From NCBI RefSeq assembly GCF_016863135.1, contig NZ_BOOH01000011.1, positions 107,141 to 158,283 of the forward strand: a DNA stretch of 51,143 nucleotides, in the 5' to 3' direction. The notes under the pieces are model-generated. The model had not been told where the DNA came from. It saw only the letters and a program-made list of their open reading frames with translations, and ran no database searches. This document shows, in pieces, positions 1-51,143 of this stretch; positions within the stretch are counted from its first letter, which is position 1; each line of letters opens with the position of its first letter. This DNA is from Planobispora longispora (lineage in GTDB: Bacteria > Actinomycetota > Actinomycetes > Streptosporangiales > Streptosporangiaceae). The position numbers and the translations under genes were made by a program.

Positions 1-1
1 G

Positions 2-994
2 GGCTTCGGCCAGGGCGTGAAGTGGAGCGGGGGCGAGCCCACCGGTGAGCCGGCCCTGCTGGTCTTCGTGACCCAGAAGCTGCCGGCGGCCCTGCTCTCC
101 AGCGAAGAACTCATCCCGCCCCGCATGAGTGACGGGACCACCACCGACGTCGTCCGGGTGGGCCACGTGGTGGCGCAGCAGCTCCAGCCGGTGATGCAGA
201 CGCAGCCGGCGCAGCTGGCGGAGTCGCTGCGGAGCCTCGACAACGAGACGCAGGCCGAGGTGGCCGTCCAGCAGCTGACCCGCCGGATGCGGCCCTGCCC
301 CGCCGGGTTCTCCATCGGCAACGTCCAGATCACCGCCGGCACGCTGGCCGCGGTCGTCTACGACCTGCTGCCCGGCGCGACCATCGACCCGCCGGCCCCC
401 GGCATCGGCACGCCGCCCAGGTTCTACGTGCTGAGCAACAACCACGTGCTGGCCGACTCGAACCGGGCGCCGATCGGCAGCGCGATCGTGCAGCCGGGCA
501 GGTTCGACGGGGGCGTCGATCCCCAGGACCGCATCGCGACCCTCACCCGGTTCGTGCCGATCGACCTGACCCCGGCCGTCCCCATCCAGCGGCACAACAA
601 CCTCGTGGACTGCGCGATCGGCGAGTGCCGCTTCGAGGACGCGACCAGGGAGGTCTACTTCAACGGCGCTCCCCGGGGCTGGCGTCGCAAGGCCAACGTC
701 TCGGTCGGCGACTACGTCAGGAAGACGGGGCGGACGACGAACCTGACCCAGGGCAGGATCATCGCCGTCGACGCGACCATCGACGTGAACTTCGGCTTCG
801 GCGTCGGGCGCTTCCGCGACCAGATCGTCACCACCGGCATGTCGGCCGGCGGCGACTCGGGCTCGCTGGTCACCACCCTGGACAACGTGGCCGTCGGCCT
901 GCTCTTCGCGGGCTCGACCCAGGTCACGATCATGAACCACATCGAGCACGTGCGCAGCCTGCTGCGCGTCGAGGTCGCCGACACGCTGCTGTGA
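2..994 (+). CDS. trypsin-like serine protease domain protein, 5' partial
   Basis: The reading frame is open to the left edge (it reads GFGQG before the first GTG at 17), so the true start is probably outside the window. A chymotrypsin-like triad is visible: His in SNNHVLA (about base 442), Asp in NNLVDCAI (about 609) and Ser in GGDSGS (about 853). The N-terminal part (GEPTGEPALLVFVTQKLP) resembles the lead-in of bacterial trypsin-like proteins that are often cytoplasmic or released without a classical signal peptide. None is visible here, but the N-terminus is incomplete. The substrate is unknown. The small gene at 1022 follows after 27 bases and is probably co-transcribed. The protease fold is well supported; whether the enzyme is active is inference. 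Confidence 0.75.
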   Translation, partial: GFGQGVKWSGGEPTGEPALLVFVTQKLPAALLSSEELIPPRMSDGTTTDVVRVGHVVAQQLQPVMQTQPAQLAESLRSLDNETQAEVAVQQLTRRMRPCPAGFSIGNVQITAGTLAAVVYDLLPGATIDPPAPGIGTPPRFYVLSNNHVLADSNRAPIGSAIVQPGRFDGGVDPQDRIATLTRFVPIDLTPAVPIQRHNNLVDCAIGECRFEDATREVYFNGAPRGWRRKANVSVGDYVRKTGRTTNLTQGRIIAVDATIDVNFGFGVGRFRDQIVTTGMSAGGDSGSLVTTLDNVAVGLLFAGSTQVTIMNHIEHVRSLLRVEVADTLL

Positions 995-1021
995 CCGGAC
1001 GGCGAGAGAGGACCGGATGAC

Positions 1022-1450
1022 ATGGCCAAGAAGACAGAGAGCAGCGAGTACGTCCTGTACGACGCGAGCGGGAGCCAGGTCGAGTCGTTCGCCGACTCCG
1101 TGGCGGCGCCCAAGGCGGCCACCATGAACGCCTACGTGGAGCTGCGCAACGGGATGGTGTCGTTCATCATCGACCTGGAAGTCGACCCCAACACCTATCC
1201 GTTCCAGATCGTCGGCGGCACCATCAAGTCCGGGATCTGCGGCGCGCCGTGGAACGTCACAGGCGGCCGGTTCGGCAACGACCTGTACCTGGAGGCGGTC
1301 CGCAAGGGGCAGGGGAGCTGCGCCGGCTCGATCATCATCGTCGGGGAGCGGCAGGACCCGGACAGCTGGCGCGGCACCTACGGGTTCGACGGCACGAGCG
1401 CGTCGTTCCGGCACACGACGATCTTCCACCGGTGGTCGCTGAGCCCGTGA
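1022..1450 (+). CDS. hypothetical protein, 142 aa
   Basis: This short protein starts with ATG at 1022 and lies 27 bases after the protease-like gene. I do not recognise the family. There is no signal peptide or membrane segment. The sequence alternates beta-prone stretches (MVSFIIDLEVD, GSIIIVGERQ) with glycines and has two cysteines (in GICGAP and GSCAGS), which suggests a compact beta-sandwich or barrel. The C-terminus is aromatic-rich (HTTIFHRWSLSP). Its position suggests it is co-expressed with the protease, perhaps as a partner or substrate, but nothing in the sequence proves this. A bidirectional terminator-like repeat follows. Confidence 0.6.
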   Translation: MAKKTESSEYVLYDASGSQVESFADSVAAPKAATMNAYVELRNGMVSFIIDLEVDPNTYPFQIVGGTIKSGICGAPWNVTGGRFGNDLYLEAVRKGQGSCAGSIIIVGERQDPDSWRGTYGFDGTSASFRHTTIFHRWSLSP

Positions 1451-1552
1451 GCCGGATCTCCGGCCCGCGTGCCTGATCCCCGCGAGGTGTCCGTGGAGGG
1501 GGCCTCGCGGGCGGACGCCGCGAAGGTGACAGGAGGGGTCGTCCCCGCGGCG

Positions 1553-1614
1553 CGAGGGGCCGGATCCCACGGGGCTCCCGGAACTCCGGGATCTCCGCGG
1601 GACCCGGCCCCTCG
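1553..1614. terminator. nested inverted repeat between convergent genes
   Basis: Eleven bases CGAGGGGCCGG (1553-1563) are perfectly complementary to 1604-1614. Inside them GATCCC (1563-1568) can pair with GGGATC (1588-1593). The element lies between the 3' ends of the genes at 1022-1450 (+) and 1628-1996 (-), so it probably ends both transcripts. It has no T-run, which is usual in high-GC actinomycetes. Confidence 0.6.
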
Positions 1615-1627
1615 TCACACGCTCGGA

Positions 1628-1996
1628 TCAGTGCCCGTGACCGTGCCCGTGACCGTGCCCGTGACCGTCGTGGTCATGGTCGTGCTCGTCGTCCTCGTCC
1701 GACGGGCCGTCGGAGGGCTCGACGCTCAGCACGGCCTCGCGGGGCTCGACGTGCTCGACGTGCTCGATCAGCGCCAGGACGTGGTCCGGCTCGATCAGCC
1801 ACTGCAGCGCGGTCGCGCCGCTCTCGTCGGAGGAGACCATCTCGGCCTGCTCCTTGCGCTCGTCGTCGTCCAGATCGGCGTCGGGGTGCTCGATCTCTCT
1901 GAGGGCGGCGGCCTGCAGGGCGCCGAGGTCCTGCACCTCCACCGTCAGTTCGACCGTCAGCCGGAGGTAGCGCTCAGTGCCCGATTCATCACTCAT
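1628..1996 (-). CDS. acidic protein with histidine-rich C-terminal tail
   Basis: The 122-residue protein has a beta-like N-terminal third (RYLRLTVELTVEVQDLG), a very acidic middle and a C-terminal tail in which His alternates with Gly or Asp (HDHDHDGHGHGHGHGHGH). Such tails bind divalent metals such as Ni2+ or Zn2+ in metallochaperones and storage proteins. The tail is encoded by a 12-bp unit repeated three times at 1631-1666, so its length may vary by slippage. There is no signal peptide. I do not recognise the N-terminal domain, and metal binding is inferred from composition alone. Confidence 0.65.
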   Translation of the reverse strand: MSDESGTERYLRLTVELTVEVQDLGALQAAALREIEHPDADLDDDERKEQAEMVSSDESGATALQWLIEPDHVLALIEHVEHVEPREAVLSVEPSDGPSDEDDEHDHDHDGHGHGHGHGHGH

Positions 1997-2039
1997 GATG
2001 AGCTATCCTAGTGCCCTCCCGCGAAGGGGCGGGACAATC

Positions 2040-2717
2040 CTAGGGCAGCTTCCAGTCGACGGGCGCCACGCCCAGCTGCTCCAGCAGCTGGTTGGCCCGG
2101 CTGAACGGCCGTGAGCCGAAGAAGCCGCTGCGGGCCGAGAGCGGGCTCGGGTGCGCCGACTCGATGGCGGGGGTGTCGCCGAGCATCGGCACGAGCGAGC
2201 GGGCGTCGCGGCCCCACAGGATCGCCACCATCGGCTTGTCCCGGGCGACCAGCGCCTTGATCGCCTGCTCGGTGACCTCCTCCCAGCCCTTGCCCCGGTG
2301 CGAGGCCGGCTTGCCGGGCATGACGGTGAGCACCCGGTTGAGCAGGAGCACGCCGTGCTCGGCCCACGGGGTCAGGTCGCCGTTGCTCGGCATCGGCAGG
2401 CCGAGGTCCTCGGTGAGCTCCTTGTAGATGTTGCGGAGGCTGCCCGGGATGGGGCGCACGTCCGCGGCCACGGAGAAGCTCAGGCCGATCGGGTGCCCCG
2501 GCGTGGGATAGGGGTCCTGGCCGACGATCAGCACCTTGACCTGGTCGAAGGGCTGTTTGAAGGCGCGCAGGACATTCTCTCCCGCGGGGAGGTAACCCCT
2601 GCCGTCGGCGACCTCCTTCCGGAGGAAGTCGCCCATCTCGGCGATCTTTTCTGCGACGGGTTCGAGGGCCTCGGCCCACCCGGATTCCACGAGTTCGTTC
2701 AGCGGTCGTGCGGCCAT
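2040..2717 (-). CDS. ung: uracil-DNA glycosylase, family 1
   Basis: The enzyme removes uracil from DNA by cleaving the N-glycosidic bond, the first step of base excision repair. The family-1 motif GQDPYP carries the catalytic Asp, followed by GLSFSV (uracil pocket), LLLNRVLTV and the DNA-intercalation motif HPSPLSA. The length of 225 residues is normal for the family. I chose the ATG at 2717 because [10 protein letters not shown] begins where homologues usually begin and AGGG lies about 10 bases upstream. An in-frame ATG at 2747 would add ten residues and has no visible ribosome site. It looks like a single-gene unit. Confidence 0.95.
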
Positions 2718-2885
2718 GTCCGGCACCCTATCGGGATCTACCGACATTACGGGGAGGTACGCGTCACTCCGCCGGAGCCCGTGTTTTCCGGGCTCGCGCG
2801 ACCGGACGGAGGAGTCCCACGAGCTCCGGTACGGCCGCGCTGGAGGCCTGCCCTCGGGCGGGCCGCACCGGAGCTGCCCCCGCGG

Positions 2886-2925
2886 GTGCCCGGCGGCGGA
2901 TCACGCGCTCTCCGCCGCCGGGCAC
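2886..2925 (-). terminator. perfect 15-bp hairpin ending the sugar ABC operon
   Basis: Bases 2886-2900 (GTGCCCGGCGGCGGA) pair perfectly with 2911-2925 around a 10-base loop. The hairpin starts three bases beyond the stop codon of the permease at 2929-3804 on its own strand, which makes it a strong factor-independent terminator candidate for the importer operon. Confidence 0.8.
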
Positions 2926-2928
2926 GTC

Positions 2929-3804
2929 CTATTTCACCGAGCCCGACAACATTCCCTGCACGAAGTAGCGCTGGAAGGCGAAGAACAGGATCAGCGGAAT
3001 GATCAGCGACAGGAACGCGCCCGGCGCGAGGATGTCGACGTTGGTCCCGAACTGCCGCATCTGGGACTGCAGGGCCTTGGTCATCGGCTGGTTCTCGGTG
3101 TTGGCGAAGACCAGGGCGACGAGCAGATCGTTCCAGACCCAGAGGAACTGGAAGATCCCCAGCGAGGCGACCGCCGGCTTGGCCAGCGGGAACACCACGG
3201 TCGAGAAGATCTTCCACTCTCCCGCGCCGTCCATCCGGGCCGCCTCCAGCAGCGAGGCGGGGATGCCCGCGAAGAAGTTGCGGAGCAGGAAGATGGCGAA
3301 GGGGAGTCCGAAGGCGACGTGGAAGAGCACCACGCCGGGAATGGATCCGAAGATGCCGAGGGCGCCGTACATCTTCGCGATCGGGATGAGCGCGATCTGG
3401 ATCGGCACCACCAGCAGGGCCACCACCACCAGGAACAGCCCGTCCCTGCCGGGGAACTCCATCCAGGCGAACGCGTAGGCCGCCATGGCCGCGATGCCGA
3501 TCACCAGGATCGTCGAGGGCAGCGCGATGAGCACGGTGTTCCAGAACGACGAGGTGAAGCCGCTGGACAGCAGGCTGCTGTAGCTGGACAGGGTCAGCTC
3601 GGCCGGCTTGGTGAACACGGTCCACCAGCCGCTGGAGTTGTTGGCGGCCTCCTCGCGGATGGAGACCACGAACAGGCCGAGGGTGGGAACCAGCCAGAAG
3701 ATGCCGATCAGCACGAGCAGCGCCTGGACCACGCCGCCGCCCACCCGGTCGACGATCCGGCCGAGGGCGCCGCGCGGGGGCGCGCCGAGAGTGGGGGCCG
3801 TCAC
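2929..3804 (-). CDS. carbohydrate ABC transporter permease, MalG/AglG type
   Basis: This is the second inner-membrane permease of a sugar importer. Six hydrophobic segments are visible, with the cytoplasmic EAA loop that docks the ATPase (EAARMDGAGEWKIFSTVVFP) between the later ones. The protein of 291 residues ends with the MalG-like tail RYFVQGMLSGSVK. The start is the GTG at 3804, whose bases overlap the TGA of the upstream permease (GTGA), a sign of translational coupling. The large reading frame upstream in the same phase is only the shadow of the other permease. No ATPase gene is present, so a shared ATPase of the MsiK type encoded elsewhere is likely (inference from actinomycete sugar importers). 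Confidence 0.92.
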   Translation of the reverse strand: MTAPTLGAPPRGALGRIVDRVGGGVVQALLVLIGIFWLVPTLGLFVVSIREEAANNSSGWWTVFTKPAELTLSSYSSLLSSGFTSSFWNTVLIALPSTILVIGIAAMAAYAFAWMEFPGRDGLFLVVVALLVVPIQIALIPIAKMYGALGIFGSIPGVVLFHVAFGLPFAIFLLRNFFAGIPASLLEAARMDGAGEWKIFSTVVFPLAKPAVASLGIFQFLWVWNDLLVALVFANTENQPMTKALQSQMRQFGTNVDILAPGAFLSLIIPLILFFAFQRYFVQGMLSGSVK

Positions 3805-5456
3805 TGGTTGTCCCTCCTGAACCGCCGGATGTTGAGGATCATGAAGGGCAGCACGAGGATCAGCAGGAAGATGGCCAGCGCGCTGCCCAGCCCCTGGTTC
3901 CCGCCGCCGCCGAAGGAGACCCGCCACATCTCCAGCGCGATCACGTTGGCGTTCGGCTGCACCGATCCCGGCGCGATGACGAAGACCAGGTCGAAGACCT
4001 TCAACGTGTTGATGATCATCGTGACGAGCACGACGAGCAGCACCGGCGACAGCAGCGGGACGGTGATCCGGCGGAACACCTGCCACTCGGTGGCGCCGTC
4101 GATGCGGGCGGCCTCCAGCGCGTCGCGCGGGATGGCCGAGAGCCCCGCCGCGATCAGCACCATGGCGAACCCGGCCCACACCCAGATGAACGCGCCGATG
4201 ATCGCCGGGGTGATCAGCGTCGGGCCGAGCCAGCTCAGGCCGTTGAAGGACGCCTCGAAGTTCGACTGCGGGAGCCGTACGACGTAGTCGCCCGGGGCCA
4301 GCCCGGTCAGCCGGAAGGTCCCGTCGGCCTCGGTGGTGGCCTCGGCTTTGACCGCGCCGTTCTGGACCGCCTCGACGGTCATCCCCGCCAGGCCCTTCTC
4401 GGTGCCGTCCACCTGGTTGGCCTGGCCGCCGCCGCCCTGGGTGAAGTCCACCCACACGGTCCCGGTCAGCTCGCCCGGGGCCGGCTGGGCGGCCTTCGCC
4501 GGGGCGGCCGAGGCGAGGTCGGCGGGCTTGACGCCGACCAGGGGGAGGAGCACGGGCTGTCCCGGCCGGGCGGGCTGCTTGCTCACCACCGCGCGGCCCT
4601 CCGCGGCGACCGGGGACTGGTCACCGCCCCTGGGGCGGGCGTCCGGATACCCCTGACCGCCGCCGAACACGCCCGAGACGGAGGAGATCACGGCGTTGGC
4701 CACGCCGCGGTCCGGATCCTGCTCGTAGACCAGGCGGAAGATGACGCCGGAGGCCAGCAGCGAGACCGCCATGGGCATGAACACGATCAGCTTGAACGCG
4801 GTCGCCCAGCGGATCCGCTCGGTCAGCACCGCGAAGATCAGGCCTATCACGGTGACCAGCAGGGGGGCGACCACGACCCAGATCAGGTTGTTCCTGATGG
4901 TGGTCAGGGTCGAGGAGTCGGTGAAGATCGCCGCGTAGTTGTCCAGGCCGACGAAGGTCTTCTCGTTCGCGCCGTAGAGGCTCCGGTAGGCGGAGTAGAC
5001 GATCGGATAGATCACCATCGCGCCGAGCAGGATCAGGCTCGGGAGCAGGAACGCGGCCGCCAGCGTCGGCCGCGGTCCCGTCCCGGAGCGCCTGGCCGGC
5101 GCCGGGACGGCCTCCGGGGCGGCGGGCCCCGCGGTCGCGACCTCCGGCTCGGCGGCGGGGACCAGCGGATCCTCGGAGCGGACGTCGGACAGTGCGGGGT
5201 GCGCCTTCCCGTCGTCGCCCGCCGGCCGGGCGGTCCCGGAGGCGTCGCCGGGAGCGGGGGAAGAGTCGTCGGGAGTGCTCTCGGAGGCGGGGGAAGAGTC
5301 GTCGGGAGTGCTCTCGGAGGCGGGGGGAACGTCGTCGGGAGTGCTCTCGGAGGCGTCGCCGGGAGCGGCGCCGCCGGATGCGTCGTGCGGTCCGGGGGAG
5401 GACCCGCGGGCGAGGTCGCCGCGCGGGTCCTGCGGGCCGTCCAACCTGTCGGTCAC
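3801..5456 (-). CDS. carbohydrate ABC transporter permease, MalF/AglF type, with inserted extracytoplasmic domain
   Basis: This 551-residue permease is much longer than the usual 300. Residues 1-129 are disordered and Pro/Ser/Asp-rich, with three copies of an 11-residue unit (SESTPDD plus four residues). Membrane segments lie at about 131-158, 188-211 and 222-243, then after a gap at about 410-440 and beyond, with the ATPase-docking loop EAARIDGATEWQVFRRITVP at about 448-467. Between the third and fourth segments, residues 265-400 form an insert. Its second half looks like a carboxypeptidase-regulatory or SpaA-like beta-sandwich (GLAGMTVEAV to GDYVVRLP). E. coli MalF also carries its P2 domain at this place. 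The start is GTG at 5456 with GAAGGGA upstream, 12 bases after the binding-protein gene. Confidence 0.9.
   Translation of the reverse strand: MTDRLDGPQDPRGDLARGSSPGPHDASGGAAPGDASESTPDDVPPASESTPDDSSPASESTPDDSSPAPGDASGTARPAGDDGKAHPALSDVRSEDPLVPAAEPEVATAGPAAPEAVPAPARRSGTGPRPTLAAAFLLPSLILLGAMVIYPIVYSAYRSLYGANEKTFVGLDNYAAIFTDSSTLTTIRNNLIWVVVAPLLVTVIGLIFAVLTERIRWATAFKLIVFMPMAVSLLASGVIFRLVYEQDPDRGVANAVISSVSGVFGGGQGYPDARPRGGDQSPVAAEGRAVVSKQPARPGQPVLLPLVGVKPADLASAAPAKAAQPAPGELTGTVWVDFTQGGGGQANQVDGTEKGLAGMTVEAVQNGAVKAEATTEADGTFRLTGLAPGDYVVRLPQSNFEASFNGLSWLGPTLITPAIIGAFIWVWAGFAMVLIAAGLSAIPRDALEAARIDGATEWQVFRRITVPLLSPVLLVVLVTMIINTLKVFDLVFVIAPGSVQPNANVIALEMWRVSFGGGGNQGLGSALAIFLLILVLPFMILNIRRFRRDNQ
5254..5352. 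repeat. 33-bp unit, three tandem copies, inside the permease N-terminus
   Basis: Copies lie at 5254-5286, 5287-5319 and 5320-5352. The first two are near identical and the third has a few changes. Each encodes one SESTPDD-containing unit of the disordered N-terminal tail of the MalF-type permease. The unit is a multiple of three, so copy-number change would keep the frame. Confidence 0.85.
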
Positions 5457-5468
5457 GGCCGTTCCCTT

Positions 5469-6800
5469 CTACTTCCAGGCCTTCTTGGCCTCGGCCTCGA
5501 GCTGGCTCTGGATGCCCTTGATGTCGGACGGGTCGCGCAGGAAGTCCTGCAGGAGCTTCCATTCGCCCTTGCCGTCGGTGCCGCCGAAGGCGCTGGGCGC
5601 GAGGTCGGACATGTCGTAGCGGACCGTCTCACCCGCGGAGATGATCGTCTGGGCGAGCTGCTTGGTCAGGTCGCTCGGGTAGTTGTCCGGGGAGACGTTG
5701 CGGTTGGGCGACAGGTAGCCGGGGAGCTTGGCCCAGATCTCGCCGCCCTCCTTGGAGGCGAGGAACTCCAGCAGCGCCATCGCGCCGGGGCTGTCCTTCA
5801 TCGCGACCGCGACGTCGCCGCCCAGCACGACCGGCGCGGTGTCGCCGGCCTTGGGGAACGGGAAGTACTTGGCCTCCTCGCCCAGCTTGGCGTCCGACTC
5901 CTCGGCCGTGGTGCCCACGAAGTCGGCCTCGATGATCATGGCCGCCTTGTCCTGGCCGTAGACCTGGGTCACGCAGGTCGGGAAGTCGGTCTGCAGGGCG
6001 CCGGAGCTGCCGCCGAGCATGAGCTCCTGCTTGCCGAAGATCTGCGCCATCTTCTCCAGCGCGGTGGTCACGCTGGGGTCGGTCCACGGGATCTCGTGCT
6101 TGGAGAGCTTGGTGTAGTTCTCCGGCCCGGCGGTGGACAGGTAGACGTTCTCGAACAGGTCGGTCAGGGTCCAGCCGGAGGCCCCGCACAGGGCGAACGG
6201 CGCGGTCCCGGAGTCGGCGACGGTCTGGGCGCCGGCGATGAGCTCGTCCCAGGTGGTGGGCGGCTGCACCCCGGCGTCGGCGAAGGCCTGGTCGCGGTAC
6301 CAGACGAGCGACTTGTGGGCGGCCTTCACCAGCACGCCGTAGACCTTGCCGTCGGCCGAGCCCAGATCCTTCCAGTAGGGGGTGTAGTTGTCGTCGAGCT
6401 GCTTGATCACCTCGGGGGTGAGCGCCTTGAGCGCGTCATCGTCGGCGTACTGCTGGACCAGGCCGGGCTGGGGCAGGATCGCGACGTCCGGCGGGCTGCC
6501 GCCCTGGATGCGCGGTCCGAGGTAGGCCCCGGTGTCCTCGCCGGTGGAGGAGTAGGTGACCTTGGCGCCGGTCTTGGCGGTGAAGGCGTCCAGCACCTTC
6601 TGGAAGTTCTCCTGCTCGGCCCCGGTCCACTTCGCGGCGACCTCCACGGTCTGCCCCTCCAGGGTCTTGGCCGCCGCGGGGGCGGAGGTGGTGCCACCCG
6701 TCGCCGGAGACGTGGGCTCGGCGGTCTCGCCGCCGCCGCCGCACGCGGCGAGCGCCACGGCGAGACCCGCTGCGGTCGCCAGGGTGATGGTTTTGCGCAT
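5469..6800 (-). CDS. carbohydrate ABC transporter substrate-binding lipoprotein (AglE-like)
   Basis: This extracytoplasmic sugar-binding protein of 443 residues belongs to the family-1 binding proteins. The lipobox LAACGGGG near residues 17-24 gives a lipid-anchored cysteine, followed by a flexible Gly/Thr/Ala linker. Typical family motifs include PDVAILPQPG, KSLVWYRDQAF and PPTTWDELI. The ATG at 6800 has AGGAGG 11 bases upstream. The gene order (binding protein, MalF-type, MalG-type) is standard. The alpha-glucoside assignment (AglEFG type) is by resemblance and by the nearby trehalose synthase; the actual ligand cannot be read from sequence. Confidence 0.9.
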   Translation of the reverse strand: MRKTITLATAAGLAVALAACGGGGETAEPTSPATGGTTSAPAAAKTLEGQTVEVAAKWTGAEQENFQKVLDAFTAKTGAKVTYSSTGEDTGAYLGPRIQGGSPPDVAILPQPGLVQQYADDDALKALTPEVIKQLDDNYTPYWKDLGSADGKVYGVLVKAAHKSLVWYRDQAFADAGVQPPTTWDELIAGAQTVADSGTAPFALCGASGWTLTDLFENVYLSTAGPENYTKLSKHEIPWTDPSVTTALEKMAQIFGKQELMLGGSSGALQTDFPTCVTQVYGQDKAAMIIEADFVGTTAEESDAKLGEEAKYFPFPKAGDTAPVVLGGDVAVAMKDSPGAMALLEFLASKEGGEIWAKLPGYLSPNRNVSPDNYPSDLTKQLAQTIISAGETVRYDMSDLAPSAFGGTDGKGEWKLLQDFLRDPSDIKGIQSQLEAEAKKAWK

Positions 6801-6878
6801 GTCGAACAGACCTCCTGTGCTTTTGGTAACTCCCGCGGTTCGGACCGGCGGATTCGGCGGCTCGCCGGGCGGGTCCGG

Positions 6879-8165
6879 TCAGCGAGCCCGGATGATCTCG
6901 TTGAGCTGGTCTCTGATGGATGCGACGACGTCGCCGCTGGACTCCTCGAAGGGCGGGATGAGCGCGTTGGAGACCGCGCTGGCGATCGCCAGGCTCACCT
7001 GGTCGTAGTTGGCGGTCGCCGGCCTCGGCGTGGCGGACAGGATGCTCTGCTTGAGGACCGGCAGGTAGGGGAAGCGTTCGATCAGGGCGGGGTCGTCGTA
7101 CAGCTCGGTCCACACGGGTGGGAACGAGCCCTCGGTGAGCACCCGCCGCTGGTTCTCCAGGCCGGTGAAGTAGCGGATGAACTCCACCGCCGACTTCTGC
7201 CGCTTGGAGTAGGCGCTGAGCGCGAGGTTCGCCCCGCCCAGCGAGCTGGAGCCCGGCCCGTCGAGGCCGGGAAGCCTGGTGACGGCGAACTTCTCGCCGA
7301 TGTCCGACTGGGTGGCCGGGCCGTAGGCGTGCGGCCAGTTCCGGGCGAAGGCCAGGCGGCCCTCCTGGAAGGCCAGCCGCGACTCCTCCTCCTTGAAGGA
7401 GAGCGACTCGGCCGGGATCCACCCCTCCCGGAACCCGTCCATGAGGAAGTCCAGACCGGCCTCCGCCCTGGCCGGGTCCATGGTCACCTGCGTGCCGTCC
7501 CGGCTGAGGATCGGCCCGGCGCCCGCCGACTGCACCGCCTCGGCGACGTTGACGGTCAGTCCCTCGTAGGCCAGGAACTGCCCGGCGTAGCCGCCGATGC
7601 CGTACCCCTCGTGCAGGGTGCGGGCCTGCTCGCGCAGTTGCGCCCAGGTCGTGGGCGGCGCGAAGCCCTCCTTGGCGAGCAGGTCCTTGCGGTAGTAGAG
7701 CAGCCCGGCGTTGCTGGTGTACGGCACCGCCCAGAGCTTGCCCCGGTAGACGGCCGTGCTCACGGCCGGCTGCAGGAACCGGTCGAGCGGGAACAGGCTC
7801 CGGTCCAGCGGCACGATCCAGCCGGCGTCGGCGAACTCCGCCGTCCAGACCACGTCCAGGCCCAGCACGTCGTAACGGTCGCTCTTCGCCTGGAGGTTGG
7901 CGACCATCTGCGCGCGCTGCTCGTCGGCGGCCTCGGGAAGCTCGAGCAGGGTGACCTGCTCGGCGGGATGATCCCGGTTCCACCGGTCGAGGAGCGGCTG
8001 CAGATAGGCGGTCGTGTCCCGTCCGATCACCAGGGTGAACGGGCCGCTCCCGCCGGACCGCGCCGTGAGCTCCGCGAGCTCCGTGCGTTCCGCCTCGCCG
8101 GCCGCCCCCGCCGCGCACCCCGCCAGCGTGATCGCGGCGAGTGCGGCGAGGAGCAGACGATGCAC
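6879..8165 (-). CDS. second sugar-binding lipoprotein, trehalose/maltose type
   Basis: This is a 428-residue extracytoplasmic binding protein with a lipobox (ITLAGCAAG). Motifs include VVWTAEFADAGWIVPLD, WAVPYTSNAGLLYYRKDLL and GFAPPTTWAQL, which are characteristic of the LpqY/ThuE/MalE-like group that binds trehalose, maltose or related disaccharides. The start is GTG at 8165 with GGAGGT six bases upstream. It is the first gene of the leftward operon and lies 78 bases before the second binding-protein gene. Two binding proteins of different subfamilies thus appear to share one permease pair. A candidate promoter with TTGACG (minus strand, about 8247) and TAACAT lies in the divergent region. 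Confidence 0.88.
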   Translation of the reverse strand: MHRLLLAALAAITLAGCAAGAAGEAERTELAELTARSGGSGPFTLVIGRDTTAYLQPLLDRWNRDHPAEQVTLLELPEAADEQRAQMVANLQAKSDRYDVLGLDVVWTAEFADAGWIVPLDRSLFPLDRFLQPAVSTAVYRGKLWAVPYTSNAGLLYYRKDLLAKEGFAPPTTWAQLREQARTLHEGYGIGGYAGQFLAYEGLTVNVAEAVQSAGAGPILSRDGTQVTMDPARAEAGLDFLMDGFREGWIPAESLSFKEEESRLAFQEGRLAFARNWPHAYGPATQSDIGEKFAVTRLPGLDGPGSSSLGGANLALSAYSKRQKSAVEFIRYFTGLENQRRVLTEGSFPPVWTELYDDPALIERFPYLPVLKQSILSATPRPATANYDQVSLAIASAVSNALIPPFEESSGDVVASIRDQLNEIIRAR

Positions 8166-8298
8166 CGATGACCTCCGGGTTTCGAGGCGGTTACATACGT
8201 GTTAGGTATCTGCATTCATGTTATGCACAGCGCTAATGTGGACGTCAACGGATGTATCCGTAACGCTCACATAACGTGAGCACGATGAGGAGGTGGGC
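8166..8298. promoter_or_regulatory. divergent promoter region with three candidate operators
   Basis: This region separates the leftward sugar operon from the rightward PadR gene. I see ATAC-N7-GTAT at 8195-8209, which resembles PadR-family operators, a perfect CGGAT-GT-ATCCG palindrome at 8249-8260 and a perfect GCTCAC-N5-GTGAGC repeat at 8265-8281 just ahead of the PadR ribosome site. On the minus strand TTGACG and TAACAT spaced by 19 bases form a possible promoter for the binding-protein operon. Which site binds which regulator is inference. Confidence 0.5.
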
Positions 8299-8805
8299 GT
8301 GCGGCTGTTCCTGCTGGCGCTCCTCGCGAAGGAACCTGCCCACGGATACGAGCTCAAACAGGCGCTTGAACAGATCTTTGGCAGCGCCTACCCGTCGCCG
8401 AACATCGGCCAGATCTACGTGACGCTGGGTCGCCTGGAGAAGGACGGCCTGGTACGCGCGGTGGACGTCGAGCAGACCAACCGGCCGAACAAGAAGGTCT
8501 ACTACCTGACGGCCGCCGGCCGGGAGTCCCTCGACTCCTGGGCCGACGAGCCGACCGAGGGGCCGCGGGTCCGCGACGAGTTCTTCATGAAGCTCGTGCT
8601 GGCCCCGATGACCGGCATCGCCGACCGGATGACGTTGATCAACCGCCAGCGCCGCCACTACCTCGCGCTCATGCGCGACCTCAACGAACTCGCCGAGCGG
8701 ACCGCCCCGGAGGACCGGATCGCGCTCCTGCTGATCGAGGGGGCCATGCTGCATCTGCAGGCGGACCTCGACTGGCTCGAACGATGCCAGGAAGATCTCA
8801 GTTGA
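8299..8805 (+). CDS. PadR-family transcriptional regulator
   Basis: This DNA-binding repressor has an N-terminal winged helix (LALLAKEPAHGYELKQAL, then GQIYVTLGRLEKDGLVR and the wing KKVYYLTAAGRE) and a C-terminal helical dimerisation region (Vir_C-like, about residues 90-168). PadR regulators typically repress adjacent transporter genes and release on ligand binding. I chose the GTG at 8299 because AGGAGG ends six bases upstream. The GTG at 8293 is in frame but touches the ribosome site. The ABC exporter genes downstream are its likely targets. The palindrome at 8265-8281 would suit autoregulation. Confidence 0.9.
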   Translation: MRLFLLALLAKEPAHGYELKQALEQIFGSAYPSPNIGQIYVTLGRLEKDGLVRAVDVEQTNRPNKKVYYLTAAGRESLDSWADEPTEGPRVRDEFFMKLVLAPMTGIADRMTLINRQRRHYLALMRDLNELAERTAPEDRIALLLIEGAMLHLQADLDWLERCQEDLS

Positions 8806-8930
8806 GCCGGGAGGCCGGCGGCGGACGGAGGCGGGCGGCGGATGAGAGCGGAACGGACCCGGTGGAGCGAGGGGAGCGGCCCGCGCGGGACGAGCGGCCC
8901 GCGGAGCGGGTGAGGAGCGGTGAGCGGCCG

Positions 8931-9677
<747 letters not shown>

Positions 9678-9681
9678 GACG

Positions 9682-11961
9682 GTGAGCACGGTCCGGGCCT
9701 CGGCGCGGTGGATCAGGGCGGACCTGCGGGCGCGGCGGGGGCAGGCGATCCTCACCGTCCTCGCCGTGGCCGGGATCGTCACCGCCCTGATCACCTCGGC
9801 GACCCTCCTGGAGGACGGGACCAACCCGTGGCGGAGGCTGTTCGCCCAGACCAAGGGCGCCCACGTGTGGATCCACACCGAGGACGCGCCCGCCGTCGCG
9901 GCGCTGTCGCGGCTGCCGGGCGTGGAGCAGGTCGCCGGGCCGTACCGCACGGCCCCCGTGACCCTCGTGCTGGACGGCAAGAAATCGCCGGTGGCCCTGC
10001 GCGAGGCCGCCGTCCAGCCGCCCCGGGTGGCCGCGCCGCTCGTCCGCGAGGGCCGCTGGCTCCGCCCCGGCGACGCCGGCGGCGTGGTCGTCGAGCGCTC
10101 CTTCGCCCAGGCGGTGGGCCTGCGGGTCGGCGGGCCCTTCCCCGTCACCGCGCTCAGCGGCGCCTCCCACCCGCTGGTCGTGGTCGGTCTCGCCGACAGC
10201 GCCGACCAGGGCTTCTACCCCGAGTGGACCCCCGGCCTCGCCTGGACCCTGCCCGCGACCCTCGCGGCGATCGAGCCCGCCCAGGGCCGCAGCGAGTCGG
10301 TCACCGGGCTGCGGCTGTCCGACGGCGAGGACACGCTCCCGGCCGTCCACGGCGCCGTCACCCTGCTCGACGAGCAGGTCCAGCGCATGTCCACCTGGCG
10401 GGAGGTGCGCGCCTCCATGGAGCTGGACAACCGGCTGCTGGGCCTGCTGCTCGCGCTCTTCGGCGCCGCCGGGCTCGTCGCCGCCGCCCTGGCCCTCGCC
10501 AACGCGACGGGCGGCCGGGTGCTCACCCAGACCCGCGACATCGCGACCCTCAAGTCGCTCGGCTACACCCGCGGGCAGGTCTTCGCGGTCCTCGTCACCG
10601 AGCACGGCGCGCTCGGCCTGCTCGGCATCGCCCTCGGCCTGGCCTGCGGCCGTCTCGTCACGACCTTCACACTCGACGGCCTGCCGATCCTGCCGCTCTC
10701 CCCGGTCCCACTGCTCGCGATCACCGGCGGCACCGCCGCGGTGGTCCTGGTGGCGGTGGCCCTGCCCGCCTGGCGCGGCGGGCGCACCCCGCCCATCCCC
10801 GCCGCCCCCGCCGCCCCGCCCCGGGGCCGCCTGTCACGGCTGGCCAGGCTCGCCCTCCTGGTACGGCTCCCGCCCGCCCTCGTGCTGGGCACCCGCGACG
10901 CCTTCACCCGCCGGACCCCCGCCGTGCTGAGCGTCGTCGGCCTGGCCGTCCCCATGATGATGATCACCATTGGCCTCGGCTGCTGGGCGACCCTCGACGA
11001 CTTCCTGCGCCACCCCGAGCGGGTCGGCCAGGCCGCCGCGCTCACCGTCCACCCGGGCCGGCTCCCCGCCGACGAGGCCGCCCGCCTGGCCAGGGCCGAC
11101 CGGGACGTCGCGGCCGTCTACCCGGGGGCCGAGGTCTCCGCCCTGGAGCCCGAGCAGACCCGCAGCGTGCTGGCCCGCGCGCTCGGCACCTCCGCCGAGC
11201 CGTACCCCTTCTCGGTGGCGGAGGGCCGCATGTTCGCCGCGCGCGGCGAGGCCGTCGCCGGTCAGGGACTGCTCGACCTGCTCGGCGCCGAGATCGGCGA
11301 CCGGGTGCGGATGACGGTCGGCGGCACGCCGCTGATCGTGCACATCGTGGGCCGCGTGGTCGAGCCCGAGCACGACGGGGAGGTCCTCTCCCTCGGCATC
11401 GACAGCCTCGCGGCCAAGGACGCCGTGCCGCCCCAGTTCTACGGCCTGGTGCTCCGGCAGGGCGCCGACCCCGAGGCGGTACGGGCCCGGCTGCTGGCCG
11501 CCTCCGGAGAGGCGCTGGAGGTACGGCAGGCGGTCAACCCCGCCGAACGGCTCGCGGTCATCCGGGTCGTGATCGTGGCGCTGACCGTCGTCCTCGCGCT
11601 GCTGGCCCTGGCCAACCTGCTCACCGCCAGCGCCCTCGGCCTGCGCGACCACGCGCTCGACCTGGCGGTGCTCAAGGCCATGGGCCTCACCCCCCGGCAG
11701 GTGGCCGCCACCCTGGTCACCGGGACGGGCCTGCTGGTCGTGCTGGGGGTGACGGCCGGCACGGCGGTCGGGGCCTCGGTGGTCGCCGGCCTGATCGACC
11801 TGCAGGGCCACACGAGCGGGGTGGGCGCGGGCATCGGCCGCACCCCGTCCGCGCTGACCCTCGCGACCGCCGCGGGCACGGCGATCGGGGCGGCCCTGCT
11901 GGTGGCGGTGATCCCCGCCCGCAGAGCAGCCCGCGCCCAGGTCCCCGTCACCGCCCGGTGA
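9682..11961 (+). CDS. FtsX-like ABC transporter permease
   Basis: This 759-residue membrane protein has two FtsX-type halves. An N-terminal anchor (about residues 15-38) is followed by an extracytoplasmic MacB-like domain, three membrane segments around residues 255-365 with the motif DIATLKSLGYTRGQVF, then a second anchor near 415, a second extracytoplasmic domain and three C-terminal segments with DLAVLKAMGLTPRQVA. It starts with GTG at 9682. With the ATPase it forms a type VII ABC transporter for lipids, peptides or antimicrobials. PadR control suggests efflux of a toxic compound (inference). It ends six bases from the convergent trehalose synthase gene. Confidence 0.9.
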   Translation: MSTVRASARWIRADLRARRGQAILTVLAVAGIVTALITSATLLEDGTNPWRRLFAQTKGAHVWIHTEDAPAVAALSRLPGVEQVAGPYRTAPVTLVLDGKKSPVALREAAVQPPRVAAPLVREGRWLRPGDAGGVVVERSFAQAVGLRVGGPFPVTALSGASHPLVVVGLADSADQGFYPEWTPGLAWTLPATLAAIEPAQGRSESVTGLRLSDGEDTLPAVHGAVTLLDEQVQRMSTWREVRASMELDNRLLGLLLALFGAAGLVAAALALANATGGRVLTQTRDIATLKSLGYTRGQVFAVLVTEHGALGLLGIALGLACGRLVTTFTLDGLPILPLSPVPLLAITGGTAAVVLVAVALPAWRGGRTPPIPAAPAAPPRGRLSRLARLALLVRLPPALVLGTRDAFTRRTPAVLSVVGLAVPMMMITIGLGCWATLDDFLRHPERVGQAAALTVHPGRLPADEAARLARADRDVAAVYPGAEVSALEPEQTRSVLARALGTSAEPYPFSVAEGRMFAARGEAVAGQGLLDLLGAEIGDRVRMTVGGTPLIVHIVGRVVEPEHDGEVLSLGIDSLAAKDAVPPQFYGLVLRQGADPEAVRARLLAASGEALEVRQAVNPAERLAVIRVVIVALTVVLALLALANLLTASALGLRDHALDLAVLKAMGLTPRQVAATLVTGTGLLVVLGVTAGTAVGASVVAGLIDLQGHTSGVGAGIGRTPSALTLATAAGTAIGAALLVAVIPARRAARAQVPVTAR

Positions 11962-11967
11962 CGCCGG

Positions 11968-13662
<1,695 letters not shown>

Positions 13663-14017
13663 CGTTCTCGCTCACAGTGAAAAGGGCAGGACGAAGTCAC
13701 CGGGTGCCCCGGCTGATGATGTGTTGGTGACCGCGCCGGAGGGAGCCGTCATCCCTACAGCTCCCTGCCCTCGGCCGGACCGAATTCGTGGTTCGGGCCG
13801 GCCGTTCTGGCGCTTTCTGGGGCGAACACTACCAGCCGCATTCGATCAGTGAGGCCCGATCAACAGCACTTCTCGCCGGGAACGATCGGGTGGGCAACCG
13901 GCGAGAAGTCGGTGACGCTCCGGGGCGGCCGCGAGCGGCCGGTGAGCGACCGGACGGGAGGCGGGGAGGGACCGGTGAGCGAGCGGGGAAGAGCCGGTCG
14001 GCGGCCGGTGGGCGGCC
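13663..14017. other. intergenic region with inverted repeats
   Basis: These 355 bases between two leftward genes hold no gene I can support. AGGGAGC (13740-13746) pairs with GCTCCCT (13760-13766) upstream of treS, and a longer repeat lies at 13868-13909. The part from about 13920 to 14010 is low-complexity, with two copies of CGGTGAGCGA. The treS promoter must lie in the right part of this region, but no clear -10/-35 pair stands out. Confidence 0.5.
13868..13909 (-). terminator. 12-bp perfect inverted repeat downstream of ABC permease
   Basis: ACTTCTCGCCGG (13868-13879) is perfectly complementary to 13898-13909 with an 18-base loop. It lies about 109 bases beyond the stop of the leftward ABC permease (14018-15835) and could end that transcript. 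No T-run follows on the minus strand, so a regulatory site upstream of treS is an alternative. Confidence 0.4.
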
Positions 14018-15835
14018 TCAGCGCCTGCGGTGGCGGTAGAAGGTCCACGCGCCCAGGACGTAGAGGCCGAGGCCGAGAAGGATCATCATGACGATCACCG
14101 GCCACTGGAACGCCTCGGCCAGGTGGAGCGCGAGGAACCAGCTCTTGCTCTCGACGTCGTTGATTTTGAACAGGGCCGGCACGACGCCCTGCGGGAACAG
14201 CGGGATCGCCGCGATCGTCATGCAGACGGCCACGATGATCCGCTCGCGCTTCGGCAGCTCGTCGAAGCTGCCCCAGTCACCTGATGCGGAAGCGGGGCGT
14301 TTGCCCGTGCGCATCGTCTGCAGCAGCTCCGGCCCCCGGGCGTGCAGCCGCCGCTGGGCCAGCAGGCCGAAGCCCCACCAGCACAGGACGCCGGTCACCA
14401 CGCCGACGGCCACGCCCGCCCAGCCGTACAGCACGACGGCCACCGCCGCCGGGGCCCCGGTGAGCGCGACCAGCGCCAGTACGGCGTAGGCCATGCCGGT
14501 CAGCGCGCCGTCGTCCTCGCTGACGCGCAGCGGGTTGCCGCCGCGCCGGTGCGGGTCGGTTCCGGGGACGAGAGCGTAGACCGACATCAGCGGGACGATC
14601 CCGGCGCCGCCGCCGAGCAGCGCGGCGGTGAGCGCGAGCACCATGGGCCAGGGACCGCCGGTCACGGCGGCGGTGCAGGCCAGGGCCAGCGCCACGGCCA
14701 CCGGGCCCACGACCAGCAGCCAGGCCCGCTGCCTGCCCCGCACGTCGGCCGCGCCCGGGACCAGCAGGGTGAGCCACAGCGCGGTGCCGTCGACGGCGTA
14801 GAGCCCGGCCGTCATGGCGGCGGCCATGACGATGAAGATCGGCCCGGCCCAGGGCAGCATGACGTCCACGCCCAGCACCAGAGGGGCGGCGGCGAAGAAC
14901 ACGCCGTAGGCGACGGCGAAGGTCAGCTGGTGGGTCCGGACCAGGTCGCGCGACCAGGCGCGCAACTCCTTGGCCGTGACGGCGCCGGACGCGGTCGAGG
15001 CCGTCATGGGGCGCCGGCCGCGGGCGGACGCCCGGGCCGCGCTCGCGCGCCGGGTGAGCAGGGCGGCCCAGACGGCCAGCAGCAGCGCCACGAGCACCGC
15101 CATCGCGCCCAGCGCCAGGCCCGCGTGCGCCCAGTTTCCGGCGCCCACCGCCTCGACCGCGGCCAGTCCCCACCCGGACGGCAGGTAGCGCAGGACCGCC
15201 GACGCCTCGGGGGTGATCCCGCCCGCCTGGCCCAGGGCGACGACGAAGACCCAGCCCTGGCCGAGCGCGGCCAGGATCGCGCCGTTGACGAGACCGGTGC
15301 CGATCGCGCCCGCGCGCGAACGCAGGGCGATGCCCAGGGCGGCCACCGCGACCCGCGAGAGCAGGACGAAGATCGCCAGCTGCAGGAGCATCGCGGGGAG
15401 CGCCGCCAGGACGGCGGCAGGGCTCTGCCGTACGCCGGAGACCGCGAGCCCGGCCAGGGCGAGCAGGCTGATCGCGGGCGCCACCCCGACGAAGGCCCCG
15501 ACCAGCAGGCCGCCGGCCAGGCGTCGCGGGGGGAGGCCGAGGAGGGTGAAGTACTCGGGGCGCAGCGTCTCGTCGCCTCCCCCGGAGAAGACCGGGCCGA
15601 GGATCCAGCCGAGCATCCAGACCGCGTAGGCCGCGGCGAGCAGGTCGCCGCTCTGGAACGCGGCGAACAGGGTGCCGCCGGCGAGGACGAGCCCGAGCGT
15701 GCCGCCGACGGCGATGAGGCCGGCCTTCTGGCCGTTCATCGAGTGGCGCAGCACGGCCAGCTTCATGGCGGCCATGGTCCTGGCCGTGCCCGCGGCGGTG
15801 GCCGGGGCCGCGGCCGCGGTCAGCGCGACAGCCAC
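14018..15835 (-). CDS. ABC-2 type transporter permease, large
   Basis: This 605-residue, highly hydrophobic protein has about twelve predicted membrane segments in two halves, separated by a basic linker near residues 265-290 (SAARASARGRRPM). The C-terminus ends in the cytosolic basic tail FYRHRRR. It starts with GTG at 15835, which overlaps the end of the ATPase gene by 16 bases, so the two are coupled. No family signature beyond the general ABC-2 permease pattern is clear. The substrate is unknown; lipid, peptide or antibiotic export are all possible. The upstream partner determines the transporter assignment. Confidence 0.8.
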   Translation of the reverse strand: MAVALTAAAAPATAAGTARTMAAMKLAVLRHSMNGQKAGLIAVGGTLGLVLAGGTLFAAFQSGDLLAAAYAVWMLGWILGPVFSGGGDETLRPEYFTLLGLPPRRLAGGLLVGAFVGVAPAISLLALAGLAVSGVRQSPAAVLAALPAMLLQLAIFVLLSRVAVAALGIALRSRAGAIGTGLVNGAILAALGQGWVFVVALGQAGGITPEASAVLRYLPSGWGLAAVEAVGAGNWAHAGLALGAMAVLVALLLAVWAALLTRRASAARASARGRRPMTASTASGAVTAKELRAWSRDLVRTHQLTFAVAYGVFFAAAPLVLGVDVMLPWAGPIFIVMAAAMTAGLYAVDGTALWLTLLVPGAADVRGRQRAWLLVVGPVAVALALACTAAVTGGPWPMVLALTAALLGGGAGIVPLMSVYALVPGTDPHRRGGNPLRVSEDDGALTGMAYAVLALVALTGAPAAVAVVLYGWAGVAVGVVTGVLCWWGFGLLAQRRLHARGPELLQTMRTGKRPASASGDWGSFDELPKRERIIVAVCMTIAAIPLFPQGVVPALFKINDVESKSWFLALHLAEAFQWPVIVMMILLGLGLYVLGAWTFYRHRRR

Positions 15836-16575
15836 GACAGCTCCTTCGTCCCGGTGTCGGCCGATCCGACGAGCCCGACGAAGGTGTCCTCCAGGGAGAG
15901 GTCGCCCCGGACCTGCTCCAGCGTCCCGGCGGCGGCCACCCGGCCGCCGTCGATCACGCCGACGTGGTCGCAGAGCTGCTCGACCAGGGCCATGACGTGG
16001 CTGGAGAGCACGATGGACCCGCCCCCCGCCACGAAACCCCGCAGGATGGTCTTGATCGTGGCCGCGGAGACGGGGTCGACGGCCTCGAAGGGCTCGTCCA
16101 GCACGAGCAGCCGGGGGGCGTGCAGCAGCGCGGTGGCCAGCCCGATCTTCTTGCGCATGCCCGTGGAGTACTCGATGACGAGGGTCTTCTCCGCCACGTC
16201 GAGCTCCAGCACCGACAGCAGCTCCTCGGCGCGCTCGGCGACGACCTGCCTGGACAGGCCGCGCAGCAGCCCGAGGTAGGTGAGCACCTCGCGCCCGGTC
16301 AGCCGCTCCGGCATCGCCAGGCCGTCGGGCAGCACGCCGACCATCGACAACGCGCGCGAAGGATCGGTCCAGACGTCCGCCCCGAAGATCCGGGCGCTGC
16401 CGCCGTCGGGCCGGAGCAGGCCCACGGCCATGGACAGGGTGGTGGTCTTGCCGGCGCCGTTCTGGCCGACCAGCCCGTAGAAGGAGCCCTGGGGGACGGT
16501 CAGGTCGACATGGTCGACCGCGACTTTCTCCCCGAAGGTCTTGGACAGGCCGACGATCTCAAGGGCTGGAGTCAT
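15820..16575 (-). CDS. ABC-2 type transporter ATP-binding protein
   Basis: This 251-residue ATPase shows Walker A GQNGAGKTT, a signature reading YSTGMRKKIGLATAL, Walker B LLVLDEPFEAVDP and the switch His in VLSSHVM. The Walker B motif is followed by FEAVDP instead of the usual TSGLDP, and the signature has STGM in place of LSGG, both typical of the BcrA/CcmA export group. It starts with ATG at 16575. The ribosome site is weak. It is the first gene of a two-gene leftward operon with the permease at 14018-15835. Confidence 0.92.
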   Translation of the reverse strand: MTPALEIVGLSKTFGEKVAVDHVDLTVPQGSFYGLVGQNGAGKTTTLSMAVGLLRPDGGSARIFGADVWTDPSRALSMVGVLPDGLAMPERLTGREVLTYLGLLRGLSRQVVAERAEELLSVLELDVAEKTLVIEYSTGMRKKIGLATALLHAPRLLVLDEPFEAVDPVSAATIKTILRGFVAGGGSIVLSSHVMALVEQLCDHVGVIDGGRVAAAGTLEQVRGDLSLEDTFVGLVGSADTGTKELSWLSR

Positions 16576-16786
16576 GGGGGGCTTTCGAGGTGCGGGGTTC
16601 TGGACACGAAAGGGGCCCGGAGGAACAGGCCAGAATATTTGATCATGTATGACCGGAATGCGTCCATATCTCCGACAATCCGTCCCATCTCCCGAGACAG
16701 CGGGCCACCGCCCCGGCGCCCTTCGCGGCGGAGGCGGCCGGGGAAAGGAGGGGCCGGATGAAATGCCCGGGTGTTACCATCCCCGC
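16576..16786. promoter_or_regulatory. divergent promoter region of ABC-2 operon and PheRS-like gene
   Basis: This stretch is more AT-rich near 16628-16690 (for example TATTTGATCATGTATGACC), as expected for the promoter of the leftward ATPase gene. On the plus strand TACCAT at 16775-16780 is a plausible -10 element. Transcription would then begin at about 16787, exactly at the ATG of a short leader ORF. No convincing -35 is seen. Confidence 0.4.
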
Positions 16787-16864
16787 ATGGTAGGAATGCG
16801 GCGATTTATCCGCCCCCGGCTGGCCACGCCAGCCGCCGGGGCGAATCGGCGCGCTCTGACCTGA
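16787..16864 (+). CDS. putative leader peptide, 25 aa, upstream of PheRS-like gene
   Basis: The short ORF begins MVGMRRFIRP and ends with RRALT. If the -10 at 16775-16780 is used, the mRNA would be leaderless at this ATG. The ORF contains a strong hairpin: 16817-16824 pairs with 16828-16835, and CGCCCC (16811-16816) with GGGGCG (16838-16843), leaving a two-base bulge. One Phe codon (TTT) immediately precedes an Ile codon just ahead of the hairpin. A ribosome stalled there could change folding, as in attenuation. Function is inference. The ORF is too short to be certain it is translated. Confidence 0.4.
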   Translation: MVGMRRFIRPRLATPAAGANRRALT

Positions 16865-16948
16865 CTGGAAGGCGGCGTCCGCATCGGTGCCCGGCGGCGG
16901 GCCGGCCGGGGGAGACCTCCCGTCCGCTGCGAACCGATCGGAATCATC
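16865..16948 (+). promoter_or_regulatory. possible attenuator region between leader and PheRS-like gene
   Basis: ATCGGT (16883-16888) can pair with ACCGAT (16933-16938). These arms enclose a GC-rich segment with GGGAG/CTCCC pairing at about 16910-16920. The structure ends ten bases before the start codon and could sequester the ribosome site (GGAATC). Together with the leader hairpin at 16811-16843 it gives two alternative folds. No T-box consensus was seen. Confidence 0.35.
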
Positions 16949-18208
16949 ATGTCCTCTCTCAGCCCGTCTTCCGTCTCCTCTCTCCCCGGCGGCCCCGTCC
17001 CTTCCTCTCCCGTCTCTTCCTCTCCTGGCGGCGCGAGGTCGCGTCCGCACATGCTCGGCGCCGACGAGCTCGCCCGCGCGCTGGCCGTCCGGGACCTGAG
17101 CGACCCCGCCCGAGGGGCGCACGCCGTTCAGCTGGTCGTCGACACCCTCGTCCGAGCCCTCCGTGCCTCCTGGAACAACCGGGTCCAATTGATCCGGGAT
17201 CATCCGCTGGTGTCCGTGGAGGACAACTACGAGCGGCTGGGCTATCCGCAGGACGCCGTCTCCAGAGACGCCCGCTACACCCGCTACGTCAGCCGGACAT
17301 GCATGCTGCGCAGCCATACCAGCGCCATGATCCCCCCTGCTCTGCGGGAACTGGCGGGCCAGACCGGCGACGGCGGGGATCACCGCCGGTGTGACGTGCT
17401 GCTGGCCTGTCCGGGGATGGTCTACCGGCGCGACGTCGTCGACCGGATCCACACCGGCACCCCGCACCAGCTCGACCTCTGGCGCGTCGTCACCGGCCGG
17501 CGGATGGACTCCGGCGACCTCGAGGAGATGATCGCCGCCGTCGTGGGTGCGATCCTTCCCGGGATGCCGTACCGGACGGTCCCGGCATCGCACCCCTACA
17601 CCGAGCACGGACGCCAGATCGACGTCCGGGCCGGGCAGGAGTGGATCGAGGTCGGCGAGTGCGGGCTGGCCGCCCCCGGAGTTCTGGCGACGGCGGGGCT
17701 GGGCCCCGGCGTCAGCGGTCTGGCCATGGGGCTCGGGCTGGACCGGCTGCTGATGTTGCGCAAGCGGATCCCCGACATCCGCCTGCTGCGGGCGTCCGAC
17801 CCCCGGATCGCCGGTCAGATGCTGGACCTCACGCCCTACCGGCCGGTGTCCAGGCATCCGGCGATCTCTCGTGACATGTCGGTGGCCGTCCACGCCGAGG
17901 CCGACGCCGAGACGCTGGGCGGCGCGGTGCGTGACGCCCTCGGCCCCTACGCCGACGCAGTCGAGGAGATCCGTCTCATCTCCGAGACGCCGGTCGGCGA
18001 CCTGCCGCCCTCCGCGGTCGACCGCCTCGGCGCCCTGCCCGGGCAGAAGAACGTGTTGCTGCGCGTCGTCCTGCGCGACCCGTCCCGCACTCTGGCCGAC
18101 GGCGAGGCGAACGCCATCCGCGATCGCATCTACGCGGCCGTGCACCGGGGAACCGCCCACCAGTGGGCCGGTTCCCGCCCACCGGAGACGACCCCTGACG
18201 GAACCTGA
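16949..18208 (+). CDS. PheS-like single-chain ligase with FDX-ACB domain (SrmL-like)
   Basis: The 419-residue protein looks like a monomeric phenylalanyl-tRNA synthetase of the organellar kind. After a disordered Ser/Pro-rich start there is a class II core: NNRVQLIRDHPLVSVEDNYE, motif 2-like VYRRDVVDRIHTGTPHQLDL and motif 3-like GLAMGLGLDRLLML followed by KRIPDIRLLRASD. Residues from about 295 form a ferredoxin-fold anticodon-binding domain (YRPVSRHPAISRDMSVAV onward). The usual FHQ.EG of motif 2 is changed to PHQLDL, so the amino-acid pocket may differ. I recall that NCBI names such proteins PheS-related mystery ligase SrmL; I cannot verify that here. The start is uncertain: ATG at 17051 would remove 34 low-complexity residues. 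Confidence 0.75.
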   Translation: MSSLSPSSVSSLPGGPVPSSPVSSSPGGARSRPHMLGADELARALAVRDLSDPARGAHAVQLVVDTLVRALRASWNNRVQLIRDHPLVSVEDNYERLGYPQDAVSRDARYTRYVSRTCMLRSHTSAMIPPALRELAGQTGDGGDHRRCDVLLACPGMVYRRDVVDRIHTGTPHQLDLWRVVTGRRMDSGDLEEMIAAVVGAILPGMPYRTVPASHPYTEHGRQIDVRAGQEWIEVGECGLAAPGVLATAGLGPGVSGLAMGLGLDRLLMLRKRIPDIRLLRASDPRIAGQMLDLTPYRPVSRHPAISRDMSVAVHAEADAETLGGAVRDALGPYADAVEEIRLISETPVGDLPPSAVDRLGALPGQKNVLLRVVLRDPSRTLADGEANAIRDRIYAAVHRGTAHQWAGSRPPETTPDGT

Positions 18209-18217
18209 CACCCACGC

Positions 18218-18243
18218 GGCGCGCCGGCCCCGGCCGGCGCGCC
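18218..18243 (+). terminator. GC-rich hairpin after PheRS-like gene
   Basis: GGCGCGCCGG (18218-18227) pairs perfectly with 18234-18243 around a six-base loop. It begins ten bases after the stop codon and ends 18 bases before the GNAT start. It probably ends the ligase transcript or reduces read-through into the acetyltransferase gene. Confidence 0.65.
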
Positions 18244-18261
18244 GTCCGAGGGGAGACGATC

Positions 18262-18762
18262 ATGTTGATCAGAGCGGCGCGGGCGGACGAGGCCGAGCTC
18301 CTGAGCGAGCTGGCGATCCGGTCCAAGGCCCACTGGGGCTATGACGAGGCGTTCATGGCGGCCTGCCGGGACGAGCTGGTGATCCGGGCGTCGGAGATCG
18401 GCGGGCGGCGCGCCACGGTGGCCGAACACGACGGCCGCGTCCTGGGGTTCGCCACGCTGGAAGGAGATCCTCCGGAAGGGGACCTGGGCATGCTCTTCGT
18501 CGAGCCCGGCGCCATCGGCCGGGGCGTCGGCCGGCGCCTGTTCGAGCACGTCACCACCACCGCGGCGGCCCTCGGTTTCGCGCGCCTCACGATCGACGCG
18601 GATCCGAACGCCGAGCCGTTCTATCTGGCCATGGGAGCCGCCCGGATCGGCGTGACCCCGTCGGAGTCCGTCCCCGGGCGGATGCTGCCCCTGCTCGCGA
18701 TCACCATCGCCGGAGGCGGCGCGGGAACCGGAAGCCCCGTCGCCGACCCGGTCCGGACGTGA
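18262..18762 (+). CDS. GNAT family N-acetyltransferase
   Basis: This 166-residue protein begins MLIRAARADEAELL, as GNAT enzymes commonly do. The acetyl-CoA pyrophosphate-binding motif is GRGVGRRLFEHV, preceded by the beta-4 strand LGMLFVEPGAIG and followed by LTIDADPNAEPFYLAMGA, the usual late GNAT motif. The substrate (amine, amino acid, antibiotic or protein) cannot be deduced. It starts with ATG at 18262, with AGGGGAGA about ten bases upstream. The last 20 residues are a low-complexity Gly/Pro tail that reads into a tandem duplication at the stop codon. Confidence 0.9.
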   Translation: MLIRAARADEAELLSELAIRSKAHWGYDEAFMAACRDELVIRASEIGGRRATVAEHDGRVLGFATLEGDPPEGDLGMLFVEPGAIGRGVGRRLFEHVTTTAAALGFARLTIDADPNAEPFYLAMGAARIGVTPSESVPGRMLPLLAITIAGGGAGTGSPVADPVRT

Positions 18763-18812
18763 CCGCCGCACCGGCCGTCGGGGAACGTGACCGCTGCACC
18801 GGCCGTCGGGGA
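18757..18812. repeat. 28-bp tandem duplication spanning the GNAT stop codon
   Basis: Copy 1 at 18757-18784 contains the TGA stop (18760-18762). Copy 2 at 18785-18812 differs at one base. A partial third copy may follow. The rest of the 101-base gap to the convergent gene shows nothing else. Confidence 0.85.
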
Positions 18813-18863
18813 ACGGGACCGGCTCGGGAAAGGGATCGCGCCCCCGGCGGGACGCCGTCCCGT

Positions 18864-19496
18864 TCACTGCCAGACGAGGACGTCGACCAGGAAACCCTCG
18901 TCCACCGTCCGGACGATTCTTATGTGAGCCAGGCGCTCCACGTTCGTGCGCATGCAGAAGGCCGTTCCCGGCGGCGGGGAGGCGAAGCCGTGCCCGGACT
19001 TCCAGGGGCTTTTCCGCAGGGCCTCCTCGCACTGGGCGGACGACGGCGGGTTCTGTCCCGTCCACGGGGCGGAGGCCAGGGCCGGGGCGACGGACACCCC
19101 GGCGTCCTCGTCGTATCGCAGGTCCTCCCAGCTGGGGTCCGGGGGGACGTGGTCGAGGTCGAGCCCGCTCCTGGTCAGGGTCCGCTCTCCCCGGTAGCGC
19201 ACGCCCTCGCCGGTCTCCGGCGACGCCGACGCCGGAGCGGTGGCCGGGGAGCGCGTGGCCTCTTCATCCGGGGCCGTGGACGCCGGGGCCGTGGAGGCGG
19301 GAGCCGTGGACGCCGACGGGGTGGTCCCGGCCGAGGCGGCGGTCCCGCTGCCTCTCGTCGCGTACAGCCCGATCAGGGCCGCGACGACCGTGGCGGCGGC
19401 GCCGATCAGGGCCGCGACGACGACCGGCCAGTTCTTCCCCTCCTTCGTGCCGCCGCTCCGCGCGGGCCCGCCCTGACTTCCCTCGTCACCTGTCAC
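18864..19496 (-). CDS. single-pass membrane protein with extracellular sensor-like domain
   Basis: The 210-residue protein has a short cytosolic N-terminus, one membrane segment (WPVVVAALIGAAATVVAALI, about residues 23-42), a disordered Ala/Ser/Thr/Pro linker with repeated APAST units (about 50-95) and a C-terminal domain with two cysteines (AQCEEALRK and TAFCMRT). Similar C-terminal domains occur as extracytoplasmic parts of actinomycete Ser/Thr kinases and stand-alone proteins of unknown role; this is my recollection of the pattern. It starts with GTG at 19496, with GGAGGG about 13 bases upstream. It is convergent with the GNAT gene and transcribed alone. Confidence 0.7.
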   Translation of the reverse strand: MTGDEGSQGGPARSGGTKEGKNWPVVVAALIGAAATVVAALIGLYATRGSGTAASAGTTPSASTAPASTAPASTAPDEEATRSPATAPASASPETGEGVRYRGERTLTRSGLDLDHVPPDPSWEDLRYDEDAGVSVAPALASAPWTGQNPPSSAQCEEALRKSPWKSGHGFASPPPGTAFCMRTNVERLAHIRIVRTVDEGFLVDVLVWQ

Positions 19497-20018
19497 GCTC
19501 GGACGTCCCTCCGGTGTCTTTCCGGGCCGCGCCGATGTTCCGGGCAGGATGCCGGCGGCGATTCACTCGCGAGAGGGAAACCCCGGCAGGGGGAACGGAC
19601 GCGTAAAGGTCCCGTGGATTCAGCGTCCATCGTAAAACCGGTCGCCCGCGATTGCGAGGTCCCGTGTCTCGAACGTTGCTTTCGCCATGGGTTTCTCGCG
19701 GTGAATCGTTGATGGCGAAGTTTTTGTGGGTTAGATGCTTTTGTCCAGATGTGAGTGGGCAACCGGCGGCGTCCAGCGGGAACGCGGTCAATTCACGCGG
19801 ACCGGAATCCAATGGCGGACGGTGGCCGGACGAACGCGTCACCGAGGTGTTGACCGCCGTCGAAGGCGACGGTTACATGAGGTTGTCGAGATCGATTGAC
19901 GATGCGGTTCTGCGGTGCGAAGCGGAGCTTCCAGGGAAGCGCCGGTCTGCGGCGCCCCGAGCGGTTCGGAAGCGGTTCGGAAGCGGGATATCCGGGTTCA
20001 CTCGAGAAAGGGCTGGAC
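19497..20018. promoter_or_regulatory. 522-bp region upstream of the peptide/YcaO operon
   Basis: This stretch has clearly lower GC than its flanks at 19610-19760. TTCGCCAT (19681-19688) pairs with ATGGCGAA (19712-19719), followed at once by GTTTTTG, so it looks like a terminator or attenuator on the plus strand. An 11-bp direct repeat CGGTTCGGAAG occurs twice at about 19963-19985, just ahead of the peptide gene. No gene is supported: an ORF starting at 19712 lacks a ribosome site and runs into the peptide gene. The operon promoter probably lies between 19620 and 19900. Confidence 0.45.
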
Positions 20019-20159
20019 ATGGGTAACAGCAACTCCAACGGATGTACGCTCGCGAAGCCGGGCGGAGGCTGTCTCGAAGACGATTTCTCGCTCTCCGCCA
20101 CTGAAAGGCAGCTGATGGACGCCGTCTTCGTGATCAAGTACGCGCCCGGCGTGCTGTAG
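20019..20159 (+). CDS. candidate RiPP precursor peptide, 46 aa
   Basis: The peptide begins MGNSNSNGCTLAKPGGGC and ends with VIKYAPGVL. It has Cys at 9 and 18, a hydrophilic Asn/Ser/Gly-rich start, the spacer KPGGG, an acidic stretch LEDDFSL and a helical region ATERQLMDAVFVIKY. GAAAGGGC lies eight bases before ATG 20019. The stop is two bases before the start of a YcaO gene, and an MFS exporter follows, so a post-translationally modified product is likely. If the modifying enzyme acts on Cys, Ser or Thr, the N-terminal half holds most candidates, which would place the core ahead of a C-terminal recognition helix. That order is speculative. No known precursor family is recognised. Confidence 0.65.
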   Translation: MGNSNSNGCTLAKPGGGCLEDDFSLSATERQLMDAVFVIKYAPGVL

Positions 20160-20161
20160 CG

Positions 20162-21412
20162 GTGGGGGCGCGCGCCCGGGCGGAGCGGAGCGCCGGCGTC
20201 GGCGAGGCCCTGGAGTCGATCGAGTCGTTCCTGACCGGTCTCGGGTTCTCCGCCGAGCTCGTCTCCGCGGGGTCTCCCGAGTTCCCGGTTCACCGTTGCG
20301 TGCTGCGAGATCCGCAGGGCCGGCCGGTCGCCGAGTCGCTCGGCAAGGGCGCCGGCGAGCAGAGCCGGGCGAGCGCTCTGTTCGAGGCGTGGCAGCACCT
20401 CCAGCACCAGCGGGGACAGGCCGCACTCGCTGCGGACCCGCGGCGGGTGCGGGTCCTGGCGGCTTCAACCGTGGTGGCCCAGCCGCAACTGCGCGGGGAG
20501 GGGATGCTGCACCGCCTCGCGGCGGACTATCCGGACGCCCGGCTGGCCTGCCTGCGCCTCGAACCGATGGCGCAGGGCGCCTCGGAGCTCTGGTATCCGG
20601 CCTTCGCCCGGTCACCGGTCTGCCGGGACCATCCGATCCCCGGTGACGACCTGGAGTACGAACCCTATCTGCGATACGCCTACGACAGCGGTACGGCGAC
20701 CGGGATGAGCGAACCGGAGGCGCTCCTGCACGGGCTGCTGGAGGCGGTGGAGCGGGACGCGCTCTCGCACGCCCTGCTGAACTGGTACGTCAATGACACG
20801 TACCGGCCGTCGGGAGTCGATCCCGCGGACCTTCCGGCGGACATATCCCGGCTCTACGAATACGCGACGGACCGCTTCGGCGGCCCGCCGCTGCTCATCG
20901 ACATGACATCGGATCTGGAAATCCCCGCCTACTGCGCGCTGCCGCCCCGCGCGCGCCATCCCGGCGTGCTGGGCTCCGGCGCCTCCCTGGACGCCGAATA
21001 CGCGCTGGAACGCGCGCTCACCGAAGTGGTCCAGTCGGAATTCAACATGTCACTCGGGGTGGATCGCACTCTCGGCAACCGTCTCGCCTACCTGCGGCGG
21101 TGGCCGTTGCTGGAACGGTGCGCCAGGGCCGACCCGGCCGGGCTGGCGGACCGCCTCTCCCGTGGGGGGCGACTGCCCGGACGGGCGGAGCGGACGGGGG
21201 AACCGGGCGTGCGGCGGCGGCTCGCCGCGGTCCTGGAGAGGCTGGAGCGGGCCGGTTTCACGGCGTACTCCTTCCGGTGGAATCCCAGCGGCCCCGGTTT
21301 CCCGGTGGTGACGGTGGTGGTCCCGGGCCTGGACACGTTCGCGATGGTGCACAACGCCGTACCGGTGCTGCCGACCGGGAGGGCCGCCCGGCTGCTCGCC
21401 GGAGCCCGGTGA
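20162..21412 (+). CDS. YcaO-domain ATP-dependent peptide-modifying enzyme
   Basis: This 416-residue stand-alone YcaO protein has the ATP-binding landmarks ESLGKGAGEQSRASALFEA (about 58-76), LLHGLLEAVERDALSH (about 188-203) and GSGASLDAEYALERALTEVVQSEF (about 271-294), with Glu at about 75, 194, 197 and 288. YcaO enzymes use ATP to activate peptide amides, forming azolines, thioamides or amidines. There is no fused or adjacent E1-like/Ocin-ThiF protein, TfuA or dehydrogenase, and the C-terminal PxPxP of azoline cyclodehydratases is absent. It starts with GTG at 20162, two bases after the precursor stop, with no ribosome site, so translation is probably coupled. Confidence 0.88.
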   Translation: MGARARAERSAGVGEALESIESFLTGLGFSAELVSAGSPEFPVHRCVLRDPQGRPVAESLGKGAGEQSRASALFEAWQHLQHQRGQAALAADPRRVRVLAASTVVAQPQLRGEGMLHRLAADYPDARLACLRLEPMAQGASELWYPAFARSPVCRDHPIPGDDLEYEPYLRYAYDSGTATGMSEPEALLHGLLEAVERDALSHALLNWYVNDTYRPSGVDPADLPADISRLYEYATDRFGGPPLLIDMTSDLEIPAYCALPPRARHPGVLGSGASLDAEYALERALTEVVQSEFNMSLGVDRTLGNRLAYLRRWPLLERCARADPAGLADRLSRGGRLPGRAERTGEPGVRRRLAAVLERLERAGFTAYSFRWNPSGPGFPVVTVVVPGLDTFAMVHNAVPVLPTGRAARLLAGAR

Positions 21413-21415
21413 AGA

Positions 21416-21439
21416 GGTGATGCGGTGATGCGGTGATGC
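21416..21439. repeat. 8-bp unit GGTGATGC, three tandem copies
   Basis: The copies at 21416-21423, 21424-21431 and 21432-21439 lie between the YcaO stop and the MFS coding region. They contain three overlapping possible starts and stops. The third copy supplies the ATG at 21436 chosen for the transporter. Copy-number change would alter spacing of the ribosome site (GAAGAGG at 21411). Confidence 0.8.
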
Positions 21440-22719
21440 TGACGGTCCTGCGCCGGCGGGACTTCCGCCTGGTGTACGCCGCGATGGCGACGAGCCTGCT
21501 GGGCGACGCGTCCCTGCTGCTGATCCCCGCCATCCTGGCCAAGAAGCTCACCGGGTCCGACGGGGCGGCGGGGCTGACCCTTCTCTTCTTCACTCTGCCG
21601 CTGTGCGTCTCCCCGCTGTTCGGCTGGGTGATCGACCGCTTCGACCGCCGGAGGTTCCTCGTCGGGGCGTGCCTGGCGTCGGCGGCGGGGATCATGCCGC
21701 TGGCCGCGGTGTCCGGTCCCGACACGGTCTGGCTGGCCTATCTGGCCTCGGCGGCGATGGGATGCTCCTACACCGCCGTCTTCGGAGCGCTCAACGGCCT
21801 GCTGAAGAGCATGTTGCCGGAGCGGTTGCTCGTCGACGCCAACAGCGTCCTGCAGGTCACCCGTCAGGGGCTCCGCCTGGTCGGCCCCCTGCTCGGGGTC
21901 GCCGTCTACACCGGGTTCGGCCTGTGGGCGGCGGTTCTGCTGGACGCGGCCACCTTCGTGGCCGCGGCCCTGGCCTTCGCCGCGCTTCCTCCCGGGCCGC
22001 CCGCCGCGCTTCCTCCCGGGCCGCCCGCCGCGCCTCCCCGGCACGGGCCCGCTGCGCCTCCCCGGGACGGGCCTGCCGGGCCCCCGCGGCCGGAGCCCGC
22101 CGGGCGGCCGGAGCGGTCCCGCCTGCGGGCCGAGCTCCTGGCCGGAGCCCGGCACATCGCCGGTGAGCCGGGAATCAGGCGGGCGGTCGGCTCCTTCTGC
22201 CTGATGTCCGCGGCGGCGGGGGCGACCGAGTCGCTCATCTTCGCCGTCATCCAGGCCGCCGGCCGTCCTCCCGAGTTCACCGCCTTCACCTCGACCGCGA
22301 TGGGGATCGGCGCGGTCGCCGGCGGGACGCTCGCGGCCCCGGCCGTCCGGCGCTGGGGCGAGCTGCCGGTGATCGGCGCGGGGATCGGGCTGCACGGCCT
22401 GGCGGTCGCCCTGTGGCTGCTCTCCGCCGACGTGACGCTGGCGGCGGCGATGCTCGTCTCGGGCGGCGGCCTGACGGCGGCGGGGATCGCGGTGCGGACC
22501 CTGAAGCAGCGCCGCAGCCCCGGCCACGTCCTCGGCCGGGTGTCCACCGCCTTCGACGCGCTGACCGGCGCCCTCCAGCTCGCCTCGATCGCGGCCGGCG
22601 CGGTTCTGGTGACGGTCGTCGACCACCGGATCCTGCTCGTGGCCGTGGCCGCGGTCATCTGCTGGGCCGGGGCGCGCTGCTTCGGCGTCGCCCAGGCGGT
22701 CAGTCCCAGGGCGGGGTGA
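21436..22719 (+). CDS. MFS transporter, likely peptide product exporter
   Basis: This 427-residue major facilitator protein has about eleven to twelve membrane segments and the MFS loop motif GWVIDRFDRRRFL between segments 2 and 3. The central cytosolic loop (about residues 180-220) is an unusual Pro/Gly/Ala-rich run with imperfect repeats of PPGPPAA. The GTG at 21433 precedes the ATG at 21436 in frame. Position after the peptide and YcaO genes suggests export of, or immunity to, the modified peptide. The gene overlaps the 3' end of the convergent asparagine-synthase-like gene by 20 bases. Confidence 0.88.
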   Translation: MLTVLRRRDFRLVYAAMATSLLGDASLLLIPAILAKKLTGSDGAAGLTLLFFTLPLCVSPLFGWVIDRFDRRRFLVGACLASAAGIMPLAAVSGPDTVWLAYLASAAMGCSYTAVFGALNGLLKSMLPERLLVDANSVLQVTRQGLRLVGPLLGVAVYTGFGLWAAVLLDAATFVAAALAFAALPPGPPAALPPGPPAAPPRHGPAAPPRDGPAGPPRPEPAGRPERSRLRAELLAGARHIAGEPGIRRAVGSFCLMSAAAGATESLIFAVIQAAGRPPEFTAFTSTAMGIGAVAGGTLAAPAVRRWGELPVIGAGIGLHGLAVALWLLSADVTLAAAMLVSGGGLTAAGIAVRTLKQRRSPGHVLGRVSTAFDALTGALQLASIAAGAVLVTVVDHRILLVAVAAVICWAGARCFGVAQAVSPRAG

Positions 22720-24415
22720 GGTCCGGCAGGCGGTCGGCGTAGTCGCCCAGCCAGGCGCCGAACAGAACCAGGCTCCGCACCCAGAACCGGTCGTTCCAGC
22801 CGTTGAAGCGGGCCAGCGCGTCCGGTCCCTCGGCGACCACCGCGTGCAGCTGCTCCGACAGCAGCGACGGCACCGTCTCCGCGACCCGGGTCAGCATCGC
22901 GTGCCCGTAGGCGCGGGCGGGCGCGGCGGCCGAGCGGAGCGGGACCCGCTGGAGCGGCTGCTTGACCACGTTGGTCGAGGGGAGCGCCGCCACGCGCGGG
23001 TTGGCCGTGTGCAGGACCTCGCGGTAGAACTTCCCGCCGTCCTTGCGGGCCACCCCCACCGAGAGCGCGGCGTCGAAGAAGTCGGGGTGCATGAACGGGG
23101 CCGCGAACGACACCTCGGGACCGACCAGGTTGACCGCGGATCGGGCGATGCCCCGGGCGGTGCGGGTGTGCAGGACCGACAGCGGCAGCTCGGCCCGGTG
23201 ACCGTTGAGCATGGAGGTCGCCTGGGCGAAGGCCGCACGCACCGACGAAGTGATCCACTCTTCCGCCCGCTCCGACAGGAACGGGGCCGACGGGGCGCCC
23301 AGGGCGAGCGAGCCGAGCAGCGCGGCCTTCCGCTCGGCCTGCGTGGAGGCGGTCAGGGCGGCCCCGCTGACCATGAAGTTCTTCAGCAGCGGCCCGCCGG
23401 CCAGGCCGTCCACCAGGGTCCGCCCGGCCTGGTGCACCTCGCGGGCGAACGGGGCGTACCAGGCGTGGTGCGGGGTCAGGAACTCCAGGCGGCGGGCGAC
23501 GGCCAGGGCGTCGGCGGGATAGGCGGCCGGGTCCTGGCCGATCACACGGTGCCGCACCCCGAGCTCGCGGGTGATCGCCTCGGCGAAGGCGATGTCGGTG
23601 TCGGTGCCGTCGTCCGGGCTGGTCGTCCACGACTCGACGTCCGCGCCCCGGGCCACGGCCACCGAGCACAGCAGCCGCGAGTCGTAGCCGCCGCTGACCG
23701 GCACCAGCAGCGGGCGCCCGTCGAGCTCCTTGTAGGCCTCGTGCAGGATCTCCAGGATCTCCCCGGCGCTCCGCCCGGCCTCGATCGGCTCCTCACGCAG
23801 CCAGCGCGGGAGCCGCCGGTCGGTCGAGAGCCGCTCCGCCCGCTTGTCCCAGACCAGCGCGCTCGCCCCGGCCAGCCGTCTGACCTGCGTGTACGGCGTG
23901 TCGTCACGGAGCGGGAAAGTGAGCTGGACGATCGAGGCCCAGGCGTCCCAGTTGATCTCGTACGGCTCGCGCGCGAGGGAGAGCAGCGGCTCCAGCAGCG
24001 AGGAGAAATAGACCGCGTCGTCCCGGACCAGGTAGTAGACGTCCACCAGGCCGAGCCCCCCGGTGTGGAGCGTGATCCGGTCGCCGTCGTCGATCAGGCC
24101 CGGCGTCTCGTAGGTCTCCGCCACCGTGATCCACGGCGTCCGGGCGTCCATCCCGGCCGGCCGGCGCTCCCCCCAGGAGAACGCCCACATCCCGGTGTCC
24201 CGGGCGGCGTTCCCGACGAGGTCCGCGCCGGGACCCCGGCCCGGGCCCTTGGCGTACGGCGGCAGCGGCGACGAGCTGAACAGCGCCGCGCCCGGAGCCC
24301 GCAGCGCGGGCCGCACCCGGGGACCGGCCTCGCACAGCACCGCCAGGACGGCCTCGTCGAGCCGGCCGATGCCGCCGCAGACGTACGGCCTCACATTGAA
24401 CGTCGGCCACTGCAC
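22700..24415 (-). CDS. asparagine-synthase-like protein without glutaminase cysteine
   Basis: The 571-residue protein carries the PP-loop ATP pyrophosphatase motif VPVSGGYDSRLLCSVA, so it should activate a carboxylate with ATP. The N-terminal part (MQWPTFNVRPY) does not have the Cys2 nucleophile of class II amidotransferases, but TLHTGGLGLVDVYYLV looks like a degenerate Ntn-fold remnant. Such proteins occur in surface-polysaccharide and natural-product clusters, where they may amidate or ligate non-asparagine substrates. It starts with GTG at 24415 with GGAGGAG upstream. It is divergent from the coiled-coil glycosyltransferase-like gene at 24488, which suggests a shared pathway. The substrate is unknown. 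Confidence 0.8.
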   Translation of the reverse strand: MQWPTFNVRPYVCGGIGRLDEAVLAVLCEAGPRVRPALRAPGAALFSSSPLPPYAKGPGRGPGADLVGNAARDTGMWAFSWGERRPAGMDARTPWITVAETYETPGLIDDGDRITLHTGGLGLVDVYYLVRDDAVYFSSLLEPLLSLAREPYEINWDAWASIVQLTFPLRDDTPYTQVRRLAGASALVWDKRAERLSTDRRLPRWLREEPIEAGRSAGEILEILHEAYKELDGRPLLVPVSGGYDSRLLCSVAVARGADVESWTTSPDDGTDTDIAFAEAITRELGVRHRVIGQDPAAYPADALAVARRLEFLTPHHAWYAPFAREVHQAGRTLVDGLAGGPLLKNFMVSGAALTASTQAERKAALLGSLALGAPSAPFLSERAEEWITSSVRAAFAQATSMLNGHRAELPLSVLHTRTARGIARSAVNLVGPEVSFAAPFMHPDFFDAALSVGVARKDGGKFYREVLHTANPRVAALPSTNVVKQPLQRVPLRSAAAPARAYGHAMLTRVAETVPSLLSEQLHAVVAEGPDALARFNGWNDRFWVRSLVLFGAWLGDYADRLPDLTPPWD

Positions 24416-24444
24416 CGTGCTGACTCCTCCGTGTCGCGATTGCC

Positions 24445-24460
24445 CAAAGGGTATCCTTTG
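24445..24460. promoter_or_regulatory. perfect palindrome in divergent promoter
   Basis: CAAAGG-GTAT-CCTTTG is a perfect 6-4-6 inverted repeat in the 72-base gap between the asparagine-synthase-like gene (-) and the glycosyltransferase-like gene (+). It is AT-richer than its surroundings and well placed as an operator controlling both directions. Confidence 0.5.
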
Positions 24461-24487
24461 CGCGGCTCAGGACAATCGGAGGACGAC

Positions 24488-26401
24488 GTGGCGGGCGAGC
24501 AACTCGAGAGCACGCGGCAGGCGCTGCGGGAGGCCATGGCCCAGGCGGAGCGGGCCGCCGAACTGGCCAGGCTGCTCGACGCGGCACAGGCGAGGGCCGC
24601 CGAGGCCGAGCGCGGCGCCGAGGAGGCGCGCGTCCTCCAGGAGCGGCTCAAGGAGGCCGAGAGCCGGCTGGAGGCGGCCGAGGCGGTCGAGGGCAAGCTC
24701 CGCCAGGACCTGGCCGAGCAGCGTTACCAGGCCGAGGTCGCCCGGTGGAAGCTCTCGTCGGTGCAGATGGCGCGCTGGTCCCGGATCGGTGACGCGATCA
24801 AGACGGGCAAGAGCAACCCGGTCCGGCTGGCGCGCGGCCTGCGCGGCGCCGCCAAGCCCGCCAAGCGTCCGGCCGCGCCCAGGCGCCAGCCCGTCCCGGA
24901 GCCGAAGAGCGAGGCCAGGCAGGCGCCCGGGGCGGCCTTCCAGGCCACCGCGACCACCCGGACGATCGGCGGGAAGTCCGTCAAGCTCAAGCCCTTCCGC
25001 GTGCCCACCGGCCCGAACACCCGCCCGCACCTGACCGCGGCGGTCGTCGCCGAGCCGCACGCCGAGGCGCTGCTGCGCTACGAGTGGCGGCAGACCACGG
25101 GGTTCACTCCGAGGGACTTCGACCGCGTGCTCGCGGCCGAGGTGCCGCACCTGCTGCTGGTCGAGTCGGTCACCGGCGGGCCGTGGGCCGAGGAGCTGCG
25201 AGGACGCGGCGAGGGCCTGCGCCCCCTGCTGGCCTGGTGCGCCGAGCGGGGCATCCGCACCGTCTTCTGGCACACCCGCGGCGAGGTCGCGGACTTCGCC
25301 CCGGCCGCCGCGCTGTTCGAGCACATCGTCACCGCGCTGCCCGCGACGGTCGGCGCGTGGGGCGCCGCGCTGGCGTCCGCGGGGACCGACCCGGGGGCGG
25401 GCCGCCGCGAGCCGTCCCTGGGGCTGCTGCCCCTCGCGATCCAGCCGCGCGTGCACAACCCCCTGCCGCTGTCCGGGGACCGGTTCGACCGGGTGCTCAC
25501 CCTGGAGGAGCTGCTCCCGGGGCACCTGTCGTATCCGGACGTCCTCACCTCCTACCGCTGGCCCAGGGCCGTGGACTGCCCGCCCGGGACCGAGCCCTGG
25601 CGGATGGCGGAGCTGGCCGCCTGCGGCACCCCGATCGGGGCCGAGCCCGACGAGCGCCGGGCCCATGCGGCCCTCCGGCAGGCGTACGCCTCCGGCACGA
25701 TGACGCAGAAGGTCGACGAGCTGCTGGACGCGGTCGGCCTGCCCAGCGCCCGCGCGACGCTGGACATCTCGGTGATCATGATCGACCGGGGCGATCTCGA
25801 CCACACGCTGGCCCAGGTCGCGCCGCAGAAGGGCGTCGTGCAGCTGGTGCTGCTGTCGGACGCTCCCGACGCCGGGGACAGGGCGCGCGCCGCGATGCCC
25901 GACCGGGTGGACGTCGTGGTCCGCCGCACCGACCCGGAGCTCTCCCTGGGCAGCGCGCTCAACCGGGCGCTGGACCTGTGCGAGGGCGACCTGGTGGCGG
26001 TCATGGACGCCAGGGACGCCTACGGCGAGCACTACCTGACCGACCTGGCCCGGCCGTTCCTGTTCAGCATCGCCGACATCGTGGGCAAGGCCGCCTACTA
26101 CGCGCATCTGCGGGACGTCTCCGCGACCGTGCTGCGCCACCCCTCCGCCGAGTACTCCTACGTCCCCGACGTGGCCGGAGCCACCCTCCTGGCCCGCAGG
26201 ACCGTGCTGCGCTCGATCGGCTTCGCCGACGTCTCCGAGGGCTGGGACGAGGTGCTGATGCGGCAGTGCCGGGCCGACGGGATCAAGGTCTTCTCGGCCG
26301 ACCGGTACGGATACGTCAGCCGCCGCGACCACGACGGCGCGCTGCTCGGCTCGTCCCAGCTCGTCGAGTACGGCCCGGCCGAGCCGCACGCCTTCGTCTA
26401 G
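24488..26401 (+). CDS. coiled-coil protein with glycosyltransferase-like domains
   Basis: The 637-residue protein has an N-terminal coiled coil (about 1-110, heptads rich in Ala, Glu and Arg), a basic linker, a GT-B or CgeB-like region (about 175-400: LLVESVTGGPW, TVFWHTRGEV) and a C-terminal GT2-like domain (about 425-637). The last domain aligns with the glycosyltransferases at 43604 and 48079: MDARDAYGEHYLTDLARPF here corresponds to their MDDDDWYGPDFLSDLLL. The metal-binding aspartates are thus partly lost, and it may be inactive or use other residues. I chose GTG 24488 because GGAGGA lies six bases upstream; the frame further left is a shadow of the opposite gene. Confidence 0.75.
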   Translation: MAGEQLESTRQALREAMAQAERAAELARLLDAAQARAAEAERGAEEARVLQERLKEAESRLEAAEAVEGKLRQDLAEQRYQAEVARWKLSSVQMARWSRIGDAIKTGKSNPVRLARGLRGAAKPAKRPAAPRRQPVPEPKSEARQAPGAAFQATATTRTIGGKSVKLKPFRVPTGPNTRPHLTAAVVAEPHAEALLRYEWRQTTGFTPRDFDRVLAAEVPHLLLVESVTGGPWAEELRGRGEGLRPLLAWCAERGIRTVFWHTRGEVADFAPAAALFEHIVTALPATVGAWGAALASAGTDPGAGRREPSLGLLPLAIQPRVHNPLPLSGDRFDRVLTLEELLPGHLSYPDVLTSYRWPRAVDCPPGTEPWRMAELAACGTPIGAEPDERRAHAALRQAYASGTMTQKVDELLDAVGLPSARATLDISVIMIDRGDLDHTLAQVAPQKGVVQLVLLSDAPDAGDRARAAMPDRVDVVVRRTDPELSLGSALNRALDLCEGDLVAVMDARDAYGEHYLTDLARPFLFSIADIVGKAAYYAHLRDVSATVLRHPSAEYSYVPDVAGATLLARRTVLRSIGFADVSEGWDEVLMRQCRADGIKVFSADRYGYVSRRDHDGALLGSSQLVEYGPAEPHAFV

Positions 26402-26412
26402 GGCCGTGCCCT

Positions 26413-27135
26413 GTGACCCCCGGCCGCCTCGGCGAGATCCTCGGGACGCCGCCCACCCCGCGGGGGACGTGGGAGGACGAGGCGCTCTACGTGTCCCCGG
26501 CCGCGCTGCGCCGGGGTGAGCCGCCGCAGGAGCTGGCGGCGCGGGTGCGCGCGCTGCCCGGCGTGGCGGCCGTGCGGGTGCGGGCCGACGGCTTCCTGGA
26601 GATCGTGGCGGCCGTTCCCGGGGAACTGCTGGAGGAGATCGGCCCTCCCGGCCACGGGGAGGCGGCGGGTCACGGCGGTGCGGCGGGCGCGGGAGGCCGT
26701 ACGGCCCGGACCGGGCGGCAGGGGAGACCCGCAGAGGCGCCGTGGGCGTTCTCCCCGGGGACCTGGGACAACCCGGGCTTCGTCGTCGGCTACGCGCACG
26801 TCCGGGCGGCGGCCGTCCAGCGCTGGGCGGCCGAGCTGGGCGTGCCGGGGGAGTTCCGCCCGCGGGCGCTGTCCGGCGCCCGGGACCGGGCGGTGCTCAG
26901 GCTCCTGGCGGAGCTGCCGGGCCGGCGGGCGAGCCGCGACCCGGGCTGGGCGGCCTACGCCGAGCAGCTGGCGCTGGCCTACCACGACGCCTTCGAGCGG
27001 GCCCCGGCGCTGCCGGCGGGCGACGAGGCGCCGTCGGCGCTGCACGGGGCGCGGGTGCGGCTGGCGCGGGCCGTGCGAGACGTGCTGGCCGAGGTGCTGG
27101 GAGCGCTCGGCCTGCAGGCGCCCGCCCGGATGTGA
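26413..27135 (+). CDS. ArgRS-like protein lacking the catalytic core (NrtL-like)
   Basis: The N-terminal part (residues 30-78, with RGEPPQELAARVRALPGV) resembles the Add-1 domain of arginyl-tRNA synthetase. The C-terminal part (about 115-240, starting NPGFVVGYAHVRAAAVQ) resembles its DALR anticodon-binding helix bundle. The class I catalytic domain with HIGH and KMSKS that should lie between them is absent, replaced by a short Gly-rich linker. It probably binds tRNA but cannot charge it. I recall such proteins being named NrtL (ArgS-related anticodon-binding); this is unverified. It starts with GTG at 26413, 11 bases after the preceding gene. Confidence 0.75.
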   Translation: MTPGRLGEILGTPPTPRGTWEDEALYVSPAALRRGEPPQELAARVRALPGVAAVRVRADGFLEIVAAVPGELLEEIGPPGHGEAAGHGGAAGAGGRTARTGRQGRPAEAPWAFSPGTWDNPGFVVGYAHVRAAAVQRWAAELGVPGEFRPRALSGARDRAVLRLLAELPGRRASRDPGWAAYAEQLALAYHDAFERAPALPAGDEAPSALHGARVRLARAVRDVLAEVLGALGLQAPARM

Positions 27136-27140
27136 CGGGA

Positions 27141-27175
27141 CCGCCCCCGGCGCCGTGTTCCGGCGCCGGGGGCGG
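27141..27175. terminator. 14-bp perfect hairpin between convergent genes
   Basis: CCGCCCCCGGCGCC (27141-27154) pairs perfectly with 27162-27175 around a 7-base loop. It begins six bases after the stop of the ArgRS-like gene and lies 26 bases from the stop of the convergent secreted-protein gene, so it can serve both. Confidence 0.75.
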
Positions 27176-27200
27176 GCGGGCTCACGTCACCCGGATCGGC

Positions 27201-27608
27201 CTAGCAGAAGGGGGACCAGATGCAGTAGAGACCCTTCTTGTACTTCTTGAGCAGCTTGTAGATCACCCAGGGGAGGCTCTCGAAGGTCCTGGAGAAATCG
27301 TTCCAGCCCTTGCGGGCGGCGTCCTCCAGCTTCTGGAGAGCCCACATGCCGCCGGCGCGCTTCACGGCCTCGCAGGCCATCCGCATCTTCCAGTTCTTCA
27401 CCTTCTTGCACGGGTTCCGGCCGGCGGTCTCCGCCAGTGTCGCCGGGCCCGTCATGTTCACGGCGGCGACGGCGGCGGTGAACGCCGCCTCCGCCGTCGC
27501 GACGCGTACGGACGGTCCCGCCGTGGCCGCGTGCGCCGCGACCGGCGCCCCGGCGCTCATGACGGCGGCGGTCAGCACGGCCGCGGCCAGCTTCTTGGTG
27601 GGTCCCAT
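27201..27608 (-). CDS. secreted cationic protein with four cysteines
   Basis: The 135-residue protein has a clear signal peptide (MGPTKKLAAAVLTAAV, cleavage likely after AHA at about 27). A neutral Ala-rich propeptide-like segment follows to about residue 60. The C-terminal 70 residues are strongly basic and amphipathic, with KKVKNWKMR, VIYKLLKKYKKG and several Trp. Cysteines at about 67, 79, 129 and 135 allow two disulfides; the last two close a small loop at the very C-terminus (CIWSPFC). AAGGAG precedes the ATG. This composition resembles antimicrobial or membrane-active peptides, but no family is recognised. The SARP-like repeats upstream suggest control by the adjacent regulator. Confidence 0.72.
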   Translation of the reverse strand: MGPTKKLAAAVLTAAVMSAGAPVAAHAATAGPSVRVATAEAAFTAAVAAVNMTGPATLAETAGRNPCKKVKNWKMRMACEAVKRAGGMWALQKLEDAARKGWNDFSRTFESLPWVIYKLLKKYKKGLYCIWSPFC

Positions 27609-27747
27609 GTGCGGTTCTCCTTCTTGTCGTCCGTCGAGGCCGGCGCCGTGGCCCGGTCGCCGCGGGAGGTCTCCGTCTGAAGTCCCGCGCCGCCGGTGCC
27701 GCCGTTCGCGAGGGCGTCCGGTGGTCTCCGCCGGTCTTGCTGACAGG

Positions 27748-27782
27748 AAGGTAGGGCGGGGCGCGTTGAGGAAATGTTGAGG
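27748..27782 (-). promoter_or_regulatory. heptamer direct repeats typical of SARP binding, with -10
   Basis: On the minus strand CCTCAAC occurs at 27782-27776 and again at 27771-27765, separated by ATTT, an 11-base period. A third, diverged heptamer CCCGCCC follows at the same spacing (27760-27754). TACCTT at 27753-27748 is a plausible -10. SARP regulators bind heptamer direct repeats spaced 11 bases apart just upstream of -10. The site lies between the SARP gene's stop and the secreted-protein gene, about 140 bases before that start codon. Confidence 0.55.
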
Positions 27783-27787
27783 ATCCG

Positions 27788-30373
27788 TCAGGCCCGCGCC
27801 AGCAGGTCGAGCGCCTCGTCCCTGCCGCGGTCGTCGCCGATCTCGTCGAAGGTCCTCATCGCCTCCCCCGCCAGGGCGCGCGCCCGGTCCGGGGCGCCCT
27901 CGGCGAGGTTGACGCGCGCGAGCGCCAGGAGAGCGCGGGCGTCGAGCAGCCGGTCGCCCAGGCGTACGGCGATGCCCCGCGCCTGCTCCGCCGCCTGCCG
28001 GGCGTCGGCGGCCAGGCGCTGCGCCAGCCGTACGCCGGCCAGCTCCAGCAGCGCGTCGGCCTGGCGGTGCCGGTCGGCCAGGCCGGCGAAGAGTCCGGCG
28101 GACTCGGTCAGCCGGCCGACGGCCTCGTCCGGGCGTCCGGTGCGTCCCAGCACGGCGCCCAGGGCGTGGAGCGTCTCCGCGGCGTCGCGGGGGTTGCCGG
28201 CGGAGCCGAGGCAGGCGGTGAGGGTGCGCTCGGCTCTGGCGGCGTCGCCGAGCTCGAACTGGACCTGGCCGAGCCTGCGCCTGGTCCGCGTCACGTTGTC
28301 GCCGTCGCCTTCCCGCAGGAACACGCCCAGCGCGAGCCTGAGCCGGTCGTGCGCGAGGTCCCAGCGCCGCTCCGCGCGGTGCAGGTCCCCCTGGTCGCGC
28401 AGGATGAGGGCCTCGCCCCGGAGGTCTCCCGCGCGGCGGGCCGCCAGCAGCGCGAGCTCGGTCACCTGCCGCCAGTCGTCGAGGAAGCGGTGGCGGTCGA
28501 GGAACGGCACGAGCAGGTGCGCGAGCCGCCGGCACTCGTCGTCGAGCCCGGCCCGGTGGAGCTCGGCGGTCAGGCCGACCAGGAACGCCCGCTCGGCCCG
28601 CAGCCACTCGACCGACTCGCGGATGTCCCTGGTGGCGGACGCCTCCCGCAGATCACCGGAGATCAGGGGGAAACGGGAGGACCGGACCCGGACCACGGCC
28701 GCGGCGGCCAGGTCGGCGAGGACGTCGCGGATCTCCCCCTCGCCCAGGAGGCCGCGGGCGAACAGCCGGGTCAGGGGGTGCATCCGGTAGCGGGCCTGAC
28801 CCGCGACGTCGATGACGTGCCTCTCCAGCAGGCCGGCCTCCACCAGCGTCTCGGCCTCGCCGCCGCAGCGCGCGGCCGCCCATTCGGCGAAGTCGTTCCC
28901 GGGCAGGGCGCCGAGCGCCCGCAGGCTGCGGCGGGCCTTCTCCGGCAGCCCGTCGTAGCCGATGGAGAACACGCTCCGCAGCGCCTGGTCGCCGACGTTC
29001 AGCCGGTCGAGGCGGCTGCGCTCGTCCTCCAGCAGCCGGACCAGGTAGCCGACGGTCCAGTCGGGCCGGGCGGCCAGCCAGGAGCCGACGATGCGCAGCG
29101 CGATGGGGAGGCCATCGCAGATCCTGACAAGTTCCGATACGTCGCCGCGGTCGGGGCCGATCAGCTTGACCAGCAGCTCCGCCGCGGCGTCGTCGTCGAG
29201 CACGCCCACCGGCACGCGGGCCGCACCGGTCAGCCCGCCGAGCGCGGACCGGCTCGTCACCACCGTGGGGCAGGCCGTCAGCAGCGGCCGTACCTGGCCC
29301 TCGTCGGAGGCGTTGTCGAGCAGAACGAGCAGCCGCCGGTTGGCCGCGTACGTGCGCAGCAGCCGCTCCCGCTGCTCGGCGGTGGCGGGCACGGCCTGGG
29401 CCGGGCAGCCCAGCCAGCGCAGGAAGTCCTCCAGCACGGCCGCGGGGGAGGACGCCTCGCGCAGGTCCGCGTACAGGATTCCGTCCGGGAAGGACTCCCG
29501 GCGGCGCCACGTGGCGTGGACGGCGAGCGCCGACTTGCCCACGCCCGCGGGGCCGTGGACGACGACGTGGCCGCCGATCACCCGGTCGACCAGGTCCTGC
29601 CGGTCGGTGAAGTGCGCCACGTCGTGGGGGAGGAGCACCGGCGGGCCCGCCGAGACGTGCAGGGAGACGTCGTCGTGGAGCATCCGGTGGTAGAGGAGCT
29701 GGATCTCGGGATCGGGCTCGATGGCGTGCCCGTCGTCGAGCTCGTCGCGGAGCGCCGAGTAGGCGGTCAGGGCGTCCACGCGGCGGCCGCTGCGGTAGAG
29801 CGCGAGCATGTACTGGCCGCGGAAGCGCTGCCAGGAAGGATGGCGCGTCACCAGCTGCCGCAGCTCGGCCAGGACCTCACGGTGCCGGCCCGCGTCCAGG
29901 TCGAGGCCGATGCGGCGGTCGAGGGCCAGCAGGCGCAGCTCCTCCAGCTCCTCGCGCAGCCGTCCGGTCTCCACCCAGCGCAGGCCCTCGGGGTCCACGT
30001 CCGCCAGCACGGGGCCCCGCCACAGGGCGAGGGCTTCGAGCAGGTCGTCGCGCTCTCCGCGGGCCACCAGCCGCCTGAAGCGGTCGAGGTCGAGCTGGTC
30101 CTCCCCGACGGCCAGCGTGTAGGTTCCCGCGACCGTGGTGATCACGTCTTTGCCGATCAGCCGCCTGAGCTGGCCGATGTAACCCCGCACGAGGGAGTCG
30201 GAGCGCTCGCCCTCCTCGTGCGGCCACAGCAGCGCGCGTAATCGCTCCACGGTCAGCGGCCGCCGGGCGTTCAGCACGAATATCGCCAGCAAGTCCCTGT
30301 GCTTGGGCGCGGTGGGGGTGCGATCCCGTGTGCCGTCCCGCACCTCAAGAGGCCCCATGATGCGAAATTCCAC
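27788..30373 (-). CDS. AfsR/SARP-family regulator with NB-ARC and TPR domains
   Basis: The 861-residue activator begins MEFRIMGPLEV, the characteristic SARP start. A winged-helix DNA-binding domain (about 1-90) is followed by the bacterial transcriptional activation domain (about 95-240), an NB-ARC ATPase with Walker A GPAGVGKSA (about 274-282) and Walker B RRLLVLLDNA, and C-terminal TPR-like helices (about 590-861). I chose GTG 30373 because AAAGGA lies six bases upstream and the family start fits. An ATG at 30391 would add six residues, and the longer upstream frame is spurious. It is divergent from a Ser/Thr kinase gene, as expected for an AfsR-type regulator controlled by phosphorylation (inference). 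Confidence 0.92.
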   Translation of the reverse strand: MEFRIMGPLEVRDGTRDRTPTAPKHRDLLAIFVLNARRPLTVERLRALLWPHEEGERSDSLVRGYIGQLRRLIGKDVITTVAGTYTLAVGEDQLDLDRFRRLVARGERDDLLEALALWRGPVLADVDPEGLRWVETGRLREELEELRLLALDRRIGLDLDAGRHREVLAELRQLVTRHPSWQRFRGQYMLALYRSGRRVDALTAYSALRDELDDGHAIEPDPEIQLLYHRMLHDDVSLHVSAGPPVLLPHDVAHFTDRQDLVDRVIGGHVVVHGPAGVGKSALAVHATWRRRESFPDGILYADLREASSPAAVLEDFLRWLGCPAQAVPATAEQRERLLRTYAANRRLLVLLDNASDEGQVRPLLTACPTVVTSRSALGGLTGAARVPVGVLDDDAAAELLVKLIGPDRGDVSELVRICDGLPIALRIVGSWLAARPDWTVGYLVRLLEDERSRLDRLNVGDQALRSVFSIGYDGLPEKARRSLRALGALPGNDFAEWAAARCGGEAETLVEAGLLERHVIDVAGQARYRMHPLTRLFARGLLGEGEIRDVLADLAAAAVVRVRSSRFPLISGDLREASATRDIRESVEWLRAERAFLVGLTAELHRAGLDDECRRLAHLLVPFLDRHRFLDDWRQVTELALLAARRAGDLRGEALILRDQGDLHRAERRWDLAHDRLRLALGVFLREGDGDNVTRTRRRLGQVQFELGDAARAERTLTACLGSAGNPRDAAETLHALGAVLGRTGRPDEAVGRLTESAGLFAGLADRHRQADALLELAGVRLAQRLAADARQAAEQARGIAVRLGDRLLDARALLALARVNLAEGAPDRARALAGEAMRTFDEIGDDRGRDEALDLLARA

Positions 30374-30430
30374 TTCGGATCCTTTATTCATCAGCAAATG
30401 ACGATTTAATGCGCCAGAATTCCATATTTG
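30374..30430. promoter_or_regulatory. 57-bp AT-rich divergent promoter region
   Basis: The gap between SARP and kinase starts is unusually AT-rich (ATTTAAT at about 30404, CATATT at 30423) and very short, so the two promoters must overlap or face each other. TTTAAT on the plus strand and ATTAAAT on the minus strand are candidate -10 elements. The kinase has no ribosome site before its ATG at 30431. Confidence 0.45.
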
Positions 30431-33400
30431 ATGGATGCTCTCACTCCTTCTGACCCGTACCGGTTGGGACGGTACTGGCTGGCCGGGCGGCTCGGCTCCG
30501 GCGGCCAGGGCGTGGTCTACGAGGCGTACGGCGAGGCGGGCGAGCGCGTCGCGGTCAAGGTGCCCAGGGTCGACGATCCCGCGTCCAGGGCCCGGCTGGC
30601 CAGGGAGGCGGCGGCCGCCCAGCGGGTGGCCTCGTTCTGCACGGCCAGGATCATCGAGGTCAGGACCGACGTCGCCCGGCCGTACATCGTCAGCGAGTAC
30701 GTCCCCGGCCCCAACCTGCGGCAGGTGATCGCCGAGGCGGGGCCGTACCGGGATGACGCGCTGCTGCGGCTGGCGATCGGGGCCGCCACCGCGCTGACCG
30801 CCATCCACCAGGCCGAGGTGGTGCACCGCGACCTGAAACCCGACAACATCATCCTCAGCTCCGACGGGCCGCGGGTCATCGACTTCGGCGTCGCGCGGGA
30901 GACCGGCCCCACCACGACGGGACCGATCATGGGGACGCCCGCCTACATGGCGCCCGAGGTCCTGGCGGGCCGCGGCGCCACGGCCGCCGCCGACGTCTGG
31001 GCGTGGGGACTGGTGGTGCTGTTCGCCGCCTCGGGGCGAGACGCCGTGCAGGGCGAGGATCCCGCCGCCCTCATGACCGCCGTGCTCGACCTCCGTCCCG
31101 ACGTGGGCGGCCTGACGGAACCCCTGGCCGCCCTCGTGACGGCGGCGCTCGCACGCGACCCCGCCGACCGGCCCGCGGCCAGGGACCTCCTGCTCGCCCT
31201 GCTCGGCGACGTGGAGGGCGACCGGCTGCTGGACGAGGGCGGGAACGCCGCCGCCCCGCTCGCCGGGACCGCGGACCCCGACCTGGGCGCCATCGCCGAG
31301 GAGCTCTTCGAGGAGCTCTCCGAGGACGAACGGGCGGTCGCGCCCGACGTCTTCCTGCGGATGGTCGGCGACGACGACACGATCAGGCAGGTGCCCCGGG
31401 AGGAACTCGCCGGCGCCGAGGCCGTGGACTCCCTGCTCGCCCTGTACGGCGCGGCGGGGCTGGTCACCGCGGAGGAGTCGGCGTACACGCTGGCCAGACC
31501 CGCCCTGATCAACGCCTGGCCGCGGCTGCGGCAGTGGGTGGCGGACAACCGCCAGGGCCTCCCCGTCCACCGGCGGCTGACCGAGGCCGCCCGGTTCTGG
31601 GACGACCACGGCCGCAAGCCCGGTGACCTGCTGCACGGCTCCAACCTCGACAGGACGCTGCGGTGGGCCGCCACGGAGCGCAGGGACATCACGCTGCTCG
31701 ACCTGGAGCGCGCGTTCCTCGACGCGGCGGCCGGGCAGGCGCGGAGCCGGTCCCGGCGCCGCGCCCTGCTGGCCGCCGCGCTCGCCGTCCTGCTGGTCGC
31801 GGCGCTGGGGGCGCTCGGGCTGGCCGAGTACCGGCGCGGGATCTCCGACCGCCAGCGCGACGAGGCGACCGCCCGATCGCTCGCGCTGCGCGCGGCGGGC
31901 CTGCGCGAGACCGACCCCCGGCGGTCGATGCTGCTGAGCGTGGCGGCCTACCGCCTGGCCCCCTCGCTGCCCGAGACCCGCGGGGCGTTGTACGAATCCC
32001 TGTCCCAGCCCGTGGTCGACTCGTTCGCGGACCCGCATGCCAGTCCGGACACGGTCTACGCCCTCAGCCAGGACGGTGGCACGCTCGCGGCGGTCCTGAA
32101 CGGTCGGGTGCGGCTCTGGGACGTACGGACACACAACCAGATTCGTGCCTTCGCCGGCGTGAGCACGACAGTCAGAAAGGCGGCGCTCAGTCCCGATCTC
32201 AGAACACTGGCGCTCCAGGACGACCGCGACGTGCGGCTGTGGGACGTCTCCACAGGCAGGCCCACCGGCGGAGGATTCGCGGTGGGAGCCGAGGAGGCTC
32301 AACCGGACGACATGGTCTTCGATCGCTCTGGACGGCTCTTGGCCGTGCCCGAGAGCATCTACGCGACCCGATGGTGGGACCTGGCAAGCCGTACGCGCCT
32401 CCAGGCAGGGTCGGGTGCCGGTTTGGACGTGGTGAACACGGACCACAGCATGGGAATCGTGTTCACCACGGGAGAAGGCAGAGCCGAACTGTGGGATCTG
32501 CGCGGGCGGAAGCGCCTCCACGCCCCCTGGCTCCCTCTGAAAGAGGATTTCGAAAGAGCGGAGTTCAGCAGCGATGGCCGGATCCTCGTGCTGATCACGA
32601 CCGTGTCGGACGAGACACGGCTGCTTGTCAGGAGAGTGCCCTCCGGTGAATTGGTCGCGCAGTACTCGGGTGAGGCCACCGCATGGCTCGCCTTCAGCAC
32701 CCGGTTCCTGGCGCACTGGAGCAATCTCGGGGAACTGGTCGTGCGCCGGCGCTCCGACGCGCACGTCGTCATGGAACGGAAATTGCGCGAATTGCCCGAC
32801 GGCCTCCGCATCGACGAAGCCGATCGGGCGCTACGAGTGATCACAGACGGTGGAAGAATCTACACGCTCGACATCTCGTACCTGTTCGACGAGTCCGTGA
32901 CCGCAGGCGCGCCGGGCAATATAGGGCTGCTGGGGCCGGACGGACGGATCCTCGCGATCGGCACGGATTCCGGCACGCGGCTCTGGGACGTCCGCGACGA
33001 TCGGCAGATCGCGGCACCCGTCAGAGGGAGGGCCAACGTACTCGCCTTCAGCGCGGACGGCAGGCGTGTCGCCGCCGCGAACACGGCGGGCAGACATGTG
33101 AGGGTCGTCGACGCCGTCTCCGGCAGGATGCTCGTTCTCTTCGAGGTCTCCGACAGGCGGGCGACGGGTGTCGACGGCGTGGCCTTCAGCCCGGACGGCG
33201 GCACGCTGGCGGTGTCGCCCACCGGGCTGGACGGCACGCTGCCCGTGGAGTTGAGAAGCCTCAAAACCGGCTCCGTCACCGCCGCCGATGTGAGGAGCGG
33301 AGGCGCCATGACCTTCCGTCCCGACGGGAAGCTTCTCGTGACCGGTCCCGTCCCCGAACTTCTCGATCTGGCGAACGGCGCCCGGCGTCCGCAGCCCGAA

Positions 33401-33868
33401 GGATTGGGCAGCCTCTCGAGCCCGTACGCCTTCCGCCCCGACGGAGGGCTCGCGGCCTTCAGCGGATCCGGCCGGATCTCGCTGTGGGATGCCGGCCTCA
33501 CCTCTGCTGTCGGAGATCTTCCCACCGCGGGCGAGAGCGAGTTTCTGGTCTGGTCGCCCGACGGGCGCACACTTGCCTCATACGAGTTCGGTGACCGGAT
33601 CCGGCTGTGGGACGTGCCGAGCAGACAGCCTCTGGGGGTCGTGTTCGACGGCTTGATGGAGTACGGCTTCGGCGCGACCGCCTCGATGGCGTTCAGCGCG
33701 GACGGCAGAACGCTGTACAGCGCGACACCGGAGGGCGTCGTACGGGGGCATCCCTTGGACGGCGAACAGGCCGCGGCAGCGGTCTGCGCGCGGGCCGGTC
33801 GGGCCATGACCCCGCAGGAACAGCAGCGTCATCTCCCGGAAATCCAGCGTGCCGAGGTGTGCGGGTAA
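30431..33868 (+). CDS. membrane Ser/Thr protein kinase fused to STAND-like helical region and WD40 propeller
   Basis: The 1145-residue protein has a complete Hanks kinase domain (1-275): GSGGQGVVYEA loop, Lys43 in VAVK, HRDLKPDN with Asp134, DFG at 151-153 and APE at 174-176. Residues 290-435 match the winged-helix region that normally follows the NTPase in nSTAND1 proteins (LSEDERAVAPDVFLRMV, ALINAWPRLRQWVADNRQGL, HRRLTEAARFWDDHG). One membrane helix lies at about 444-466. The rest (about 520-1120) is a beta-propeller with WD40 blades (RLWDVRTHNQ, AFSADGRRVAAA, AFSPDGGTLAVS), predicted outside the cell. There is no P-loop NTPase. The best start is ATG at 30431; the TTG at 30428 is in frame. 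It probably phosphorylates the divergent SARP regulator (inference). Confidence 0.88.
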   Translation: MDALTPSDPYRLGRYWLAGRLGSGGQGVVYEAYGEAGERVAVKVPRVDDPASRARLAREAAAAQRVASFCTARIIEVRTDVARPYIVSEYVPGPNLRQVIAEAGPYRDDALLRLAIGAATALTAIHQAEVVHRDLKPDNIILSSDGPRVIDFGVARETGPTTTGPIMGTPAYMAPEVLAGRGATAAADVWAWGLVVLFAASGRDAVQGEDPAALMTAVLDLRPDVGGLTEPLAALVTAALARDPADRPAARDLLLALLGDVEGDRLLDEGGNAAAPLAGTADPDLGAIAEELFEELSEDERAVAPDVFLRMVGDDDTIRQVPREELAGAEAVDSLLALYGAAGLVTAEESAYTLARPALINAWPRLRQWVADNRQGLPVHRRLTEAARFWDDHGRKPGDLLHGSNLDRTLRWAATERRDITLLDLERAFLDAAAGQARSRSRRRALLAAALAVLLVAALGALGLAEYRRGISDRQRDEATARSLALRAAGLRETDPRRSMLLSVAAYRLAPSLPETRGALYESLSQPVVDSFADPHASPDTVYALSQDGGTLAAVLNGRVRLWDVRTHNQIRAFAGVSTTVRKAALSPDLRTLALQDDRDVRLWDVSTGRPTGGGFAVGAEEAQPDDMVFDRSGRLLAVPESIYATRWWDLASRTRLQAGSGAGLDVVNTDHSMGIVFTTGEGRAELWDLRGRKRLHAPWLPLKEDFERAEFSSDGRILVLITTVSDETRLLVRRVPSGELVAQYSGEATAWLAFSTRFLAHWSNLGELVVRRRSDAHVVMERKLRELPDGLRIDEADRALRVITDGGRIYTLDISYLFDESVTAGAPGNIGLLGPDGRILAIGTDSGTRLWDVRDDRQIAAPVRGRANVLAFSADGRRVAAANTAGRHVRVVDAVSGRMLVLFEVSDRRATGVDGVAFSPDGGTLAVSPTGLDGTLPVELRSLKTGSVTAADVRSGGAMTFRPDGKLLVTGPVPELLDLANGARRPQPEGLGSLSSPYAFRPDGGLAAFSGSGRISLWDAGLTSAVGDLPTAGESEFLVWSPDGRTLASYEFGDRIRLWDVPSRQPLGVVFDGLMEYGFGATASMAFSADGRTLYSATPEGVVRGHPLDGEQAAAAVCARAGRAMTPQEQQRHLPEIQRAEVCG

Positions 33869-34049
33869 ACCCGGAAGAGCATGTTGAAGCGAGCTGTAAG
33901 CGCGGCTGGATTATCCAGGTGGTTTCGTCGTCCAGTCCATGAATTGCAATTGAATTTTTCGGCCTTCCTTGCGGTGGTCATATGCCGGCTGTAATCTTCC
34001 GAAAAGATATTGGACGACCGGCGTCCACCCGTCCCGTCAAGGAGGAAGA
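33869..34049. promoter_or_regulatory. AT-rich promoter region of NlpC/P60-like gene
   Basis: These 181 bases are much less GC-rich than the flanking genes. AATTGCAATT at 33942-33951 is a perfect palindrome followed by GAATTTTTC. The ribosome site AAGGAGG at 34039-34045 is the strongest in the window. The base composition matches that of the gene it serves rather than its neighbours. Confidence 0.45.
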
Positions 34050-34502
34050 ATGCGCTTCCAGCGATTCGCCGTAATTGCGTTTGTCGTCGGGCTCTCGGCG
34101 GCGTCAACCATTCCCGCGCATGCGGCGACCGCGGCCGTGATTTCGAGCGCAGGTCCTCAGGCAGCGCTTGACTACGCTTACGATCAGATCGGTAAGGAAT
34201 ACTGTTACGGCGGCACAGGTCCCTCCTGTTTTGATGCGTCGGGGTTGACCAAGAAGGCATGGGCTGCAGGAGGGGTGACACTGCCGAGAACTATCGGCGC
34301 ACAGTACTCGGTCACTCGCAGGGTGAGATACGGCGGACTTCGGCCAGGGGATCTGGTCTTCTTTTCTGATCTTGGGCACGTCGGCATATATGTGGGCTCG
34401 GGGAAGATGATTCACGCCCCGCGCACGGGAAGGGATATCGAAATGGTCAGTATAACCTCGGGGTATTATCGCTCGGAATACTACGGGGCTGGACGCCCGT
34501 AG
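34050..34502 (+). CDS. secreted NlpC/P60-like protein lacking the catalytic cysteine
   Basis: The 150-residue protein has a signal peptide (VIAFVVGLSAASTIPAHA) and one NlpC/P60 domain. Active members read DCSGL at the nucleophile; here the sequence is CFDASGLTKKAW, so the Cys is replaced by Ala63 (GCG). A Cys sits three residues earlier, at 60. The catalytic His (GHVGIYVG, about 110) and the third polar residue (HAP, about 122) are kept. It may bind peptidoglycan without cutting it, or Cys60 may substitute. Codons use far more A/T in third position than neighbouring genes (TGT, TTT, GAT, TAT), which suggests recent transfer. The start ATG has an excellent ribosome site. Confidence 0.85.
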   Translation: MRFQRFAVIAFVVGLSAASTIPAHAATAAVISSAGPQAALDYAYDQIGKEYCYGGTGPSCFDASGLTKKAWAAGGVTLPRTIGAQYSVTRRVRYGGLRPGDLVFFSDLGHVGIYVGSGKMIHAPRTGRDIEMVSITSGYYRSEYYGAGRP

Positions 34503-34597
34503 CCGCGGAGACGGTCTGCGCGCGGGCCGGCCGGACGCTCACCGTCGCGGAGTGGCGCGACGACGTGCCGGACCGCGAGCCGGTGGAGGTGTGCGGG
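34502..34597 (+). pseudogene. remnant of the C-terminal tail of a second WD40 protein
   Basis: Read from 34502, the sequence encodes ETVCARAGRTLTVAEWRDD and then EPVEVCG. The intact kinase/WD40 gene ends AAAVCARAGRAMTPQEQQRH and RAEVCG followed by stop. The match covers the conserved tail of nSTAND/WD40 proteins. Here it has no start codon, follows the NlpC/P60 stop directly and lacks the terminal stop. It looks like the 3' stump of a paralogue whose body was lost or replaced by the NlpC/P60 gene. The 77 bases after it, to 34674, hold only the ribosome site of the next gene. Confidence 0.65.
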
Positions 34598-34674
34598 AGG
34601 CCGGGAAGGGCTGAAGGGGTTCACGCGACGGTAGATTGGGATGAATTACCTGGAATGTGGCGGTGGGAGGGTCA

Positions 34675-35553
34675 GTGAGCGGTCCGCGGGACTGGTCCCC
34701 CGGAGGGGGCCGGCGCAGGGGCGCGGTCCGGCGGATCCTCCCGGTCATGCTCGTCTTCGCCGTCGTCGTCGGCGGGACGGTCTACCTCCGCGGCGACCTG
34801 CAGAACCTGCTCGGCACGGCCCCCGGGTCCGCCCGGTCGGCCGTGGCGACCCACAGCTTCCACAGCGAGAGCGGGCCGGTCGGCGGCCGGTGCGAGGGTC
34901 TGCCGGAGGAACTCGACGCCGACGCCGACGCGACGCTGACCGCGCTGGCGCGCTGCCTGGACCGCATGTGGGAGGCCGTGCTGGAGCCGGCCGGGGTCGA
35001 CTACGAGGAACCCGCGGAGGTGCGGCTGGTCGGCTCCCCCGAGGAGGCGGCCTGCGGGACCGAGGACTTCGACTGGGCCGGGATCTACTGCGGCGGGGAG
35101 GCGGTCGTCAACGTCCTCGTCGAGGGCGGCCCCGATGACGGCTCCGGCGACGGCTCCGATGACGGCTCCGATGACGGCTCCGGGGACGGCGAGGTCTTCC
35201 CGGTGATGTTCACCCTCGCCCACGAGTACGCCCACCACGTCCAGGCGATCGTCGGCATCTCCGCCCAGGACGGGTCGGAGGTCTTCGACGAGGCGTGGTC
35301 CCGGAGGCTGGAGCTGCAGGCCGACTGCCTGGCCGCCGCGGCGCTCCGCGACGTCCAGCCGTACCTCCTCAACGACCTGCGCCGGTCGCTGGCCCATGGG
35401 ACGGAGACGGACGCGACGGAGGAGGACGCCGCCGAGCAGCGTGCCTCCCACGGCTCGTCGCGGAGCGGCGCCCTGTGGATGTTGCGCGGGCAGAGGGAGG
35501 GCACGGTCGGGGCCTGCAACACCTGGAAGGCCCCGGAGGGGGAGGTCTCCTAG
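34675..35553 (+). CDS. membrane-anchored neutral zinc metallopeptidase (YpfJ-like)
   Basis: The 292-residue protein has a basic N-terminus and one membrane helix ([18 protein letters not shown], about 20-38), so the rest faces outward. The HExxH zinc motif is in [13 protein letters not shown] (His183 to His187), and [13 protein letters not shown] downstream fits the neutral zinc metallopeptidase family, in which the Gln/Asp-containing helix follows the zinc site. An acidic GSDDGSDDG repeat (bases about 35138-35188) is inserted shortly before the motif. Four cysteines probably form disulfides. I chose GTG 34675 because GGAGGG lies nine bases upstream; GTG 34657 is an in-frame alternative. Its substrate is unknown. 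Confidence 0.85.
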
Positions 35554-35572
35554 CGCGGAGGGGGAAGTCTCC
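35534..35572. repeat. 17-bp direct repeat, period 22, spanning the metallopeptidase stop
   Basis: CGGAGGGGGAGGTCTCC at 35534-35550 recurs with one change at 35556-35572. The TAG stop lies between the two copies. Confidence 0.75.
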
Positions 35573-35752
35573 CCGCCGCCCATGGCTTCCGGGGGTTCTC
35601 GCCCATCCTCCGCCGTCAGATGCTCATATGGCGCCAAAATATACGGCGCACCCTGTGCAAATCGTGAAAAGTTCGCGTGTTCTCGGATGATCCTGTCTCG
35701 CCAGGTGGTCACCGGTCCCACGGGGATCAGCGGTTCCGATAGCCTCCTTTGG
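35573..35752. promoter_or_regulatory. upstream region of lysA with putative promoter
   Basis: This region becomes AT-rich at 35625-35690 (GCGCCAAAATATACGGCGC is a partial palindrome). TAGCCT at 35740-35745 is a plausible -10. Transcription would then begin one or two bases before GTG 35753, giving a leaderless lysA mRNA, which fits the lack of a ribosome site. Confidence 0.4.
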
Positions 35753-37135
35753 GTGAGTCGATTCGTCCACCCCGCCGGTGACCGGCACGCCGAAGTGCTG
35801 CCCGAGGACCGGCCTCCGCACGCACCCGCCGACCTGAACGTCCTCGACCCGGCGATCTGGCCGCGAACGTCGGCCCGCTCCGGCGGCGCCGTCACGATCG
35901 GCGGCGTCGACGTCAGAGACCTGGTCGCCGAGTACGGCACGCCGCTCTACGTGGTGGACGAGGAGGACTTCCGCTCCCGCTGCCGCGACTACCGGGCCGC
36001 CTTCACCGACGGCGAGGTCCACTACGCGGGCAAGGCGTTCCTCTGCCGCGAGGTCGCCCGCTGGATCATGCAGGAGGGCCTCGGCCTCGACGTGTGCAGC
36101 GCCGGCGAGCTCGCCGTCGCGCTGAGCGTCGGGTTCCCGCCCGAGCGCATCACCATGCACGGCAACAACAAGTCGCTCGCGGAGCTGGAGCGGGCCGTCG
36201 AGGCGGGCGTCGGGCACATCGTGGTCGACTCCTTCGAGGAGATCGCCCGGCTCGGCTTCCTGGCCGACAAGCACGGCAGGCGGCCGAAGGTCATGATCCG
36301 GGTGACCGTGGGCGTGGAGGCCCACACCCACGAGTTCATCGCCACCGCCCACGACGACCAGAAGTTCGGCCTCTCCCTGAACAGCGGCGCCGCGGCCGAG
36401 GCCGCCCGCCGCATCCTCGCCCTGCCCCAGCTGGAACTGGTGGGCCTGCACTCCCACATCGGTTCGCAGATCACCGACACCGCCGGGTTCGAGGTGGCCG
36501 CGAGCCGCCTGGCCAAGCTCCTGGTGCAGATCAAGGAGGAGCACGGCGTCGTCCTGCCCGAGCTGGACCTCGGCGGCGGGTACGGCATCGCCTACGTCGA
36601 GGGCGACGAGACGCTCGACGTCAAGGAGATCGCCGACAGCCTGCGCGAGATCGTCGCCAAGGTGGCCCGGTCCGCGGGCCTGCCGGTCCCCACGCTCACC
36701 GTCGAGCCGGGCCGGTCCATCGCCGGGACGGCGGGCGTGACGCTCTACGAGGTCGGCACGATCAAGGACGTCGAGGGCCTGCGCACCTACGTCAGCGTCG
36801 ACGGCGGCATGAGCGACAACATCCGGACCGCCCTGTACGGCGCCGACTACACCGCGCGCCTGGCCTCCCGCGAGAGCGAGGGCGGGCCGATGCTCTCGCG
36901 CCTGGTCGGCAAGCACTGCGAGAGCGGCGACATGGTCATCCGCGACCTGTGGCTCCCCGAGGACCTGGCCCCCGGAGACCTGATCGCCGTCGCGGGCACC
37001 GGCGCCTACTGCCGCTCGCTCGCCAACAACTACAACTACCTTCCCAAGCCCGCAGTGGTCGCGGTCAAGGAGGGGGTGTCCCGTGTGATCGTCCGGCGGG
37101 AGACCGAGGACGACCTGTTGAGAGGGCAGCTGTGA
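35753..37135 (+). CDS. lysA: diaminopimelate decarboxylase
   Basis: This PLP enzyme decarboxylates meso-diaminopimelate to L-lysine, the last step of lysine synthesis. The alanine-racemase-like barrel has the PLP lysine in [19 protein letters not shown], the phosphate-binding GGGYGIAY and [11 protein letters not shown]; the C-terminal barrel has the substrate Cys region HCESGDMV and [12 protein letters not shown]. The length of 460 residues is normal. The start GTG 35753 gives [19 protein letters not shown], which matches the usual actinobacterial LysA N-terminus. It overlaps hom by four bases (GTGA). Confidence 0.96.
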
Positions 37136-38442
37136 AACAGACCGCAGGCAAACCGCTGAAAGTCGCGCTCCTCGGCTGCGGCGTCGTCGGCTCCCAGGTG
37201 ATCCGGCTGATGCGGGAGCAGGCCGGCGACCTCGCCGCCCGGATCGGCGCCCCGCTGGAGCTGGCGGGCGTGGCCGTGCGCCGTCCCGGCCGGGTGCGGG
37301 GCGTCGAGGTGGACCCCTTGCTGATCACCACCGACGCCGAGGCCCTGGTGACCCGGGACGACGTCGACATCGTCGTCGAGGTGATCGGCGGCATCGAGCC
37401 CGCCCGCTCGCTCATCCTCGCCGCGATGAACAGCGGCAAGTCGGTCGTCACCGCCAACAAGGCGCTGCTGGCCGAGGACGGCGCGACGATCCACGCCGCG
37501 GCCCGGGACAACACCGTCGACCTGTACTTCGAGGCGGCCGTGGCGGGCGCGATCCCGCTGATCCGGCCGATGCGCGAGTCCCTGGCCGGAGACCACGTGC
37601 ACCGTGTCCTCGGCATCGTCAACGGCACCACGAACTACATCCTCGACAAGATGGACTCCTCCGGCGCCTCGTTCTCCGAAGCGCTGGAGGAGGCCCAGGC
37701 GCTGGGGTACGCCGAGGCCGACCCCACGGCCGACGTCGAGGGCTTCGACGCCGCGGCCAAGGCCGCGATCCTGGCCGGGATCGCCTTCCACAGCCGGGTG
37801 ACGGCCGCCGACGTGCACCGCGAGGGCATCACCGAGATCAGCGCGGCGAACGTGGCCAGTGCCAGGGAGATGGGCTACGTCATCAAGCTGCTGGCGATCT
37901 GCGCGCGCTCGGACGACGGCCGTTCCTTCGGCGTCCGGGTGCACCCGGCGATGATCCCCAGGACGCACCCGCTCGCCGGGGTCCGCGAGGCCTACAACGC
38001 GGTCTTCGTCGAGGCCGAGTCCGCCGGTCGGCTCATGTTCTACGGCGCGGGCGCCGGCGGCGCGCCGACCGCCAGCGCGGTGCTGGGCGACATCGTGGCC
38101 GTGGCCCGCAACCGCCTGGCCGGCACGTGCGGCCCGGAGGAGTCCACCTACGCCGACCTGACCGTCCACCCGATGGGCGAGACCGTCACCCGCTACCACG
38201 TCTCCCTCGACGTGGCCGACAAGCCGGGCGTGCTCGCCCGGGTCGCCGAGATGTTCGCCAAGCAGGACGTCTCCATCCAGACGGTCCGCCAGGAGGGGCT
38301 CGGCGACGACGCCCAGCTCGTCCTGGTCACCCACCGGGCCAGCGACGCCGCGCTCTCGGCGACGATCGAGGGCCTGCGCGAGCTGGACATCGTGCGCGAC
38401 GTGGTGAGCGTCATGCGCGTCGAGGGCGAGGACGCCTCGTAG
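37132..38442 (+). CDS. hom: homoserine dehydrogenase with ACT domain
   Basis: The enzyme reduces aspartate semialdehyde to homoserine with NAD(P)H, the branch point to threonine and methionine. The Rossmann motif is [11 protein letters not shown], followed by [11 protein letters not shown], the family signature [14 protein letters not shown] and the catalytic-region [18 protein letters not shown]-terminal ACT domain (from about residue 355, [18 protein letters not shown]) should give feedback inhibition by threonine. The length of 436 residues is normal. GTG 37132 overlaps the lysA stop. thrC and thrB, which commonly follow hom in actinobacteria, are not here. Confidence 0.96.
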
Positions 38443-38605
38443 CACCCCCTGCGGCGTAGGACTTCGCACAGGAGGACTTCTCGCGTAGAGGACGACCCCG
38501 TACGGCGGCGGCCCTGACAGGTCTTCCCGCGTGGCCCCGGTGCCCGCGGCCTGTCGGGGTCCCGGCCGTGCCCGCCTGATGCGGGATTACTGCGATCATG
38601 GCGGC

Positions 38606-39322
38606 ATGGCAGATATTCCGGTTGTTCCGGACAACGGTGGGCGGCTGAGCCGCCAGGAGATCTCCGACGCCGTCGGAGATCTGGGCTGGCGGTACGTTCT
38701 GGGGGCGCTTCAGACGTCGGTACGGGTGCCGTCGCTGCGCCGGGCGGTCGAGGTCGCCGCCTGTGTGACGGAGGCGGCGGGTGGCGACGCCGACGGCAGC
38801 CTCTGGATGGACGTGCGCGCGGACCGGCTGGTGATGACCCTGCAGTCGCTCGACGCGGCGATGGTGACCCCCGGGGAGGTGGAGCTCGCCCGCGCGGTCT
38901 CCGGGGCCGTGCGGGAGCTCGGCCTGCGGCTCGACCCCGAGGTCGCGGGCGCGGGGCCCCGGTCGGTCCAGCTGGTCGAGATCGCGATCGACGCGATCGA
39001 CATCCCTCGCGTCCGCCCCTTCTGGAAGGCGGTGATGGGATACGCCGACGAGGCCGGCGCGTCGGGCCCGGAGGACCCGCTCGTCGATCCCCTCCGGCAC
39101 GGCCCGGCGATCTGGTTCCAGCAGATGGACGCGCCGCGCCCGCAGCGCAACCGCATCCACTTCGACATCTCCGTCCCGCACGACGAGGCGCCCCACCGCA
39201 TCCGGGCCGCCCTGGAGGCCGGCGGCGTCCTGCTGTCCGACGAGCACGCCCCGTCCTTCTGGGTGCTCGCGGACGCGGAGGGAAACGAGGCGTGCGTGAC
39301 GACCTGGCAGGGGAGGGACTGA
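38606..39322 (+). CDS. fusion of PCD/DCoH-like and VOC domains
   Basis: The 238-residue protein has an N-terminal domain (about 12-110) with the layout of pterin-4a-carbinolamine dehydratase (RLSRQEISDAVGDLGW to LDAAMVTPGEVELARAV), but the active-site HHP is replaced by ADG, so dehydratase activity is unlikely. Residues about 120-238 form a glyoxalase/VOC-like module (VEIAIDAIDIPRVRPFWKAV, IWFQQMDAPRPQRNRIHFDI, FWVLADAEGNEACVTTW). ATG 38606 is preferred; it lacks a clear ribosome site and may be close to the 5' end of the mRNA. Function is unknown, and no pathway is implied by the neighbours. The 163-base gap upstream to hom shows no clear terminator. Confidence 0.8.
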   Translation: MADIPVVPDNGGRLSRQEISDAVGDLGWRYVLGALQTSVRVPSLRRAVEVAACVTEAAGGDADGSLWMDVRADRLVMTLQSLDAAMVTPGEVELARAVSGAVRELGLRLDPEVAGAGPRSVQLVEIAIDAIDIPRVRPFWKAVMGYADEAGASGPEDPLVDPLRHGPAIWFQQMDAPRPQRNRIHFDISVPHDEAPHRIRAALEAGGVLLSDEHAPSFWVLADAEGNEACVTTWQGRD

Positions 39323-39352
39323 CCGGACCGCCGGGGACTGACCGGACCGCCG
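39316..39352. repeat. 18-bp repeat, period 19, at the PCD/VOC stop codon
   Basis: GGACTGACCGGACCGCCG occurs at 39316-39333 and 39335-39352. The first copy contains the TGA stop (39320-39322). Confidence 0.85.
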
Positions 39353-39493
39353 TGGGCCTCCGCGCAGGGGAAGCGGGAGTCTGTACTCCGGCGGAAGAGG
39401 AGTTCAGACCGGCATGGGTGGGTAATGCGGCGTTTGTGAAACTTGTAGCTAAGTTTTAGAGAAGTCGCATATCCCTAGGTATGGTGCCTTCCT
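39353..39493. promoter_or_regulatory. promoter region of the GT-C membrane protein
   Basis: From 39428 the sequence turns AT-rich (GTTTGTGAAACTTGTAGC). TAGGTAT at 39476-39482 is a good -10 and places transcription start about six bases before GTG 39494, leaving no room for a ribosome site. No consensus -35 is visible. Confidence 0.45.
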
Positions 39494-40933
39494 GTGTCGC
39501 CCCCTCGATCCCGCCCGGCTGACCGCCCGGTCGTCCTCCTCGCCTGCGCCGCCGCCGTCTACGTGGTGGCGCAGCTGGTCGTCCTGCCGTACGGCATGCC
39601 GCTGGAGTGGGACGAGGCGGTCTACACCAGCCAGGTCGCGCCCGGCGTCCCCGACGCCGTCTTCAGCGCGCCCCGGGCCCGCGGGATCGTCTGGCTGGTG
39701 GCGCCGGTCGCCTACGTCACGAGGGATCCGGCCGCCATCCGCCTCTGGATGACCCTCCTGTCCGGCCTGGGGTTCTTCCTGGCGTTCCTCCCTTGGGCCT
39801 TCCTGCTCCGCAGGGGCGTCCTGCTGCTGTCCGCCGGACTGTTCGGCGGGCTGTGGGTCACCCTCCTGTACGGCACGCAGGTCATGCCGAACCTCTACGT
39901 GGCCTTCGGCTGCGCCGCGGCGACCGGCTGCCTGCTGCTGGCGCTCAGGGACGGTTCCGCGAAGGCGTACCTGGGGCTCGGGGCCTCGGTCGCCGCGGTG
40001 GCGGTGCTGCGGCCGGGCGACGCCCTCTGGCTCGCCCTGCCGCTGGCGGCCGTCAGCCTGCTCGGCCGCCGGGTCAAACCCGCCGCGGTGACGTCGGCCG
40101 GGGTGGCCGCGGGGTTCCTCCCCTGGGTGATCGAGGCGTACGTCTCCTACGGGGACCCGCTGTCGCGATGGCGTCAGGCGGGTGAGGTGCAGGGCGGGCT
40201 ATCGCTCGCTCCGGGATTCCTGCACCAGTTCAAGACGGCGAACGGCCCGCTCTTCTGCCGCCCGTGCCTGATCCCCCCGGAGGATCCATGGCCGGCGGCG
40301 TGGTGGGTGATCCTGCCGATCCTCGCCGTCGCCGGCGCGGTCCTCGCCCGGCGGGCCGCTCCCGGGACCCCGGCCACCGCCGTGGCGGCCGTCACCGGGT
40401 TCAGCGTGGCGGTGCCGTACCTGCTGCTGGTCGACTACGGCGCGCCGCGGTTCCTGCTGCCGGCCTACGCGCTGCTGGTCATCCCCGCCGCCGAGTGCCT
40501 GCTCGGGCCGCCCGGCCGGCGCCTCCGGCGGCCGGTGGCGGGACTGCTCGCCGCGGCGCTGCTGGCGCACACCGCCTTCCAGGTGAGCCTCCTGGTCGAC
40601 CTCGCCTACCAGCAGCACCGGGGACGGAGCTATCTCGCCGGGGTGGTCAAGGACATGACCGAGCTGGGTGTGCGGCCGCCCTGCACGCTGGTGGACGAGC
40701 TCGTCGACCCCGCCGTGGCCTTCGTCGCCCGGTGCGACACCCTCAACCTCGCCGACCCGGGGAACTCGCTCGACGGCCGGATGGCGGCGGCGGAACCGGA
40801 ACGGGTCTTCGCCCTCCTCACCAAGCAGCCGCCGCCGGAGGCCGTGGCGGGCTGGGAGAGGCACGTTCTGCGCGAGAACGACGGCGAGCCGGTCTGGGTC
40901 GCCTACCTCACCCGAAAGGACGCCCCACAGTGA
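39494..40933 (+). CDS. GT-C fold membrane glycosyltransferase-like protein
   Basis: The 479-residue protein has about ten to eleven membrane helices and, after the first, the loop PYGMPLEWDEAVYTSQV, the WDE(A) motif of family-39-like GT-C enzymes that use polyprenyl-phosphate sugars. The final 90 residues form a soluble, probably extracytoplasmic, domain (PPCTLVDELVDPAVAFVARC to AYLTRKDAPQ). It should transfer a sugar from a lipid carrier to a protein, lipid or polymer outside the membrane; the sugar is unknown. It starts with GTG 39494 and overlaps the deacetylase gene by four bases (GTGA), so the two act together. Confidence 0.82.
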   Translation: MSPPRSRPADRPVVLLACAAAVYVVAQLVVLPYGMPLEWDEAVYTSQVAPGVPDAVFSAPRARGIVWLVAPVAYVTRDPAAIRLWMTLLSGLGFFLAFLPWAFLLRRGVLLLSAGLFGGLWVTLLYGTQVMPNLYVAFGCAAATGCLLLALRDGSAKAYLGLGASVAAVAVLRPGDALWLALPLAAVSLLGRRVKPAAVTSAGVAAGFLPWVIEAYVSYGDPLSRWRQAGEVQGGLSLAPGFLHQFKTANGPLFCRPCLIPPEDPWPAAWWVILPILAVAGAVLARRAAPGTPATAVAAVTGFSVAVPYLLLVDYGAPRFLLPAYALLVIPAAECLLGPPGRRLRRPVAGLLAAALLAHTAFQVSLLVDLAYQQHRGRSYLAGVVKDMTELGVRPPCTLVDELVDPAVAFVARCDTLNLADPGNSLDGRMAAAEPERVFALLTKQPPPEAVAGWERHVLRENDGEPVWVAYLTRKDAPQ

Positions 40934-41796
40934 AGACCGCGAAGCTCCCCCGCGCGGCTCTGGGCCCGCTGACATCGGCCCTGCTCGTCTCCCTCCTCCT
41001 GTCCGGCGGACCGGCCCTCGCGTCGGACACCGCAGCGGGCGCCGCGTCGGGCACCGCGGCGGAAGCGAAGCCGGGAAAGCCGAAGAAACCGCAGAAATCG
41101 AAGCCGCCGAAGACGATCGTCTCCCTCACGTTCGACGACGGGGACGCCACGCACGTCCTGGCGGCGCGGATGCTCGGCAAGCGGGGCATGCGCGGAACGT
41201 TCTACGTCAACAGCGGGAACCTCGGTGAGGACGACAGGCTCACCCGGCGCCAGCTGGCCGCGATCGCCAAGTCCGGGCACGAGATCGGCGGGCACACGCT
41301 GGACCACGCCCGGCTCACCGAGCTGCCGCCGGACGAGCTGCGCGCGCAGATCTGCGACGACCGCAAGGCGCTGATGCGGATGGGGCACAGGGCCACCACC
41401 TTCGCCTACCCGTACGGGGCGGTGAACGCCGAGGCCACGAGGACGGCCCGGCTGTGCGGGTACGCCGCCGCCCGGACCACCTGGGGCCTGAGGCAGTGGA
41501 CGTGCCGGAACTGCCCGGCCACGGAGACCGTCCCCCCGCTGGACCGCTGGGCGATCCGCGCGCCGTCCTCGTTCGTGGAGGACACCGAGGTCCGGCAGAT
41601 GAAGCAACTGGTGCTGAACGCGGAGAAGGCCGGGGGAGGGCTGCTCCCGCTGATCTTCCACCGCGTCTGCGACGGCTGCGGCCTCTACTCGACCCCGCCG
41701 GACCGGCTGGGCGAGTTCCTCGACTGGCTGGCGGCCAGGAAGAACCGCGGCACCGTGGTCAGGACCATGGCCGAGGCGGTGGGCGGCGGACGGTGA
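40930..41796 (+). CDS. secreted polysaccharide deacetylase (NodB domain)
   Basis: This 288-residue secreted protein has a signal peptide (ALLVSLLLSGGPALA), then a Lys/Pro-rich basic linker (about 45-60) and a carbohydrate-esterase-4 NodB domain. The metal and catalytic residues are in SLTFDDGDATHV (Asp pair) and GGHTLDHARLTELP (His-x3-His), with FAYPYGAVN downstream. The C-terminal part contains WTCRNCPATE and HRVCDGCGLYS, four cysteines that may form disulfides. It probably removes acetyl groups from a surface polysaccharide or peptidoglycan. Coupled translation with the GT-C protein supports a shared polymer. Confidence 0.9.
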   Translation: MKTAKLPRAALGPLTSALLVSLLLSGGPALASDTAAGAASGTAAEAKPGKPKKPQKSKPPKTIVSLTFDDGDATHVLAARMLGKRGMRGTFYVNSGNLGEDDRLTRRQLAAIAKSGHEIGGHTLDHARLTELPPDELRAQICDDRKALMRMGHRATTFAYPYGAVNAEATRTARLCGYAAARTTWGLRQWTCRNCPATETVPPLDRWAIRAPSSFVEDTEVRQMKQLVLNAEKAGGGLLPLIFHRVCDGCGLYSTPPDRLGEFLDWLAARKNRGTVVRTMAEAVGGGR

Positions 41797-41866
41797 GCTG
41801 AGGCGTCAACCGTTCCAGAGGCGGCAGACAGGCTGAGGCGTCACCCCTTCCAGAGGCGGCCGAGCC
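41797..41866. repeat. 35-bp tandem duplication at the 3' end of a glycosyltransferase
   Basis: Copy 1 (41797-41831) and copy 2 (41832-41866) share about 29 of 35 bases. Copy 2 holds the last codons and stop (RLWKG) of the leftward glycosyltransferase. Copy 1 repeats them out of the coding region as RLWNG plus stop. Copy 1 begins immediately after the stop of the convergent deacetylase. Confidence 0.8.
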
Positions 41867-43607
41867 GGTTGCGGGTCCGCCGCAGGAGGGAGCGCTGGGC
41901 CGCCCGCCGGAGGGCGACCGCTTCCTGCCGGCGCTCCTCGGCCTTGCCCCGCCAGCGGGCCACGTCGCGCTGCCCCTTGGCCACCGCCGCGCGGAGCTCC
42001 GCCAGTTCGGCGGCGAGCTTGTCGGCCTTCCGCCGGGCGCGTTCGGCCTCCTTGCCCCGCGCCTCGGCCTCGGCACGCCAGCGGGCGGCCTCGCGGTTGC
42101 GGTCCGAGGCCCACGCCGGGTACGCCCGGGCGGCCGGGCGGAACCTCCAGGACTCGCCGTCCAGCCACTCCGCGCCGTACAGGTCGGCGATCACGTCGTC
42201 CGGCGACTCGCCCTCGCGGGCCACGAGCGCCGCCCGGGCCACGGCGGCGGTCCGTTCCAGGCGGGCGGCCACCACACCGGAGTCGTTCTCGTCCAGGGCG
42301 ACGAGCAGCAGCCCGGCGTCGTCTTCTTCGGCACGCTCCACCAGGGACCGGAGCGTGTCGGCCCCGGGGACCCAGCCCGCCGGGCAGGTGAGGCGGAACG
42401 GCGCCGGCGCGGAGGTCGCGGGAACCGCCTCGGCGAAGGAGACGCGGCTGTCGTGGGCGTACTGGCCGCGGACCAGCCGCAGGTCGAGGAGCGGATCGTC
42501 CAGCGGCGCCCGGCGGTCGCCGGTGAGCGACGACCACGGACCGGTCACCGTGACGCGGATGTCGGACAGGGTGCTCGCCAGCGTCCCGTCCACGCTCGCG
42601 CGCACGTCCTCGAACGAGGCGTTCCGGGCGTCCACCACAACGTCGACGTACGGCACCAGCCACTGGCGGCCCGGGTCCGTGCGCAGGTTCCGCCGGTAGG
42701 GGATCCGGTCGGCGATGAACGGGGCGTTGTGGCGCGCGACCTCGGCGGAGCGTGTCATGGCGGTGCTGCTGCCCAGATGCCAGGCCAGCGCCCTGGTGTC
42801 GGGGACGAACACCGCGCCCGCCTGGGTGAGCCGGTAGCCGAGATCGGTGTCCTCGCCCAGCGCGAGCGAGAGGTCGTAGCCGCCCACGGACCTGAGCAGG
42901 TCGGCGGGGAGCGAGCCCGTCGCGCCGACGTGGATCCGGTGCAGGAGCGCGCTGGGCGCGTCACGCATGCCCCGGTGCTCGGTGAGGAGCCGGTCGACCC
43001 AGTCGTGCCCGGGGCCGGGGTCGGGCTCGAAGAGGGAGTCGATCTCACCCCTGGCGATGCGGGCCCGGACCTCGGCGGGGGCCGGCACGGTCCCGGTCAT
43101 CGGGGTGAACCGCAGCGTCCCCAGGACCACCAGGTACCCGGCCAGGTGATGCCAGCGCATGTGCGCCTCGACGTGCTCCCGGCAGGGGACGATGTCGGCG
43201 TCCATGCGGTGGATCACCGCGCCGTCGGCGACCGCCGCACCGCACTCCAGGGCCCAGGCGATCCCCCAGCCGCCGGGGGCGGCGCCGATGAGACGGGTGC
43301 GCTCCGGCGCCGTCTCGGGGAGCCGGAGCGGCGGCGCGCTGCCGTCGTCCACGACGACCACCTCCAGCAGGTGGTCCGGGTAGGACTGGGCGGCCAGGGC
43401 GGCCAGGGCCAGGTCGAGTTTCTCCTGGCCCCCGCGTGCCGGGATCACCACGCTCACCGGCAGCCGCGGCTGCCAGGCGCCGAGCGCGGGCACGTCGAGC
43501 ACCCCGTAGTCGTTGCCGGGGATGCGGGGCTGGGGCGTCCCGCCCGCCGGCCGGGGAAGCGGCTCGGGGCCGGTCTGGGCGTCTCCCGGGGGAGCCACGA
43601 TGGTCAT
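41841..43607 (-). CDS. family-2 glycosyltransferase with C-terminal coiled coil (type A, copy 2)
   Basis: The 588-residue protein has a GT-A domain (about 48-290): VSVVIPARGGQEKLDLAL, VVVDDGSAPPL, the DxD-like HRMDADIVP and GEDTDLGYRLTQAGAVFVPD. A central domain (about 310-470) ends with FRLTCPAGWVPGAD. Residues 480-588 form a charged coiled coil with a basic amphipathic end (RRTRNRLGRLWKG) that may bind membrane. It begins with the shared type A box GNDYGVLDVPALGAWQP. ATG 43607 overlaps the stop of the preceding gene (ATGA). It is last in a four-gene leftward operon. Sugar donor and acceptor are unknown; a surface glycopolymer is likely. Confidence 0.85.
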   Translation of the reverse strand: MTIVAPPGDAQTGPEPLPRPAGGTPQPRIPGNDYGVLDVPALGAWQPRLPVSVVIPARGGQEKLDLALAALAAQSYPDHLLEVVVVDDGSAPPLRLPETAPERTRLIGAAPGGWGIAWALECGAAVADGAVIHRMDADIVPCREHVEAHMRWHHLAGYLVVLGTLRFTPMTGTVPAPAEVRARIARGEIDSLFEPDPGPGHDWVDRLLTEHRGMRDAPSALLHRIHVGATGSLPADLLRSVGGYDLSLALGEDTDLGYRLTQAGAVFVPDTRALAWHLGSSTAMTRSAEVARHNAPFIADRIPYRRNLRTDPGRQWLVPYVDVVVDARNASFEDVRASVDGTLASTLSDIRVTVTGPWSSLTGDRRAPLDDPLLDLRLVRGQYAHDSRVSFAEAVPATSAPAPFRLTCPAGWVPGADTLRSLVERAEEDDAGLLLVALDENDSGVVAARLERTAAVARAALVAREGESPDDVIADLYGAEWLDGESWRFRPAARAYPAWASDRNREAARWRAEAEARGKEAERARRKADKLAAELAELRAAVAKGQRDVARWRGKAEERRQEAVALRRAAQRSLLRRTRNRLGRLWKG

Positions 43608-45547
43608 GCCGTCCCTCCGGGGAGCTCCATGAGCGCGTTCGGCCGGAAACCGCGCCACTGGCGCTTGTTGCGTCGCAGAAAGGTGCCGATCGGCTCGCGC
43701 CAGGTGTGGCCGGTCACGCTGCCGCGGCGCAGGATGTAACCCAGGCCGTGGGTGCGGTAGATCTGCCCCCCGGCCGTCTGCACGGCGTGCTGGAACTGGG
43801 CGTCGATCGTCCCCGGCAGCGGCCGGAAACCGCCCACCGCCTCGAACGCCGAGCGTTCGGCGAAGATCGTTCCTCCCGCGATGAAGTTGGTGATCTGCTC
43901 GGTGACCTGCTCGCGGTGGACGGTCACGTCGATCGAGGCCAGGTAGACGAACTCCGGGACCGTGCCGACGACCTGCGCCCCCGAGTAGGAGTGCGCCAGG
44001 AGCAGGTCGGACAGGAAATCCGGGCCGTACCAGTCGTCGTCGTCCATCTTCAGCAGGTACGACCCCGAGGCCCTGGCCGCCGCCTCGTTGAGCACCTGGC
44101 CGAACACGGTCCGCCGGTCGGCCTCGAACACGGTGACCGGCCGCTCGAAGGACGACAGCGCCGCCGTCACCTCCGGGTGACCGGCGGGCACCCCGTGCAG
44201 GGCGAGGACCACCTCCAGCTCCGCGCCGCGCTGCCGGCCCACCTGCTCCAGCGCGAAGCCCACCATCTCCGGGCGGCGGGTGGCCAGCAGCACCGAGGTC
44301 AGCGGGGCGGACGCGGCGGGCGCGCCGAGCTGCTCCCAGCGGGTGCGCACGCCGTGGGCGCGCAGGGCCGCGCGCCGCAGCCGGATGCTGTACTCCTCCC
44401 GCTCCAGGTCGTCGGCGAGGCCGGCCTCGTCCACCGAGGTGAGCAACCGGATCAGCTCCGGGCCGAGCGCGCCCGCCCAGGCGGGCACGGCCGCGGCGAC
44501 GAGGGGGACGCCCGCCGCGGCCAGGCCGATGACGACGCGCAGCGCGGCGACGGGACCGGTGTGGCTGCGGCCCCAGTCCACGCGCACCCCCCGGATCTGC
44601 CTGATCCGGCTGACGTCGACGTCGGTGACGCATCCGGAGGCGGCGAACCGGGTGAACGTGCGGCCCTCACCGGAGACCGTCCACCGGTCCGCGTCCAGGG
44701 AGAGGTCGGCCATGCCGCGGGCGGGCACGGTGACGAAGCCCATGGGGTTGACCGAACGGTCGTCCACCGGCGGCACGCTGCGGGGGTCGGACAGGCCGCC
44801 CAGGCCGCTCCGGAAGATCTCGTCTCCGCCGGGGAGGCCGAGCCGCTCCCAGCTGACGAGCTCCGCCAGCGGGCGCTCCACCGGGGTCTCCTCGCCCTCC
44901 CAGGGCTCCGGGTCCCGGCCGGTGGTGCGCAGGACCAGGTCGGCGCCGCGCGCGCCGAACCTGCTGGGAACGGGTCCGCCCGGGTCCGCCGGGGCCGCGT
45001 TCGGATCACCGGGGCGCCAGTGCGCGGCGCCGGGACCCGCCAGCGCGGCCACCGGGGCCGCGACGGCGTCCAGCCGGTGCCCGGCGAAGGCCCTGGCCGT
45101 CGCGGCCAGCGTCCGGCCCGCGGGAACGGGCTTGTCGAAGCACGCGTCCACCACCCACGTGGAGCCGGCCGGCCGGTACACGCGCAGATCGGTCAGGGCG
45201 CGCCAGCGGTGGGCGGGGGTCGGCGACAGCACGGGCGCGGTGTACCAGTAGGGCGTCTCCACCACCACGACGATGACCCGTGAGGCCTGGGGGAGCAGCG
45301 ACTGCACGGTCGCGGCCCTGCGGACGTCGGTCGGCGTCCGGGCGATCAGCAGCACCTCGGCGACGCTCTCGTCGGCCGGGGGGGCGCCGGCGAGATCCCC
45401 GTCCAGGTCCACCGCCTCGTACGGATCCAGCCCGGTGAGCGCTTCGAACCCGGTGCGGTAGACCCGCGCGCGCTTCCCGCTGCGCTTCTCCACGGCCCGG
45501 AGGATGTTGATGACCTGCGACGTCGGCCGGTCCTGCGGATGAGGCAT
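43604..45547 (-). CDS. family-2 glycosyltransferase with long N-terminal extension (type B, copy 1)
   Basis: The C-terminal 380 residues form a GT2 enzyme: LTSVLLATRRPEMVGFALEQ, VFGQVLNEAAARASGSYLLK, the metal-binding MDDDDWYGPDFLSDLLL (Asp about 502-505) and IYRTHGLGYILRRGSVTGHT. Residues 1-265 are an extra domain not present in the type B paralogue at 48079 (begins MPHPQDRPTSQVINILRAVE, with LLIARTPTDVRRAATVQSLL). That extension may be a second, degenerate transferase-like module. Similarity to 48079 starts at NPMGFV (about 267). ATG 45547 shares one base with the preceding stop (TGATG). Target unknown. Confidence 0.82.
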   Translation of the reverse strand: MPHPQDRPTSQVINILRAVEKRSGKRARVYRTGFEALTGLDPYEAVDLDGDLAGAPPADESVAEVLLIARTPTDVRRAATVQSLLPQASRVIVVVVETPYWYTAPVLSPTPAHRWRALTDLRVYRPAGSTWVVDACFDKPVPAGRTLAATARAFAGHRLDAVAAPVAALAGPGAAHWRPGDPNAAPADPGGPVPSRFGARGADLVLRTTGRDPEPWEGEETPVERPLAELVSWERLGLPGGDEIFRSGLGGLSDPRSVPPVDDRSVNPMGFVTVPARGMADLSLDADRWTVSGEGRTFTRFAASGCVTDVDVSRIRQIRGVRVDWGRSHTGPVAALRVVIGLAAAGVPLVAAAVPAWAGALGPELIRLLTSVDEAGLADDLEREEYSIRLRRAALRAHGVRTRWEQLGAPAASAPLTSVLLATRRPEMVGFALEQVGRQRGAELEVVLALHGVPAGHPEVTAALSSFERPVTVFEADRRTVFGQVLNEAAARASGSYLLKMDDDDWYGPDFLSDLLLAHSYSGAQVVGTVPEFVYLASIDVTVHREQVTEQITNFIAGGTIFAERSAFEAVGGFRPLPGTIDAQFQHAVQTAGGQIYRTHGLGYILRRGSVTGHTWREPIGTFLRRNKRQWRGFRPNALMELPGGTA

Positions 45548-47259
45548 CAGCCGGTCTTCCCCTGTCGCCTGGCCGTCGCGATGAGCCCCCGCAGGTGCCC
45601 TCGCGGCCGTTCCCCCTCCAGCCGGTCGATCTCCGCGCGCAGCCGCTCGGCCTCGGCGCGCAGGGACTCCACCTCCCGCTGGCGGCTCTCCGCCTCCCGC
45701 CGCCATTTCGCCGCGCTGGCCCGCCACTTCGCGGGGTCGCCCGCGAGGGGCTCGGCCTCCGCGGCGGTGGTCACGCCGAACTCCTCCGCGCTCACCCAGA
45801 AGGAGCCGAACAGCTCGTGCACCGCGGCGTCCACCGGGCCGCCGTGGCCCGCTCCCGGGGCCGGCTCGCCCGTCACCAGCGACGCCCTGGCGAAGGCCGC
45901 CGCGCGCTCCAGCCGCATCGTCTCGACCCCGTCGGCGTTCTCGCCGAGCGCCACGTACAGCAGGCCGTGCCCGTCTCGCTCCGCCAGCCGTACCAGCTCC
46001 GCGAGACTGCCGGCCCCGAGGACCCACCCGGCCGGGCAGGTCAGGCGGAAGGGCGCGGGGGCCGAGGTCGGGGAGACCTCCGCGGCGAAGGAGACCCGGG
46101 GTTCGTGGGCGTAGAGGTTGTGAACCAGCCGCAGGTCGATCATCGGGTCGTCGAGGGAGGGGTGCCGCTCTTCGGTGAGGTCGTGCCACGGTCCGAGCAG
46201 GGTGACGGCGACGTCGGCGAGGGTGCCGCCGAGCGCGGCGTCCACGCTCGCGCGCACGTCCTCGTAGGAGGCGTCGCACGCGTCCACGACCACCTCGGCG
46301 TACGGCACCAGCCAGGTTCTGCGGGGGTGGGCGCGAAGCCAGCGCAGGTTGGGGATGAGGTCGGACAGCAGCGACCAGTTGTGCCGGTGCACCTCCTTCT
46401 CCCGCCGCATGACCGTGGAGGAGCCGAGATGCCAGGACCGGGCCTCGGCGTCGGGCACGAAGACCGCGCCCGCCTGCGCGAGACGGTAGCCGAGGTCGGT
46501 GTCCTCGCCCATGGTGAGCGCCGTGTTGAGCCCGCCCGCCGCGCGCAGCAGGGCGGCGGAGACGGAGGTGGTGGCGCCGGAGTGGAGACGGTAGGCGTTC
46601 GCGCCGGCGTCCCGCAGCTGCCGGGTCTCGGCCAGCACGTCCACCCGGTAGGCGTGCGGGGCCGTCTCTGCGAACAGCTCGGCCGCGGCGCCCGCCCCGG
46701 TGGCGGCGAAGACCTCCTGCGGGGTGGGGGCGGTCCCGTCCGGGGTGAACAGGATGTCGCCGAGCACGACCGCGTAGGAGGCGAGGTGGTGCCAGCGCAT
46801 GTGCGCCTCGATGTGCTCCCGGTCGAGGATCATGTCGGAGTCGACCCAGTGCACGATGTCGCCGCGCGCGGCCGACGCGCCGGTCTGCCGGGCCCAGCCC
46901 CGCCCCCACCGGCCGTCCGGCACCCGCACGATCCGGGTGTTCGCGGGGGCGAGTCCGGGCACGTGAAGCGCGGGTGAGCTGCCGTCGTCGGCGACGACCA
47001 CCTCCGTCAGGTGCGCGGGGTAGCTCTGGGCGGCCAGCCCGGCCAGCGTGCGCTCCAGCGCGTCCTGGCAGTTGTGCGCGGGGATGACGACGCTGACCGT
47101 CAGCCGGGGCCGCCAGTCGCCGAGGGCGGCGGGCCGGAGCGTCCCGTAGTCGTTGTGCCGGATCCGCGCCTCGGGCGACGGCCGGGCGCCGGGTCCGGCG
47201 GACGGGAGCGGTGATCCGGCCCCCGGCGGCGAGGGGTGCGCGGGCTGGGGGAGGGCCAT
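45547..47259 (-). CDS. family-2 glycosyltransferase with C-terminal coiled coil (type A, copy 1)
   Basis: The 570-residue protein shares the full architecture of the one at 41841: the box HNDYGTLRPAALGDWRP, GT-A motifs VSVVIPAHNCQDALERTL, VVADDGSSPAL, the DxD motif HWVDSDMILDREHIEAHM and GEDTDLGYRLAQAGAVFVPD, the central domain with FRLTCPAGWVLGAGS, and a C-terminal coiled coil (about 495-560) ending in a basic tail. The N-terminal 35 residues are a Pro-rich linker. ATG 47259 shares one base with the stop of the small membrane-protein gene upstream, so translation is coupled. It is the second gene of the leftward operon. Confidence 0.85.
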   Translation of the reverse strand: MALPQPAHPSPPGAGSPLPSAGPGARPSPEARIRHNDYGTLRPAALGDWRPRLTVSVVIPAHNCQDALERTLAGLAAQSYPAHLTEVVVADDGSSPALHVPGLAPANTRIVRVPDGRWGRGWARQTGASAARGDIVHWVDSDMILDREHIEAHMRWHHLASYAVVLGDILFTPDGTAPTPQEVFAATGAGAAAELFAETAPHAYRVDVLAETRQLRDAGANAYRLHSGATTSVSAALLRAAGGLNTALTMGEDTDLGYRLAQAGAVFVPDAEARSWHLGSSTVMRREKEVHRHNWSLLSDLIPNLRWLRAHPRRTWLVPYAEVVVDACDASYEDVRASVDAALGGTLADVAVTLLGPWHDLTEERHPSLDDPMIDLRLVHNLYAHEPRVSFAAEVSPTSAPAPFRLTCPAGWVLGAGSLAELVRLAERDGHGLLYVALGENADGVETMRLERAAAFARASLVTGEPAPGAGHGGPVDAAVHELFGSFWVSAEEFGVTTAAEAEPLAGDPAKWRASAAKWRREAESRQREVESLRAEAERLRAEIDRLEGERPRGHLRGLIATARRQGKTG

Positions 47260-47741
47260 CACTTTCCGCTCTCGGTGGCGGCTCTCGTCTCGGTGGCGCC
47301 CTTCGCTTCGAGGGTGGTCAGCCGGGGCAGGAGGTCGTCGATGACGCCCCTCATCTCCTGCCGCATGGACATCGCGTGGAGCCGCTCCTCGCCGAGGGAC
47401 GCCAGGATCGCCCGCAGGTTCTCGTCGTGCTGGAGGCGGTCCTGCCCGAGCAGCTCGGAGATCTCGTCGAGCCGGGAGCCGAGCCGCTCGACCGCCGCGG
47501 CGGTCCGGGCGATCGCGGCCTCGCAGCGCTTGGTCCTGGCGTCGATGCGCAGCGCCTTCCCGTCGGTCCTGCGGATTCCCGTGATGAGGAGCACCTGGGC
47601 GCCGAGCAGGACGGCGGACATGCCGAACAGGACGGCGGCCGTCGCGGAGACGGCGCCGGTGCTCGCCAGCAACACCAGAGTGATCAGGACCAGGGACCCG
47701 GCGGCCGCGGTCAGGAGCACCAGTTGTCGGGTCGTGGGCAT
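47259..47741 (-). CDS. small membrane protein with two helices and coiled coil
   Basis: The 160-residue protein has two membrane helices (LVLLTAAAGSLVLITLVLL and AVLFGMSAVLLGAQVLLI, about 7-53), then a cytosolic coiled-coil region (about 65-150, with AAIARTAAAVERLGSRLDEI). It is the first gene of the glycosyltransferase operon. The partner enzymes also carry coiled coils and basic tails, so it may anchor them at the membrane, in the manner of a polymerase scaffold. That role is inference. It starts with ATG 47741, with only a weak GGAAGGT upstream. No known family is recognised. Confidence 0.7.
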   Translation of the reverse strand: MPTTRQLVLLTAAAGSLVLITLVLLASTGAVSATAAVLFGMSAVLLGAQVLLITGIRRTDGKALRIDARTKRCEAAIARTAAAVERLGSRLDEISELLGQDRLQHDENLRAILASLGEERLHAMSMRQEMRGVIDDLLPRLTTLEAKGATETRAATESGK

Positions 47742-48078
47742 CCGTGTGGGTACCTTCCGTGCTGTTCGTCCTCACCCGCTGAGAGGGATATCTCGGTGCT
47801 TATCCACCACTCAGTGGAGACGCATCGCTAAATGTATCGTTTGCAGCGATATGGGTCTTGTGTGATTGACGTGAAGTTCCATTTCAAGATCACAACGATC
47901 TCCGTGGGATTCCGGCTCCCCCTGTGGTCAGAGGGACGGCCGCGACACCGGAGGGCGCGGACCTCCGGGCTCCGGGAAGACCGGATCCGGCATTCGCGGT
48001 GAAGATTTTCTGATCTTGGCTAGAGTGGTCGTTTATGCGGTGAGATGTCCCAGGTGGAGGAATCAGGAAACCACGCGC
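47742..48078. promoter_or_regulatory. 337-bp divergent promoter region of the two glycosyltransferase operons
   Basis: This region is AT-richer than its flanks at 47790-47900. CCAC-TCA-GTGG at 47807-47817 is a palindrome near the leftward promoter, and ATCGC/GCGAT arms lie at about 47824-47855. For the rightward operon TAGAGT at 48021-48026 is a plausible -10. TTGACG at 47869-47874 has no matching -10 at normal spacing. Confidence 0.45.
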
Positions 48079-49203
48079 ATGGCAGCTGTCGCCGAGCTCG
48101 GCTCCCCGGAGGCGGGGCTGAACCCTGCGGGATTCCTGCGGATCTCCTCAGGCGAGGCCGGAGACCTCCGCTGGGAGGACGGCCGGTGGGTCGTCGAGGA
48201 CGACTCCCTCGCCGCGCTGCGGGCCCGGCACGGGCTGCGCGTCCACTGGCCCGGCAGCCCCGTGGATCTCGCCGGACCGCTCGATCTCGCCGCGGCGGGC
48301 GTGCCCCTCCACGCCGAGGAGGTCCCCGCCTGGGCCGTACGGGCCGACCCGGTTCTCGCGCGGCTGCTCGCGGCCGGCGGCTGGTTCGGCCGGGAGCCCC
48401 GGGGCACGCCGCGCTGCACGGCGAGCCTGCGCCGCGAGGAGCACAGCGTGCGCCTGCGCAGGCACGGGCTGGCGCGCAGGGCGCGGGCGGGCCCGGGGCG
48501 GCCGGGCGTCCCGAGGGTCAGCGTCGTGATGGCGAGCATGCGCCCGCACCTCCTGGAGGCGGCGCTCGCCCAGATCGCCCGCCAGCGCGGGGTGGAGGCC
48601 GAGGTCCTGCTGGGCCTGCACGGCGTCCCCGCCGGCCACGGGGCGGTACGGCGGGCGGTCGCGGCCTGCCCGCTCCCGGTCACGGTGCTCGAGGCGGACG
48701 CCGGGACCCCGTTCGGGCAGGTGCTCAACCTGGCCGCCTCCCGGGCGGACGGCGACTACGTCGCCAAATGGGACGACGACGACTGGTACGGCCCCGGCCA
48801 CCTGTCCGACCTGCTGCTGGCCCGCTCCTACTCGGGGGCCGACATCGTGGGGACCGCCGCCGAGTTCTTCTACCTGGAACCGCTGGACGTCACCGTCCGG
48901 CGCACCGACTACGCCGGCGAGGTCTGGTCGGACCACGTGGCCGGGGGCACGATCCTGCTGGACCGGGTGGGGTTCCGGGAGACGGGTGGCTTCCCGGCCC
49001 TGGCCGCGGGCGTGGACGCCGCCTTCCTGAAGGCCGCGCACGCCGCCGGGGCGCGGATCTACCGCACCCACGGGCTGGGCTACGTGCTGCGCCGCTCGGT
49101 GGGCGCCGAGCACACCTGGCGGCTCCCGCTCGCGCACTTCATACGCGTCGCGTCGAATCAGTGGCGGGGCTTCCGTCCCAGCCTGATTCTGGAAATGTCA
49201 TGA
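48079..49203 (+). CDS. family-2 glycosyltransferase (type B, copy 2)
   Basis: This 374-residue enzyme is the short paralogue of the C-terminal part of 43604: NPAGFLRISS, RVHWPGSPVDLAGPL, EEHSVRLRRHGLARRA, VSVVMASMRPHLLEAALAQI, FGQVLNLAASRADGDYVAKW, the metal site DDDDWYGPGHLSDLLL (Asp about 232-235) and IYRTHGLGYVLRRS. I chose ATG 48079, with AGGA about ten bases upstream. An upstream GTG at 48040 would add 13 residues. It overlaps the next gene by four bases (ATGA). Donor and acceptor are unknown; the pairing with a type A enzyme mirrors the leftward operon. Confidence 0.83.
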   Translation: MAAVAELGSPEAGLNPAGFLRISSGEAGDLRWEDGRWVVEDDSLAALRARHGLRVHWPGSPVDLAGPLDLAAAGVPLHAEEVPAWAVRADPVLARLLAAGGWFGREPRGTPRCTASLRREEHSVRLRRHGLARRARAGPGRPGVPRVSVVMASMRPHLLEAALAQIARQRGVEAEVLLGLHGVPAGHGAVRRAVAACPLPVTVLEADAGTPFGQVLNLAASRADGDYVAKWDDDDWYGPGHLSDLLLARSYSGADIVGTAAEFFYLEPLDVTVRRTDYAGEVWSDHVAGGTILLDRVGFRETGGFPALAAGVDAAFLKAAHAAGARIYRTHGLGYVLRRSVGAEHTWRLPLAHFIRVASNQWRGFRPSLILEMS

Positions 49204-50837
49204 CAGTACGGATCGCGGGCAACGACTACCGCACCCTCACCCCGCCCGAGCTGGGCGCATGGACGCCGTCACTGCGCGTCAGCGTGGTCATCCCCGCCTA
49301 CGGCGGCCAGGACAAGCTCGACCTGGCGCTCGCCGGCCTGGCCGGGCAGACCTACCCCGCCGGCCTCACCGAGGTCGTCGTGGTGGACAACGGCAGCGAG
49401 CCGCCGCTGCGCCTGCCCGCGATCCGCCCCCCGGACACCCGGCTGATCGTCTGCCCGGTCCCGGGCCGGGCCCACGCCCGCAACGCCGGGCTCCGGGCGG
49501 CGGGCGGCGACGTCGTCCACTGGCTGGACTCCGACGTGGTCCCGGACCGCCGCGCGGTCGAGGCGCACATGCGCTGGCACCACGCGGCGCCGTACCTCGT
49601 GGTGACCGGACGCCTGCGCTTCACCTCGGCCGACCTGCCCGCCCCCGAGGCGGTCGCCGCGGCCGGCGACCTGGCCGAGCTCTTCGAGCCGGCCGAGCCG
49701 CACGCCTGGCTGGTGGATCTGGTCGAGCGGACCGGCGGCCTCACCGACCACCGGGCCCGCGCCTTCAGCCTCCACGTGGGCGGCGCCACCTCGGTCAACG
49801 CCGCGCTGCTCGCGCGGGCCGGGCCGATGGACACCGATCTCGTCCTCGGCCAGGACACCGAGATGGGCTACCGGCTGGCCCAGGCGGGCGCGGTGTTCGT
49901 CCCCGAACCGCTGGCCCGGGCCTTCCACCTGGGACCGACCATGAGGATGCGGGACAAGGCCCCGATCGACCGGGTGAGCCACGCCTTCGTCGCCGACCGG
50001 ATCCCGGCCTACCGCTGGCTGCGCTCCCACCCGAACCGGCACTGGAAAGTGCCCTGCCTGGAAGTGATCGTCGAGGCCGGGCGCGGCCGCCGGCCCGGCT
50101 ACGACGAGGTCCGGGCCACCGTGGACGCCGTGCTCGCCGGCACGGTCCCCGACCTCGCGGTGACGGTCATCGGCCCCTGGGACGAGATCCGGGGCGAGAG
50201 CCGCGCACCGCTGGCCGATCCCGACCTGGACCTGGCGCTGATCCGAGGACACTACGCCCATGAACCCCGGGTGCGGACGGCGCGCGCTCCGGCCGGGGAC
50301 GCGCCGTACCGGCTCCGGCTGCCCGCCGGGTGGACGCCGGGCGAGGACGGCCTGGCCGGCCTGCTCGACCTGGCCGCGGACGGGGGATACGGCCTGGTGT
50401 CGGTGCTGCTGGCGGAGGGGCCGGGCCGGGAGGTCGTCACGGCGCGGCTGGAGCGCACCGCCGCGTTCGCCCGCGCGGCGATCGTGCTCCGGGACGGCGA
50501 GGACCTCGACGACGCCGTGGAGGACACCTTCGGGACGCTCTGGGCGGACGGCCACGCCTACGGCTTCACGCCCGGCCCCGGGACGATCACGGGCCGCCGC
50601 GGCGCCTACCGGGCCCGGATCGAGGCCGAGGCCGAGGCCGCCCGCCTGGCCAAGGAGGTCGAACGGCTCCGCGGGCAGGCGGGCCGGTGGCGCGAGGAGG
50701 CCGGCCGCTGGCGCAGGAGCACGGTGGAGCTCAGGCGGGAGGTCGGCACGCTCCGCAGGGAACTGGCGACGCTCAGGAGAGCGCACCGGCGCGGCCTGCT
50801 CTCCTCGATGAGACGGGCGATCGCCCGCCGCCTGTGA
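49200..50837 (+). CDS. family-2 glycosyltransferase with C-terminal coiled coil (type A, copy 3)
   Basis: The 545-residue protein begins MTVRIAGNDYRTLTPPELGA, so it lacks the Pro-rich lead of the other type A copies. GT-A motifs are VSVVIPAYGGQDKLDLALAG, VVVDNGSEPPL, the DxD motif HWLDSDVVPDRRAVEAHM and GQDTEMGYRLAQAGAVFVPE. The middle domain carries YRLRLPAGWTPGEDG and the C-terminus (about 475-545) a coiled coil with the basic end SSMRRAIARRL. ATG 49200 overlaps the preceding stop (ATGA). It ends at a four-copy 15-bp repeat that leads into the convergent partial gene. Confidence 0.85.
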   Translation: MTVRIAGNDYRTLTPPELGAWTPSLRVSVVIPAYGGQDKLDLALAGLAGQTYPAGLTEVVVVDNGSEPPLRLPAIRPPDTRLIVCPVPGRAHARNAGLRAAGGDVVHWLDSDVVPDRRAVEAHMRWHHAAPYLVVTGRLRFTSADLPAPEAVAAAGDLAELFEPAEPHAWLVDLVERTGGLTDHRARAFSLHVGGATSVNAALLARAGPMDTDLVLGQDTEMGYRLAQAGAVFVPEPLARAFHLGPTMRMRDKAPIDRVSHAFVADRIPAYRWLRSHPNRHWKVPCLEVIVEAGRGRRPGYDEVRATVDAVLAGTVPDLAVTVIGPWDEIRGESRAPLADPDLDLALIRGHYAHEPRVRTARAPAGDAPYRLRLPAGWTPGEDGLAGLLDLAADGGYGLVSVLLAEGPGREVVTARLERTAAFARAAIVLRDGEDLDDAVEDTFGTLWADGHAYGFTPGPGTITGRRGAYRARIEAEAEAARLAKEVERLRGQAGRWREEAGRWRRSTVELRREVGTLRRELATLRRAHRRGLLSSMRRAIARRL

Positions 50838-50894
50838 CCGGCATGTCTGTGATCGGCGCGCCTATGACCGGCGCGCCTATGACCGGCGCGACTA
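50835..50894. repeat. 15-bp unit, four tandem copies, linking two stop codons
   Basis: Copies at 50835-50849, 50850-50864, 50865-50879 and 50880-50894 follow TGACCGGCGCGCCTA with a few changes. The first starts with the TGA stop of the rightward glycosyltransferase. The last ends with CTA, the reverse of the TAG stop of the leftward gene. The whole intergenic space is repeat. Confidence 0.88.
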
Positions 50895-51143
50895 GTCCGC
50901 GCGGATCGCGGCGCGGAGCCGGGCGAGCAGCGAACGGGAGTCGTCGCGCGCCGGGTCCGCGGCCGGCCGGCTCTCCGGCGCGCGTCCGCCTGGGCCGGGT
51001 TTCCCGGGCCCGGTGCCTCCCGGCTCGTGTCCCTTGCCGGTCTTCGCAGCCGAGGCCCTGCCCGCCTCCGTCCCCGAGGCCCTGCCCGCCTCCGTCCCCG
51101 AGGCCCTGCCCGCCTCCGTCCCCGAGGCCCTGCCCGCCTCCGT
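50892..51143 (-). CDS. C-terminal fragment of a repeat-containing protein, 5' partial
   Basis: The frame is open to the right edge and ends at TAG (50894-50892). The visible 83 residues begin with repeats of TEAGRASG, continue through a Gly/Pro-rich linker (EPGGTGPGKPGPGG) and finish with a basic amphipathic end (SRSLLARLRAAIRAD) like that of the neighbouring type A glycosyltransferases (SSMRRAIARRL). It may therefore be another member of that group. The start and main domain lie outside the window. Confidence 0.6.
   Translation of the reverse strand, partial: TEAGRASGTEAGRASGTEAGRASGTEAGRASAAKTGKGHEPGGTGPGKPGPGGRAPESRPAADPARDDSRSLLARLRAAIRAD
51051..51143. repeat. 24-bp unit, nearly four tandem copies, at window edge
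   Basis: Identical copies lie at 51051-51074, 51075-51098 and 51099-51122, with a truncated fourth at 51123-51143. Each encodes one octapeptide of the TEAGRASG array on the minus strand. The array probably continues past the edge. Confidence 0.9.

Follow-up and report, generated by a model that had tools for sequence, protein, structure and literature searches.

Bottromycin is the named example of a RiPP that is cut from the N-terminus of its precursor, with a C-terminal follower taking the place of a leader, and its pathway uses two stand-alone YcaO proteins (PMC7136475). As presented in PMC5103208, its macrocyclisation is credited to a YcaO together with the partner protein BtmI, and attack of Gly1 on the amide after Val4, which requires prior removal of Met, is called plausible. 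In klebsazolicin and other LAPs a YcaO is likewise able to form an N-terminal amidine (PMC7136475), and an amidine is the product in the streptamidine family (PMC8442711). By the account in PMC8442711, most of the stand-alone YcaO proteins of actinobacteria have no known function.

The window analysed here, 51,143 nt of Planobispora longispora (GCF_016863135.1, NZ_BOOH01000011.1:107,141-158,283, forward strand), had been proposed to hold a RiPP pathway consisting of a small peptide, a YcaO and an exporter. Our best reading of this cassette is a minimal bottromycin-like RiPP unit of the follower kind, which, judged from sequence comparison, very probably makes and exports a modified peptide that derives from the N-terminal end of the precursor. 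The features on which the argument turns are as follows (type A denotes the peptides of the window clade).

20019-20159, plus strand: precursor peptide gene, 46 aa, MGNSNSNGCTLAKPGGGCLEDDFSLSATERQLMDAVFVIKYAPGVL (open reading frame, upstream conservation in 7 other genomes, codon-level selection)
20022-20042, plus strand: proposed N-terminal core, codons 2-8, GNSNSNG (type-A invariance, pN/pS)
20085-20132, plus strand: proposed C-terminal follower, codons 23-38, FSLSATERQLMDAVFV (tail motif present as LSATERQLM)
20162-21412, plus strand: stand-alone YcaO, 416 aa (Pfam, NCBIfam scan, profile alignment)
21433-22719, plus strand: MFS exporter, 428 aa (Pfam, homologues at related loci)
18714-22697, no strand assigned: extra stretch of ~4 kb absent in three congeners (blastn of congener loci against the window)
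18864-19496, minus strand: ORF of 210 aa with a hydrophobic segment, inside the extra ~4 kb

The layout is as the original prediction described it. The 46 codons run from ATG at 20019 to the TAG at 20157-20159, with AAAGGG as a ribosome site ending 6 bases before the ATG; a gap of 2 bases (cg) separates the stop from the YcaO start, GTG at 20162, before which no Shine-Dalgarno is visible, and the MFS frame opens at 21433, directly after the end of the YcaO at 21412. No E1-like protein, TfuA or dehydrogenase was found among the seven proteins scanned with Pfam (16949-24415), again as predicted, and the cassette holds no protease gene.

The enzyme belongs to the YcaO superfamily (PF02624, E=1.6e-38, 133.3 bits against a curated cut-off of 25.7), and in a profile built from 14 related proteins, that of the window among them, the GKG, E..ERD and RALTE..Q segments aligned with the ATP-site segments of TruD, LynD and MJ1094. 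A C-terminal PxPxP is a feature of LAP/TOMM cyclodehydratases. The window YcaO ends in LPTGRAARLLAGAR, which bears out the predicted lack of PxPxP, and with no E1-like/Ocin-ThiF partner in the cassette a LAP/TOMM cyclodehydratase was rejected; klebsazolicin and other LAPs depend on a leader and a partner protein, in many cases with a dehydrogenase as well, whereas the window cassette has none of these. Thioamitide and other YcaO-TfuA pathways are alike in that a YcaO without an E1 partner acts on a short peptide, and the std pathway, of the YcaO-TfuA kind, likewise includes an MFS gene (PMC13174530), but TfuA (PF07812) had no match in the whole window genome, and membership of this group was set aside. 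The streptamidine family (AmiA/AmiD) resembles the cassette in pairing an actinobacterial YcaO that stands alone with an adjacent short precursor; as that family is described in PMC8442711, however, the AmiA core is internal, unlike the N-terminal core proposed here, and the ALV motif of the family is absent from the window peptide. The 4-kb unit also lacks the dehydrogenase, hydrolase, FecBCDE and ABC transporter genes of the streptamidine system, and with both the ALV motif and ami-type neighbours missing, streptamidine membership was rejected.

The peptide had been called unlike any known class, and we found no Pfam match (E up to 0.1) and no NCBIfam match for it. Peptides of the MGNSNS[N/D]G type lie upstream of the orthologous YcaO in 7 genomes besides the window, and a profile of them gave a single match in each of 9/341 family genomes, 8 of the 9 lying before a YcaO; in the ninth genome (G326) the peptide is kept next to a deleted YcaO of which ~18 codons are left. 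Homologous YcaO genes without the small ORF, which the original prediction had named as the observation that would speak against it, were not found in the clade: 9/9 have a small ORF directly upstream, of the MGNSNS type in 8/9. The conserved residues sit in the N-terminal half, as had been supposed, with G2, N3, S4, N5, S6 and G8 unchanged in 8/8 type-A copies. Selection at the codon level is seen at the start of the ORF, codons 1-8 having a pN of 0.026 against a pS of 0.192; pN/pS pooled over all 46 codons is 0.65, and the value of 0.82 for codons 21-46 indicates weak constraint there. The tail keeps F23, E29, L32, F37 and P43, with E29 and L32 fixed. Ser4 and Ser6 are encoded by identical codons in 8/8 copies, a possible sign of constraint at the nucleic-acid level.

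Two expectations of the original prediction failed. Cys9 and Cys18 around a KPGGG spacer were considered as the modification sites and rejected, both cysteines being confined to the window copy among the 8 compared; in the other seven, position 9 is Gln, Arg or Gly and the spacer is KPDG, RPDG, GEDG or KPGS. Nor is there a variable core within the window clade, where conservation is highest at the N-terminus. MGNSNS fits MGxxxS, a eukaryote-like N-myristoylation consensus, but this reading was dropped because a second peptide type, type B, lacks MGxxxS. A helix was predicted with low confidence at residues 27-36 of the homologous peptide of one genome (G204). When peptide and YcaO were modelled as a tethered AlphaFold2 chain, the YcaO was obtained with high confidence and the peptide with a pLDDT of 26-53, and docking by this route was abandoned, the chain having no confident contact.

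The peptide and YcaO recur as a pair, as proposed, but the exporter is a looser part of the pathway. The MFS protein (MFS_1, E=1.9e-21) has homologues adjoining 6/9 clade loci, window counted; those at the 5 other loci and at the G326 remnant share 53-74% identity. The saharense and carneum loci have no MFS homologue, and what stands at the ninth locus of the clade (G201) is a transporter-like ORF of another kind; the MFS gene is linked to the cassette and is not obligatory. The cassette itself looks transferable because three congeners (L152, L153, L154) lack, at the equivalent place, the ~4 kb that holds it, and from this comparison it is apparently a self-contained, horizontally transferable unit. 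Besides the peptide, YcaO and MFS genes the extra 4 kb contains one further ORF, of 210 aa, with no Pfam or NCBIfam match and no tblastn match at 9 loci that carry the cassette or at 3 loci of congeners (E up to 1e-3); it is probably a passenger. An upstream SrmL-type ligase and GNAT gene and a downstream asparagine-synthetase-like gene were discarded as pathway parts, their places being beyond the extra 4 kb; in congeners without the cassette the asparagine-synthetase-like gene adjoins the SrmL-type ligase and/or GNAT gene.

We then compared the loci of related YcaO proteins, using 59 of 60 YcaO places found earlier together with G024; G210 was left out of this set, and its peptide also matches. 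Small ORFs starting M-G or M-A and carrying the tail motif [LVIFA][ST]xxExxx[LMIV], which was defined after the peptides had been inspected and with the bottromycin precursor already in mind, occur at 46/60 loci (45 M-G, 1 M-A), as against 16/2846 control windows, which were scored for M-G/M-A motif ORFs and not for MAC-type peptides. The remaining 14 loci include 10 with MAC peptides, one with MGCAY and one with a drifted MG copy; L120 and L123 have no candidate peptide. At three more distant loci (L139, L142, L144) no motif peptide was found, the last having an M-G ORF only. Gly2 is present in 45/46 motif peptides versus 11/170 ordinary ATG gene calls. In type B (n=27 peptides) G2, D6, S12, L13, D14, Q18, L20, T21 and E24 are invariant, residues 3-5 and 8-10 are variable, and tail positions 15-17, 19, 22, 25-27 and 29 vary freely. 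Type-A and type-B profiles are hardly alike (hhalign probability 6%, E 0.0063). Further afield, loci on a Streptomyces plasmid and in G1126 have an M-G peptide with LSES or LSEAE upstream of the YcaO; the G1126 peptide fits in its M-G start and LSEAE and departs from the strict motif at its final residue.

Searches of wider samples gave few hits, and these are weak negatives because about four first-look candidates were scored per genome: the window-clade profile at 1e-25 matched 7/394 genomes of the class sample, all in the family, the Streptomyces plasmid YcaO at 1e-15 matched 10, one outside the family, and the phylum sample (396 genomes) yielded the window genome and one other, with an 865-aa frame. 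In the genus of G413 1/75 genomes matched, and there were 2 plasmid records. No description of these peptides was found in the literature searched, although the supplementary peptide networks of PMC8442711 may list them.

The conservation pattern of the relatives fits an N-terminal core that starts at the Gly after Met and a C-terminal follower, the arrangement of bottromycin, whose BtmD, as given in PMC7136475, PMC5103208 and PMC12503217, has an MG start, an N-terminal core and a C-terminal follower with LSxxExxxL. A profile of 37 peptides, built with no type A, Streptomyces or bottromycin sequences, scored the bottromycin precursor printed in PMC12503217 at 6.5 bits, a value reached by 0/1000 shuffles; the window peptide scored 0.8 bits, which 55/1000 shuffles reached, a borderline result. 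With HMMER filters on, the bottromycin family NF033414 matched 0/21 peptides (E up to 10), and bottromycin membership by profile was rejected on this ground; the thioviridamide family NF033415 matched 1/21 weakly (E 0.047). Like the cassette YcaO, BtmE and BtmF have no E1 or TfuA partner in the descriptions of PMC7136475 and PMC5103208. The two also differ: bottromycin has two YcaO proteins and the window cassette one, the 4-kb unit lacks a methyltransferase, P450, M17 peptidase, amidohydrolase and BtmI-type partner, and the proposed core is GNSNSNG where that of bottromycin is GPVVVFDC.

We consider that the peptide is probably the substrate of the YcaO, with an N-terminal core and a C-terminal follower. 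The 46-aa peptide would be made without a leader, with the start of YcaO translation coupled to the peptide stop, and Met1 would be removed by the host methionine aminopeptidase because Gly follows it. Residues ~20-40 would serve as the recognition sequence on which the YcaO docks, and the YcaO, acting without an E1, Ocin-ThiF or TfuA partner in the cassette, would use ATP, for which its ATP-site segments speak, to activate a backbone amide in GNSNSNG. The freed Gly1 amine would be the most likely nucleophile and give a cyclic amidine, and such an N-terminal amidine is the product that we favour, if tentatively. A host protease may then cut off the follower, and the MFS protein may export the product or confer self-protection.

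With the same order of parts, it was not unreasonable to consider backbone thioamidation of the N-terminal core by the YcaO alone, drawing on a host sulfur source. The YcaO of E. coli thioamidates uL16, in vitro at a high sulfide level, in a species reported to encode no TfuA homologue (PMC13063428), a YcaO-TfuA pair thioamidates an Asn in an SNK core (PMC13174530), and GNSNSNG consists largely of Asn and Ser. The absence of TfuA extends to 5/8 other genomes tested besides that of the window, and the conserved Gly2 would be left unexplained; a thioamide formed with sulfide is, in our view, rather unlikely. Much the same holds for an azoline at Ser4 and/or Ser6, made by a partner-less cyclodehydratase comparable to the thiazoline-forming bottromycin YcaO. 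Both serines are invariant in type A, and the distant relative on the Streptomyces plasmid has a CTAAT-containing peptide and a SagB-type dehydrogenase gene, but the window cassette lacks a dehydrogenase and Cys, Ser and Thr are absent from residues 2-9 in 21/46 motif peptides, so that, should cores be no longer than this, azoline formation cannot be the reaction common to all. An oxazoline at Ser4 or Ser6 is accordingly a doubtful product.

An ordinary leader-core arrangement, in which MGNSNSNG would serve for recognition and the modified core would be the C-terminal half (...RxAPGxL), draws on type A, where, unlike in type B, variation falls in the tail and spares the N-terminus, so a leader role is conceivable. 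Against it, 7 of the 9 fixed type-B positions fall in residues 12-24 while residues 3-5 and 8-10 vary, the type-A tail retains its five kept residues, and Gly2 persists across types despite otherwise differing N-termini; we regard this arrangement as quite improbable. It is still harder to credit the peptide as a small partner, scaffold or regulator of a YcaO that modifies another target. An invariant rather than hypervariable N-terminus, tight peptide-YcaO coupling and the missing protease would suit that role, but type-B N-termini differ between species as cores do, exporter homologues stand at most clade loci, and the related peptides resemble the bottromycin precursor. A chance ORF, abundant as open frames are in high-GC DNA, is refuted by a start and sequence conserved in nine genomes, by the selection on codons 1-8 and by the locus counts against control windows.

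Returning to the follower-type reading, a single rule (an M-G start, an [LVIFA][ST]xxE tail and a stop near the YcaO start) points to the likely substrate of 46/60 YcaO proteins of one group. More speculatively, and at rather long reach, these peptides may form a leaderless M-G superfamily, apparently undescribed, that shares ancestry with bottromycin and in which a single partner-less YcaO ties the Gly amine onto the backbone of any core; the window clade would be its smallest, three-gene mobile form, with invariant GNSNS, and a sister clade would have been drawn into NACHT NTPase loci. The peptide and YcaO make a two-gene system small enough for co-expression, related cassettes occur in many actinobacteria, and, if the N-terminal amidine reading is true, the YcaO would offer a simple enzymatic route to ring closure in peptides of diverse sequence.

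The cassette in the window is made up of the following genes:

20019-20159, peptide ORF of 46 codons with an ATG start, an AAAGGG ending six bases before it
20162-21412, YcaO gene with a GTG start, two bases after the peptide stop
21433-22719, MFS gene, 20 bases beyond the YcaO gene

Pfam recognized a YcaO domain in the second protein (133 bits) and MFS_1 in the transporter (77 bits), the peptide had no Pfam match, and no NCBIfam model matched the YcaO above its cut-off. Also in the window are a PheS-related ligase (16949-18208) matching NF051887 (SrmL; 521 bits), a model that itself speaks of a mystery ligase, an asparagine-synthetase/lasso-cyclase-like protein (22700-24415, minus strand) whose Pfam and NCBIfam matches are all below cut-off, and, at about 27200-27600 on the minus strand, an ORF end resembling a secreted Lys-rich peptide with a C-terminal Cys (...KKYKKGLYCIWSPFC).

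The 46-codon ORF is a true gene. Scanning genome contigs, we found five Streptosporangium loci whose YcaOs are 59-67% identical to that of the window in the best segment, and a small ORF with an MGNSNSNG start occupies the same place in all five; two further genomes, G321 and G204, carry loci with such a type-A peptide. S. pseudovulgare (G008) and the window genome belong to one family but to different genera. Common to the eight type-A peptides are M1, G2, N3, S4, N5, S6, G8, L11, L19, E20, F23, E29, L32, F37 and P43, and over all pairs pN and pS were 0.026 and 0.192 in codons 1-8, 0.270 and 0.452 in codons 9-20, and 0.273 and 0.333 in codons 21-46. The profile of these eight peptides matched once in each of 9 of 341 family genomes, always with E < 1e-24, and eight of the matches precede a YcaO gene; the ninth (G326, L118:8001-8220) is a natural wreck of the cassette, with an intact peptide, a YcaO reduced by deletion to about 18 codons, and an MFS gene lacking its start. 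The original prediction took Cys9 and Cys18 as a feature of the peptide, which the relatives do not bear out: only the window copy among the eight has either, and S. pseudovulgare, with a Cys at position 10, has the sole other one. Upstream of the peptide in the Streptosporangium loci L029, L030, L031, L033 and L038 we saw a conserved TTGAC element and then an ATTACA...TGTAAT-like inverted repeat, possibly an operator; neither was seen in the window.

The cassette is apparently a transferable unit. The downstream asparagine-synthetase-like gene is present in all three congeners searched (G001-G003; 89-92% identity), and by blastn the left (to 18713) and right (from 22697) flanks of the window abut in G001 with 6 bp between them, 18191 is joined to 22695 in G003 with about 34 bp between, and G002 has about 1 kb of other DNA in the same gap. 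Because these flanks join without the cassette, about 4 kb, holding it and an opposite-strand 210-aa ORF for which nine cassette loci gave no match, is either extra in the window genome or lost in the three congeners. The setting is different in the five named Streptosporangium loci, where the cassette follows what by eye is a solute-symporter gene. In canum, minutum, pseudovulgare, G321 and G204 the peptide/YcaO pair has a homologue of the window MFS (53-74% identity) next to it, in G204 one on either side; none adjoins it in saharense or carneum, and a different transporter-like ORF lies 3' of the pair in G201.

A profile of the window-clade YcaOs hit 60 places in 59 of the 341 genomes (E up to 1e-30), and we read 60 loci, namely 59 of these places and the one of G024. 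A motif peptide (28-65 codons, M-G or M-A start, containing [LVIFA][ST]xxExxx[LMIV], ending -400 to +120 bases from the estimated YcaO start) was present in 46 of them, 45 with M-G and one with M-A, versus 16 of 2846 same-size control windows elsewhere in these loci. Gly2 occurs in 45/46 motif peptides, as against 11/170 ordinary ATG gene calls there. The remaining 14 loci comprise ten with a MAC[A/V]... and one with an MGCAY... peptide, both with an acidic tail, one with a drifted MGCESY copy, and two with no visible candidate. The third type (MACAGYEW.../MACASLMM.../MACV..., acidic tail) lies 5' of YcaOs of a separate clade (L077, L080, L082, L119, L121, L122, L124, L126, L127 and L128). The three peptide labels agree with the YcaO tree, on which they require 7 changes versus a shuffle average of 14.1, and the window clade forms nine rows with 100/100 support. 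Type B (n=27) reads MGNVVDY...ESLDRxxQxLTxAExxxLEEL, with positions 2, 6, 12, 13, 14, 18, 20, 21 and 24 invariant, residues 3-5, 8-10, 15-17 and 19 most variable, and pN/pS 0.44. On a linear plasmid of Streptomyces sp. NBC_01707 (NZ_CP109191.1, L134:5722-8911), genes for a MGTGDLKLLCTAATG... peptide, a YcaO and a SagB-type dehydrogenase are consecutive.

A bottromycin precursor, as printed in the available part of PMC12503217, shares the M-G start and contains LSALELEEL. Against a profile built from 37 non-type-A peptides and tested with 1000 shuffles, this printed precursor scored 6.5 bits, above all shuffles; two peptides found later than the 37, those of the Streptomyces plasmid and of G1126, scored 3.9 and 3.8 bits (19 and 32 shuffles as high). 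These scores lend some support to kinship of the type-B-like peptides with the bottromycin precursor. The window peptide scored 0.8 bits (55 shuffles as high), and hhalign of type A with type B gave a probability of 6% (E 0.0063), with FSLSATERQLMDAVFV aligned on QHLTEAELDRLEELTA; kinship of the window peptide would rest on YcaO homology, position, Gly2 and tail pattern more than on its own score. According to the available text of PMC5103208, the bottromycin YcaO works with a partner, BtmI, Gly1 attack on the amide after Val4 is plausible, and cyclization requires removal of Met1, host aminopeptidases being poor on MGP. Since the family peptides start with MGN, MGH, MGK and similar, a dedicated Met1 peptidase may be unnecessary. 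An AlphaFold2 model of the G204 peptide and YcaO as one chain, the TAG between them read through, had mean pLDDT 86, pTM 0.85 and pLDDT of at least 90 at 297 of 459 residues; the peptide blocks were at 26-53 with a single helix at residues 27-36, and the model neither shows nor excludes docking of the peptide.

The conservation of Gly2 suggests that the N-terminal amine takes part in the reaction, and of three chemistries we tentatively rank first an amidine, in which the YcaO would join the freed Gly1 amine to a backbone amide. A thioamide seems somewhat less likely than the amidine: no TfuA was found in the window genome or in five of eight others, although the E. coli YcaO, in the available text of PMC13063428, is a precedent for thioamidation without a TfuA homologue. 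We rank an azoline level with the thioamide. Of the 46 motif peptides, 21 lack Cys, Ser and Thr altogether in residues 2-9, which would make an azoline impossible as a shared reaction if the cores, the proposed N-terminal modified parts, are short; the Ser4 and Ser6 invariant in type A and the SagB-type dehydrogenase beside the YcaO on the distant plasmid locus nevertheless favor an azoline and count against the amidine.

Our literature search found no published description of these peptides; they may be among the networks beyond Network 1 (ALV motif), the one studied, in a RiPPER survey of actinobacterial stand-alone YcaOs (available text of PMC8442711). A related large gene, often about 730 aa, lies 3' of the YcaO in 23 of the 45 loci clustered, nearly all type B (within L064-L102, e.g. 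L102), and the single copy scanned is a membrane NACHT NTPase. By eye, ten of these loci also have a trypsin-like protease gene. The linkage of a YcaO peptide to STAND-type genes is unexpected.
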